A stretch of DNA of 43,730 nucleotides, from assembly GCA_030431485.1 (NCBI GenBank), contig JAUIIR010000032.1, forward strand, positions 1 to 43,730, read 5' to 3'. Origin of the DNA: Alphaproteobacteria bacterium. Its GTDB lineage: Bacteria > Pseudomonadota > Alphaproteobacteria > Rhodobacterales > Rhodobacteraceae. The notes beneath the pieces were generated by a model that ran no database searches, was not told where the DNA came from, and worked only from the letters and a program-made list of their open reading frames with translations. Of the stretch, positions 1 to 43,730 are shown in pieces. The position numbers were made by a program, and so were the translations under genes. How positions within the stretch are numbered: the stretch's first letter is position 1; each line of letters opens with the position of its first letter.

Positions 1-2
1 AG

Positions 3-894
3 GCGTTGGGGGCCTCACGACAGCCAATTCTGGCGCTACGAGCCCAAAATCGGTTCCTGTCTGCTCAATCAAAGCCCGATTCCACGGAAATCGGCGTAGC
101 CAAGACGGTAGATCAGACGTTCCTTAAGTTTTGACAACTGTCAATTCCGTAGCATGGCCACTGACAGTGCGATTCAGGAACAATTCGGGATTTTCGCACC
201 CCTCGGGTCAAACTCAAAAATATCGATCAGCGGTTGCGAGATGCGGTCCTACTCCGGTGATACGCCGATTTTTCTAAACAACATTCAAGACGTCCCCGCT
301 CTTCCCCTGCGCGCTTTGGTGAGTCGGAACACTTATGAGATCTTCGACCAAGGCGCGCGAATTCGCTACAAAGTGGTCCCACACCCGATCGAGTATCGTG
401 GGCCCAGCATACATAACGTGACGCTTCTGTCCGCAGACCAAATTTCATTTGACTTCACCGAATCCGTTGATCGGCCGATCTTGGTCGGGGACTTAGTGTA
501 CTGGAAGGTTTTCGTACCTGGCAGGAATGACGCCCAAGCGTCGTCCAGCCTATTTCCTGGACTGCGAGTCAGCGCCATAAATGGAACAAATGCGGTTTGC
601 GATATCATTTCTCATATAGACGATAGCTATTCGCCGACGGACGTTGATGTTCTTGTCCCGCATTTTGTTAACGCGACGGAAGCGAGAGGCACAACAAATT
701 CAGGCAGCACAGAGATCACCAATGTCGCAAATATAGAAAATTTCCGCGTGGGTGATTGGATCGCTTGTGATGATCCCGATCTTCCACTGCACATACGGAT
801 CGTGGGCATCAGCGGATCAACTCTTGTCTGCCATCGCGCTATGAATCGAACCGCATCTGTCGCCATCTTCAATTCTCGACTGGTTGATGACTAG
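3..894 (+). pseudogene. 3' part of a beta-helix (pectate-lyase-like) protein, apparently frameshifted and cut by the window edge
   Basis: An ATG-initiated frame runs 154-894 (246 aa), but it has no Shine-Dalgarno sequence and its coding sense seems to extend upstream. The upstream frame ends ...VDQTFLKF-stop at 134. Dropping one T in the TTTT run at 129-132 joins it to DNCQFRSMATDS, giving a smooth beta-helix-like stretch (LKFDNCQFRSM, then ISISGCEMRSYSG). The remainder is beta-rich with two late repeats of a 'VGDxVxW/VGDWIACDD' type. Such parallel beta-helix proteins are common in polysaccharide loci as lyases or spike-like proteins. No catalytic residues can be assigned. It may be a genuine pseudogene, a programmed or sequencing frameshift, or an intact 246-aa protein starting at 154. 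The family call is an inference from pattern only. Confidence 0.45.
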
Positions 895-1028
895 AAAATC
901 GTTGTCGCTGACCCGGCATTTTCACAAGAGTTTGTGGCACCTAATCTCGATCTTGAATTGTGGACGAGTAAAGAAAGGGGGCCGAACGGTTTCCAGACCA
1001 AAAGCCTCGGAAATCCACCTACCCCCCC

Positions 1029-1262
1029 CTATGACGCCGGGTAGCCATCTAGCCCAACAGGGCGGTAGGCCATCTTCTCCCTGACGATCCTTTCCAGGTC
1101 GCCTTTGGCTCTTGCCTCTATGCTGTGGCAGACATCATGGCAGAGGCGGCATACAGAACGGCAGTTGGTGTGGTCTCTCTCCCCTTGGAGACGCGGTAAA
1201 ACGGGCATGATGTTGTCAGGCAGTTCCACGCCGACGTCGTGGAACGCCACTTTGGTACTCAA
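1029..1262 (-). pseudogene. possible HNH-endonuclease remnant
   Basis: This short frame (77 aa) lies in the 466-bp gap between the beta-helix gene and the TPR protein. Its middle reads RSVCRLCHDVCHSIEARAKG, preceded by an acidic/His segment (GERDHTN). This resembles the second half of an HNH nuclease domain, where a CxxCH motif follows a DH pair and an Asn. No clean ribosome-binding site is seen, the N-terminal part of an HNH domain is missing, and the protein is too short for a free-standing enzyme. It could be decayed phage or mobile DNA, or a chance frame. The rest of the gap holds nothing recognisable apart from an eight-C run near 1022. Confidence 0.25.
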
Positions 1263-1360
1263 ATCGAATTGAACAACTATTTAAGGTTGGGGATGCTACA
1301 AGGCGACCATTCTTACAGTTCCTCTGGCTTGGAACAAAGGGAACGGTTAAACCCAATCTC

Positions 1361-2014
1361 ATGAAACGCTTCTTGCTAACCACCAGCGCGCTGACGATCT
1401 TTGCCGCAGGCATCGGATCCGCCTTTGCTTTGATCTCGTCCGCGCCGGCTTTCAACTCCGAACTGCGTCGGGACAACGTCTTTGGCCAGCCGATCCTCGC
1501 GCGCAATCAGGACATGTATGACCGATCGCTGTATTTGATGCAGCAAGCGGTCTCATTTGTCCGTGCCGATCTCGTGCAATACGACGGAGACAGCGACGCC
1601 CGTGTTGCCCCTATCGATGTCGCCATCAACCGCGGCGAAACGGCCGTGGCATTGATGCAGGAAAGCCTGGCGATCAACCCGGGGAATGCTCAGGGGTGGA
1701 TTGTGATGGCCTGGGCGCAGCTCTATTCGGGAAACTTGGCCGAGGCGGAAAATGCGCTGGTGACCTCTTGGACCTTGGCGCCCTACAACCGCTCGCTTGC
1801 TGCCGAGAGGTTGGACATGTCAGTCGCCCTCTTTGACCCCTTCAATGGTCTGGAAATTGAGGCAACGGACGTCACTTTGTCAGAGGATGTGCGGGCGGCC
1901 ATCTTGCGGGATCTCGAGCTCGTTCGCCTTCACATCCCGTCGGCGTTTGCCGAGATCGTTGAACAGCTCGAATTGATTGGGGTCTCGGCCGACGAACTGC
2001 CAGCGCAAACCTAA
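1361..2014 (+). CDS. secreted TPR-like hypothetical protein
   Basis: A 217-aa protein beginning with a classical signal peptide: MKRF, then a hydrophobic core LLTTSALTIFAAGIGSAFA with a likely cleavage after A-F-A. Residues about 85-150 contain alternating helices typical of tetratricopeptide repeats (GETAVALMQESLAINPGNAQGW..., then AWAQLYSGNLAEAENALVTSWTLAP). It is probably periplasmic and, as is usual for small TPR proteins in polysaccharide loci, may scaffold an export or assembly complex. That role is inferred from context; no precise family is recognised. It converges with the small secreted protein at 2079-2414, and a hairpin lies between the two stops. Confidence 0.7.
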   Translation: MKRFLLTTSALTIFAAGIGSAFALISSAPAFNSELRRDNVFGQPILARNQDMYDRSLYLMQQAVSFVRADLVQYDGDSDARVAPIDVAINRGETAVALMQESLAINPGNAQGWIVMAWAQLYSGNLAEAENALVTSWTLAPYNRSLAAERLDMSVALFDPFNGLEIEATDVTLSEDVRAAILRDLELVRLHIPSAFAEIVEQLELIGVSADELPAQT

Positions 2015-2035
2015 GCTGGGCGTTGAAAAGACAAA

Positions 2036-2054
2036 GGCCCCGCATCGCGGGGCC
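2036..2054. terminator. bidirectional hairpin between two convergent genes
   Basis: GGCCCCGC (2036-2043), loop ATC, GCGGGGCC (2047-2054): a perfect 8-bp GC stem with a 3-nt loop. It sits between the stop of the TPR gene (2014) and the stop of the convergent gene (2079). A T-rich stretch follows on the minus strand (CTTTGTCTTTT), so it should end minus-strand transcripts well. On the plus strand the T-run is weak. Confidence 0.7.
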
Positions 2055-2078
2055 CATTCTCAGATCTTTCAAAAGTCG

Positions 2079-2414
2079 TCAACTCAGGCTGACGTTAAGA
2101 TCAAACCGGTTTATCAATATATCCAGCTGCACGTCGCTGTAGCTGGTTTTCGCCGCGCGTCGTGCAGTACGCACAAACGCCAGACGCCCACTCAGAATAC
2201 TGATCTGGGACCGGACAAAGGTTTTCTCTGGACCAGCCGGCAAAGACTGGGAACGGGCAACCAAAACCGCCCTTTGCGCAGCGATGTCCTGAGACACGAG
2301 TGTGAGTTCGTCCGCCACATCGTTGCGACGTTCTTGTAGAGTAGCAGCCGATACATCGACGGCCGTGATCGCGAATGCCAGAAGCACTGCAAGCGTCAAA
2401 AAGATCTTTTTCAC
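2079..2414 (-). CDS. small secreted hypothetical protein, GTG start
   Basis: I choose the GTG at 2414 (111 aa) rather than the ATG at 2438, because AGGTGG sits 4 nt upstream of the GTG and because the protein then begins VKKIFLTLAVLLAFAITAVDVSA, a textbook signal peptide with an A-x-A-type end. The mature part (about 88 aa) is helical and charged, with no cysteines: LQERRNDVADELTLVSQDIAAQRAVL..., probably a short coiled coil. No family is recognised. It is divergent from the Wzy-like gene at 2508 and convergent with the TPR protein, so it is a single-gene unit at the edge of the EPS export block. Confidence 0.65.
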   Translation of the reverse strand: MKKIFLTLAVLLAFAITAVDVSAATLQERRNDVADELTLVSQDIAAQRAVLVARSQSLPAGPEKTFVRSQISILSGRLAFVRTARRAAKTSYSDVQLDILINRFDLNVSLS

Positions 2415-2507
2415 GAAGCCACCTATAGATCGATTCAATTTGAACTCAGGTATAGACCTTTTGCTCGAAATTGTCCATTGAGTAACTAAGGTTGCGGAGG
2501 ACCCCCG

Positions 2508-3857
2508 GTGGCAAAATTGTCTTTATTTACAAGGTCTTTAACTGGCTGGTTGCTTTTTAGCACTTTGGTTTTTGCAACCCTGGCCCTGGGCGCGAACCGG
2601 CCCGTCAGCTGGACCTTGCTCTCGCTGGCCGTGTTGATCCTGTTTGGCGTCACCCTTCTGATTGATCTCTTTCAACGGTCGCCTCGGGTCTTTCGCAGGC
2701 TCTGGCTGCCTGCACTTTTGTTCCTTGCGGTCCTGATCTGGGGTGTCCTTCAATCCCTGCCGGGTCTTCTTCCCGAGGCCTGGATCCACCCTGTCTGGCA
2801 GCTGGCCCCCGACGCGCCCGGCCGCGTTTCGGCCGACCCGATGAGGGGTTGGCACATCCTGATGCGCCTGTCCTGCTATGCGCTTGTGTTCTGGATGGCG
2901 GTGCGCTGTGCCGAAGATGGCGACAGGGCGCTGCGCTACACCAAGGCTTTTGCCCTGTTTTCGACCGCGCTGGCCGGGTTCGGCCTCTATGCAGCCATCA
3001 CGGGCACAAACCCGATCCTTGGCCCATTGGCCACTGACAACGTCTCTGCCAGCTTTGTGAACCGAAACAACTATGCGACCTTTGCGAGCTTCGGCCTGGT
3101 CACCTGCATTGCCTTGCTGCTGCGATCTGCGGCCCTGCATCAGGGCGGTGGACGCAATGCCATCGCCGGGCTCTTGCGCGGGATCGTCGCCGGGGGCTGG
3201 GTCTGGATCATCGGTGTGACGCTCTGCGGCGGCGCAATCATGTTGTCGCAATCGAGGGGAGGGGCCGCGGCTGCCGTTGTCGGCGTCCTGGCACTGCTCA
3301 GCACCCAGCGCGCCAAAGGCAGTGTCGCGGGCATCGGCCCTGTGCTGATATTGGGGGGCGTCGTTCTGGCCGTCTTCCTGTCTGGCGCAACGGGCACCGT
3401 GAACCGTTTCGTCACAACCTCGGACGAGGGCGGCCGCTTCGCCGTCTTTCCCGCCGTGATAGAAGGCATCGCGGACCGGCCTCTACTTGGCCACGGCATC
3501 GGCTCCTTCCACACCGCATTCCGCAAGTATGTCCCGGTCGAGGCCGCTTCGGGGGAATGGGACATGGCTCACAACTCATACCTTGAAAACGCCTTTGAAC
3601 TTGGACTGCCCGCTGCAGGCGTTCTTTATCTTGCTCTGGCGATCATTGGCTGGAGACTGCTGCGCGGCGTGCAGCAACGGCAACGCAATCGAACCGCTGT
3701 CAGCATTGCTCTGGCCTGCTTCCTGTTGGCCGGGTTCCACGCCCTGTTCGACTTCAGCCTGCAGATGCCCGCGCTTGCGGCCTTCTTTGCCTGGCTGCTC
3801 GGCATTGGATATGCCCAGTCCTTCCCCAGTGCGATTCTGAAAGAAGGCCCAAGCTGA
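2508..3857 (+). CDS. O-antigen ligase / Wzy-type polymerase family membrane protein
   Basis: A 449-aa polytopic inner-membrane protein with about ten to twelve hydrophobic segments. The start is GTG at 2508, with GCGGAGG 7 nt upstream. The Wzy_C (O-antigen ligase) pattern is visible: a run of N-terminal helices, a conserved SQSRGG motif near residue 247, then a periplasmic loop with GHGIGSFHTAFRKY and an MAHNSYLE motif, followed by closing helices. Members either polymerise lipid-linked repeat units or ligate glycans to an acceptor. It stands alone on the + strand, beside the RTX, wzc and wza genes, and ends in a strong terminator. A second polymerase-like protein is encoded at 30089-31426, so this one may be the ligase or may serve another polymer. 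Confidence 0.85.
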   Translation: MAKLSLFTRSLTGWLLFSTLVFATLALGANRPVSWTLLSLAVLILFGVTLLIDLFQRSPRVFRRLWLPALLFLAVLIWGVLQSLPGLLPEAWIHPVWQLAPDAPGRVSADPMRGWHILMRLSCYALVFWMAVRCAEDGDRALRYTKAFALFSTALAGFGLYAAITGTNPILGPLATDNVSASFVNRNNYATFASFGLVTCIALLLRSAALHQGGGRNAIAGLLRGIVAGGWVWIIGVTLCGGAIMLSQSRGGAAAAVVGVLALLSTQRAKGSVAGIGPVLILGGVVLAVFLSGATGTVNRFVTTSDEGGRFAVFPAVIEGIADRPLLGHGIGSFHTAFRKYVPVEAASGEWDMAHNSYLENAFELGLPAAGVLYLALAIIGWRLLRGVQQRQRNRTAVSIALACFLLAGFHALFDFSLQMPALAAFFAWLLGIGYAQSFPSAILKEGPS

Positions 3858-3865
3858 TCGCTCAA

Positions 3866-3906
3866 AAGAAAAGGGCCGGTCGCAATGACCGGCCCTTTTC
3901 TTTTTG
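3866..3906. terminator. strong bidirectional rho-independent terminator
   Basis: Perfect 9-bp stem GGGCCGGTC (3874-3882) / GACCGGCCC (3888-3896) with loop GCAAT, followed by TTTTCTTTTT. It is preceded by AAAAGAAAA, which gives a matching U-tract on the minus strand. It separates the stops of the Wzy-like gene (3857) and the RTX gene (3921) and should serve both. Confidence 0.93.
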
Positions 3907-3920
3907 ACCTGACGCTGTGA

Positions 3921-5438
3921 TCAGAGGAAATCGTCGTTGCCCAGGTTGGCATCGCCAACGTTGAACAGCGTGATCGTGCCGTCGCCGCCAATCAGGCTTG
4001 CATCAATGACCGCCGAGGCGCCATTGAACGAAAGTGCACCAGCAGCTTCCAGATCGTCGCGCGAGTCGATGGCGGACCCGTTGAAGCTGTAGGCGCTCAG
4101 GTCGAGGAAATCGTCGCCGCTCTTGTCGAAACCGATGATGGTGGTGTCGCCGATGTCCCCCGAGAACACAAAGGTATCGTCGCCACCAAGGCCCCGGAAC
4201 TGCTCTTTGGCATCCGTCGCCGTAAAGGTCTGATCGGTTGAATTACCCGCGATGATTGTCGTCCCAGTTGGGTCCGACGGTGTAAAGACAGTCCGCTCAA
4301 CCGAGCCATTCTCGCTAAAGGTCTCGGTCGTGCCAATCGCCGCGACTTCCGTTTTCAGGAACTCGACACCGTTCACGAAAGCCCTTTCGATGGACTTGCC
4401 GTTGTCCAGCTGGTTGAACGTATAGTTCACCACACCATTCGTGTCGTAGGTCTCGAACAGGAATTCATAGATGAAAGCGCTGCCATCCGAGCTGGTGTCG
4501 AAGATGGTCTTGTTCACTTCATCTCCGGTGGCCGGATCGAACTCAACCGAGGTCTGCTGATCAGGAATATCCGTCGTTTCACGGATCTTCTGCAGCGAAT
4601 CGTTAAAGAACGTCTGGGTGGTCGTGGTGCCGTCGACCTCGGTCAGAATATAGGTCGTCTCGCCGTCGATCTCTTCGACCGTGAAGGTGATCGAGCTGTT
4701 GTTTTCCCCGGACCAGCGCACTTCGTCGACGTCGTCGTCCAGAAGCGTCTTGGCCTGGTTCAGGTCGGCAAGCCCCGAGGCAAACGACCAATTGGTAATT
4801 TCGACCGTCTCACCGGTTCCGGCAGATCCGATAATCCCGTTGTTCGCCAGAAAGGTGTTCAGCTGAGTGTCGGTAATCTTGAGGTCAACATCTGCCTTGA
4901 ACTGAACGCGTTCAACGCGTAACACAGTGGCCCCAGACAGATCCACTTCGGTTCCGGTGCCACCCGCGATCAAGCGCAGCGTGTCGACCCCGTTTGCGCC
5001 CTCGATGGTCTCGCCCGCTACAACATCACCTGCGGCCGCCAGGATAAGGTCGTTTCCCGCACCAGCGTTGATCGAATCGCGACCCGTTCCGCCATTCACA
5101 ACGTCGTTGCCGCCGCCCGAATTCAGAAAGTCATTGCCGGCGCCGCCGTTGACCGTGTCGGCACCACCCACGGAGTTGATGATATCGCGCCCCGCCAAAC
5201 CGCTGATGTTTTCAGCTGCCGAGCTGCCGGCGAAGCGGTCGACCTGGTTTGCAATGTCGGTCAGAACAAAGTTTGTCAGGTTCGTGTAGGTGTCGCCCTG
5301 GGCAAAGCCATTCAAACCGCCTTGAATGACGCGGACGATAACGCCGTCGGTTGTCCCCAGAACATTGTAGGTGACACCGTCGATGCCACCACCGGCGACG
5401 ATGATGTCAGGATTTGCAGTTGCCTGGAAATTGGCCAT
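3921..5438 (-). CDS. RTX-type calcium-binding secreted protein
   Basis: A 505-aa acidic protein starting MANFQATANPDII with no Sec signal, as expected for type I secretion. Residues about 80-135 carry glycine-aspartate nonapeptides (GGADTVNGGAGNDFLN, then GGTGRDSINAGAGNDLI), which form a Ca-binding beta-roll. A second RTX-like segment near residue 412 (FRGLGGDDTFVFSG) leads into a C-terminal beta domain ending GNDDFL, like the serralysin C-terminal secretion domain. The central part (about 150-400) is not recognised and shows no protease motif. GGGGAAT precedes the ATG. It lies between the polymerase and the wzc/wza genes, so a matrix-associated or surface protein is plausible. No dedicated type I transporter is seen in the window. 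Confidence 0.88.
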   Translation of the reverse strand: MANFQATANPDIIVAGGGIDGVTYNVLGTTDGVIVRVIQGGLNGFAQGDTYTNLTNFVLTDIANQVDRFAGSSAAENISGLAGRDIINSVGGADTVNGGAGNDFLNSGGGNDVVNGGTGRDSINAGAGNDLILAAAGDVVAGETIEGANGVDTLRLIAGGTGTEVDLSGATVLRVERVQFKADVDLKITDTQLNTFLANNGIIGSAGTGETVEITNWSFASGLADLNQAKTLLDDDVDEVRWSGENNSSITFTVEEIDGETTYILTEVDGTTTTQTFFNDSLQKIRETTDIPDQQTSVEFDPATGDEVNKTIFDTSSDGSAFIYEFLFETYDTNGVVNYTFNQLDNGKSIERAFVNGVEFLKTEVAAIGTTETFSENGSVERTVFTPSDPTGTTIIAGNSTDQTFTATDAKEQFRGLGGDDTFVFSGDIGDTTIIGFDKSGDDFLDLSAYSFNGSAIDSRDDLEAAGALSFNGASAVIDASLIGGDGTITLFNVGDANLGNDDFL

Positions 5439-5530
5439 TGGTATTCCCCACGAAATCTGCGGCCCATGTCAGCATGCGCCACTCTCAAATTCCCCTGAGC
5501 GCAAACTCCATTTCGCGCCTACTCACGTTT

Positions 5531-5561
5531 TTTATAGAAACCTCGAAGTTGATCAATCAAC
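5531..5561 (-). promoter_or_regulatory. candidate promoter of the RTX gene overlapped by a palindrome
   Basis: Read on the minus strand, TTGATT (5560-5555), an 18-bp spacer and TATAAA (5536-5531) match a housekeeping promoter, about 95 bp upstream of the RTX start. The -35 side overlaps a 14-bp inverted repeat, GTTGAT-CA-ATCAAC (5548-5561). It resembles an FNR/CRP-type half-site pair but with a 2-nt rather than 4-nt spacer. The rest of the 5439-5721 gap shows only a GC palindrome at 5706-5719. Confidence 0.4.
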
Positions 5562-5721
5562 GCGACAGGGGCTGTATTTTGCAACGCCTCGCGATTTTTC
5601 TTTGACTTGATTTTGGGCGTTCCTGCCACCTTTGAAGATGGCAAAGACTTGAAACCAGTATGGTTTTACCGCTCCACGCCGCCACCGAAGGTGGTATCGC
5701 GATTAGCCGGCGCGCCGGCCA

Positions 5722-8013
5722 TTAATCAACATAATAATCCTTATACCGCCCACCATAGTAGCCGTATCCATACCCGTCATACGAGTATTTTGCCGACTTG
5801 CTTTCATCGACCATCGTCATGACCGCCCCAACTATGGGCGCGCCTGTGCTGCGCAACTGCTTGACGGCCTCTGCAGCGGCCCCTCTGGGTGTGTCATCCC
5901 ACTTGATGGCAAAGATCACGCCATCTGCCGAACTCGAGACGATCCGCGAATCGCTGACGACCAGGGTTGGCGGCGCATCCAGGACCACAAAATCGTAACG
6001 CTCTTTCAAGTCTTGGACGAATGATCGGAATTTCTGCGACGCCAAAACATCCGCCGCATTCTGGGAGCCTCTGGTCTCGCCCGACCGAAACTGAAGCACA
6101 TGCAATCCGGAATCGGGATCCACGCCGACGGCCTCATCAATGGGCACATCGCCGTTCAGGGCAGCCATGAGGCCAGGCTTATCTGCGTCAAACTCTAACA
6201 ACGTCGACACGGCCGGCAGGCGCAAATCGCAATCCACGATGATCGTTGACCGCCCCATTTGCTGGCTGGTCAACGCCAGCAGCACCGCCGTGGTCGACTT
6301 GCCCTCACGTGGCGTCGACGAGGTCACCATGACCACTTTGGGCGGCGCGTCGACGTTGGAAAACAGGATCGAAGTGCGCAATCCCCGCACCGCTTCGGCA
6401 AGGCTGGAGGCCGGTTTTTCGCGGAAGTAATCCACGATCCTGTGACGCTTGCCCCCGACATTGGGGACCAGAGGAATGCTGGCAATCACCCGAAGCCCGG
6501 TATGCTCTTCGACGAGCGCTGGCGTGCGCATTGACTGGTTCAGACGGTCCAGAAGGAACACAAGGCCACCACCAAGCAGCAAGCCGATAATCCCGCCGAT
6601 GGCCAGAATGCGTCGCTTGCCACCAGTGGTCGCAGAATTCGGCACCTCTGCCGGAGAGATCACCCGCGCATCAGCGGACTGCAGCGTCTCCTGTTGCGAG
6701 GTCTCCTGCAGGCGGCCCAGGAAGTTTTCGTAAAGCAAGCGCGAGGCCTGCGCCTGACGCTCGAGGTTACGCAATCCGATCTCGCTGGCGCTTTGTTCAA
6801 GCGCCATTTCTTCAAGTTCACGGACCTGTTCCGTCAGAACGGCGACCTGATCTTTTGCCCCATCCAACTGAACCTGAAAGGAGTCAACCACACGGGCAAC
6901 TTCTTCATCAATCTTGCGGCGGGTTTCTACAATCAGCGCTTCCAGCCTTCGGGCCGAAGGATGGCTTTCGTTCACATTCGTAAGAAGCGTCGCCTGTTGC
7001 GACAGCAAACTGCCCTCTTCCTCTCTAAGGGATTGGATCAGACCAACCTCACGAAACTCTGGTATCGCCCCGACGTCCGCACCTTCAGCCAAGGCCTGAC
7101 GAAGCCGATTGACCTGCGTCTCAAGCTGCAACTCCCGTGCACGCGCGGCGCCCAAGGCACCGTTGATTTCAACCAGCTGCGCCTGGGTGATTTCCAGCGT
7201 CTGGCCCGCCTCTTGGGCCAGCTGCGACTCTGCCTCGGCAACATCCGCTTCAGCCTCGGCAACGCGATCCTGCAACTCAAGCACACGATCACTCAACCAT
7301 TGGGTCGCTGACCGGGTCGCCTCAAGTTTTCCTTCAAGCTGATCCACGATGTACTGGTCAGCAATGGCGTTGGCCAGCTGAGCGGACGTACGCGGGTTGG
7401 TCGAGGTAAAGCCGATCTGAATGACAGAAGACCCTCGGACCGGAGAGAGACTAAGCCCACTTCTAACACGGTTGATCATGGCGAGCCGCTGGCGACGTTC
7501 GATCAAGGCCTGATCGGGCGGCGGAGGATCAGCCGCAATGAGGCCCACGGATTTCAGGAACTCTTCAACCTCTGGCGGCAAAGTTAACCAGTCGAATGTT
7601 CCCGATTCAGGAGGCGCCTGACTTGGATTAAACGCCGGGTTTCGCACCAGGTTCTGTTTCTCGATCACCCGTTCGATCAATGCCGTCGACCGCAGAACTT
7701 CGATCTGGTTTTGCAAATCGGTCGTCGCCGAAACAACCGCTCCACCTGTCACTGCCTCGCCAAGATCCGCGATATTCTGGCGTTGCAGGTCGAAGATGAC
7801 AGTCGCCGTTGCACGGTACAGTGGCGTCTTTTGCAGCGCGTAGTAGTAGGCCAGCGTCACGCAAAACAGGAAGCTGCCCAGAATGACCCACTTACCAGCC
7901 CAGACCATCCGGAAGATCGCAATAAGGTCAATACTATCGTCATCCTGAGGCCCCTGCCCCATCGGGGCAGGCCCTAAACCAGAATGCGGCACGGGCGAGT
8001 TTTGGTTTTGCAT
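5722..8013 (-). CDS. wzc: Wzc-type polysaccharide co-polymerase / tyrosine autokinase
   Basis: A 763-aa inner-membrane BY-kinase; the ATG at 8013 is preferred over the TTG one codon earlier. Residues about 25-65 form the Wzz N-terminus with the first membrane helix (WVILGSFLFCVTLAYYY). A long periplasmic coiled-coil region follows (about 200-430), then the second helix (RRILAIGGIIGLLLGGGLVF). The cytoplasmic kinase shows Walker A PREGKSTTA (about 567), Walker A' IIVDCDLRLP and Walker B FVVLDAPP. The tail holds a cluster of nine tyrosines in the last 21 residues, the usual autophosphorylation site. It works with Wza to set chain length and drive EPS export. It lies 97 bp downstream of wza on the same strand, so it is probably co-transcribed. 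No Wzb-type small phosphatase is seen nearby. Confidence 0.95.
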   Translation of the reverse strand: MQNQNSPVPHSGLGPAPMGQGPQDDDSIDLIAIFRMVWAGKWVILGSFLFCVTLAYYYALQKTPLYRATATVIFDLQRQNIADLGEAVTGGAVVSATTDLQNQIEVLRSTALIERVIEKQNLVRNPAFNPSQAPPESGTFDWLTLPPEVEEFLKSVGLIAADPPPPDQALIERRQRLAMINRVRSGLSLSPVRGSSVIQIGFTSTNPRTSAQLANAIADQYIVDQLEGKLEATRSATQWLSDRVLELQDRVAEAEADVAEAESQLAQEAGQTLEITQAQLVEINGALGAARARELQLETQVNRLRQALAEGADVGAIPEFREVGLIQSLREEEGSLLSQQATLLTNVNESHPSARRLEALIVETRRKIDEEVARVVDSFQVQLDGAKDQVAVLTEQVRELEEMALEQSASEIGLRNLERQAQASRLLYENFLGRLQETSQQETLQSADARVISPAEVPNSATTGGKRRILAIGGIIGLLLGGGLVFLLDRLNQSMRTPALVEEHTGLRVIASIPLVPNVGGKRHRIVDYFREKPASSLAEAVRGLRTSILFSNVDAPPKVVMVTSSTPREGKSTTAVLLALTSQQMGRSTIIVDCDLRLPAVSTLLEFDADKPGLMAALNGDVPIDEAVGVDPDSGLHVLQFRSGETRGSQNAADVLASQKFRSFVQDLKERYDFVVLDAPPTLVVSDSRIVSSSADGVIFAIKWDDTPRGAAAEAVKQLRSTGAPIVGAVMTMVDESKSAKYSYDGYGYGYYGGRYKDYYVD

Positions 8014-8110
8014 CAATTCGATCTAAACACTTCTAAAAAATTTGCCAATCACACCACTTGCGTGGCTTTCAAAACACAGCCGCGCCGCAAGCGCCTCTGA
8101 CTGTACCACA

Positions 8111-9274
8111 TCAGAACCCTTCCCTGACGTACACCGCAGGAGTTTCGAAGAAAAAGCCCGTGACGCCGAAGAGGTTCGACAACTGGGTTCCTATGCTGTC
8201 GGTTGCATACAACACGTCTCCGTCAAGCACGTGGAATGCCTCGGCTGTGAAGAACGCCGTCGGTTCCGTCATGTCGATGCGATAGATCGTCGGGATCCTG
8301 GACCGGCCTTGGAATGGCGCCAGATCGGCGCCCAAGGCCGCCAGCTGGTGCTTGGGCGCCTGGCGATAGACGAACACGCCTTTCAGGTTCGCCCGTGGCG
8401 ACGTCAAGCCGCCTGCAGCTCCGAGGACCTCCATCAAGGTCGCCGACGACCTTTCGAATTCGACGGTTTCGCTTTTGACCGCGGCGCCCTGCACCTGGAC
8501 GCTGAGCGTTTTCGGCTCGACCGCAATCAGGTCCCCTTTGTGCAAATACACATTCAGATGCGCGTTGTGGTGGATGTCACCCAGAAGCGCCTCGTAGGTG
8601 TGCCCGCGTCGGGTCAGGCGCACCACGGTGTCTTCGGCGTCGCCAGAGGTTCCGCCGGCCTGGGCAAGGATGTCGAGCAACTTGCGGTTGGTCAGATCGA
8701 TCGGATACCGCCCCGCCTGGCCAATCGCCTTGCCGCTGACCAGAACGGTCGCGCTGCGGCGTTCGACCAGTTGCACAAAGGCGGTCGGGTTGATCAGCAC
8801 ATCGGACAATTGCCGGGTCAGCTGGCTTTCCAGCGCCTGCACACTGCGGCCGCTGGCCTTGACCCGGCCCAGCAAGGGCACCGCAACCGTGCCGTCTTCG
8901 GCCACGACCTGCTGAGGCAGCGGGGTTGTCGCGATCGGGGAAATCGCGGATTGGGTGAAGTCGATGAACCCCGCCTCGTCGTTCAGAACCAGCGAGATAT
9001 CCAGCACGTCGTTTGCGCCGATCACAATCGCCGCCGGGCCGCCCTTGGGCATGTGCGGATAGGGGCCGGTCGCCGTGTTGGCGAGCTTTTCAGCAAAGGA
9101 CAAACCGACGTCGACCAGGACAAAGGGCTCTGCCTCGACCGTCTTATCGATCTGCTGGCCTTCGGGTGCGTTCAGCGTCGCCTGCGCGCTTGGCCCGCCG
9201 CCCCCGCAACCAGCGAGGCCAAACCCAAGCATCAGGACAGCCGCGACCCGCGTCAAACGTGAAAGGTTCGTCAT
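8111..9274 (-). CDS. wza: Wza-type outer-membrane polysaccharide export lipoprotein
   Basis: A 387-aa protein starting at the ATG at 9274 (a TTG lies one codon upstream). The signal ends in a lipobox L-A-G-C (Cys23), followed by GGGG. The polysaccharide export domain begins near residue 95 (VIGANDVLDISL) and is followed by SLBB-like segments (VLVSGKAIGQAGRYPI, later VQVQGAAVKSETV). Family members form the outer-membrane channel and contact the Wzc periplasmic domain. It is upstream of wzc on the same strand and divergent from the phosphatase gene at 9447. The C-terminus lacks an obvious amphipathic Wza barrel helix, so it may be nearer to alphaproteobacterial ExoF/OMA-type proteins. Confidence 0.92.
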   Translation of the reverse strand: MTNLSRLTRVAAVLMLGFGLAGCGGGGPSAQATLNAPEGQQIDKTVEAEPFVLVDVGLSFAEKLANTATGPYPHMPKGGPAAIVIGANDVLDISLVLNDEAGFIDFTQSAISPIATTPLPQQVVAEDGTVAVPLLGRVKASGRSVQALESQLTRQLSDVLINPTAFVQLVERRSATVLVSGKAIGQAGRYPIDLTNRKLLDILAQAGGTSGDAEDTVVRLTRRGHTYEALLGDIHHNAHLNVYLHKGDLIAVEPKTLSVQVQGAAVKSETVEFERSSATLMEVLGAAGGLTSPRANLKGVFVYRQAPKHQLAALGADLAPFQGRSRIPTIYRIDMTEPTAFFTAEAFHVLDGDVLYATDSIGTQLSNLFGVTGFFFETPAVYVREGF

Positions 9275-9307
9275 CAATTATCCCCCACGGTCCTGATGCC
9301 AAAAGAC

Positions 9308-9354
9308 CCGCCAAAGGTCCAACGAATTGCCTCGTCCTATGCAACCTTTGGCGG
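9308..9354. promoter_or_regulatory. 11-bp inverted repeat upstream of wza
   Basis: CCGCCAAAGGT (9308-9318) and ACCTTTGGCGG (9344-9354) are perfect inverted copies separated by 25 bp. They sit in the 172-bp divergent region between wza (-) and the phosphatase (+). They could be two half-sites of an operator (centres 36 bp apart) or a stem in the wza leader RNA. Confidence 0.5.
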
Positions 9355-9446
9355 ACTGTTGCAATCGCGCTGGACAAGAGTAGAAAAAATGAACCCCTGT
9401 CAGGCCCCTGGCTGCACAGACATTCGACAAAGAGCGCACGACCACG

Positions 9447-10196
9447 ATGTTTTCACTGTTCCGCAAACGCCGCCCTGCCCCGGTCTTTGATGCGCCCCTT
9501 GCACCCGACGCGCCTTTTGCGGTGATCGGGGACATCCACGGCGCGGATCGTCTGCTGGACAAGCTGCTGGAGAAACTCGACGCAATCGAGGATCTGCAGC
9601 ACATCGTCTGCGTTGGCGACTACGTCGATCGCGGGGACAACGGCGCCGCCGTCGTCCGAAAACTGGCGTCTTATCAAAGGGATAACCCGGATCGCCTGAT
9701 TTGCCTGATGGGCAACCACGAACGGATGATGCTGGATTTCCTGGATGCGCCCAGCACGGCTGGCCGGCGGTGGCAGAAGTTTGGCGGCATGCAGACGCTT
9801 GGCAGTTTCGGCGTGCCCCCGGTGCCCGAATCCGCCCCCGAGGCGGACTTTCTGACGGCCCGCGACCGGCTGGAATCAGCCCTGGGTCGACAGACCGAGG
9901 ACTGGCTGCGCGCCCTGCCCTTGTCCTGGCAAAGCGGCAATGTCGCTGTGGTGCATGCCGCAGCCGACCCCGCGACCCCCCTGCCCCAGCAGGAAGACAC
10001 CACCTTGCTTTGGGGTCACGGCGACTTTGAAGGCACACCTCGCAGCGATGGTGTCTGGGTGGCGCATGGTCACACGATTGTGAGAACGCCCTTTGCCGAG
10101 AACGGGCGCATCGCGACGGACACCGGGGCCTATGCAACAGGCAAGCTGACGGCGGCTGTGGTTCGATCTCAGGGGGTCGAATTCATTCAGACCTAG
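9447..10196 (+). CDS. PPP-family serine/threonine-type metallophosphatase
   Basis: A 249-aa protein with the full metallophosphoesterase signature: GDIHG (about residue 28), GDYVDRG (about 58), GNHE (about 90), and late metal-binding histidines in VVHAAAD and WVAHGHTIV. These coordinate two metal ions and define PPP-type protein phosphatases or bis(nucleosyl)tetraphosphatases. The N-terminus is MFSLFRKRRPAP, basic and without a signal peptide, so the protein is cytoplasmic. It is divergent from wza. A role in dephosphorylating the Wzc tyrosine tail or another EPS regulator is suggested by position alone. The ribosome-binding site is weak. Confidence 0.85.
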   Translation: MFSLFRKRRPAPVFDAPLAPDAPFAVIGDIHGADRLLDKLLEKLDAIEDLQHIVCVGDYVDRGDNGAAVVRKLASYQRDNPDRLICLMGNHERMMLDFLDAPSTAGRRWQKFGGMQTLGSFGVPPVPESAPEADFLTARDRLESALGRQTEDWLRALPLSWQSGNVAVVHAAADPATPLPQQEDTTLLWGHGDFEGTPRSDGVWVAHGHTIVRTPFAENGRIATDTGAYATGKLTAAVVRSQGVEFIQT

Positions 10197-10226
10197 AGCA
10201 CGTTTTGGGTGTTTTTGCCTCTCGGC

Positions 10227-10245
10227 CTTCTCCTTTTGGGAGAAG
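10227..10245. repeat. hairpin downstream of the phosphatase gene
   Basis: CTTCTCC (10227-10233), loop TTTTG, GGAGAAG (10239-10245). It lies 30 bp after the phosphatase stop in the 310-bp gap before parB. It lacks a following T-run on the plus strand, so it is a weak terminator at best. Confidence 0.35.
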
Positions 10246-10419
10246 AAAATCTTGCCTAAATTGGTCCCATCGGGGGCAAGAACAACAACAACCGAAACAG
10301 AAACCCCGAACAAATCGTCCAACCCCGCGCGGGCCGGGGTGTGAATGACCCGCATGTGACCCGGCCTTGTAAGGCCCCTGCCCTACGCCGCCCTGACCGA
10401 TCATCGACCGACCAAGCTC

Positions 10420-10439
10420 GGGTTTCGCGCGCGAAACCC
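10420..10439. promoter_or_regulatory. candidate parS site 1 (perfect 20-bp palindrome)
   Basis: GGGTTTCGCGCGCGAAACCC is self-complementary over all 20 bp. It lies about 70 bp beyond the parB stop codon. Its 18-bp core recurs exactly at 11524-11541. The architecture (GTTTC...GAAAC) is that of ParB-binding parS sites, with a wider centre than the chromosomal sequence. Nothing else is recognised between 10246 and 10506. Confidence 0.6.
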
Positions 10440-10506
10440 TGCCTTGAAACACGGAGGCCACGGCGCAACCTGCCGCCTTCAGGAACCGCGCAGATCGCCG
10501 GATGGA

Positions 10507-11601
10507 TCAGCCGTGTTCTTCCAGCAGGTACCGGATGTGCTCCATCACCGTGTCAACCATCTCGCTGTCGACATTTGCCCCGTGGAAACGGATGGCATAG
10601 CCGCCGGGCCCGTGGGTCTTTTCGATCTCGATGCCGTTGACCAGAGGCACCCTGCCCTCACTTTGCGTGACGGGTTTGGCCTTGGGCCGCCCGCCGCGCT
10701 TGGGATCCGGGGGGCCGTTTTCGGCGCGTTCGATGGCGGGCAGCATGGCCGCCCATTCGTCCTCGGCGCTGTCGATCACCACCGCGTCGAGCGCCGCGCG
10801 CAGCTCTTCCGAGCCCCCTGCCCTAAGCGCCGTGGCAATCCGCAGACACTGGCGTTCGCTGAGCGACCGCGCAAAGGCCAGCATGTCGCCCAGCTCTTCG
10901 TGCACCAGGGCAAAAGACCGGATCTTGGACCGCTTGGCCTTGGAGCCCGAGGCAAAGAGCGCGGCAACCGCAGCATCAAGGGTCGGAAAAATCCCCTCGT
11001 GGACCGAGATCGCAGCCGCCCTGCCCCGCTCGTACTGGCTGAGGCCTGATCGCACCTCGTTCTCTTCGACCATCGCAACGACGGTTTCTGCGATGGTTTC
11101 CGGCGTGCGGATGAAGGCCGGGATCGTGCGATATTTCTCGCCCCCGGTCAGCGCGCTGAGACGCCGGAACGCGGTCAGACGGCGAAAGCCCGAGATCAGC
11201 GCAAAGGTGCCTGCGGCCTCGGGGTTCGAGGGACGAAAGACCTCGATGGGCAGACGCAGCCCGTGCGCGGCGATCGAGGTGCAAAGCTCGTCCAGCTCTT
11301 CCTCGTCGATCTCCATCCGGTCGCGGGTCAGCGCCTCGGCCCCGATCTCGTCAATCGAGATCTCTTCGGCCACCAGCCCCTTTTCGGTCGCGTCCCGCAA
11401 GGCCTCGGCATCCGCCTTGTTCCTGGCCGCCTCCTCTCGGTCGGCCAAGGGCAATGGGCTGCCCATCATCGCGGCGTCCGCGACCACATCCGCGATTGGC
11501 GGGCGTGTGCCCCCGAACCGAGAGGTTTCGCGCGCGAAACCCTCTTCCATCTCTTTCAGGGATTCCTCGCTGGGAACCTTAAGATGCTTACGCTTCGCCA
11601 T
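10507..11601 (-). CDS. parB: ParB-family plasmid partition protein
   Basis: A 364-aa DNA-binding partition protein that binds a centromere and contacts ParA. Residues about 95-190 contain the ParB N-terminal nuclease-like domain: LTRDRMEIDEEELDELCTSI, then ISGFRRLTAFRRLSAL and ENEVRSGLSQYERGRAA. A helix-turn-helix region follows. The region after 290 is variable. The start ATG overlaps the end of parA by 14 bp, so the two are translated from one message. The gene contains one copy of the candidate parS palindrome near its 5' end, and a second copy lies just downstream. Confidence 0.88.
   Translation of the reverse strand: MAKRKHLKVPSEESLKEMEEGFARETSRFGGTRPPIADVVADAAMMGSPLPLADREEAARNKADAEALRDATEKGLVAEEISIDEIGAEALTRDRMEIDEEELDELCTSIAAHGLRLPIEVFRPSNPEAAGTFALISGFRRLTAFRRLSALTGGEKYRTIPAFIRTPETIAETVVAMVEENEVRSGLSQYERGRAAAISVHEGIFPTLDAAVAALFASGSKAKRSKIRSFALVHEELGDMLAFARSLSERQCLRIATALRAGGSEELRAALDAVVIDSAEDEWAAMLPAIERAENGPPDPKRGGRPKAKPVTQSEGRVPLVNGIEIEKTHGPGGYAIRFHGANVDSEMVDTVMEHIRYLLEEHG
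11524..11541. promoter_or_regulatory. candidate parS site 2, inside parB
   Basis: GGTTTCGCGCGCGAAACC, an 18-bp perfect palindrome identical to the core of the site at 10420-10439, here within the first 80 bp of the parB coding region. A shorter relative, GTTTCGCAGCGAAAC (15 bp), lies in parA at 12275-12289. Confidence 0.55.
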
Positions 11602-12979
11602 CGCCGTCCTCCTCTAGCTGGCTGTCGCGCCACCAGGCGCCCATCAGCAGTTCCTTGAATTCCGCGTAGGTGCGGTCAAACGTTTCGCGCCCCCGCAGAT
11701 AGGTTTCGCGGTTGAAATCGCGGTAGTCCGCTTCGTAGATGCCGCTGACACTTTCGCCCGCCTGTCCGACCAGCGCGGTGAACTCCTGCCGATAGGCATT
11801 GGTCATGTCGCCGAAATAGGCCTGGATGACGTTGGCCAGATCGGTCTGCTGGCTGGCGTCAAAGCGGGTGATCACGGCGCGGACGACGTCCCATTCGAAC
11901 TTCATCTCGGGCAGACCGGCGGCGCGGCGCCCGGCGTTTTCACCGTCCTCGATCGAGGCGAAGGTCGAATAGAGCATGTCAAAGAAGCGGCCGGTCGAAT
12001 CGAATTCCAGAAAGCTCGCACCAAGCGGCACAAGGATGATGTCAGCCGCGGCCAGCGCGTTGATCGTCAGGTAGCCAAGGGCAGGGGGCGTATCCAGCAA
12101 TATGATGTCGTACTCATCCAAGGCGCCGCCTTCCTCGAGCGCGGCGTTCAGCGCGTCCCACAGCGGCCAGCTGCGTGACCCCATCCGCCAGACCGGGATC
12201 TGGAATTCCGCCCAATAAAGGTTCAGCTGCGCGCCGATCAAATCGATGTTCGGCCAGTGGGTTGGCTGCACCACGTTTCGCAGCGAAACCTGCAGCGCCT
12301 CGGTTAATGTTTCGTCAAGAGGCAGTTCGGGATGGCCGGCGGCGGCGCGCACGCGGTTGTCTTCCTGCACATGCTCGGCGTAGTTCCGGGCGAGCAGGGG
12401 AAAGACCGTGTGCCATTCGTCCGGCACGGTGCCGCCCATGATCGAGGTCATCGAGCCCTGACTGTCGAGGTCGATCACCAACACCTTGTACCCGTCCAGC
12501 GCCGCCGACATCGCCAGATGCGCAGCGGTCGAGGTCTTGCCAACGCCGCCCTTGAAGTTCGCGACAGCGGTGATCTTGGCGGGCATGCCCTCGGGCCGAT
12601 AGGGGCGGTATTCCTTGGTGCTGGCGCCTTCCTCGGCGAAGTGGTCACGCAGGCGCAGGATCTCTTCGAGGCTGAACCACCGGGTGTTGCCCTGGCCTTC
12701 ACCCTGGGGCAGGTCGGGGTTCTTGTTCAACACGCGGCGCAGATGCGCGGGCGCGATGGGGATCAGGTAGCGGCAGACCTCCCAGGTCGAGAACTTGCGC
12801 AGGCGTTTGGTGCCGTCCGGCGCATAGCCGCGCTTGGCCATGTCGTCGCGGCCCCGGGCGGCAAAGGCGGCGGCCTTGGCGAATCGCGCGGTGTCGATCG
12901 GGTCCCCCAGTTTCGCAGCAGAGGCTTCGGGGTCGAGGTTGAAGTAGGGCGGAAGAGGGGTTTCGGTCTTCTTGTCCAT
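11588..12979 (-). CDS. parA: ParA-family plasmid partition ATPase
   Basis: 463 aa from the ATG at 12979 (MDKKTETPLPPYF), chosen over the upstream ATG at 13039 because GAGG lies about 9 nt before it. An N-terminal DNA-binding region (about 40-130, with a helix-turn-helix-like VCRYLIPIAPAHLRRVLNKN) precedes the ATPase: deviant Walker A FKGGVGKTSTAAH, A' VLVIDLDSQGS and Walker B IILLDTPPALGYL. Such large ParA proteins also repress their own operon. It heads the parAB operon and is divergent from the initiator gene across the origin. It is typical of RepA-type alphaproteobacterial plasmids. Confidence 0.93.
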   Translation of the reverse strand: MDKKTETPLPPYFNLDPEASAAKLGDPIDTARFAKAAAFAARGRDDMAKRGYAPDGTKRLRKFSTWEVCRYLIPIAPAHLRRVLNKNPDLPQGEGQGNTRWFSLEEILRLRDHFAEEGASTKEYRPYRPEGMPAKITAVANFKGGVGKTSTAAHLAMSAALDGYKVLVIDLDSQGSMTSIMGGTVPDEWHTVFPLLARNYAEHVQEDNRVRAAAGHPELPLDETLTEALQVSLRNVVQPTHWPNIDLIGAQLNLYWAEFQIPVWRMGSRSWPLWDALNAALEEGGALDEYDIILLDTPPALGYLTINALAAADIILVPLGASFLEFDSTGRFFDMLYSTFASIEDGENAGRRAAGLPEMKFEWDVVRAVITRFDASQQTDLANVIQAYFGDMTNAYRQEFTALVGQAGESVSGIYEADYRDFNRETYLRGRETFDRTYAEFKELLMGAWWRDSQLEEDGDGEA

Positions 12980-13147
12980 GTGCGCTGCCTCGCATAGAGA
13001 TCGCCCTTTTCGCGGGCTGTCCCGGGAATCATCGCACATCGAAAGGAAAATGTGAATCGGGGAAGAGGGGCGGATTTTGCAAAGAGGGCAGGGGGCAGAA
13101 CGCCCGAACTCTATCCAAAATCATCATACCAGAAAGAAAAGACACAC

Positions 13148-13160
13148 CACAAAGTTTGTG
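13148..13160. promoter_or_regulatory. 13-bp palindrome upstream of parA
   Basis: CACAAA-G-TTTGTG, a perfect inverted repeat in an AT-rich stretch (about 13110-13200) between parA and the iterons. It is a candidate operator for ParA autoregulation, and the AT-rich stretch could be the unwinding element of the origin. Neither role can be shown from sequence alone. Confidence 0.35.
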
Positions 13161-13229
13161 ATTCTTTATTTGTCTTTAGAGTCTTTGCTCTGAGAAAACC
13201 GTTTCATCCCAGTTATTTCACCCCAGTTC

Positions 13230-13339
13230 GGGACCCGGATCCGGTCTGAAAGGCACCCGTTTGCAGGATCATTGGTACCCATCTGCGGGACGAGGGGTTC
13301 CGATTCTCAGGGGCAGGGGATCCCATACGCGGGACTGAG
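13230..13339. repeat. oriV iteron array: five tandem repeats at exact 22-bp spacing
   Basis: Related 20-22-bp units start at 13230, 13252, 13274, 13296 and 13318, exactly 22 bp apart, so all lie on one helix face. Examples: GGCACCCGTTTGCAGGATCA, GGTACCCATCTGCGGGACGA and GGATCCCATACGCGGGACTG; the first and fourth are more diverged. A further good copy, GGTACCCGTTTCCGGGAGCG, lies at 13430-13449, and a weak one near 13399. The array sits just upstream of the initiator gene, with an AT-rich stretch on its far side, as in Rep_3-type iteron origins. The initiator is expected to bind here. Confidence 0.8.
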
Positions 13340-13575
13340 TCGAAACAAGGGCTTAGCGGGCGCCTTTGCCTGTCATTTGACCAGGTGGGGCAGGGTAGGG
13401 GACTCGTTTTGCAACCCTGTCCCTTGTCAGGTACCCGTTTCCGGGAGCGACTTGTCCTGTATTTGGGTCCCTTTGTTTTCATTGAGATTGGGTGCCTTTT
13501 TGGGCATACTCAGGCCCGAGCAGGTGACGCCGCAAGCAAAAAGCGACGCACCGTATGAGAGGCGAGGAGCACGCC

Positions 13576-14853
13576 ATGGACCAGGACGAGATCCCGCGCG
13601 ACAGGCTGTCGGGGCCGCTGCGTCGGCAGTCGGTGAAAAAGAACGTGGCGGCGATCCATGTCTCTGGCAAGCTGACGCTCTTGCAGCGCAAGCTGTCGAA
13701 CGTGCTGCTGCTCAATGCCTATGACACGCTGGTCACCAAGCCCAAACATCAGATCGACGCGCGGACGCTGTGCATGATGGTGGGCTACAACTCGAATGAC
13801 ATGGAGACGCTGAAGCAGTCGCTGCGCAGCCTGGCCGAGACCACGGCTGAATGGGACATGCTGGACGAGCAGGGGCGGCAAGAGTGGGGGGTCAGCTCGC
13901 TTTTGTCCTATGCCAAGCTGAAGGACGGGATTTGCGAATATGCCTACTCGCCTGCGCTGGCGGAAAAGCTGCACGACCCCAAGGTCTTTGCGCTGATCAA
14001 CCTCAACATTCAGCGGCGGTTTTCCAGTGGCCACGCGCTGGCGCTCTATGAAAACTGCTATCGCTTCGTGCGCACCGGCTCGACCGGCTGGTGGCCGATC
14101 GATCTGTTCCGGCGGCTGATGGGGGTCGATGGCAGCGCTTATTACGAAAGCTTCAAGCATCTGAACGCCAAGGTGATCAAACCGGCGGTGGCCGAGGTCA
14201 ACAAGACCTCGAACATCGAGGTCGAGGCCGAGTTTCGCCGCATGGGTCGTCAGGTCCGCGAGGTCCGGTTCCTGATCAAGGAAAACCCGCAGCTGGCGCT
14301 TTTGGACATCGACGACGGGGCAGGGGTCCGGCAGGGGGCGGTCTACAAACGGTTGCTCGAGGTAGGCGTCAGCGACCGGCTGGCGCGGCAGTGGATCTCG
14401 GAACACGGTGAGGATTATGTGACCGAGAAGCTGGAGTACCTGAAGGGCAGGGGGGTCGTGTCGAGCCCGGTGCGTTATCTTTCAGCGGCAATCCGGGATG
14501 ACTACAAGGACGCGCCAGCTGCCCCCGAGCCATCACCCGAAGCAATTGCGCTGGCGAAACAGCGAGAGGCGAAGCGGCAGGCCGAGGAAAAGCGCCAGGC
14601 CGCGACGGATGCCGCTCAGGACCGGGAACGGCGCACGCGTGCGGCTTTGATGGAGCGCGTGCGCGAGCTGGTGGCGGCGCGAACGCCAACGCAGCGAGAT
14701 GCCGACAAGCGGTTGTTCCTGGCCGGGTTGGACGACGACATTGCACGCGGCGAGTTCCTGCGGTTGGGGTGGGGGTCGGCCCTGGCGGTTTCCGCCATGG
14801 TCGCGTTCTGGGAAGAGATGGTGCCGGGGGCGTTTGACGACATCGACCCCTGA
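13576..14853 (+). CDS. repA: plasmid replication initiator protein, Rep_3-like (RepA type)
   Basis: 425 aa from the ATG at 13576; AGGAG sits 6 nt upstream, which beats the ATG at 13555. The N-terminal half has the winged-helix layout of iteron-binding initiators (KLTLLQRKLSNVLLLNAYD, then TLCMMVGYNSNDMETLKQSLRSL, SSGHALALYENCYRFV and FKHLNAKVIKPAVAEVN). A charged helical stretch follows around residues 335-385 (rich in K, E, R, A), then a short tail. It should bind the iterons just upstream and recruit the host replisome. The arrangement with divergent parAB matches RepA-type replication modules of Roseobacter plasmids; the exact compatibility group cannot be assigned here. Confidence 0.88.
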   Translation: MDQDEIPRDRLSGPLRRQSVKKNVAAIHVSGKLTLLQRKLSNVLLLNAYDTLVTKPKHQIDARTLCMMVGYNSNDMETLKQSLRSLAETTAEWDMLDEQGRQEWGVSSLLSYAKLKDGICEYAYSPALAEKLHDPKVFALINLNIQRRFSSGHALALYENCYRFVRTGSTGWWPIDLFRRLMGVDGSAYYESFKHLNAKVIKPAVAEVNKTSNIEVEAEFRRMGRQVREVRFLIKENPQLALLDIDDGAGVRQGAVYKRLLEVGVSDRLARQWISEHGEDYVTEKLEYLKGRGVVSSPVRYLSAAIRDDYKDAPAAPEPSPEAIALAKQREAKRQAEEKRQAATDAAQDRERRTRAALMERVRELVAARTPTQRDADKRLFLAGLDDDIARGEFLRLGWGSALAVSAMVAFWEEMVPGAFDDIDP

Positions 14854-14912
14854 GCCAGGCGACGCTACGTCAGTCATCACGCCTTTGATTCGACACAAAT
14901 CCGGCCGGGAGG

Positions 14913-14929
14913 GGTTTCAATATGAAACC
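14913..14929. repeat. 17-bp inverted repeat with GGTTTC half-sites
   Basis: GGTTTCA-ATA-TGAAACC, 60 bp after the initiator stop. The outer half-sites (GGTTTC/GAAACC) match those of the candidate parS palindromes, but the centre differs. The flanking 14854-15099 gap also has a GC-rich hairpin at about 15011-15035 (GGCGGGTTTCT / AGAAGCCCGCC) without a T-tract. Confidence 0.35.
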
Positions 14930-14977
14930 GAATGCTGCTTATTTTGCAGGCGCAGCACGCCTTTCAAAATCCAACCG

Positions 14978-14992
14978 TTAATAACTTGTTAA
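14978..14992. promoter_or_regulatory. CtrA-like site TTAA-N7-TTAA upstream of the sugar transferase gene
   Basis: TTAATAACTTGTTAA fits the TTAA-N7-TTAA consensus of the alphaproteobacterial regulator CtrA. It is 108 bp upstream of the sugar transferase start. A smaller inverted repeat, GTTAA-ACA-TTAAC, follows at 15062-15074. Both fall in an AT-rich promoter-like stretch. Confidence 0.4.
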
Positions 14993-15099
14993 TAATCATG
15001 AAGATTTTCCGGCGGGTTTCTAAAAGAAGCCCGCCACGACCAGCGCAAGAATCCCGGCCCTGTTAAACATTAACACAAAGGTTTCCCTGGGGGTTTCAC

Positions 15100-15759
15100 A
15101 TGTTTGATTTCAAATCGACTGCGGTTGCTGACGACGAGGTTATCGTCCAGCCGGGCCAGCCTATGAAGGCCGTCTTTTTCTCGGCCGCGAAACGGGGGTT
15201 CGACATTATCGTCTCCCTGTTTGTCCTGATGCCAATTCTGGCTCTATTTTCGCTGCTTCTTCTCTGTCTCAATCCTTTCCTGAACCGCGGTCCGCTGCTG
15301 TTTGCTCAGATCCGTATGGGTCGGAACTGCAAGCCCTTCGTGGCGTACAAGTTCCGTTCGATGGTTCCGATTGATCGCGTGACACGCGGAGCAAACGACC
15401 CGTTGGAAGTTGACCGCATCACCCGTTTGGGCCGGATCCTGCGCAAGCTGCGCATTGACGAGCTGCCCCAGGTGATCAACGTGCTGAAAGGCGACATGAG
15501 CCTTGTCGGGCCGCGTCCTGACTATGTGCACCACGCCCGCCGTTTCCTTAGAACCGTCCCCGGCTATCGCGCGCGACATGCTGTGCGTCCCGGCATCAGC
15601 GGGCTGGCTCAAACCGAGGTTGGCTATGTGGCTGGCAGCGAGGCGACGCGTCAAAAGGTCCAGGCGGATCTGTATTATATCCGCAACACCGGGTTCCTAC
15701 TGGAAGCTTGGGTGATCTGGCGCACCATCGTGGTTATCTTTAATCGTCACGGTAGCTGA
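15100..15759 (+). CDS. initiating sugar-phosphate transferase (ExoY/WcaJ family)
   Basis: A 219-aa enzyme that transfers the first sugar-1-phosphate to undecaprenyl phosphate at the inner membrane. It has a basic AKRGFDIIV start, a single membrane hairpin (VSLFVLMPILALFSLLLLCL), then the catalytic core: RMGRNCKPFVAYKFRSM, RITRLGRILRKLRIDELPQ, and VLKGDMSLVGPRPDYV. The short N-terminus and length (about 220 aa) match the ExoY-like branch rather than the longer WbaP type. It is the only initiating transferase in the window. It precedes ugd by 52 bp. The sugar (galactose or glucose phosphate) cannot be told from sequence. Confidence 0.92.
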   Translation: MFDFKSTAVADDEVIVQPGQPMKAVFFSAAKRGFDIIVSLFVLMPILALFSLLLLCLNPFLNRGPLLFAQIRMGRNCKPFVAYKFRSMVPIDRVTRGANDPLEVDRITRLGRILRKLRIDELPQVINVLKGDMSLVGPRPDYVHHARRFLRTVPGYRARHAVRPGISGLAQTEVGYVAGSEATRQKVQADLYYIRNTGFLLEAWVIWRTIVVIFNRHGS

Positions 15760-15811
15760 GTGACGATTTGCCGGGCGACGGCGGGTCTTCGTAAGAATTG
15801 AAGGAATAACC

Positions 15812-17134
15812 ATGAAACTCGCCATGATCGGTACGGGCTATGTCGGCCTTGTGTCCGGGGTATGTTTTTCCGACTTCGGCCACGATGTTGTCTGTGTCGA
15901 CAAGGTGGCTTCAAAGATCGAGATGCTGCAGCGCGGCGAAGTGCCGATCTACGAGCCCGGACTGGACCAGGTCATGGCGCGTAACACGGCAGCGGGGCGT
16001 CTGAGCTTTACCACCGACCTGGCCGAGGCGCTGAAAGATGCCGACGCGGTCTTTATCGCCGTCGGCACGCCGACACGGCGCGGGGACGGGCATGCGGATC
16101 TGACCTACGTGATGGCGGCAGCCGAAGAGATCGCACGCACCGCTGATCACTACGTGGTGGTCGTGACCAAATCGACCGTGCCCGTCGGAACCAACCGCAA
16201 GGTCGCCGAGACCATCGCTGCCGCCAATCCAGATCTGGATTTCGACGTCGCCTCGAACCCCGAGTTCCTGCGCGAAGGCGCCGCGATCGAGGATTTCATG
16301 AAGCCCGACCGTGTCGTCGTCGGTGTCGAAAACGACCGTGCGGCCCAGGTCATGAACGACATCTACCGTCCGTTGTATCTGCGCGAGTTCCCGATCGTCA
16401 CAACCGATCTGGAAAGCGCCGAGATGATCAAATACGCGGCCAACGCCTTTCTGGCGACCAAGATCACCTTCATCAACGAAATCGCGGCGCTGTGCGAAAA
16501 GGTTGGCGCTGACGTCAAGCAGGTCAGCCGGGGCATGGGTCTGGACGGGCGCATCGGGAACAAGTTCCTGCACGCCGGGCCGGGATACGGCGGCAGTTGC
16601 TTCCCCAAGGACACCAAGGCCCTTGCGCGCATCGGCCAGGAACACGCCAGCCCGATGCAGATCACCGAAGCCGTGATCAAGGTGAATGACGAGGTCAAAC
16701 GGCGGATGATCGACAAGCTGCTGGACCTCTCAGACGGCAGTTTCAACGGCAAGACAATCGCTGTGCTGGGTGTGACCTTCAAACCCAACACCGACGACAT
16801 GCGAGACGCACCTTCATTGACCATCGTGCCAGCGCTTGTGGGCGGAGGCGCAACGGTCCGGGTGACCGACCCGCAGGGGCGCCACGAAGGCGAGGGGCTG
16901 TTGCCGGGTGTCATATGGGTTGATGACCCTTACTCGGCAGCGGAAAAGGCGGATTTGTTGGTGATTTTGACGGAATGGAATGAATTTCGGGCACTTGATT
17001 TGCCGAGGCTCGCCAAATCCATGGATGTACCAAGGCTAGCGGACCTTAGAAACGTTTACAGCGCGCCGGATGCCGAAGCGGCCGGTTTTCAATCTTATTC
17101 TTCGATAGGTCGTATCGATCTTACTCCGGTTTAG
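15812..17134 (+). CDS. ugd: UDP-glucose 6-dehydrogenase
   Basis: A 440-aa NAD-dependent enzyme oxidising UDP-glucose to UDP-glucuronate. N-terminal Rossmann motif GTGYVGLVSGVCF, central FLATKITFINEIAALCEKVGADV, the catalytic cysteine in GPGYGGSCFPKDTKAL (about 257-262), and the C-terminal domain with VLGVTFKPNTDDMRDAPS. AAGGA sits 8 nt before the ATG. It follows the sugar transferase and is convergent with the NusG paralogue. Its product would supply glucuronate for an acidic polymer. Confidence 0.95.
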   Translation: MKLAMIGTGYVGLVSGVCFSDFGHDVVCVDKVASKIEMLQRGEVPIYEPGLDQVMARNTAAGRLSFTTDLAEALKDADAVFIAVGTPTRRGDGHADLTYVMAAAEEIARTADHYVVVVTKSTVPVGTNRKVAETIAAANPDLDFDVASNPEFLREGAAIEDFMKPDRVVVGVENDRAAQVMNDIYRPLYLREFPIVTTDLESAEMIKYAANAFLATKITFINEIAALCEKVGADVKQVSRGMGLDGRIGNKFLHAGPGYGGSCFPKDTKALARIGQEHASPMQITEAVIKVNDEVKRRMIDKLLDLSDGSFNGKTIAVLGVTFKPNTDDMRDAPSLTIVPALVGGGATVRVTDPQGRHEGEGLLPGVIWVDDPYSAAEKADLLVILTEWNEFRALDLPRLAKSMDVPRLADLRNVYSAPDAEAAGFQSYSSIGRIDLTPV

Positions 17135-17255
17135 CCTCATCCAATTTTGATTTGAGACCCCAAACCCAAGCGAAGAGGTTTTGGTAGAAAATTCGTTGTC
17201 CAACGGTGTCACATTATGGAAAATACCAGAGGCGCAAAAAAAATTGACGGAAGTT

Positions 17256-17741
17256 CTACATGCACGACAAATCGTCGGAATTAAGATTTACCCGTATTTG
17301 AGTCCCAAGAATTTCAAAAATTGCCCAAACACGGCGTTCTGGCTCGATTTTATCGATGCTTCCGACCAATTCCGCAAATGGCCCCCGAATGACTCGAATT
17401 TCGTCACCTGGGTTCAGTTTCTTGAATGGCAAGAGGGTGCCTGTCTCATCACATCTGGCTTTGAGTTGAATAACCAGTTCCTCTGGAATTCGAGCTGGAG
17501 TAGTTCCAAAGGTAACCACACGAGAAATGCCACGTGTCGCGTTGATGGCGGATAGAGATTGTGTGTTGCTTGGTGAAACAAAAATGTAGCCGGGAAACAA
17601 AGGCCTCGTTTTGGAAACGAATTTTCCGCGGTATTGTGTCGTGTAATGCTCAGACGGAGTGAAAGTAAGAATGCCTTGGCGCGCCAGGTGCTCCCGCGCC
17701 AAACCTAAGCCATTGGGTTTGGTTTGAGCAAGAAACCACAT
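17256..17741 (-). CDS. RfaH/UpxY-like NusG paralogue (transcription antiterminator)
   Basis: 161 aa from ATG 17741 (WFLAQTKPNGLGLAREHLARQ). A frame from 17831 would add 30 residues, but the family usually begins at this WxL motif, and RfaH itself is 162 aa. The NGN domain has LFPGYIFVSP and RGISRVVTFGTTPARIPEELV. The C-terminal KOW region reads LNPGDEIRVIRGPFAELVGSI. Such specialised NusG proteins ride with RNA polymerase to prevent termination in long polysaccharide operons, usually recruited at an ops or leader element. It is divergent from the MarR gene that opens the 23-kb operon, with ops-like sequences between them. Start certainty is moderate. Confidence 0.85.
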   Translation of the reverse strand: MWFLAQTKPNGLGLAREHLARQGILTFTPSEHYTTQYRGKFVSKTRPLFPGYIFVSPSNTQSLSAINATRGISRVVTFGTTPARIPEELVIQLKARCDETGTLLPFKKLNPGDEIRVIRGPFAELVGSIDKIEPERRVWAIFEILGTQIRVNLNSDDLSCM

Positions 17742-17863
17742 GTCTACAAAGTCCCGGATGTCGCGCGTTAAGATTCGCAACCAAAGCTGGTCAAGAAACC
17801 GAAAGCATTGGTTTTTTAGGGTTTTATTCACGAAAAAGCTTTCGCCTAACTCCGCGTGATGAT

Positions 17864-17883
17864 ATCGCTCAAACTTGAGCGAT
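17864..17883. promoter_or_regulatory. 20-bp perfect palindrome between nusG-like and marR-like genes (candidate operator)
   Basis: ATCGCTCAA-AC-TTGAGCGAT: 9-bp arms with a 2-bp centre, about 90 bp upstream of the marR-type start. The size and symmetry are right for a dimeric winged-helix repressor such as the MarR protein encoded beside it. It could control both divergent transcripts. Confidence 0.55.
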
Positions 17884-17910
17884 GTCGAGTCTTTTGTCAG
17901 GATTTCTTCA

Positions 17911-17959
17911 GGCGGTAAGCGTGTTCGGACGGCGAGTCAGGACCGGTGCGGTAGCCGTG
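17911..17959 (+). promoter_or_regulatory. two ops-like elements in the leader of the EPS operon
   Basis: GGCGGTAAGCGTG (17911-17923) and GCGGTAGCCGTG (17948-17959) each differ from the E. coli ops element recognised by RfaH (GGCGGTAGCGTG) by one inserted base, apart from a missing first G in the second. They lie on the + strand just downstream of the palindrome and upstream of the marR-type gene, where a recruitment site would be expected. An RfaH-like gene is adjacent. Functional recognition in this organism is untested. Confidence 0.4.
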
Positions 17960-17975
17960 AGTTCAACGATTGAGA

Positions 17976-18350
17976 ATGACTGAACGCAAGCGTGACGCTC
18001 AAGAGGATCTACGCTATCGCGCGCTTCGGCTGCTGGAGGGCAACCCAGAGCTGTCGCAGTGGGATTTGGCAAAAGCCTTAGGGATTAGCGTCGGGGGTAC
18101 ATGGTATGTCATTAACGCTTTGGTTGAAAAAGGGCTTGTCAAGCTTGGAAATTTTCGGACCGCAAAGGACCGCCGACGCTATGCGTATATTCTGACGCCC
18201 AAAGGTGTGGCAGAGAAAGTTTCCATGACAGGGCGTTTCCTAGACCGGAAAAAAAGAGAATATGAAGCTTTGCGAAGAGAAATTGCGCTGTTGCAGCAAG
18301 AACTTTCCGACGAGGTTGAAAAAAGAGACTCTGAACAGATGCGGCGCTGA
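17976..18350 (+). CDS. MarR-family EPS-associated transcriptional regulator
   Basis: 124 aa from the ATG at 17976; a TTG at 17970 is an alternative. It has a winged helix (residues about 15-70): EGNPELSQWDLAKALGISVGG, recognition helix GTWYVINALVEKGLVKLGNF, then the wing RTAKDRRRYAYILTPKGVAEK. A C-terminal coiled coil (about 80-120, KKREYEALRREIALLQQEL) probably mediates dimerisation. This matches the small MarR-type subfamily that sits in exopolysaccharide loci. It is 23 bp upstream of gmd and so is the first gene of the long operon, suggesting autoregulation through the palindrome at 17864-17883. Confidence 0.87.
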   Translation: MTERKRDAQEDLRYRALRLLEGNPELSQWDLAKALGISVGGTWYVINALVEKGLVKLGNFRTAKDRRRYAYILTPKGVAEKVSMTGRFLDRKKREYEALRREIALLQQELSDEVEKRDSEQMRR

Positions 18351-18373
18351 TACACAAGAGAATTTGAAAAACA

Positions 18374-19432
18374 ATGACAAAGAGAGCACTCATTACCGGC
18401 ATTACTGGCCAGGACGGCGCGTATTTGGCAGAGCTTCTGATTTCCAAAGGTTACGAAGTGCATGGCGTCAAGCGCCGGTCGTCGCTGTTCAACACCAGCC
18501 GCATCGACCACCTGTTCAAGGATCCGCACGAAGACAACGTGCCGATGCTGCTGCATCACGGGGACATGACCGATTCGACGAACCTGATCCGTCTGGTGCA
18601 GTCGATCGAACCGGACGAGATTTATAACCTGGCGGCGCAAAGCCACGTCTTCGTCAGCTTTGAAACTCCGGAATACACCGCAAACGCCGACGCGATCGGG
18701 ACGCTGCGCCTGCTGGAGGCGATCCGCATCCTCGGGATGGAGGACAAGACGCGCCTGTACCAGGCCTCGACCTCCGAGCTTTACGGCAAGGTGGTGGAAA
18801 CCCCGCAAAGCGAGACGACGCCGTTCTATCCGCGCTCGCCCTACGCGGCGGCCAAGCTTTACGCCTATTGGATCATCGTGAACTATCGCGAGGCTTACGG
18901 GATGCACGCCTCGAACGGCATCCTGTTCAACCACGAAAGCCCGATCCGTGGCGAAACCTTTGTGACCCGCAAGATCACCCGCGCCGTCGCCGCGATCAGC
19001 ATGGGTCTGCAGAACACGCTGTATCTGGGCAATCTGGACGCCAAGCGCGACTGGGGCCACGCTCGTGATTATGTCGAAGGCATGTGGCGGATCGTGCAGC
19101 AGGACGTGGCCGATGACTATGTATTGGCCACGGGCGTCACCGTGTCGGTCCGTGAATTCCTTGAGGTCGCCTTTGGCCACGTCGGGATCGAGATCGACTG
19201 GGAAGGCTCTGGCGCGCGGGAACGCGGCCGCTGTCGCAAGACCGGCAAGATCCTTGTGCAGGTCAGCGAGGAATACTTCCGCCCGACCGAGGTCGACCTG
19301 CTTCTGGGCGATGCGACCAAGGCGAAGGAAAAACTGGGGTGGGAGCCGACGACGACCTTCCAGGAACTGGTCGAAGAGATGGTCGCCTCGGACCTCGAGC
19401 TTTACAAGCGTCATCCCGACGGAAGGATGTAA
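18374..19432 (+). CDS. gmd: GDP-mannose 4,6-dehydratase
   Basis: A 352-aa short-chain dehydrogenase making GDP-4-keto-6-deoxy-mannose. Glycine motif [14 protein letters not shown] (NADP-binding), [16 protein letters not shown], the catalytic [15 protein letters not shown] (Y-x3-K), [17 protein letters not shown], and [21 protein letters not shown]. All are diagnostic of Gmd. It opens the sugar-biosynthetic part of the operon. The following aminotransferase would convert its product to GDP-perosamine. No GDP-fucose synthase (fcl) is seen, which argues against fucose. Confidence 0.97.
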
Positions 19433-19435
19433 GCC

Positions 19436-19849
19436 ATGGATCCGCGGGTTCGGAACGTGATGGCGGGCGACATTCTGGTCGCCCAGGTGTTTGATTTCGA
19501 CGCGGCAGGGCCGGTGATCTTTCCGACCCCCGACAGCGCCGAGATGCAATGCGGGTTCGGGCAGGTCGACGAGGACAAGCACATTAATCCGCATGTGCAC
19601 AACATCGTCGAACGCCAGACCCGGAATACCTCGGAATTCATCTACGTGATCTCGGGGCAGATGGACCTTGTGTTCCTGAACCCCGAAGGCGCACCGATCG
19701 GCGAGGCCACGATCCTGCCGGGGCAGGGATTTCTGCAATACGTCGGCGGTCACCGGATCACGATCAAGGCCGACACCCGGTATTTCGAGCTAAAGCAAGG
19801 TCCGTATTTCGGTCATTTCAAAGACAAGACCGTGCTGGAAGACGTCTGA
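19436..19849 (+). CDS. cupin-fold protein, probably sugar-nucleotide associated
   Basis: 137 aa. AAGGATG overlapping the gmd stop serves as its ribosome-binding site. A cupin-like core is visible: HINPHVHNIV (metal-type histidines, about residues 43-50), then FIYVISGQMDLVF, ILPGQGFLQYVGGHRI and ADTRYFELKQGPY. It sits between gmd and the perosamine-synthase-like gene. That position suggests a role in the same sugar pathway, for example as an isomerase or auxiliary protein, but the family is not the known RmlC or FdtA type. Exact function unknown. Confidence 0.65.
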   Translation: MDPRVRNVMAGDILVAQVFDFDAAGPVIFPTPDSAEMQCGFGQVDEDKHINPHVHNIVERQTRNTSEFIYVISGQMDLVFLNPEGAPIGEATILPGQGFLQYVGGHRITIKADTRYFELKQGPYFGHFKDKTVLEDV

Positions 19850-19879
19850 CCGACGCCCAATGATCAAAGGATTTTGGCC

Positions 19880-20989
19880 ATGATCCCCGTTTCCGAACCC
19901 CATCTGGCTGAGCGCGAACTTGAACTGGTGTCCGAGGCGGTGTCCACGGGCTGGATCTCTTCTGCGGGCAAATTCATCAATGCCTTTCAGGATAGGTTTG
20001 CAGACTACCACGGCGTGGGTCATTGCGTGGCGCTGTCCAACGGCACCGCGGCGCTTGAGGTCGCGTTGCATGCGGTGGGGGTGAAACCGGGGGACGAGGT
20101 GATCATCCCCTCGTTCACGATTATGTCGCTGGCGCTGGCCGTATTGCGGACCGGTGCGGTGCCGCGGCTGGCGGATGCGCATCCCGACAGCTGGAACATC
20201 ACGGCCGAGGGTGCGGCCAAACTGGCTAACGACAAGACAGCGGCCATCATCGTGGTGCACGGCTTTGGCCAGCCCGCGGACATGGACCCTATTCTGGAAC
20301 TGGCACAAGCGCATGGTCTGAAGGTCATCGAAGATACCGCGCAGGCCATTGGCAGCCGCTACAAGGGCCGCCTGTGCGGGACCATGGGCGATGTCGGGTC
20401 CTTTTCGCTTTATGCCAACAAGCTGATCACCACCGGCGAGGGCGGCTGTATCCTGACCGACAACGATGACTACGCGGCGCGGGCGCGGCGGTACATCAAC
20501 CTGTATTTTGGCCTGACCGAACGCTTCGCGCACGAGGGGTTGGGATACAATTTCCGCATGACCAACATGCAGGCGGCCATCGGCACCGCGCAGTTGGAGC
20601 AGATCGAACATATGGCCGCCCGCAAGCGCGAAATCGGCGGCTGGTACGCCGAGGCGCTGGCAGATTGCGATACCGTCGATTTCCAGAAGACGGTAGGCGA
20701 TGTGGATCACGTCTATTGGATGTATTGCGTCGTGCTGCGCGACCACATCCAGATGGATGCCATGGCGGCGATGAAACATCTGGGCGATCAGGGCATCGGC
20801 ACGCGGAACCTGTTCAAGGGGCTGCACGCGCAGGACCCGTTGCTGCCGCATCTGGTGCAGGCCGACCGCGAGGCGGCTTTCCCCGTGGCCGAACATCTGT
20901 ATGCCCGCGGGTTTTACGTGCCCTCGGCGGTGACCCTGACGCGGGAAGACGTGCAAACCGTGGTCAACGCGTTGAAAGAGCTGCGCTAA
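19880..20989 (+). CDS. per: DegT/DnrJ/EryC1-family aminotransferase, likely GDP-perosamine synthase
   Basis: 369 aa from the ATG at 19880 (AAGG 9 nt upstream; a TTG lies at 19874). PLP-dependent: IPVSEPHLAERELELVSEAV, SNGTAALEVAL, VIEDTAQAIGSRYKGR, and the Schiff-base lysine in SLYANKLITTGEGG. The SLxxNKxITTGEGG form resembles RfbE/Per-type GDP-4-amino-4,6-dideoxymannose synthases. With gmd two genes upstream, GDP-perosamine is the likely product. The final sugar may be N-acylated by later gene products. Substrate is inferred from context. Confidence 0.85.
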   Translation: MIPVSEPHLAERELELVSEAVSTGWISSAGKFINAFQDRFADYHGVGHCVALSNGTAALEVALHAVGVKPGDEVIIPSFTIMSLALAVLRTGAVPRLADAHPDSWNITAEGAAKLANDKTAAIIVVHGFGQPADMDPILELAQAHGLKVIEDTAQAIGSRYKGRLCGTMGDVGSFSLYANKLITTGEGGCILTDNDDYAARARRYINLYFGLTERFAHEGLGYNFRMTNMQAAIGTAQLEQIEHMAARKREIGGWYAEALADCDTVDFQKTVGDVDHVYWMYCVVLRDHIQMDAMAAMKHLGDQGIGTRNLFKGLHAQDPLLPHLVQADREAAFPVAEHLYARGFYVPSAVTLTREDVQTVVNALKELR

Positions 20990-20990
20990 T

Positions 20991-22169
20991 ATGGCGACGG
21001 TCCTGTTCTACAAACGTCTCGTGACGCTCGGCGGTGCCGAGGTTCTGCTGGGTCAGCACTATGCCTGGCTGAAAGAGCAGGGCGAGGATGTGACCGTCAT
21101 CAGTTTTGAGGTCGCGGATCTGGAGCGGATCGCAATTGATCCGGGTGATCTGGTCGTGGTGCCGGGGTCCGGCGCGCGGGCGCAGACCCGGGCGCTTGCG
21201 GGGGAACTGCGGGCCCGGCGCGGGGCCACCGTGATCTGTCATTCCGGCTATATCGAATTCGGCGTGGCCGCGCGGTTTGCCGGTGTCGACTATGGGGTCT
21301 TTGTGCATCAGCCGACCACCATGTCGTTCAACGAACAGGATAAATTCGCCGCCCGCTTCTGGCCGCGGTATCAGGGCTTTGCCCGGCATGACACGATGTT
21401 TCAGCGGTTGACCGACCAGCGCAACGGTCTGTCCACGATGAAGCGGCTCTATATCGAAGCGCGGTCGCGGATCAGTCAGGCGGTGCTGCGTCGGGCCAAG
21501 GCGATCTTTGTCCTGTCCGAATACGCCGTGCGCGAAAAGCGCGAGATTTTCGGGCTAACCGCGACCTACCTGTCCGGCGCGATCACACCCGACCGGGTTG
21601 AGGCGCTGGCCAGTAAGCCCGATCTGCGCCCGGTCGAAGACCCGATCGAGCTTGTCTCGGTCTCGCGCATTGACGAAAACAAGCGCATCGAAATCCTGAT
21701 CGAAGCTGTTGCCGAGTTGCGCAAGCGTGGCCGCGCAGTGCGTCTGCGGCTGGGCGGCAAAGGCCCCGCGACCGAGGATCTCAGGGCGCGGGCCGCGGAA
21801 CTGGGCGTGGGCGATTGCGTCGAATTCCTGGGCTTTGTCCCGGAAGAGGACATCGCGGATCTGTACGCCGGGATGGATCTGTTCGCGACCATCGACTGGG
21901 CCGATTACCGGATCACGACCTACGAGGTTCTGGCCGAGAACCGCCGCGTGATCGTGTCTGACGACACCGACGTGGACCCGGCCCTGCAGGCCTCGGGGTA
22001 TCTGTTCGCCTCGGCGCCCGAGGCGCAGACTTTGGCCGACACCATCGAACGGGCGTTGGAAACCCCGGTGACATGGGATCGCGCACAACTGGCCGAATAC
22101 CTGACGAATTTCACATGGCCCGTCTATTTAAGCCGCATCACCGCGGCGCTGGAGGGGCGCAATGCGTGA
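20991..22169 (+). CDS. GT4-family glycosyltransferase
   Basis: A 392-aa GT-B enzyme starting 1 bp after the previous stop (TAATATG). The C-terminal half carries the donor-binding signature: VSVSRIDENKRIEILIEA, RLGGKGPATEDLRARA, VEFLGFVPEEDIADLYAGMD and the TYEVLAENRRVIVSD region (E-x7-E-like). It is predicted to be cytoplasmic and to add one sugar to the lipid-linked repeat. The donor cannot be assigned. It overlaps the next gene by 8 bp. Confidence 0.85.
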   Translation: MATVLFYKRLVTLGGAEVLLGQHYAWLKEQGEDVTVISFEVADLERIAIDPGDLVVVPGSGARAQTRALAGELRARRGATVICHSGYIEFGVAARFAGVDYGVFVHQPTTMSFNEQDKFAARFWPRYQGFARHDTMFQRLTDQRNGLSTMKRLYIEARSRISQAVLRRAKAIFVLSEYAVREKREIFGLTATYLSGAITPDRVEALASKPDLRPVEDPIELVSVSRIDENKRIEILIEAVAELRKRGRAVRLRLGGKGPATEDLRARAAELGVGDCVEFLGFVPEEDIADLYAGMDLFATIDWADYRITTYEVLAENRRVIVSDDTDVDPALQASGYLFASAPEAQTLADTIERALETPVTWDRAQLAEYLTNFTWPVYLSRITAALEGRNA

Positions 22170-23475
22170 ACGGATCGCGAAATACCTGCTGCGCAACCGC
22201 GTGCCCGCGCTGGACAAGCTGACCCGGGCCTACGAAGCGCCAAGCGACGCCGCGGCCATTGCGCGGGTACAACTGGACCGGTTCAACAGCCACTGGCAGC
22301 GCGCGTGGCGCGAGGTTCCGTTCTATACGGAATGGAAACGCGAATACCGCCTGCCCGAGGTTCTGACCGACATCAACCAGTTGGGCGATTTTCCGGTCCT
22401 GACCAAGCCCGTCCTGTCCGAACGGCGCGAACTGATGGATCGCACCCCGGGCACCGAGCGGTATACGCTGACCGGTGGCACATCTGGCGTGTCCACGGCC
22501 TTTCCGATGAACGGTGATGACGCCAAGGCGTCCTGGACCAACACCCATCTGGGCCGTCGCTGGAACGGGATCGAACCGGGCGACCGGCTGTTCATGATCT
22601 GGGGCCATTCGCACCTGTTTTCCGGCAAGGGTGCGTGGAAGAAACAGATCAAGCGGCAGGCCAAGGATTGGGCCGCGAACATCGACCGCATGTCGGCCTA
22701 CAACCTGTCCGCGCCCGAACTGGACCAGATCGCCCGGGGCATCCGCGCGGCGCGTCCGGCCTATGTCATCGGCTATGGGTCCTGTCTGGCGCAGCTGTGC
22801 CACCACCTGCGGGACAAGGGGGAGACCCTGTCGGGTGCCGGTGTCGTGCGCGCGGTGAATACCTCGGAAACCATGCCCGCCGCCGATGCGCCGCTGGTGC
22901 AAGAGATCTTTGGCTGCCCCGTCATCAACGAATACGGCATGGCCGAGGCCGGCGTCATCGGCTATTCGCGCGGCGCGCTGTATCCCGTTTCGGTGTTCTG
23001 GCACGACTTTATCGTGCGGCTGGAGAACCGTCTTATCCTGCTGACCACGCTGGGCGCGCGGTGTTTTCCGCTGATCAACTACGACACCGAGGATCTGAGC
23101 GACGATCCCATGCCCGACACCGGATCGGTGATCGAGATGGGCAGCCTGTTGGGCAAGGCGCGGGACATCTTTACCCTGCGCGACGCCGCAGGCGCCGAAC
23201 ATGCGGTATCCGTGGTTTTGTTTGACCATGTGCTCAAGCAGATCTCGCAACTGCGGTCGCTGCATTACACCCTGCGCGCCGATGGCGGCGTGCGGGTTGA
23301 TTACACCGCCGAAGGTGCTCCGCTGGACGGGTCCGACCTGCAGATTCGGTTTGCCGAAGGTCTGGCGCAGGAAGGCATCCGCATCGATCCCGCGATGACC
23401 GAATTCCACCTCCTGGACGCGCCGCTGCAAACGCAAGCGGGCAAACGCGTGACGTTGAAAAGGGAAAGCCAATGA
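22162..23475 (+). CDS. PaaK/CapK-like adenylate-forming enzyme
   Basis: A 437-aa protein of the phenylacetate-CoA-ligase-like superfamily. The AMP-binding P-loop-like motif is YTLTGGTSGVSTAFPM (about 93-108), followed by FPLINYDTEDLSD (A8-like) and a MAEAG A5-type motif (INEYGMAEAGVIGYS). It would activate a small carboxylic acid. In a cluster making a 4-amino sugar, an N-acyl modification such as an unusual acylated perosamine is an attractive but unproven role. It overlaps both neighbours (8 bp upstream, 4 bp downstream), so it is tightly co-translated with two glycosyltransferases. Confidence 0.75.
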   Translation: MRERIAKYLLRNRVPALDKLTRAYEAPSDAAAIARVQLDRFNSHWQRAWREVPFYTEWKREYRLPEVLTDINQLGDFPVLTKPVLSERRELMDRTPGTERYTLTGGTSGVSTAFPMNGDDAKASWTNTHLGRRWNGIEPGDRLFMIWGHSHLFSGKGAWKKQIKRQAKDWAANIDRMSAYNLSAPELDQIARGIRAARPAYVIGYGSCLAQLCHHLRDKGETLSGAGVVRAVNTSETMPAADAPLVQEIFGCPVINEYGMAEAGVIGYSRGALYPVSVFWHDFIVRLENRLILLTTLGARCFPLINYDTEDLSDDPMPDTGSVIEMGSLLGKARDIFTLRDAAGAEHAVSVVLFDHVLKQISQLRSLHYTLRADGGVRVDYTAEGAPLDGSDLQIRFAEGLAQEGIRIDPAMTEFHLLDAPLQTQAGKRVTLKRESQ

Positions 23476-24698
23476 CCGCCCTGTCGTCTCAACCCACCGG
23501 TGCCGATTTCGCGCGCGAGATTGCGCCGACGGATGACCCGCGGCTGTTGGTCTTTGTCGGCAACCCGACGCAGTATCATTCGCCGATCTTTCGCAAGCTG
23601 TCCGACGCGCTGGATGGCCGGATGCAGGTCATGTACGGCGACGATATCGGCGCGCGGCCCTTCTTTAACCCCGAGGTCAACGCTGTGATCGAATGGGACG
23701 TGCCGGTTCTGGGTGGCTTTCCCTACAAGATTTTTGACAACCGCGCCTCGTCCGACAGCAAGGGGTTCCGGTCCCGCAACAATCCCGGCTTGATCCGTCA
23801 CGTGATGCGCAGCAAGGCGACCCATGTGCTGTTGCACGGCTATGACACGTTGTCGTCCTGGTACGTCTATTTAGCGGCGCTTCTGTCAGGCAAAAAGATC
23901 ATCTGGCGGGGCGAAACCGTGCCCAAGCCCGGCAACCCGCTGACCCGCAATGAACGGATCAAGCGGGCGGTGCTGCCGACCTATTTCCGGGGTGTGCACA
24001 AGGTGCTGTGGTCCTGTTTGAACAACCGCGATTACCTTGCCACGCATCTGGGCAAGCAGACCGACAAATTCGTGCGGTTTCCCTGTGCCGTGGATAATAA
24101 CTTCTTCCGCGCCTATCGGCTGGACGAGGCCGGGCGCGCAGAAGCGCGACGCAAGATGGGCATCCCCGAAGACCACATGGTCATCGCCACCTGTTCCCGC
24201 CTGACCAAACGCAAGCGCACCCATCTGATTCTGGATGCGATGGCCAAGATGTCTACCGACAAGGTCACGCTGCTGATCATCGGTGACGGTCCCGAACGCG
24301 CGCCGCTGGAGGCGCAGGCCAAAGAGTTGGGCGTCAACATCCATGTGGCCGGGTTTGTCGGCCAGATCGACGTGGCCAAGCATCTGGCGGTGTCGGACGT
24401 CTTTGCCTTGCTCAGCTATTACGATGCTTCACCCAAGGCTCTGAACGAGGCGATGAATTTCCCGTTGGCCATGATTGCTTCGACCGGCGTCGGCACCGCG
24501 CGGGATCTTGTTCGGCCGGGGCAGAACGGGCACCTGTTCGAAACTGGGCAGGACGCGGAACTGGCCGACTGGCTGGAGGAATGGGCCACAGACCCGGAGG
24601 CGCGGGCAAAGGCAGCCGAAGCCAACCCCGGCATTCTGGCGGAATACACCATCGAAGAAGATGTCGCGAACCTGGTGGGGATCATGAATAATGGCTGA
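23472..24698 (+). CDS. GT4-family glycosyltransferase
   Basis: 408 aa, ATG overlapping the previous stop (ATGA). The acceptor half includes LLVFVGNPTQYHSPIFRKLS and a middle KIIWRGETVPKPGNPL. The donor half has CSRLTKRKRTHLILDAM, LLIIGDGPERAPLEAQAKELGV, VAGFVGQIDVAKHLAVSDV, and an ASPKALNEAMNFPLAMIAS segment in place of the usual EGFGLVxxEA. Sugar specificity unknown. It overlaps the next gene by 8 bp (ATGGCTGA). Confidence 0.82.
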   Translation: MTALSSQPTGADFAREIAPTDDPRLLVFVGNPTQYHSPIFRKLSDALDGRMQVMYGDDIGARPFFNPEVNAVIEWDVPVLGGFPYKIFDNRASSDSKGFRSRNNPGLIRHVMRSKATHVLLHGYDTLSSWYVYLAALLSGKKIIWRGETVPKPGNPLTRNERIKRAVLPTYFRGVHKVLWSCLNNRDYLATHLGKQTDKFVRFPCAVDNNFFRAYRLDEAGRAEARRKMGIPEDHMVIATCSRLTKRKRTHLILDAMAKMSTDKVTLLIIGDGPERAPLEAQAKELGVNIHVAGFVGQIDVAKHLAVSDVFALLSYYDASPKALNEAMNFPLAMIASTGVGTARDLVRPGQNGHLFETGQDAELADWLEEWATDPEARAKAAEANPGILAEYTIEEDVANLVGIMNNG

Positions 24699-25968
24699 CC
24701 TGCGCGCGACCCGGATCTTTGAGAGCCCCGCTGACGCTGCTTATTTCTTTGGCTATTTCGACACGGCGCAGGTCTCGGCGGACGGCACCAAACTGCTGGC
24801 CCTGCGGGTGCAACGTTTTGATCGAGTGCCGGAACCGGACGAAGTGGCCGAGGTCGGCTGGTTCGATCTGGGCGATCCCGACCGCGTCTTTCACAAGATC
24901 GGTGAAACCACCGCCTTCAACTGGCAGCAGGGGGCCATGCTGCAGTTCCTTGGGCCGGACTTTGACAGCCGTGTGATCTGGAACCATTTTGACGGCACAC
25001 GCTTTGCCGCACGCATTCATGATCTGGCAACGGGCGAAGGCCGCGACGTTCCCGCGATCTACAACCCCTTCCCGGATGGCAAAACCGCCGTGACTGTGGA
25101 TTTTGAACGCCACGCCTGGTGCCGCCGCGGCTATAGCTATGGCAACATCATGAAGCTGGAAAAGAACCAGCAGGTCGTGCCGGGTGATGCGATCTGGAAG
25201 GTCGATCTGGAGACCGGAGACAGCTGGCCGATCATCACGCTGGACGCGATGATGGCCCTGCAGCCGCATTCGACGATGGCTGATGCCACGCATTATCTGG
25301 AACACACGACCACGAACCCGTCGGGGTCTCATTTCGTGTTTTTGCACCGCTGGCGCCACGCCAATGGCATCCATTCGCGCCTTTTGGTTGCGCGCGCAGA
25401 CGGAAGCGATATCCGCATTCTGAACGACAGCGGCCGGATGAGCCATTTCTGCTGGGCCAGCGATACGACCTTGCTGGGCTATGGCGGCAAGGCCAACCCT
25501 GTTAATACGCTGCGCCGCAACAAGGCGCTTATCAAAACGCTCTTCATGCCGTTGATGCCGATCTACAAGCGTTTGGTGAAGGACAGCTCTGTCCTGGCCA
25601 AGTCGCTGACTGGCGACGCCTATTACCTCTTTGACATCGAGACTTCAGGCAGCCTTAAGCTGGTCGTTCCGTCGATGCGGGCGGAGGATGGGCACCCAGC
25701 GATGCTGCCAGATGGCAAAAGCTTCATCACGGACACCTATGCGCGCGCGGCGCTGGGGCAGCAGCCAAAGCTTTTTGCCGTGGATCTTGAGGCCGACAGC
25801 CATGTGGTGCTGGACGAGCTTGGCTCGATCCCCGAGCATGACGAAAGCCCCACCCGCTGCGATCTGCACCCTCGCGTGGCAGAGACCTCGCAGGGCACCA
25901 TCGTCAGTATCGACTGTATGGATGGCGGCCAGCGCCGGACCTATGCCTATCGGATAGAGCCTGCCTGA
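24691..25968 (+). CDS. beta-propeller protein, TolB/oligogalacturonate-lyase-like
   Basis: 425 aa with repeated beta-propeller blades (VSADGTKLLALRV, NPSGSHFVFLHRW, MLPDGKSFITDTY). The stretch HTTTNPSGSHFVFLHRWRHANG, then RADGSDIRILNDSGRMSHFCWASD resembles the family of oligogalacturonate lyases (PL22-like), which use histidines in such blades. No signal peptide is seen, so it is cytoplasmic. The ATG overlaps the previous stop. A role in editing uronate-containing repeats is possible given ugd and wecC in the locus, but lyase activity is not shown and a structural propeller is equally possible. Confidence 0.6.
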   Translation: MADLRATRIFESPADAAYFFGYFDTAQVSADGTKLLALRVQRFDRVPEPDEVAEVGWFDLGDPDRVFHKIGETTAFNWQQGAMLQFLGPDFDSRVIWNHFDGTRFAARIHDLATGEGRDVPAIYNPFPDGKTAVTVDFERHAWCRRGYSYGNIMKLEKNQQVVPGDAIWKVDLETGDSWPIITLDAMMALQPHSTMADATHYLEHTTTNPSGSHFVFLHRWRHANGIHSRLLVARADGSDIRILNDSGRMSHFCWASDTTLLGYGGKANPVNTLRRNKALIKTLFMPLMPIYKRLVKDSSVLAKSLTGDAYYLFDIETSGSLKLVVPSMRAEDGHPAMLPDGKSFITDTYARAALGQQPKLFAVDLEADSHVVLDELGSIPEHDESPTRCDLHPRVAETSQGTIVSIDCMDGGQRRTYAYRIEPA

Positions 25969-26609
25969 TGCTTGGCAAGCTCTTGGATACCGTGATTGGC
26001 GGACTCATTCGCAACATCCCAGGCGGGGTAGGGCAACGCGTGCGAGCGGCCTATTGGCGGCGCCGGTTTCGCTCTTGCGGGCGCGTCAAGATCGACGAGG
26101 GCGTGATCTTTCAATACCCCGAACAGATTGAGATGGGGAACAATGTTTGGATCATGCCCTATTCAGTCCTAACGGCGCCCGCGCCGGAGGCGGACAAAAG
26201 CGTTGACGGTCGCTCAGGCGGCGTGCTCCGTATTGGCAACGAGGTGCAAGTTGGGGCCTATAACCTGATCAACGGCACTGGTGGTTTAAGTATTGGAAAT
26301 TGCGTGACGCTGTCGGCGCGGGTGTCGATTTATTCGGCCACGCATCTGCCGCGGAACCCGGACGATCCAACGCAAGAGGTCGGCAGCAACGGTATGGTGC
26401 GGCACCTGCCAGTGTTCTCTAAACAAGGCCCCATCAGCATCGGGGACGGGGCCTGGCTGGGCCTGCACACAGCGGTTATCTGCTGTAACGTGGGGGCGCA
26501 GGGCTTTGTCACAAGCGGCACGATCCTGGCCCGCGATCTGCCAGCGGGAATGCAGACCAAACCCGACGGATCCACGCGCCCACGTTATGCTGACAGGGGG
26601 GCTTCATGA
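25968..26609 (+). CDS. left-handed beta-helix (hexapeptide) acyltransferase
   Basis: 213 aa. The first 70 residues are basic; then hexapeptide repeats: VIFQYPEQIEMGNNVWIMP, VLRIGNEVQVGAYNLINGTGGLSIGNCVTLSARVSIYS, then ISIGDGAWLGLHTAVIC. These match the WcaF/maltose-acetyltransferase type, which acetylates sugars with acetyl-CoA. It could O-acetylate the repeat or N-acetylate the amino sugar. Coupled by a 1-bp overlap (TGATG) to the previous gene and by ATGA to the next. Confidence 0.82.
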   Translation: MLGKLLDTVIGGLIRNIPGGVGQRVRAAYWRRRFRSCGRVKIDEGVIFQYPEQIEMGNNVWIMPYSVLTAPAPEADKSVDGRSGGVLRIGNEVQVGAYNLINGTGGLSIGNCVTLSARVSIYSATHLPRNPDDPTQEVGSNGMVRHLPVFSKQGPISIGDGAWLGLHTAVICCNVGAQGFVTSGTILARDLPAGMQTKPDGSTRPRYADRGAS

Positions 26610-27631
26610 GCACGCCACGGATTCTGGTCGTGACCGCTGGCCTAGGCACAAAGCGCAACGCGCTGGCCGAGGCGCTGCGCGGGCAATATGGTGCCGAGGT
26701 GCTTCCCGGAAAAGCCCGAGCCGAGGGCAAGCTGGACAAGGTCTGGCGCAGGCTGGGCCTGGCTGAACGCCTTGGAACCAACGCCGCCAATATCCGAATT
26801 TTGAACCGCGACATCCTTGCGCGGGACTTCGATATCCTTTTTGTGGTGAAGGGCAACTTTGTCACCGCCGAGACCATTCGCGCGCTGAAAGCGCGGCTCA
26901 ATCCACCGAAAATCATTGGCTGGTCGCCAGATGACATTTACTTGCCGCACAACCACTCCACAGTGTTGAAGGCGGCGGCACCGCTATACGATACTTTCTA
27001 CACGGCCAAATCTCTGAACGTCACGCAAGGGGAATTGGCGTCTATGGGATTTGCCGATCCGCGGTTCCTGCACCAGGGCTACGACCGCGACTTGCACCGA
27101 CCGCTGCCCAACCCCGAGTCCCGCTTTGCCGGGTGCGCGACATTCGTAGGATTTGGCGAGCAGGACCGCTTTGAAAAACTCAACCATCTCGCAAGGAACG
27201 GGATAGAGGTTGATGTATGGGGCAATGGCTGGACCGCGTCGATGCGGGCGGCTGCGCATGACAATCTGGTTATTCACGGCCATCCGATCCTGGGGGATGA
27301 CTACACCGACGCTCTCTCGAATTCCGCTATTAGCTTCTGTTTTCTGCGCAAGCTGAACCGCGACTTGCATACCTCGCGCACGTTCGAAATCCCGGCCTGT
27401 GGCGGTTTCATGCTCGCGGAGCGCACGGACGAGCACCGAAAATATTTTGCCGAAGACATCGAAGCGGTCTATTTCCAAGACGCTGACGAGTTGTTGGCGA
27501 AAACGCGGCTTTACATGGCAGATCCACACGCGCGGGCGCGGATTGCCGCGGCCGGCCGACAGCGTTGCCTGCAGAGCGACTATTCCTATCATCGCCTTGC
27601 CCGCGATATGATCGAGGCCGCACAGGCATGA
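26606..27631 (+). CDS. CgeB-like glycosyltransferase
   Basis: A 341-aa protein of the CgeB/GT1-like family: ILVVTAGLGTKRNALAEALR at the start, IIGWSPDDIYLPHNHS (a D-D near residue 112), VDVWGNGW, LNRDLHTSRTFEIPACGGFMLAER, and EHRKYFAEDIEAVYFQD. These are the conserved C-terminal blocks of this family, which is common in polysaccharide and flagellin-glycosylation loci. Substrate unknown. ATGA overlap at both ends. Confidence 0.8.
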   Translation: MSTPRILVVTAGLGTKRNALAEALRGQYGAEVLPGKARAEGKLDKVWRRLGLAERLGTNAANIRILNRDILARDFDILFVVKGNFVTAETIRALKARLNPPKIIGWSPDDIYLPHNHSTVLKAAAPLYDTFYTAKSLNVTQGELASMGFADPRFLHQGYDRDLHRPLPNPESRFAGCATFVGFGEQDRFEKLNHLARNGIEVDVWGNGWTASMRAAAHDNLVIHGHPILGDDYTDALSNSAISFCFLRKLNRDLHTSRTFEIPACGGFMLAERTDEHRKYFAEDIEAVYFQDADELLAKTRLYMADPHARARIAAAGRQRCLQSDYSYHRLARDMIEAAQA

Positions 27632-28881
27632 AGGTGCGCAGCATCCTCAAGCAATCGGGGATGTCCTTCCTGGTATCAAACGTTGTTTTTGTTGCGACCT
27701 TCCTTGGCAATGTGGCCTTGGTCAGGATGTTGTTGCCAGAGGATTTCGGCTTTGTCGCCCTCGCCTCATCACTGGTTGGGCTGATCGAGATCGTAACCAC
27801 CTTCGCGTTTAACACGGTGCTCATTCAACAGCGCGATCAATCCTCGTTGGCCCGGACGGTGTTCCAGTTGGCGTTGGTGGTGCTGGGGTTGAAGCTGGTT
27901 CTGGGAGCTGTGTTCTACCTGACGGGTCAAAGCGTGTATGACCAACAAATCTGGACCCTCTTCGCCGTGATCCTTGCCAGCAAGATGTTTTCTGGGTTGG
28001 GTCCACTTTTGGTCGCGCGGTTGGAAAAACGCGGTGATTTCCTGCCCGCCACACTCGTCACCTCCGGCGCGACGCTTCTGTCCGTGGGCTTGGCCGTTGC
28101 CGCGGTCTATGCAGGTGCTGGCCTATATGGGCTTTTGCTTCGCGAGGCATTGCCGCCTGTCATCGTCTTTGTCGCGATGGTTCTTGTATACCCAAGCGTC
28201 GTCCCACGGGGATTGTTGCAGGCAAACCGGCGACAACTACGTGTCGTTGCGGGAGCCTCGACAAGGCTATATTTCCAGCGCGGTGCCGAATTGAGCTTTA
28301 TGAGGTTCCCGCTGTTGATGATCGAGGCGCAATTCGGGGCGGCCACGCTGGGTCTTTATGCTCAGACCACCTATTTGGTTACGCTGGTGAATCGCGTGAC
28401 AAGTATTGTCAATCAGCAGGTCGCGCTGGTCTTTTTCAGCCGAAATCGGCGTGACGCGCAAGAAACACGATCGGGTTTCCTGCTGCTGCTGGCCGCGAAT
28501 TCGCTTGTTGCGCTCCCGGCCACAGTCGTTTTGTGGGTGTTTCCAAAGGATATTATTCTGTTTCTTTGGGGCGAGAACTGGTTGGAGACCGTGCCCTACT
28601 TGCAGGTCATGGCCGTGATGACCTTCCTCTTGCCGATCTTCACTGTTCTGAAGTCTCGGTTGCTTGGGCTCCGTCGAAATCACGCAATAACATTTGTTTA
28701 CTTGGCAGGGATTCTCCTTTTGGCCGGCGGGCTTTGGTTGGTGCGCGACTTGTCCGATCCGAATGACTGGCTTGCTGGTCTGACGGTTGCCGCTTATTCG
28801 ATGATGGTCGTGTTGTGCGCTGCCCTATTGTGGGCACTGGGAAACAAAACTCGTCGGCAAGTGCCGACTTCCACGCAATAA
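27628..28881 (+). CDS. wzx: oligosaccharide flippase, Wzx/ExoT-like
   Basis: 417 aa from the ATG at 27628, which overlaps the previous stop (ATGA); a longer frame from 27565 lacks support. It has twelve or more hydrophobic helices starting VRSILKQSGMSFLVSNVVFVATFLGNVALVRMLLPEDFG, the hallmark N-terminus of the polysaccharide-transporter (MOP) family. It should translocate the lipid-linked repeat across the inner membrane. It is the only flippase in the window, yet two polymerase/ligase-type proteins are present. Confidence 0.9.
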   Translation: MKVRSILKQSGMSFLVSNVVFVATFLGNVALVRMLLPEDFGFVALASSLVGLIEIVTTFAFNTVLIQQRDQSSLARTVFQLALVVLGLKLVLGAVFYLTGQSVYDQQIWTLFAVILASKMFSGLGPLLVARLEKRGDFLPATLVTSGATLLSVGLAVAAVYAGAGLYGLLLREALPPVIVFVAMVLVYPSVVPRGLLQANRRQLRVVAGASTRLYFQRGAELSFMRFPLLMIEAQFGAATLGLYAQTTYLVTLVNRVTSIVNQQVALVFFSRNRRDAQETRSGFLLLLAANSLVALPATVVLWVFPKDIILFLWGENWLETVPYLQVMAVMTFLLPIFTVLKSRLLGLRRNHAITFVYLAGILLLAGGLWLVRDLSDPNDWLAGLTVAAYSMMVVLCAALLWALGNKTRRQVPTSTQ

Positions 28882-28903
28882 GTTCAACGGGTAGGATAAA
28901 ACA

Positions 28904-30085
28904 ATGGCAAACCCGCGCAAACTGAAGATCAACATCGTGGTTGGTGGCAGGTTTCACGCCGCTCAGTTGTACCAGTGTTTGACCACCCTGGGACATGACG
29001 TGCACATCTATGCCACATCTCCTGCGCGGTACTTCAAAAAAGTGCCACGAGATCGCGTGACGTTTATTCCAAAGCCGGCACAACTGATCCAGAAAGGGCT
29101 GAAAGTCCGAGCGCCCCGCATTGTGTCAGAGTGGAGTTCGACCGCCTTTGACGTCCTGGTCTCTCGGATCATGCGCCCAGCCGACGTGATCTGGGGGTTC
29201 AACGGTGACAGCTACCTGACGGCACGCCGCGCCAAGGCAAGGGGTGAGATATACGTGTGCGACCGTGCTTGTCCTCATATTCTGACACAAGAGGCTCTTT
29301 TGGTTCGTGAGTCTGCCGAGTTGGGCTATCCTTATGCGCGGCAAACCAAACGAACGTTGGAACGGTTTCTGGGTGAATACGCCTTGGCAGAAAAGATTGT
29401 CGTACCCTCGCAATATTCCGCAAGGAGTTTTCCTAAGCATGGCATCGAAGATACCCGCGTCACTATTGCCCCGCTTGACGCAAATGCTCCGAAGTCGGCT
29501 GTCAATGATGCCGACAAAATGACTTTTGACGGCGCGTCTGAAACAGACATCCTGGTCGGCATGGTTGGCGGGTCGTTTTTGCGCAAGGGTATTCTTTACC
29601 TGCTGCGCGCGGTTGACGCCATGGGGCGGGATGACATTCGGATCGTCCTTCGAGCCCATGCAAAAGGCATCCTGAAACACCCGGAAGCGGCGCAATTGTG
29701 CCAAAAGCTTCGCGTAGTGTTTGTGCCTTATCTCGAAGACATCAACAGGTTCTACAGATCCCTGGACATGTTTGTCCTTCCGTCCGTGGACGAAGGTTTT
29801 GGCATGGTTGTCTACGAAGCGTTGCGCAATGGAACACCGGTCATCGCGACCGATCACGTTGGGGCCATCGACGTAATGACGCCAGGCGAGCACTATCTTC
29901 AAGTCCCGGCGGCAGACGCAAAACGGCTTGCGTCGGCCATTTCCTCGTTGGCCGAAGCGCCGGCCAAACGGGCGCAGCTTGGGTCGGCGGGGCAGGCGTT
30001 CTACAACGCGCGCATGCAGGGTGGCGGGCACTACCAAGCGGCGGTGAAGGCCATTGTCGATGACCTTGTGGAAGGGCGCAGCTAG
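28904..30085 (+). CDS. GT4-family glycosyltransferase
   Basis: 393 aa. Acceptor half starts KLKINIVVGGRFHAAQLYQCL. The middle is ARACPHILTQEALLVRESAEL-like (a CDRACPH motif). The donor half has VGMVGGSFLRKGILYLLRAVD and the classic PSVDEGFGMVVYEALRNGTP with E-x7-E. The start is 22 bp after wzx, the widest gap in this part of the operon. It is followed 3 bp later by the wzy-type gene. Donor unknown. Confidence 0.85.
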   Translation: MANPRKLKINIVVGGRFHAAQLYQCLTTLGHDVHIYATSPARYFKKVPRDRVTFIPKPAQLIQKGLKVRAPRIVSEWSSTAFDVLVSRIMRPADVIWGFNGDSYLTARRAKARGEIYVCDRACPHILTQEALLVRESAELGYPYARQTKRTLERFLGEYALAEKIVVPSQYSARSFPKHGIEDTRVTIAPLDANAPKSAVNDADKMTFDGASETDILVGMVGGSFLRKGILYLLRAVDAMGRDDIRIVLRAHAKGILKHPEAAQLCQKLRVVFVPYLEDINRFYRSLDMFVLPSVDEGFGMVVYEALRNGTPVIATDHVGAIDVMTPGEHYLQVPAADAKRLASAISSLAEAPAKRAQLGSAGQAFYNARMQGGGHYQAAVKAIVDDLVEGRS

Positions 30086-30088
30086 ACT

Positions 30089-31426
30089 ATGTGGTTCTGG
30101 GCGCTCTTCAACATAGCGGTCAGTTTGATCCTGTATTCCTGGATCAAAGCCCCATTGGTTCGCGCTTATTTGATCGTCAACTATGTGTTAATTGTGAATC
30201 CACCGCTCATGTGGATTTTTTTCGGCTTATCGCATCCAAAGTTCATTCCCGGAGACGTGAACTATTCAATAGCGCTCGTCTTTATGGTGATGTTCAATAT
30301 TGTTCTTTGTTCCAGCTTCGTAATTCTCAAGAAAGTTCTGCCGAAATCGCGCATTGCACAACGGCGGGTCGTGGGTCATCGACTTAACTTCAGCCCTCAT
30401 TTCAACCTCTTGGTTTTTATTACCCTTGCTCTGGCGCTGGTCGGATTTGTCGGTAAATTTGGCCTAAACTCAGCCGGCGCTTTTCGAATGAACGAGAATA
30501 ACGGGGGGAGCGCAGGTCCGTTTCTGCAGCTGATGAAGGTTTTTGCGGGTTTCGATCTATTTGCCATTATTCTTCTTGGTGAAATGCGCCTTGCCTCCAA
30601 AAAAGTAAGACCTTCGCTAAATGCAGCTCTCTTGTTTTTGCTTGGCCTTTCTCTTACCTTTGCAATCGCATCCGGGTCGCGATCGCAATCGGTGACCATC
30701 TTGATTTTGTCAGTCCTGGCCTACCGTGACTTAGTTCGACGAAACTGGATGATCGTATATCCGTCGATCCTGGCCGGAGCGCCCTCGATCTTCTTGTTGT
30801 TTCCATTGCTTGGCTACTATCGGAACAACGAATTCAGTTTTGCGGAAGCACGTTACAGACTGCGTGAAAGTGGACTGCAGGTTTCGGAAATTTTTTCAGA
30901 CGTTATTGTAACCCGCCTCAACTATCACGAGGTACTGGGACGAGTGGTTGACTATGTGTCATTCCATGGTCCCGCTGGTGGTTCGGTATACTGGAACAAT
31001 ATCATTGGTTTCATCCCACGACTTATTTGGCCGGGAAAACCACAAATCTCCAACAATAGCCGCGAACTTGGTCACCAACTTGATTTGGTAACGCTCGATG
31101 ATCAGACGACATCAATTGGCCTTCAGGTTGTGGGCGAAGCTTTTTATGAGTATGGTTGGTTAGGCCTTTGGGTGGCAGTTTTCCAAGCAGCAATCTTCGC
31201 GTTGATCCACAAAAATTTCTTTAGACCCCACAACCCCGCTGCCATGACTGTATACAGCTATGCCACTTTCTACATCCTGCAACGCGACGGGTATTTTGCC
31301 GTGGTTCCAGGGTTGATCTGGCTGGTCATCGGATTCACCTGTTTTTTCTTCACGTTTCGACTATTTCTGCCGCGTTTGACCCGGTCTACACCCAATGAAG
31401 CTCTGCCATATCGTTTCTCACATTGA
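30089..31426 (+). CDS. wzy: oligosaccharide repeat-unit polymerase (Wzy-like)
   Basis: A 445-aa polytopic membrane protein with roughly ten to twelve helices and a big loop after residue 250. The family motif GFIPRLIWPGKP (about 308-319) is typical of oligosaccharide repeat-unit polymerases, as is the loop SIGLQVVGEAFYEYGWLG. It polymerises flipped repeats in the periplasm. Local base composition is clearly AT-richer than the first part of the operon (about 40% GC in the line at 30181 versus about 72% at 22201), common for wzy. It overlaps the next gene by 32 bp. Confidence 0.87.
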   Translation: MWFWALFNIAVSLILYSWIKAPLVRAYLIVNYVLIVNPPLMWIFFGLSHPKFIPGDVNYSIALVFMVMFNIVLCSSFVILKKVLPKSRIAQRRVVGHRLNFSPHFNLLVFITLALALVGFVGKFGLNSAGAFRMNENNGGSAGPFLQLMKVFAGFDLFAIILLGEMRLASKKVRPSLNAALLFLLGLSLTFAIASGSRSQSVTILILSVLAYRDLVRRNWMIVYPSILAGAPSIFLLFPLLGYYRNNEFSFAEARYRLRESGLQVSEIFSDVIVTRLNYHEVLGRVVDYVSFHGPAGGSVYWNNIIGFIPRLIWPGKPQISNNSRELGHQLDLVTLDDQTTSIGLQVVGEAFYEYGWLGLWVAVFQAAIFALIHKNFFRPHNPAAMTVYSYATFYILQRDGYFAVVPGLIWLVIGFTCFFFTFRLFLPRLTRSTPNEALPYRFSH

Positions 31427-32534
31427 CGAAGAGGCCAGTGGGCCGTCTTACAGCGTTCCGCGGCTCACGCAGTCGATTTCCGGCCAGGGACACGATATCA
31501 CTTTGGCGACGCTGGACCGTGGGTCCGGCCAACGCAGTCTTGCCGGTGTCGAGCATCTTGCCTTTCGGCAATCGCGGGTGTTGCAAAAACTTGGCCGCTC
31601 TGTCGCGATGCAAGAGTGGTTGAGCAAGGCCAATGCGCATGGATTTGATGTGTTTCACAGCCATGGGCTTTGGATGATGCCCAATATCTACCCTGCCCGA
31701 GCAGCTGCTCGCAATCGGATTCCTCATGTGGTGGCCCCAAGGGGGACGCTCGACCCCGCAGCGCTTGCCTATTCTCGCCGCGTCAAAGAAGTTTTTTGGC
31801 GCTTGGGTCAAAAGCGCGCCTTGCAATTGGCCTCCGCGTTGCATGCTACGTCCGAGGAAGAGGCGATACACATTCGCGCTCAAGGGTTGCGACAGCCCAT
31901 CATTCTTTCCCCAAACGGTATCGATATTCCAAAGTCATCGCGCCCTTTGGGTGGCGCTCGGCGGACGCTTCTTTATCTCGGCAGGTTGCACGAGAAGAAA
32001 GGGCTGGATCTGCTGTTGGCCGCTTGGAGCAATCTTGAACCGGCGTACCTTGATTGGGATCTTCGCATCATCGGAAAAGGATCTGCATCTTTTGAGGCTG
32101 GTTTGGCGGAACAGATCAAGCGATTGAGGCTGACACGCGTAGAGTTGGAAGGCCCCGCCTATGGAGAGGACAAACTGTCCGCGTTTCAAAATGCTGACCT
32201 GTTTGTCTTGCCGACGCGTGGCGAAAACTTTGGAATGGTAGTCGCCGAGGCCTTGGCGACGGGCACACCTGTCGTGACCACAACTGGGGCCCCTTGGAAA
32301 GGTTTGAAGGAGTATCAAGCGGGTTGGTGGACAGGACCCAATGTGCAGGCCATCCAGGCGTCTTTGCACGATGCAATGTCCACGCCTCGCCAAGGACTAG
32401 AGGAAATGGGATTGCGCGGACGCGCATGGATGAAGGCCGCTTTCGGATGGGATCGAATTGGCGCGGACCTCGTCGAGGTCTATGTCTGGCTGCTGAACGG
32501 TGGCGACTGTCCCAAAGCCGTGTTGGACGGATGA
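31395..32534 (+). CDS. GT4-family glycosyltransferase
   Basis: 379 aa, ATG inside the end of the wzy gene. Acceptor half: KLCHIVSHIDEEASGPSYSV and FHSHGLWMMPNIYPARAA. Donor half: LYLGRLHEKKGLDLLLAAW, IIGKGSASFEAGLAEQIKRL, and PTRGENFGMVVAEALATGTP with E-x7-E. The pattern is a standard capsule/EPS GT4. A four-base ATGA overlap links it to the following GT2. Donor unknown. Confidence 0.87.
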   Translation: MKLCHIVSHIDEEASGPSYSVPRLTQSISGQGHDITLATLDRGSGQRSLAGVEHLAFRQSRVLQKLGRSVAMQEWLSKANAHGFDVFHSHGLWMMPNIYPARAAARNRIPHVVAPRGTLDPAALAYSRRVKEVFWRLGQKRALQLASALHATSEEEAIHIRAQGLRQPIILSPNGIDIPKSSRPLGGARRTLLYLGRLHEKKGLDLLLAAWSNLEPAYLDWDLRIIGKGSASFEAGLAEQIKRLRLTRVELEGPAYGEDKLSAFQNADLFVLPTRGENFGMVVAEALATGTPVVTTTGAPWKGLKEYQAGWWTGPNVQAIQASLHDAMSTPRQGLEEMGLRGRAWMKAAFGWDRIGADLVEVYVWLLNGGDCPKAVLDG

Positions 32535-33448
32535 CGTCAAGAGGTATGGACATGCGGGATCCTTTGCCATTGGCAGTTTTGATGATTTCACGTGATGAGG
32601 CCCACAATATTCCAGAGGTGCTCAAGAACCTGGAGGGTTTTGCCTCGCAAGTCTTTCTTGTGGACAGCTATAGCACAGACGCAACCGTTGAATTGGCGTT
32701 GGAACTTGGCGCACATGTTGTGCAGCGCCCCTTCAAGGATTTTGGAGACCAGTGGAATTTTGCCGTGTCCAAAAATCTTCCGGTGACGCAGCCGTGGTCC
32801 ATGAAGCTTGATCCCGACGAAAGATTGACGGATGCGCTTAAGGAACAAATTCGCTTGGCGCTAGCGGAAGATGCGGCAGATGCCATAGAGTTCCCCCGGC
32901 GGCTTTGGTTCATGGGCAAGCCACTGCCGGTGCGGCAGGACGTGCTGCGGATTTGGCGGACCGGCACTTGCCGGTTTACCGACAGCAAAGTCAATGAACA
33001 CCCGGTTGTTGGTGGCAAGCGTCTGCGACTGACAGGGGAACTGGAACACCACGATAGCCCGACGCTGCACCATTGGTATGAGAAGCAGAACCGATACAGT
33101 ACAGCCGAGGCCAACATTGCCTTCACAGGGCAGGGGCGCACCGCTTTGCCTCGGGTGTTTGGCGGCAAATTGGAACGTCGGGCTTGGCTCAAATCGTTCT
33201 ACAACTATTTGCCCGCGCGGCACTTTTTGATGACCTTTTACTGCCTGCTGGTTCTGGGCGCGTGGAGGGGCGGACGTGTGGGGTTTATATGGGCTCGAAT
33301 GCGCGGCGAAGTGTTTCGCATGCGCGCGTTGAAACGGTTGGAAATGCAATGGCATGGCGCAGCATATGACGTGCCGAGCCGTGCTATTGGAACGCCCCAT
33401 GCGGGCGTCGCTCAATTTGATACTGATGCTTCTGTCACTGACAGATGA
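32531..33448 (+). CDS. GT2-family glycosyltransferase, WaaE-like
   Basis: 305 aa from the ATG at 32531 (overlapping stop); the ATG at 32552 is possible because AAGAGG lies 8 nt before it. The GT-A core is MISRDEAHNIPEVLKNL, VDSYSTDATVELALE, GDQWNFAV and LDPDERLTDAL (a DPD-type metal site). This is the WaaE/KdtX-like group. Near the C-terminus is a hydrophobic segment (FLMTFYCLLVLGAW) that may tether it to the membrane. A longer in-frame reading from 32294 lies inside the previous gene and is rejected. Confidence 0.87.
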   Translation: MTSRGMDMRDPLPLAVLMISRDEAHNIPEVLKNLEGFASQVFLVDSYSTDATVELALELGAHVVQRPFKDFGDQWNFAVSKNLPVTQPWSMKLDPDERLTDALKEQIRLALAEDAADAIEFPRRLWFMGKPLPVRQDVLRIWRTGTCRFTDSKVNEHPVVGGKRLRLTGELEHHDSPTLHHWYEKQNRYSTAEANIAFTGQGRTALPRVFGGKLERRAWLKSFYNYLPARHFLMTFYCLLVLGAWRGGRVGFIWARMRGEVFRMRALKRLEMQWHGAAYDVPSRAIGTPHAGVAQFDTDASVTDR

Positions 33449-33460
33449 GACAGGGATGAA

Positions 33461-34264
33461 ATGGAACATCTACGCAAGGCTGTGCGGAAAATCGTCGGAT
33501 GGGATTCGTGGGTGTACCGCCGTGCATCGCAGATACTGAACCTATTCAGTTTACTCAAATGTGAAGGTCTAAGCACGACGCGCGCGCTGACACGGCTGGG
33601 CAGGTCAGCGCCTGGCGGCTCGGCTGAACCGCTGCGCTTTCGGCGCCTGACGCACCCGTTCCACATTCGCCCGGGCACAAAGGACACCTCTGTTGCGATC
33701 AACAATTTTGTCCGCGAGGAATACGGTGCCTTTGGCGAATTAAAGGATCCCAAACTGCTGGTTGATGGCGGCGCCTATATTGGGGACACAACCGCATATT
33801 TTCTGTCGCGTTTTCCCAAGCTGCGATCGCTGGCTTTAGAGCCGATGGCTGACAGCATCGAGATGGCGCGTCTGAACTTAGCCCCATACGGCGAGCGGGT
33901 GGAACTGCGGGAAGCAGCGTTGACCGTGGACGGGACCACGGTCCGCATGTCCGGTGTCCAGACCGGTGCGCGTATCGGTGAAAGCGGCGACATCGAAGTG
34001 CCGTCGCTCAGCATTCCGCAAATCCTAGAAAGCACCCCGGAAAAGCACATCAACATCCTGAAGTTGGATATCGAAGGTGCCGAAGGCCCGATCTTTGCTC
34101 AATCTCCGGAAATCTGGTTGGACTGGGTGGAATTGATCATCGTGGAAACTCATGGCCCGGACATCACCGACACCGTACTGACAGCGCTAAAGGCGAATGG
34201 TTGGACTGCGGTGCGTGCGCGCAACCTGTATTTCTGCCGCAAGGAACAAAAGGGACTTCGATGA
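33461..34264 (+). CDS. FkbM-family methyltransferase
   Basis: 267 aa. The SAM-binding region reads LLVDGGAYIGDTTAYFLSRFP (about 104-124). LKLDIEGAEGPIF and VELIIVETHG follow, all conserved in FkbM proteins. It likely O-methylates a hydroxyl on the repeat or on an end sugar. It sits directly upstream of the bi-domain oxidoreductase with an ATGA overlap. AGGGATG serves as the ribosome-binding site. Confidence 0.87.
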   Translation: MEHLRKAVRKIVGWDSWVYRRASQILNLFSLLKCEGLSTTRALTRLGRSAPGGSAEPLRFRRLTHPFHIRPGTKDTSVAINNFVREEYGAFGELKDPKLLVDGGAYIGDTTAYFLSRFPKLRSLALEPMADSIEMARLNLAPYGERVELREAALTVDGTTVRMSGVQTGARIGESGDIEVPSLSIPQILESTPEKHINILKLDIEGAEGPIFAQSPEIWLDWVELIIVETHGPDITDTVLTALKANGWTAVRARNLYFCRKEQKGLR

Positions 34265-36390
34265 AACAGATATTTCAGTCGCTCAAGGACGGTGGAACCT
34301 CGGTCGAGGAACTGCCGGTGCCGTTGACCCGGGCGAACCACGTTCTGATTGAGAATCGCGTTTCCCTGATCTCGGCGGGCACCGAGCGCATGTTGTTGGA
34401 GTTCGGCAAAGCCAATTGGATCGGTAAGGTGCGTCAGCAGCCGGACAAGGTCAAGATGGTGCTGGACAAAGTGCGATCCGACGGGATCTTTGCAACGCTT
34501 GATGCGGTTAAATCGAAAATTGATATGCCGCTGACGCCTGGTTATTGTGCCGTGGGCACGGTTCGGGACACCGGCAAAGGGGTCACCGGTTTGACTTCCG
34601 GAACCCGAGTGGTATCGAATGGCAGCCATGCCGAGGTCGTGATGGTTCCTCACACCCTGACGGCGGTTGTACCAGACAACGTCGACGACGAAACCGCCAG
34701 CTTCACGGTATTGGGGGCCATAGGAATGCAGGGCATTCGCTTGGCCCAGCCGACAATCGGAGAATCTGTGGTCGTCATGGGTCTTGGGCTGATTGGTTTG
34801 CTGACGGTTCAGATGTTAGTTGCGCAAGGCTGCCGCGTGCTGGGGATTGATCTGAACTCTGCGCGTTGTGACATGGCCCGAAGCTATGGTGCTGAGGCGC
34901 TGACAATAACAGAGGGTACTGACGTAGTGGCAGCCTCGAAGGATTGGGCGCGTGGACGTGGTGTCGACGCCGTGATCCTGACTGTTTCGACCACGTCGAA
35001 TGACCCTGTCAGCCAGGCTGCCCAGATGTGCCGACAACGCGGCCGCATTGTTCTGGTAGGTGTCACCGGGCTGGAACTGAGCCGCGCAGATTTCTATGAA
35101 AAGGAACTGAGCTTTCAGGTCTCATGCTCGTATGGACCAGGTCGCTACGATCCTAATTATGAAGACAAAGGTAGAGATTATCCAATCGGATTTGTGCGTT
35201 GGACCGAACAACGCAATTTCGAGGCGGTGTTGGATCTGATGGCTGTAGGAAAGATCGACGTTCGCGCGCTAATCAGCCACCGCTTTGACATCAACGACGG
35301 CGAAAAGGCCCTTGGTCTTCTGACATCGGACGAGCCGTCGATTGGCATCCTTTTGCAGCACAACACCAAGGAACCGGCTGACATTGAAAAGCGCAGCGTG
35401 GATCTGTCCAGCACGGCCCTGAAATCGAATGTGACATCGACTGGCACTGGACTGTCGTTTCTGGGCGCCGGCAACTATGCTGGTCGGGTACTGATCCCTG
35501 CATTTAATAGTGCAAACGCACATTTTCGCTCGGTGGTCTCGAGCGGGGGCGCGTCGGCCGTTCATTTCGGGAAAAAATTTGGCTTTGCCAAAGCCTGCAC
35601 GGACCCGGCCGAGCTTTATAACGATGACGACACACGAGGTATCGTAGTCGCCACACGGCATAATCAGCACGCCGCTCAGGTACTCGCGGCTATGCAGGCC
35701 GGCAAGCATGTGTTTTGTGAAAAGCCACTTTGCTTAACGTTGGACGAACTGACACAAATCGAAGCCGCGGACCCCGAATACAACAGTTGCCTGATGGTAG
35801 GGTTCAATCGCCGCTATGCGCCCCTGGTTCAGAAGATGGCGCGATTGTTGGAAGATGTTTCCGCGCCGAAGTCCATTGTTTTGACAGTGAACGCGGGTGC
35901 GATCCCAATGGACCACTGGACGCAAGACCGCGAGATTGGTGGCGGTCGCATCGTTGGGGAGGCTTGTCACTTCATTGATCTGGCGCGTTTCCTTGCCGGT
36001 CACCCGATCGCATCTTGGTCACTAGTACCAACAGGGTCAAACGATGCAACGGGCGCTGCCGATTGCGCCACGATCAATCTGGCATTCGAAGACAACTCGA
36101 CCGCGGCGATCCACTATTTCACCAATGGCCACAAGGGTATGCCAAAAGAGCGTGTCGAGGTGTTTGCCCAAGGCCGCATTCTGCAACTGAACAATTTCAT
36201 CTCGTTGCGCGGCTACGGTTTCCCGGATTTCCGTCGTACTCGCTCTATTCGCCAAGATAAGGGGCAGGTCGCCTGTGCAACGGCCTTTGTGGATGCCATG
36301 CGGGGCGATGCATCCCGCATTATTCCACGGTCTGAACTGTTCGAGGTCAGCCGTGTGGCCATTGATGCAGAAGACGCAATTCGTGCGTGA
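34261..36390 (+). CDS. bi-domain oxidoreductase: zinc-type alcohol dehydrogenase plus Gfo/Idh/MocA
   Basis: 709 aa from the ATG at 34261 (ATGA overlap); a frame from 34201 is not supported. The N-terminal half is an MDR-like dehydrogenase (SLISAGTERMLLEFGKANW, then the Rossmann motif VVMGLGLIGLLTVQML) without the usual catalytic zinc cysteine in its core. The C-terminal half is a Gfo/Idh/MocA domain with FLGAGNYAGRVLIPAF and GKHVFCEKPLCLTLDEL (the EKP motif). This fusion is typically found beside a heparinase II/III-like protein in EPS loci, as here. It is predicted to oxidise or epimerise a sugar, but the true substrate is unknown. Confidence 0.88.
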   Translation: MKQIFQSLKDGGTSVEELPVPLTRANHVLIENRVSLISAGTERMLLEFGKANWIGKVRQQPDKVKMVLDKVRSDGIFATLDAVKSKIDMPLTPGYCAVGTVRDTGKGVTGLTSGTRVVSNGSHAEVVMVPHTLTAVVPDNVDDETASFTVLGAIGMQGIRLAQPTIGESVVVMGLGLIGLLTVQMLVAQGCRVLGIDLNSARCDMARSYGAEALTITEGTDVVAASKDWARGRGVDAVILTVSTTSNDPVSQAAQMCRQRGRIVLVGVTGLELSRADFYEKELSFQVSCSYGPGRYDPNYEDKGRDYPIGFVRWTEQRNFEAVLDLMAVGKIDVRALISHRFDINDGEKALGLLTSDEPSIGILLQHNTKEPADIEKRSVDLSSTALKSNVTSTGTGLSFLGAGNYAGRVLIPAFNSANAHFRSVVSSGGASAVHFGKKFGFAKACTDPAELYNDDDTRGIVVATRHNQHAAQVLAAMQAGKHVFCEKPLCLTLDELTQIEAADPEYNSCLMVGFNRRYAPLVQKMARLLEDVSAPKSIVLTVNAGAIPMDHWTQDREIGGGRIVGEACHFIDLARFLAGHPIASWSLVPTGSNDATGAADCATINLAFEDNSTAAIHYFTNGHKGMPKERVEVFAQGRILQLNNFISLRGYGFPDFRRTRSIRQDKGQVACATAFVDAMRGDASRIIPRSELFEVSRVAIDAEDAIRA

Positions 36391-38042
36391 AAAGACTAAG
36401 GGCTAAGGACGTGTCACTGTACAATGCGGTGCGATTCTGGCGAACGGTGCGCCACTTGAAACCTGTTCAGATCCTTGGGCGGGTTCAATTTCGCTTGGCG
36501 CGACCAAAACCTGAGCTTGCGCCCGCACCGCCGCGACGAACGATGGTGCGAACTTTGGCGGCACCACCGCGGCGCAAACCCTCAATGACAGGGCCGAGCA
36601 CGTTTTGTTTTCTAAACAAATACGGCTCACTTGAAGAAGGTTGGGACAACCCGAAATCGGAAAAACTGTGGGTGTACAATCTGCATTATTTTGACGATCT
36701 GAACGCACAGAATTCCGAGGACCGTCGTGCGTGGCACGATGCCTTGATCAAACGATGGATTTCAGAAAATCCGCCGGGGCAAGGGAGCGGATGGGAGCCC
36801 TATCCGACTTCATTGCGAATCGTGAATTGGGTGAAGTACAGCATAGACGGACCAGGATTGGACCAGTCGGCTGAGTATAGTCTCGCAGTGCAGGCACGTT
36901 GGCTGATGCGGCGGCTTGAATGGCATTTGCTTGGAAATCACCTTTTTGCCAACGCAAAAGCGCTTGTTTTTCTCGGCGTGTATTTTGACGGGCCGGAAGC
37001 AGAGAAATGGCGCACAACTGGGCTCAAAATCCTGAAACGCGAGTTGCCCGAACAACTTCTTCCCGACGGCGGCCATTTTGAGCTGAGCCCGATGTATCAT
37101 GCACTTATGGTCGAGGACCTTTTGGATCTCTTGGCGCTGGTCGCTGTAGCAGAGGAGCCAAGCTTAAGACGCCTGGGACATGTCCTGCGTGAAGCGCTCA
37201 GACGCGCGTTGAGATGGTTGGCGGCATTGACACACCCCGATGGTGGCATTGCTTTTTTTAATGACGCGGCAATGGGTGTCGCGCCCGACAATGCTGAACT
37301 TATGGATTATGCTATGCGCCTGGGATTGCAAGCACCGCCCTCGCCGAGCAGTAAACACTTGGTAGACAGTGGTTACCTGAGGTTGGAACTTGGCACTGCA
37401 ACCTTGTTGGCAGACCTCGCACGTATCGGTCCCGATTACTTGCCGGGGCACGCCCACGCCGACACGCTGAGTTTCGAATTGTCCTATGGCGCTCAGCGGG
37501 TGGTGGTCAATTCCGGGACCTCTGTCTACGGACTGGGGGCGGAACGGCTTCGCCAGCGCGGAACAGGTGCTCACAGTACTGTCACCGTAGCGGAACAGGA
37601 CAGCTCTGAAGTCTGGTCGGGTTTTCGCGTGGGCCGGCGCGCCCGGGTGACGGTTTACGAGGTGCAAACGACAGGTGTTGAGATGGGCTTTGCCGCCAGC
37701 CATGACGGTTACCGCGCCTTGCCAGGTGCGCCGCGCCACAGCCGTCAAGCGAAATTAACCCAAACTGGGCTGCGCGTGGTCGATCAAGTCTCGGGCAATC
37801 TGCCAGCGCAGGCGCGATACTTTCTGCACCCGGACGTTTCTGTAACCCACGACGGGTCGACCGCGCAGTTGACACTGCCCAACGGAGAGCAGATCCATGT
37901 CAGCGCGGACGGTCCGATGCATGCCGATCCCTCTAGCTGGCATCCTGAATTCGGGCTTTCACGCCCTAGCACTTGCTTGGTCTTACCGCTGGTTTCGGGG
38001 CAAGCGGGTTTGACCATGTCTTGGACGCTGACGCCAGCCTGA
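36387..38042 (+). CDS. heparinase II/III-family protein
   Basis: 551 aa, starting with GTG that overlaps the previous stop (GTGA). The N-terminal half is an alpha-toroid (LHYFDDLNAQNSEDRRAWHDALI, WEPYPTSLRIVNWVKY, LLGNHLFANAKALVFLGVYF, GGHFELSPMYHALMVEDLLDLL). The C-terminal beta sandwich begins PGHAHADTLSFELSYGAQRVVVNSG, where the HxHxD motif holds the catalytic-type histidines. The family cleaves uronate-containing polymers, but this form has no signal peptide and so acts inside the cell or by an atypical route. With the bi-domain oxidoreductase it forms a conserved pair in such loci. Confidence 0.88.
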   Translation: MKRLRAKDVSLYNAVRFWRTVRHLKPVQILGRVQFRLARPKPELAPAPPRRTMVRTLAAPPRRKPSMTGPSTFCFLNKYGSLEEGWDNPKSEKLWVYNLHYFDDLNAQNSEDRRAWHDALIKRWISENPPGQGSGWEPYPTSLRIVNWVKYSIDGPGLDQSAEYSLAVQARWLMRRLEWHLLGNHLFANAKALVFLGVYFDGPEAEKWRTTGLKILKRELPEQLLPDGGHFELSPMYHALMVEDLLDLLALVAVAEEPSLRRLGHVLREALRRALRWLAALTHPDGGIAFFNDAAMGVAPDNAELMDYAMRLGLQAPPSPSSKHLVDSGYLRLELGTATLLADLARIGPDYLPGHAHADTLSFELSYGAQRVVVNSGTSVYGLGAERLRQRGTGAHSTVTVAEQDSSEVWSGFRVGRRARVTVYEVQTTGVEMGFAASHDGYRALPGAPRHSRQAKLTQTGLRVVDQVSGNLPAQARYFLHPDVSVTHDGSTAQLTLPNGEQIHVSADGPMHADPSSWHPEFGLSRPSTCLVLPLVSGQAGLTMSWTLTPA

Positions 38043-38070
38043 CCGCTATTCAAAAAACGACGAGGCCATT

Positions 38071-39342
38071 TTGCATATCCTATTCTTGACGGACAATTTT
38101 CCGCCCGAAACCAATGCACCCGCGTCGCGCACCTGGGAGCACGCCAAGGAATGGGTGGCCGCAGGGCACAAAGTAACGGTCATTACTTGCGCCCCGAATT
38201 TTCCGAAAGGAAAGCTGCACGACGGTTGGCGAAACCGGCTGTGGCAAACCGAGGAGCGTGGAGGCATACGCGTAATTCGAGTCTGGAGCTACATCACACC
38301 CAACGAAGGGTTCGTTAGGCGGATCTTGGACTACCAGAGTTATATGGTAACTGCTTTTTTTGCCTCGCTTTTTGTGCGTCGCGTCGATGTGATTGTCGGC
38401 ACATCCCCGCAATTTTTCACCGCTGTCGCAGCTTGGGCTGCAGCTGGTCTGAAACGGCGGCCTTGGGTATTTGAGCTTCGCGATCTTTGGCCGGAATCGA
38501 TACGCGCGGTTGGTGCAATGAAAGAGTCTCGTGTCCTGAACCTGTTGGAAAAATTTGAACTCTTTCTCTATCGAAGGTCGTCTCGTGTTGTTGTCGTCAC
38601 AAACTCTTTTCGAGAGAATCTGATCACCCGCGGCATCGATCCGGAAAAAATCGGTGTCGTACGAAACGGTGTGGATTTGTCACGTTTCCGACCAATGCCG
38701 CGTGATGCAAAGCTTGAACTTGAGCTGGAACTCAATGATAAGTTTGTCGTTGGCTATGTCGGAACCCATGGAATGGCGCACGCCTTGGACACTGTTCTGG
38801 ACGCCGCCGCCGCTGTGCAGGACACCAAGGAAGGGGGCCACATACGGTTCCTCTTCCTCGGAGACGGGGCCGAAAAAGCCCGGTTGATAACAAGGGCCCG
38901 GGAGATGGGTTTGACCAACTCGATCTTCCTGGACAGCGTCTCGCGCGAAGAGGTGCCTCGGTACTGGTCGCTGCTGGATGTGTCTCTGATACACCTCCGC
39001 CGAACTGACTTGTTTCGAACCGTGATCCCCTCAAAACTGTTTGAATGTATGGCGATGGGCCTGCCTGTCTTGCACGGCGTGGACGGAGAAAGCGCAGAGA
39101 TCGTCCGCGAGAACGGCGTTGGCCATGTTTTCCCCTCCGAAGATGCCGAAGCGCTAGTGGCGGCCCTGAACAGACTTTTGGCAGACGAAGACGCGCGAAT
39201 GGCAATGGCAAAGGCCGGAACCTTGGCCGCTTTTAGTTTCGATCGCAAGAAACTGGCCATGGAAATGCTCGACAACCTGCTGCCTTTGACGGAACCGGCG
39301 CAGAGGTCACACAACGATCAATCCAAAGGAACGCACCTGTGA
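38071..39342 (+). CDS. WbuB-like GT4 glycosyltransferase, TTG start
   Basis: 423 aa from the TTG at 38071, with GAGG 5 nt upstream. Typical WbuB N-terminus [27 protein letters not shown], followed by [32 protein letters not shown], then a donor half with [20 protein letters not shown] and [19 protein letters not shown]. WbuB-like enzymes often transfer amino-deoxy sugars such as fucosamine. It overlaps wecB by GTGA. Confidence 0.87.
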
Positions 39343-40457
39343 AGCTATTGACTGTGTTCGGAACCCGCCCCGAGGCCATCAAGATGGCGCCCGTGATCAA
39401 CACTTTATCCCGAGCGCCAGATATCGACTCTCGGGTCTGTGTGACTGCCCAGCATCGCCAAATGTTGGATCAAGTTTTGGATCTCTTTGACATCAGACCC
39501 GACATTGACCTGAACCTAATGCAACCCGGCCAAGATCTGACGGATATTACGGCGCGCATCCTCTCTGGTCTGCGCGACACATTGCTGACCGAAAAACCTG
39601 ACATGGTGTTGGTTCATGGTGATACCACGACAACAATGGCCGCCGCACTAGCGGCCTACTATGCGCGGATCCCTGTGGGGCACGTCGAAGCAGGGCTGCG
39701 AACAGGAAACATTTACGCGCCCTGGCCCGAGGAAATGAACCGGTCGATCGTGGGGCGGATTGCGTCGCTTCATTTTGCTCCGACAGTTCGCGCGCATGCT
39801 GCCTTGCGGGCTGAAAACGTGGCCGAGGAGGCGATCGAAGTCACAGGAAACACTGTGATCGATGCGCTGCTCGATGTGGTACGCCGGCTTGATGTCAATC
39901 CCGGCTTGGACGCGGAGATGAGACAGCGGTTCGGGTTTCTTGACGATCGACCCATGGTATTGGTCACAGGTCATCGACGCGAAAACTTTGGACAGGGTTT
40001 TGACAACATCTGTCGCGGACTGTGCGGGATCGCAAACCAAGCCGATGTCCAAATCGTGTATCCGGTTCATCTGAACCCCAACGTCCAACAACCGGTTAAA
40101 CGGCTGTTAGGCGCGGTCGAGAACATTCATCTAATTGACCCGCAGGATTATCTTCCTTTTGTCTGGCTTATGCGTCATGCACATTTGGTCGTAACGGACT
40201 CTGGCGGAATCCAGGAAGAAGCCCCATCGCTCGGCAAACCGGTACTGGTGTTACGTGACAGAACGGAAAGACCCGAAGCGGTCGAGGCCGGGACAGTGAA
40301 ACTTGTGGGTACGGATGCCGATGCCATTAGAAACGAAACTCTGAACCTGCTGACAAACGGCCACGCTCACGCAAAAATGGCACGAGCTCAAAACCCTTAC
40401 GGAGACGGTAGGGCAGCAGCCCGAATACTGTCCCGTTTGCGGCGCAACCAAAACTGA
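39339..40457 (+). CDS. wecB: UDP-N-acetylglucosamine 2-epimerase
   Basis: A 372-aa enzyme converting UDP-GlcNAc to UDP-ManNAc. GTG start overlapping the previous stop. Signature blocks: [73 protein letters not shown], and [22 protein letters not shown]. All key residues for the non-hydrolysing form are present. It precedes wecC, which oxidises its product. Confidence 0.96.
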
Positions 40458-40481
40458 TTTTTGGACACTTAGGAATTTTCA

Positions 40482-41738
40482 ATGCTGCAACGAATATCCA
40501 TTGTCGGACTGGGCTATATCGGCTTGCCCACCGCGGCTCTTTTCGCTCAATCTGGCTACGACGTGATTGGAGTAGATGTTGACGCGCGCGTCGTCGACAC
40601 TATCAACGCTGGACAAATCCACATCGTCGAACCTGAACTTTCCGGAATGGTAAACAGCGTCGTAACGTCGGGACGGCTGCGTGCGACGCAAACGATTGAG
40701 CCCGCTGATGCTTTTGTTATTACCGTTCCCACACCCGTGAATGATGGACGTAAGCCCGACCTCAGCTACATCCGCTCCGCCGCCGAAATGATCGCACCAG
40801 CGTTGTCATCAGGCTGCCTTGTCGTTTTGGAAAGCACCTCTCCGCTTGGGACCACCCGAAAACTTGAAAGTTGGCTTGCCACAGCTAGACCAGATCTGAG
40901 CTTTCCGAAAGATGCTGGCGAGGAAGCAAGTGTTCAACTGGCCTATTGCCCTGAGCGAGTGCTTCCTGGGAAAATTGTACGAGAGTTAGTCGAGAATGAT
41001 CGGGTTCTCGGCGGACTGACTGCCAAGGCATCGCAGATGGCAGAGGCGCTCTACGTTCGAGCCGTGCGCGGAGAGTGCATTCACACAACCGCCGAGACCG
41101 CTGAAATGTGTAAACTGGTCGAAAACAGCTCGAGAGATTCACAAATTGCGTTTGCCAACGAACTATCCATGATCTGCGATCGTTTTGACGTTGATGTGTG
41201 GGAATTGATCAATCTGGCGAACCGTCATCCGCGAGTGAACATTTTGCAACCAGGTGCCGGCGTGGGGGGGCATTGTATTGCAGTTGACCCATGGTTCATC
41301 ATCGATAGCGCACCGGAAGAAGCTCAACTCATTCGAATGGCCCGGGATGTTAACGACCGCAAGCCGAAATGGGTCATCGAAAAAGGGAAGGCAGCAATTA
41401 CAGACTACCTTGCGGCCCATCCCGACCGTCGGCTGAAGGATGTGAAATTCGCGTGCCTTGGGCTGGCATTCAAAGCTGACATTGACGACTTGCGTGAAAG
41501 CCCAGCCTTGCAAATTGCTGAAGAATACGCCCAGCTAGGATGCGAAGTCGTTGCGGTAGAGCCGCATATTAACGATTTGCCGGACAGTCTTTCGCGTCAT
41601 GGCGTCCAGCTTGTGAGTCTGGATGTTGCATTGGCCGAAGCAGATATTTTTTGCGTTCTTGTCAAACATTCGGCCTTTCTCAACTTGAAAAAGCGCATCG
41701 GTCCGACCACTTCACTGGTTGACGTGGTTGGCCTGTGA
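40482..41738 (+). CDS. wecC: UDP-N-acetyl-D-mannosamine dehydrogenase
   Basis: A 418-aa enzyme oxidising UDP-ManNAc to UDP-ManNAcA. N-terminal ISIVGLGYIGLPTAALFAQSG, YCPERVLPGKIVRELVENDR, the catalytic-site region PGAGVGGHCIAVDPWFI (Cys about residue 266), and FACLGLAFKADIDDLRESPA. AGGA precedes the ATG by about 8 nt. It is the last clear gene of the operon. No terminator hairpin is seen in the 214-bp stretch up to the IS3 element, and no other gene is recognised there. Confidence 0.95.
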   Translation: MLQRISIVGLGYIGLPTAALFAQSGYDVIGVDVDARVVDTINAGQIHIVEPELSGMVNSVVTSGRLRATQTIEPADAFVITVPTPVNDGRKPDLSYIRSAAEMIAPALSSGCLVVLESTSPLGTTRKLESWLATARPDLSFPKDAGEEASVQLAYCPERVLPGKIVRELVENDRVLGGLTAKASQMAEALYVRAVRGECIHTTAETAEMCKLVENSSRDSQIAFANELSMICDRFDVDVWELINLANRHPRVNILQPGAGVGGHCIAVDPWFIIDSAPEEAQLIRMARDVNDRKPKWVIEKGKAAITDYLAAHPDRRLKDVKFACLGLAFKADIDDLRESPALQIAEEYAQLGCEVVAVEPHINDLPDSLSRHGVQLVSLDVALAEADIFCVLVKHSAFLNLKKRIGPTTSLVDVVGL

Positions 41739-41989
41739 CGGATTTGGTAGGCTGCTGCTGATTTGAAACGGCGATACTTATTGGATACTATCTGGATTAG
41801 ATTATCCATGAGGGCAGTCATTGTCTTCGAGGCGTCCATGCTTGCAGCTTTTTAATCCAACCGGAAATTGCGGGTCAGCAAATCCTGAAACGGCGGTGCA
41901 TCCAAGTGATTGGTTCGGGCGCATTCTGGACAGAAATGGCCGCACCGGGATGTGAACCGCCCCGTGTTTTCCGGAGGCTGATTGATCTT

Positions 41990-42970
41990 AGTTACGCGGC
42001 CATGTCTGATGTTTCCAGAGTCGCGTAATAGTTTGCTTCGGCCTCTCTTGGCGGAATGTTTTCGATGGGTTCGAGAATACGGCGGTTGTTGAACCAATCG
42101 ACCCATTCGAGCGTGACGTATTCCACGGCGTCGAAGCTGCGCCATGGGTCACGGCGGCGGATAACCTCAGCTTTGAACAGGCCATTGATCGTCTCGGCCC
42201 GGGCATTCTGCGCATTCAAATGATCCCCCGGATCATTTGATCCGCTGCGCGGACCTGCTTGAACTCATAACTGTCGCCGACGCTGCCAACCGAGGGCTCA
42301 ATGCCTGCCTCCGCCAACCGGCCGGCGAAGCGAATTGACCAGTATCGCGACCCGCGATCCGAATGATGCGCCAAGCCCGATCCCGGCTGTCGCGGACGAA
42401 CGGCCTGTTCAAGGGCGTCGAGCACAAACCCGGGACTATCCCGCCAGCCCACAATCCGGCGGGCGAAAGCGTCAATGACGAAGGCCACGTAAACGAAGCC
42501 CTGCCATGTCGCCACGAAAGTGAAATCGCTGACCCAGAGAATGTTCGAAGCGGGCGCCTGGAACTGGCGGTTCACCTTGTCCAGCGGACAGGGTTAAGAC
42601 GTGTCCGGGATCGTCGTCCTGGTCTTCTTGCCACGGATTACGCCTTCGAGACCCAAATCCTTCATCAGTTGTGTCACCGTGCATCGGGCAATGTCGAAGC
42701 TTTAGCGGCGCATCTGATGCCAGACCTTCGCACCCCGTAGACCTTGTCGTTCTGCTCCCAAACGCGCTCGATCTCAGGCCGCAACGCCATGTCACGCTTA
42801 GCCCGATCCGACAGAAGCTCAGGGTTCGCCCGCTTGGCCATGTGATCGTACAACGTGCCCCCTCGGCAGACTTGCTGCGCCATTCGCCTGCCGGGTAGTC
42901 GACGGGGCAATCGGCAGGTGCCTGCAGATCGGCTCGACCCCAATGTCGTCCCTATGATTTTCGATTAAAG
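41990..42970 (-). pseudogene. IS3 orfB transposase, fragmented
   Basis: Read on the minus strand, the integrase core is clear: VNRQF-type start, NILWVSDFTFVATWQGFVYVAFVIDAFARRIVGW, then HHSDRGSRYWSIRFAGRLAEAGIEPSVGSVGDSYE, and after an interruption AETINGLFKAEVIRRRDPWRSFDAVEYV...WFNNRRILEPI. The D-D-E core is split. A palindromic insertion replaces the expected DNAL junction (about 42211-42266). The N-terminal part (MIALIENHRDDIGVEPICRHLPIAPSTT) and the middle carry further shifts and stops. It is not functional. Confidence 0.87.
42216..42266. repeat. palindromic element inside IS3 orfB (copy A)
   Basis: TCAAATGATCC-CCC-GGATCATTTGA (42216-42240), then a second hairpin TCCGC-TGC-GCGGA, then a GCTTGAACTC end. 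It sits where the transposase normally reads GDSYDNALAETIN, adding about 50 bp. Confidence 0.6.
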
Positions 42971-43353
42971 CAATCATGTCCTGGACCTGCGTTCGAGCTC
43001 CGCCTGAGCAAAATACGCCGACGCCTTACGAAAGATCTCATTGGCCTGCTTCAGCTCAGGGTTCGCCCATTCCAGAGCCCTCGTTTGGGTCTTCAATTGA
43101 TCCACTGAGTCATTTGATCGCTTCGCGACCGCCTCGAACTCTCGACCATCTCGGTGGTCACGCCAGAACGCTCGCCTCGGTCCACTTCGGCCTTCTTAAC
43201 CCACTCGTTCAGTGTTTACGGCGCGCAACCAATCGTCGAAGAAATCGAAAGTATCGCCGACTAGCGGCTCTTATGCTGCGATTGGTTGACCAAAACCAAG
43301 CGAACGGCACGTTCGCCCACTTCGGGGGAATACTTGTTCATCGTCTTGCTCAT
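42971..43353 (-). pseudogene. IS3 orfA, fragmented
   Basis: Starts at ATG 43353 (MSKTMNKYSPEVGERAVRLVL) and soon meets in-frame stops (after NQSQHKSR, and again before TLNEWVKKAE). It resumes as GERSGVTTEM, then a palindromic insertion (about 43093-43146) precedes the leucine-zipper tail LEWANPELKQANEIFRKASAYFAQAELERR in another frame. This is the helix-turn-helix plus coiled-coil protein of an IS3-group element, now dead. Confidence 0.8.
43093..43146. repeat. palindromic element inside IS3 orfA (copy B)
   Basis: TCAATTGATCC, then GAGTCATTTGA, a second small hairpin TCGC-TTC-GCGA, and the same CTCGAACTC-like end as copy A. The layout (two hairpins in a row, common GAACTC boundary) is shared although the bases differ, which suggests one family of short inserted elements. 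Confidence 0.55.
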
Positions 43354-43617
43354 GATGCTCCATCCTACTCAGGAGTTGGAGCCTCCGGCAAACCCGGGGC
43401 GGTTCACTTTTCTCACATCTCATGTTTTCGGAGGATCGCCAGTCAACCGCGTGAAGCGGCGCTCGATGAGTGCAAAAACACTTAATCATTTGAATTGAAT
43501 TTAAGGCGCGCCTTCGACGTGTAGCGATCATTATCGCCGACAAGTTGGAGGAGGCCAGGTTCACGGACGATGTAATCAAGAATTAGGATTTTGCATGCCC
43601 ATCCTTAGGGTCAGGAT

Positions 43618-43730
43618 TCATAACCAGTAGATGACGGTTGCCGCGAGAGCGATGGCTGAGAGAAAGACCTTTGGACAGCGGTCATAGCGGGTTGCCACGC
43701 GCCTCCAGTCCTTGAGGCGCCCGAACATGA
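43618..43730 (-). pseudogene. 3' end of an IS5-family transposase, cut by the window edge
   Basis: On the minus strand the last 37 codons read ...FGRLKDWRRVATRYDRCPKV followed by FLSAIALAATVIYWL and a stop at 43618. This is the standard C-terminus of IS5-family (IS427-like) DDE transposases. Labelled partial because the window ends; whether the whole gene is intact is unknown. The element end is probably near 43603-43617 (TTAGGGTCAGGATTCA). The 211-bp stretch 43407-43617 holds no gene I recognise. Confidence 0.8.

Follow-up and report, generated by a model that had tools for sequence, protein, structure and literature searches.

A NusG paralogue and a MarR_EPS regulator flank the leader of a 20-gene EPS operon

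The window analyzed here is a whole contig (C123; 43,730 bases) from a 4.66-Mb genome. As it encodes a Rep3-type initiator and ParA/ParB-like proteins, the contig is probably a plasmid. Its minus strand (positions 17256-17741) encodes an RfaH-like NusG paralogue of 161 amino acids with NGN and KOW domains, identified by profile match, alignment and individual residues. On the plus strand, a MarR_EPS regulator (TIGR04176; positions 17976-18350; profile match) is the first gene of an operon that continues, as judged from gene order and partial family matches, with 20 EPS genes (positions 18374-41738, plus strand). All 20 genes run in the direction of marR; no gap exceeds 30 bp, and neighboring genes overlap at 11 of the 20 junctions, in agreement with the first-pass annotation of this DNA, which had described about 20 co-directional, overlapping genes after the regulator.

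The operon contains gmd and genes for a WbuC-like cupin, an aminotransferase, several GT4-like glycosyltransferases, acetyltransferase-like and flippase-like proteins, a polymerase-like membrane protein, a GT2-like protein, an FkbM methyltransferase, a two-domain dehydrogenase, a heparinase II/III-like protein, a WcaI-like glycosyltransferase, a UDP-GlcNAc 2-epimerase-like protein and a UDP-ManNAc dehydrogenase-like protein. Among these names, those of gmd and FkbM alone passed an NCBIfam cut-off, and those of the heparinase and one glycosyltransferase domain a Pfam cut-off; the polymerase-like, 2-epimerase-like and UDP-ManNAc dehydrogenase-like genes were named by sequence reading without a family search, and the rest are below-cut-off resemblances. 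Elsewhere in the window, positions 3921-5438 (minus strand) encode a protein that, by sequence reading, has RTX-like GGxGxD repeats and adjoins export genes. The same genome has a second NusG paralogue/MarR_EPS pair on contig C31, and its housekeeping NusG is encoded on contig C21.

The gene pair is conserved in related genomes and on named plasmids

We searched 248 genomes of the same family for both genes. Frames of less than 250 aa scoring at least 123 bits were counted as standalone MarR_EPS, a definition that drops proteins of 690-797 aa, a 267-aa frame in genome G032 and a truncated copy in G093. NusG paralogues were defined by a TIGR01955 score of at least 80 bits, above a gap that separates them from the remaining proteins at 67 bits or less. 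This identified 41 standalone MarR_EPS genes in 35 genomes and 52 paralogues in 41 genomes. MarR_EPS occurs alone in 5 genomes and the paralogue alone in 11, while 202 have neither (Fisher's exact test, 2e-24, not corrected for kinship). The pair, whose absence from related loci the first-pass annotation had named as evidence against its proposal, is conserved, with both members present in 30 of the 248 genomes.

Where MarR_EPS genes share a contig with a paralogue (30 genes), 22 are divergent from it, 6 co-directional and 2 convergent, at distances from 0.2 kb to more than 30 kb and, once, 1.1 Mb. A search of other Roseobacter plasmids had also been proposed, and the pair does recur on named plasmids: in pSpoCB-4 of Sulfitobacter sp. 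CB2047, an RfaH-like gene (minus strand), a MarR_EPS gene (plus strand) and then a long EPS cluster stand in the same order as in the window. With this recurrence and the second pair on contig C31, the pair is not confined to the plasmid for which it had been described.

A MarR_EPS-like winged-helix domain is also found N-terminal to a PUA-ATP sulfurylase-APS kinase protein (L306:1330-3402, genome G230), which was examined with Pfam; about 50 further MarR_EPS matches lie in frames of 690-797 aa, judged by frame length alone. Such a fusion of a regulator domain to a sulfate-activating enzyme may point to a link with sulfated EPS.

The paralogue keeps ops-contacting residues and lacks the autoinhibitory glutamate of RfaH

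Both domains of the paralogue score above their cut-offs (NGN: PF02357, 52.3 bits against 22.2; KOW: 25.1 bits against 22.3), so the earlier description of an RfaH-sized, minus-strand protein with NGN and KOW domains was correct. Its start is likely the ATG at position 17741, which gives 161 aa, and not the GTG at 17831; alignment with this protein covers E. coli RfaH residues 4-154. It is, like RfaH, an NGN-KOW protein distinct from the housekeeping NusG. With the RfaH equivalog model TIGR01955 it scores 104.2 bits, below the cut-off of 144.5, a value reached in none of the 248 family genomes.

In the structure of E. coli RfaH bound to ops, side-chain contacts are made by K10, H20, R23 and R73, which read G5 and T6, and recruitment depends on bases 3-8 (PMC5995543, in excerpt). 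The window paralogue has all four contact residues (K, H, R and R) as well as Q24. We extended this comparison to the 66 paralogues paired with MarR_EPS loci, a set in which some genomes are entered twice, leaving a paralogue with an internal stop (G183 C15) out of the protein comparisons. Conservation is high for K10 (64 of 66), R23 (55), Q24 (63), T72 (65) and F56 (66); position 20 is N in 58 of 66, and R73 is kept in only 6, the window protein among them. The autoinhibitory residue E48 is replaced by R or K in 62 of the 66, and by R in the window.

AlphaFold2 predicts a β-structured CTD for the paralogue (CTD pLDDT ~72-75, falling to 59 at the end; pTM 0.63), a prediction that is compatible with a fold switch. 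With this model, the best Foldseek match was a NusG model and the second was recruited RfaH bound at ops. At the Rho-binding position the paralogue has ILG, against IFG in NusG and LIN in RfaH (NusG residues from the portion of PMC7593976 available). Given the below-cut-off score, the missing E48 and the predicted β CTD, we refer to the protein as having a putative RfaH-like function and do not class it as RfaH. RfaH proteins with a β CTD have been linked to ops independence (2026 preprint, PMC13015549, in part); this link may fail in Alphaproteobacteria, given the conserved ops leaders described below. Two IMG/VR contigs, L224 and L225, each encode a protein closely related to the paralogue (49% and 48%).

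An ops element occupies a regular place in the leader

As expected of an RfaH target, the leader contains an ops element: TGCGGTAGCCGTG at positions 17947-17959 (plus strand), in which GCGGTAGC corresponds to bases 2-9 of E. coli ops. Its identification rests on conservation. The core GCGG(T/C)AGC, which corresponds to the part of E. coli ops contacted by RfaH, is found before MarR_EPS at 37 of the 41 family loci, as GCGGTAGC in 30 and as GCGGCAGC in 7 (120 bp before the MarR_EPS domain); the loci without it are in genomes G056, G015, G085 and G091. Control windows drawn from these loci (n = 1722) contain the exact core in 0.4% of cases and any one-mismatch core in 5.2%. Since the window contains GCGGYAGC 5 times, with 5.0 occurrences expected, the significance of the element lies in its conservation at a fixed place and not in its presence. 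A genome-wide search with the short pattern was likewise at chance level (14 matches against 13 for the reversed pattern).

Named loci gave the same picture. Among the best 80 of 375 by similarity to the NusG paralogue, 41 have MarR_EPS, and the ops core is present at 41 of 41. Titles in this set include Rhodobacterales, Martelella, Rhizobiaceae, Minwuia, Kordiimonadales and Thalassospira. The set overlaps the family set (several genomes are identical), and 72 distinct leaders remained after duplicate removal. A T precedes the core in all 72, a column that lay outside the selection. T6, the flipped-out base of E. coli ops, is C in 11 of the 72, and no single residue change in the paralogue tracks these changes. 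The marR start follows ops at 28 nt in the window; for many relatives this distance is about 20-40 nt.

Two ops-like elements had been described between the genes. Both strings exist, and only the one at 17947-17959 is conserved: the second, GGCGGTAAGCGTG (positions 17911-17923, plus strand), carries an additional A, and in the listed relatives nothing corresponds to it at this place; we rejected it as a probably non-functional string.

After the ops core, the leaders follow one of two registers, CTG/TTG in the first and CGT/CAT/TAT in the second. The first register accompanies 29 of 35 paralogues with Y73, and the second accompanies each of the 6 with R73, a split that may reflect kinship. 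Near 27 NusG paralogues without a MarR_EPS neighbor there is mostly no leader-like ops; among these loci, G093 has a classic leader and G119 and G138 have possible ones.

A conserved palindrome is the predicted MarR_EPS operator

The plus-strand regulator scores 137.1 bits with TIGR04176 against a cut-off of 88, and between it and the paralogue gene lies the perfect palindrome CGCTCAAACTTGAGCG (positions 17866-17881), both as first annotated. It matches the consensus CGYTCA-N4-TGARCG and no other site in the window does so, even with one mismatch allowed; as shuffles give an expectation of 0.60 matches, the window palindrome by itself is not above chance. Across the 4.66-Mb genome, the exact consensus occurs at three places, namely the two MarR_EPS leaders and one site inside a coding frame, and the reversed-pattern control occurs at one. 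Among the 41 family loci, 32 have a palindrome that agrees with the consensus at 11 or all 12 positions, compared to 12 of 233 control windows. It usually lies 59-69 bp upstream of ops (36-53 bp in some loci). From this conservation, and from its retention at MarR_EPS loci without ops, we conclude that MarR_EPS most likely binds the palindrome. We found no functional study of the MarR_EPS family in the open-licence literature that we searched, and the palindrome is proposed here as its predicted operator.

A promoter-like stretch for marR and the EPS operon runs into the palindrome (positions 17840-17865, plus strand), with a -35-like TTTCGC at 17840-17845 and an extended -10-like TGATAT at 17860-17865, recognized by conservation and place. 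Among 61 distinct upstream regions, the positions before the palindrome are enriched for TT at -26/-25 (92% and 80%) and TA at -3/-2 (77% and 82%), columns that we read as putative -35 and extended -10 elements. Our consensus promoter scan began at position 17850, and this stretch is not among its sites; that scan gave 4 promoter-like sites in the region, where chance alone would give 3.3. Shine-Dalgarno strength before marR did not differ from that before the first ATG of long ORFs (p = 0.47), a comparison in which the start assignments are unsure.

It is from the position of the operator that we read repression as the likely action of MarR_EPS. An operator just after the promoter elements occupies the position usual for repressors. 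At several loci outside the class, such as L315-L317, the palindrome closely follows a TTGACA-like/TTGTAT-like pair (by eye). An alternative is that MarR_EPS is an activator or dual regulator that aids the promoter from the palindrome, with RfaH-like antitermination unchanged. A minus-strand promoter-like site for the paralogue gene (TCGACA-18-TATCAT, positions 17859-17888; a weak call from consensus match only) also spans the palindrome, and MarR could therefore affect both genes. Nevertheless, the repressor-type position at L315-L317 and similar loci, and the overlap of the window palindrome with the -10-like sequence and probable start, make activation unlikely, and we retain repression as the preferred reading.

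A hairpin directly precedes ops in most leaders

The region directly before ops (positions 17913-17945, plus strand) corresponds to a hairpin that covaries in relatives and is weak in the window itself (z = +0.26). A minimum-energy hairpin ending 0-2 nt before ops is predicted in 90% of 71 distinct leaders, and in 85% of 47 and 73% of 26 leaders at growing divergence, compared to 19% of 1625 control 38-mers. In the 26 diverse leaders, pairing of the hairpin arms within a leader exceeds pairing between leaders (p = 0.0015). The fold energy of the 38 nt before ops is mildly low relative to shuffles (mean z = -1.1 for 72 leaders and -0.8 for the 26 diverse ones).

We assessed covariation on a 50-leader alignment that was not fitted to the stem, using 500 shuffles; the stem was named from the same sequences. 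The stem covariation score was 0.285 versus 0.172, with 0 of 500 shuffles as high, and both the fraction of paired stem cells (68.8% versus 58.4%) and the number of double-change cells (42 versus 19.9) were above all 500 shuffles. Two of the five measures were not above the shuffles (double-change pairs, 6 versus 6.7; further pair types, 20 versus 19.6), and one slid control exceeds the stem in double-change cells (53 versus 42). RNAalifold on a plain MAFFT alignment gave no upstream stem, in our opinion because MAFFT misaligns the 5' arms.

The window leader scores 22.7 bits with a hairpin-ops covariance model, within the background range. When a leader model was searched against the 248 genomes, the first 23 matches were MarR_EPS leaders or remnants and the 24th, in G111, was the first of another kind; this search used strict filters, its training members match by construction, and below match 23 only G111 and contig C45 of the window's own genome were examined. 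With polymerase at ops U11, the hairpin would stand ~10-11 nt upstream of the RNA 3' end, the distance at which pause hairpins act.

Each DNA element largely follows its own protein

To the family loci we added 17 usable MarR_EPS loci from a 398-genome sample of the phylum. Outside the family, genomes without an RfaH-like paralogue have ops at 0 of 14 loci, and the palindrome matches at 11-12 of 12 positions in 12 of the 14 and at 10 in the other 2. G547, which has a paralogue in its genome, has both ops and palindrome; G337 and G368, from outside the class, have the paralogue and MarR_EPS without ops. The combined table of 58 loci leaves out G430, which is cut off at contig starts, and G496, whose match is short. 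In it, ops is present at 36 of 39 loci whose genomes encode a paralogue versus 2 of 19 loci in genomes where none was detected (Fisher's exact test, 8.5e-10, uncorrected for kinship). Of these 19 loci, 17 lack ops, and 15 of the 17 retain the palindrome.

Individual loci illustrate both the pattern and its exceptions. In the family, the loci of G056, G015 and G085 have no paralogue, no ops and a palindrome at 12 of 12 positions; as no NusG of any kind was found in G085 or G516, the absence of the paralogue is unsure in these two. G091 has a paralogue, a changed ops core and a palindrome not above background. In G037, which has a paralogue, hairpin and ops are kept before a flippase operon, most of marR is lost and the palindrome is at 8 of 12. 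On the other side, G009 and G202 have ops with no paralogue detected, and a second leader in G093 keeps both ops and palindrome before a truncated marR, which counts against a strict rule. In the plasmid set (13 of 20 MarR_EPS records examined, the other 7 taken as near copies), ops is present in 11 of 13 records, at least one of them from the same species as a family genome; the two without it are from Aliarcobacter and from a Sulfitobacter pontiacus plasmid. Paralogue matches were obtained in nine Sulfitobacter records, and this plasmid is not one of them.

In G037 (contig C109, L304:5967-6290), marR is reduced to its start; by eye, the remnant continues into a C-terminus resembling UDP-glucose dehydrogenase. 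An intact hairpin-ops leader precedes this remnant, and a cluster of flippase, sulfotransferase and methyltransferase genes follows it.

On a weakly supported tree of the 58 MarR_EPS proteins, ops changes 6 times and the paralogue 10 times. A strict independent-pairs test on this tree was underpowered, with a single pair on supported branches, so that co-loss is not significant by this test. As ops is mostly absent where the paralogue is undetected and the palindrome is mostly kept there, the palindrome goes with MarR and ops with the paralogue. We conclude that each DNA element largely follows its own protein, with a few exceptions.

This pattern bears on two further alternatives. The pair could be conserved merely because both genes travel with EPS clusters, with no joint control of a single leader: both families are EPS-associated by name and in earlier work (PMC7593976, in part), and the presence-absence statistics are not corrected for kinship. 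Co-travel predicts neither a regularly placed ops core nor its usual absence without the paralogue, and we regard it as quite improbable. The ops-like block could also serve translation initiation or MarR binding in the marR leader and be unrelated to RfaH recruitment, as its closeness to the marR start would allow. This is still less credible, given its identity to E. coli ops bases 2-9, its absence from nearly all loci without a detected paralogue while the palindrome is mostly kept, and its persistence in G037 after the loss of most of marR; binding of MarR at ops was rejected, as ops is nearly always absent where the paralogue is undetected. Two apparent docking sites, the presence of each tending to track that of its protein, instead point to a two-step switch.

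A two-layer model for control of the EPS operon

We consider it probable that the intergenic region acts as a leader with two layers of control over the EPS operon, combining a MarR gate with RfaH-type loading. Comparison among relatives establishes the conserved pair, both DNA elements, the hairpin and their regular spacing; from these we infer a promoter and start, repression, pausing, recruitment and antitermination. MarR_EPS would bind the palindrome, which overlaps the putative promoter and start, and would repress initiation, including that of its own gene. After its release, RNA polymerase would transcribe a leader of roughly 60-80 nt and may pause at the hairpin-plus-ops just before the marR start codon. 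There, the RfaH-like NusG paralogue would load via ops bases exposed on the non-template strand, and the loaded polymerase would resist Rho and polarity along the 23-kb operon, which would prevent premature termination. We reject the notion that the palindrome and its T-rich tail form an intrinsic terminator read through by the paralogue, the least credible alternative, as the 12-pair terminator-like call at 17860-17887 is matched by a chance-level frequency of such sites (13 against 13.7 expected), most of the relatives compared keep the palindrome with no T-run directly after it, and promoter-like sequence runs into it.

The two-layer model retains the core of the first-pass proposal, a MarR switch and an RfaH-type factor on one EPS leader: the pair is conserved and the elements track the proteins, and the regulatory action itself stays a model. 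More tentatively, and with rather less than even confidence, we suggest an alphaproteobacterial RfaH/ops branch in which ops is recognized without E48 autoinhibition by a protein with a NusG-like β CTD, and specificity comes from the hairpin before ops and the MarR gate. The hairpin of this branch would hold the paused polymerase or contact the factor, as the LoaP hairpin does. If true, ops contacts would be uncoupled from autoinhibition, two traits that the current evolutionary model joins in origin. The paralogue-leader pairs suggest that ops recognition extends beyond a single proteobacterial class without RfaH-style autoinhibition. How specialized NusG paralogues find their targets is largely open beyond E. 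coli RfaH and Bacillus LoaP; with dozens of paralogue-leader pairs and natural losses of either half, the recruitment code becomes testable in culturable strains. The MarR_EPS family, in turn, gains a predicted operator.

Comparison with known systems

The closest parallel is E. coli RfaH and ops. The window paralogue resembles RfaH in size, in its NGN and KOW domains and in base-contact residues K10/H20/R23/R73, and its target resembles ops in the GCGGTAGC block and in its place in the leader of a long polysaccharide operon. In contrast to RfaH, the paralogue is encoded beside its own target, has R or K at E48 in nearly all relatives, has a CTD predicted as β and scores below the TIGR01955 cut-off; in contrast to E. 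coli ops, T6 can be C.

The JUMPstart stem lies just before ops. As an ops-associated stem-loop has been reported upstream of genes in gammaproteobacterial polysaccharide operons (PMC2864571, in excerpt), a hairpin with ops is not a new idea. The present leaders differ in that their stem sequences are different, an operator palindrome is added upstream and the JUMPstart model RF01707 gave no match at any leader of the 8 genomes searched, with E-values as high as 10 admitted. UpxY of Bacteroides and LoaP of Bacillus are likewise NusG paralogues tied to polysaccharide or other long operons, and LoaP uses a leader RNA hairpin (PMC12691694, in part). The window paralogue differs from both in falling below their cut-offs (UpxY, NF033644: 79.9 against 100 bits; LoaP, NF033641: 53 against 125 bits), and a UNCG tetraloop forms in 0 of 72 predicted leader folds, though 26 leaders contain the string.

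Among RfaH-like proteins, cluster CL4 of Wang et al. (2020) is linked to an HTH regulator and envelope genes, and recruitment is described there as known in detail for E. coli RfaH only (PMC7593976, both from the portion available). The present paralogues share the HTH-regulator and envelope-gene association, a likeness that does not imply CL4 identity. The earlier statement that the two-layer control matches no described alphaproteobacterial system holds insofar as we found no description of such control in Alphaproteobacteria in the open-licence literature searched, and is narrowed by the CL4-HTH association already published in that work. The novel part is the putative MarR gate that is added here to control of the RfaH/ops/JUMPstart type.
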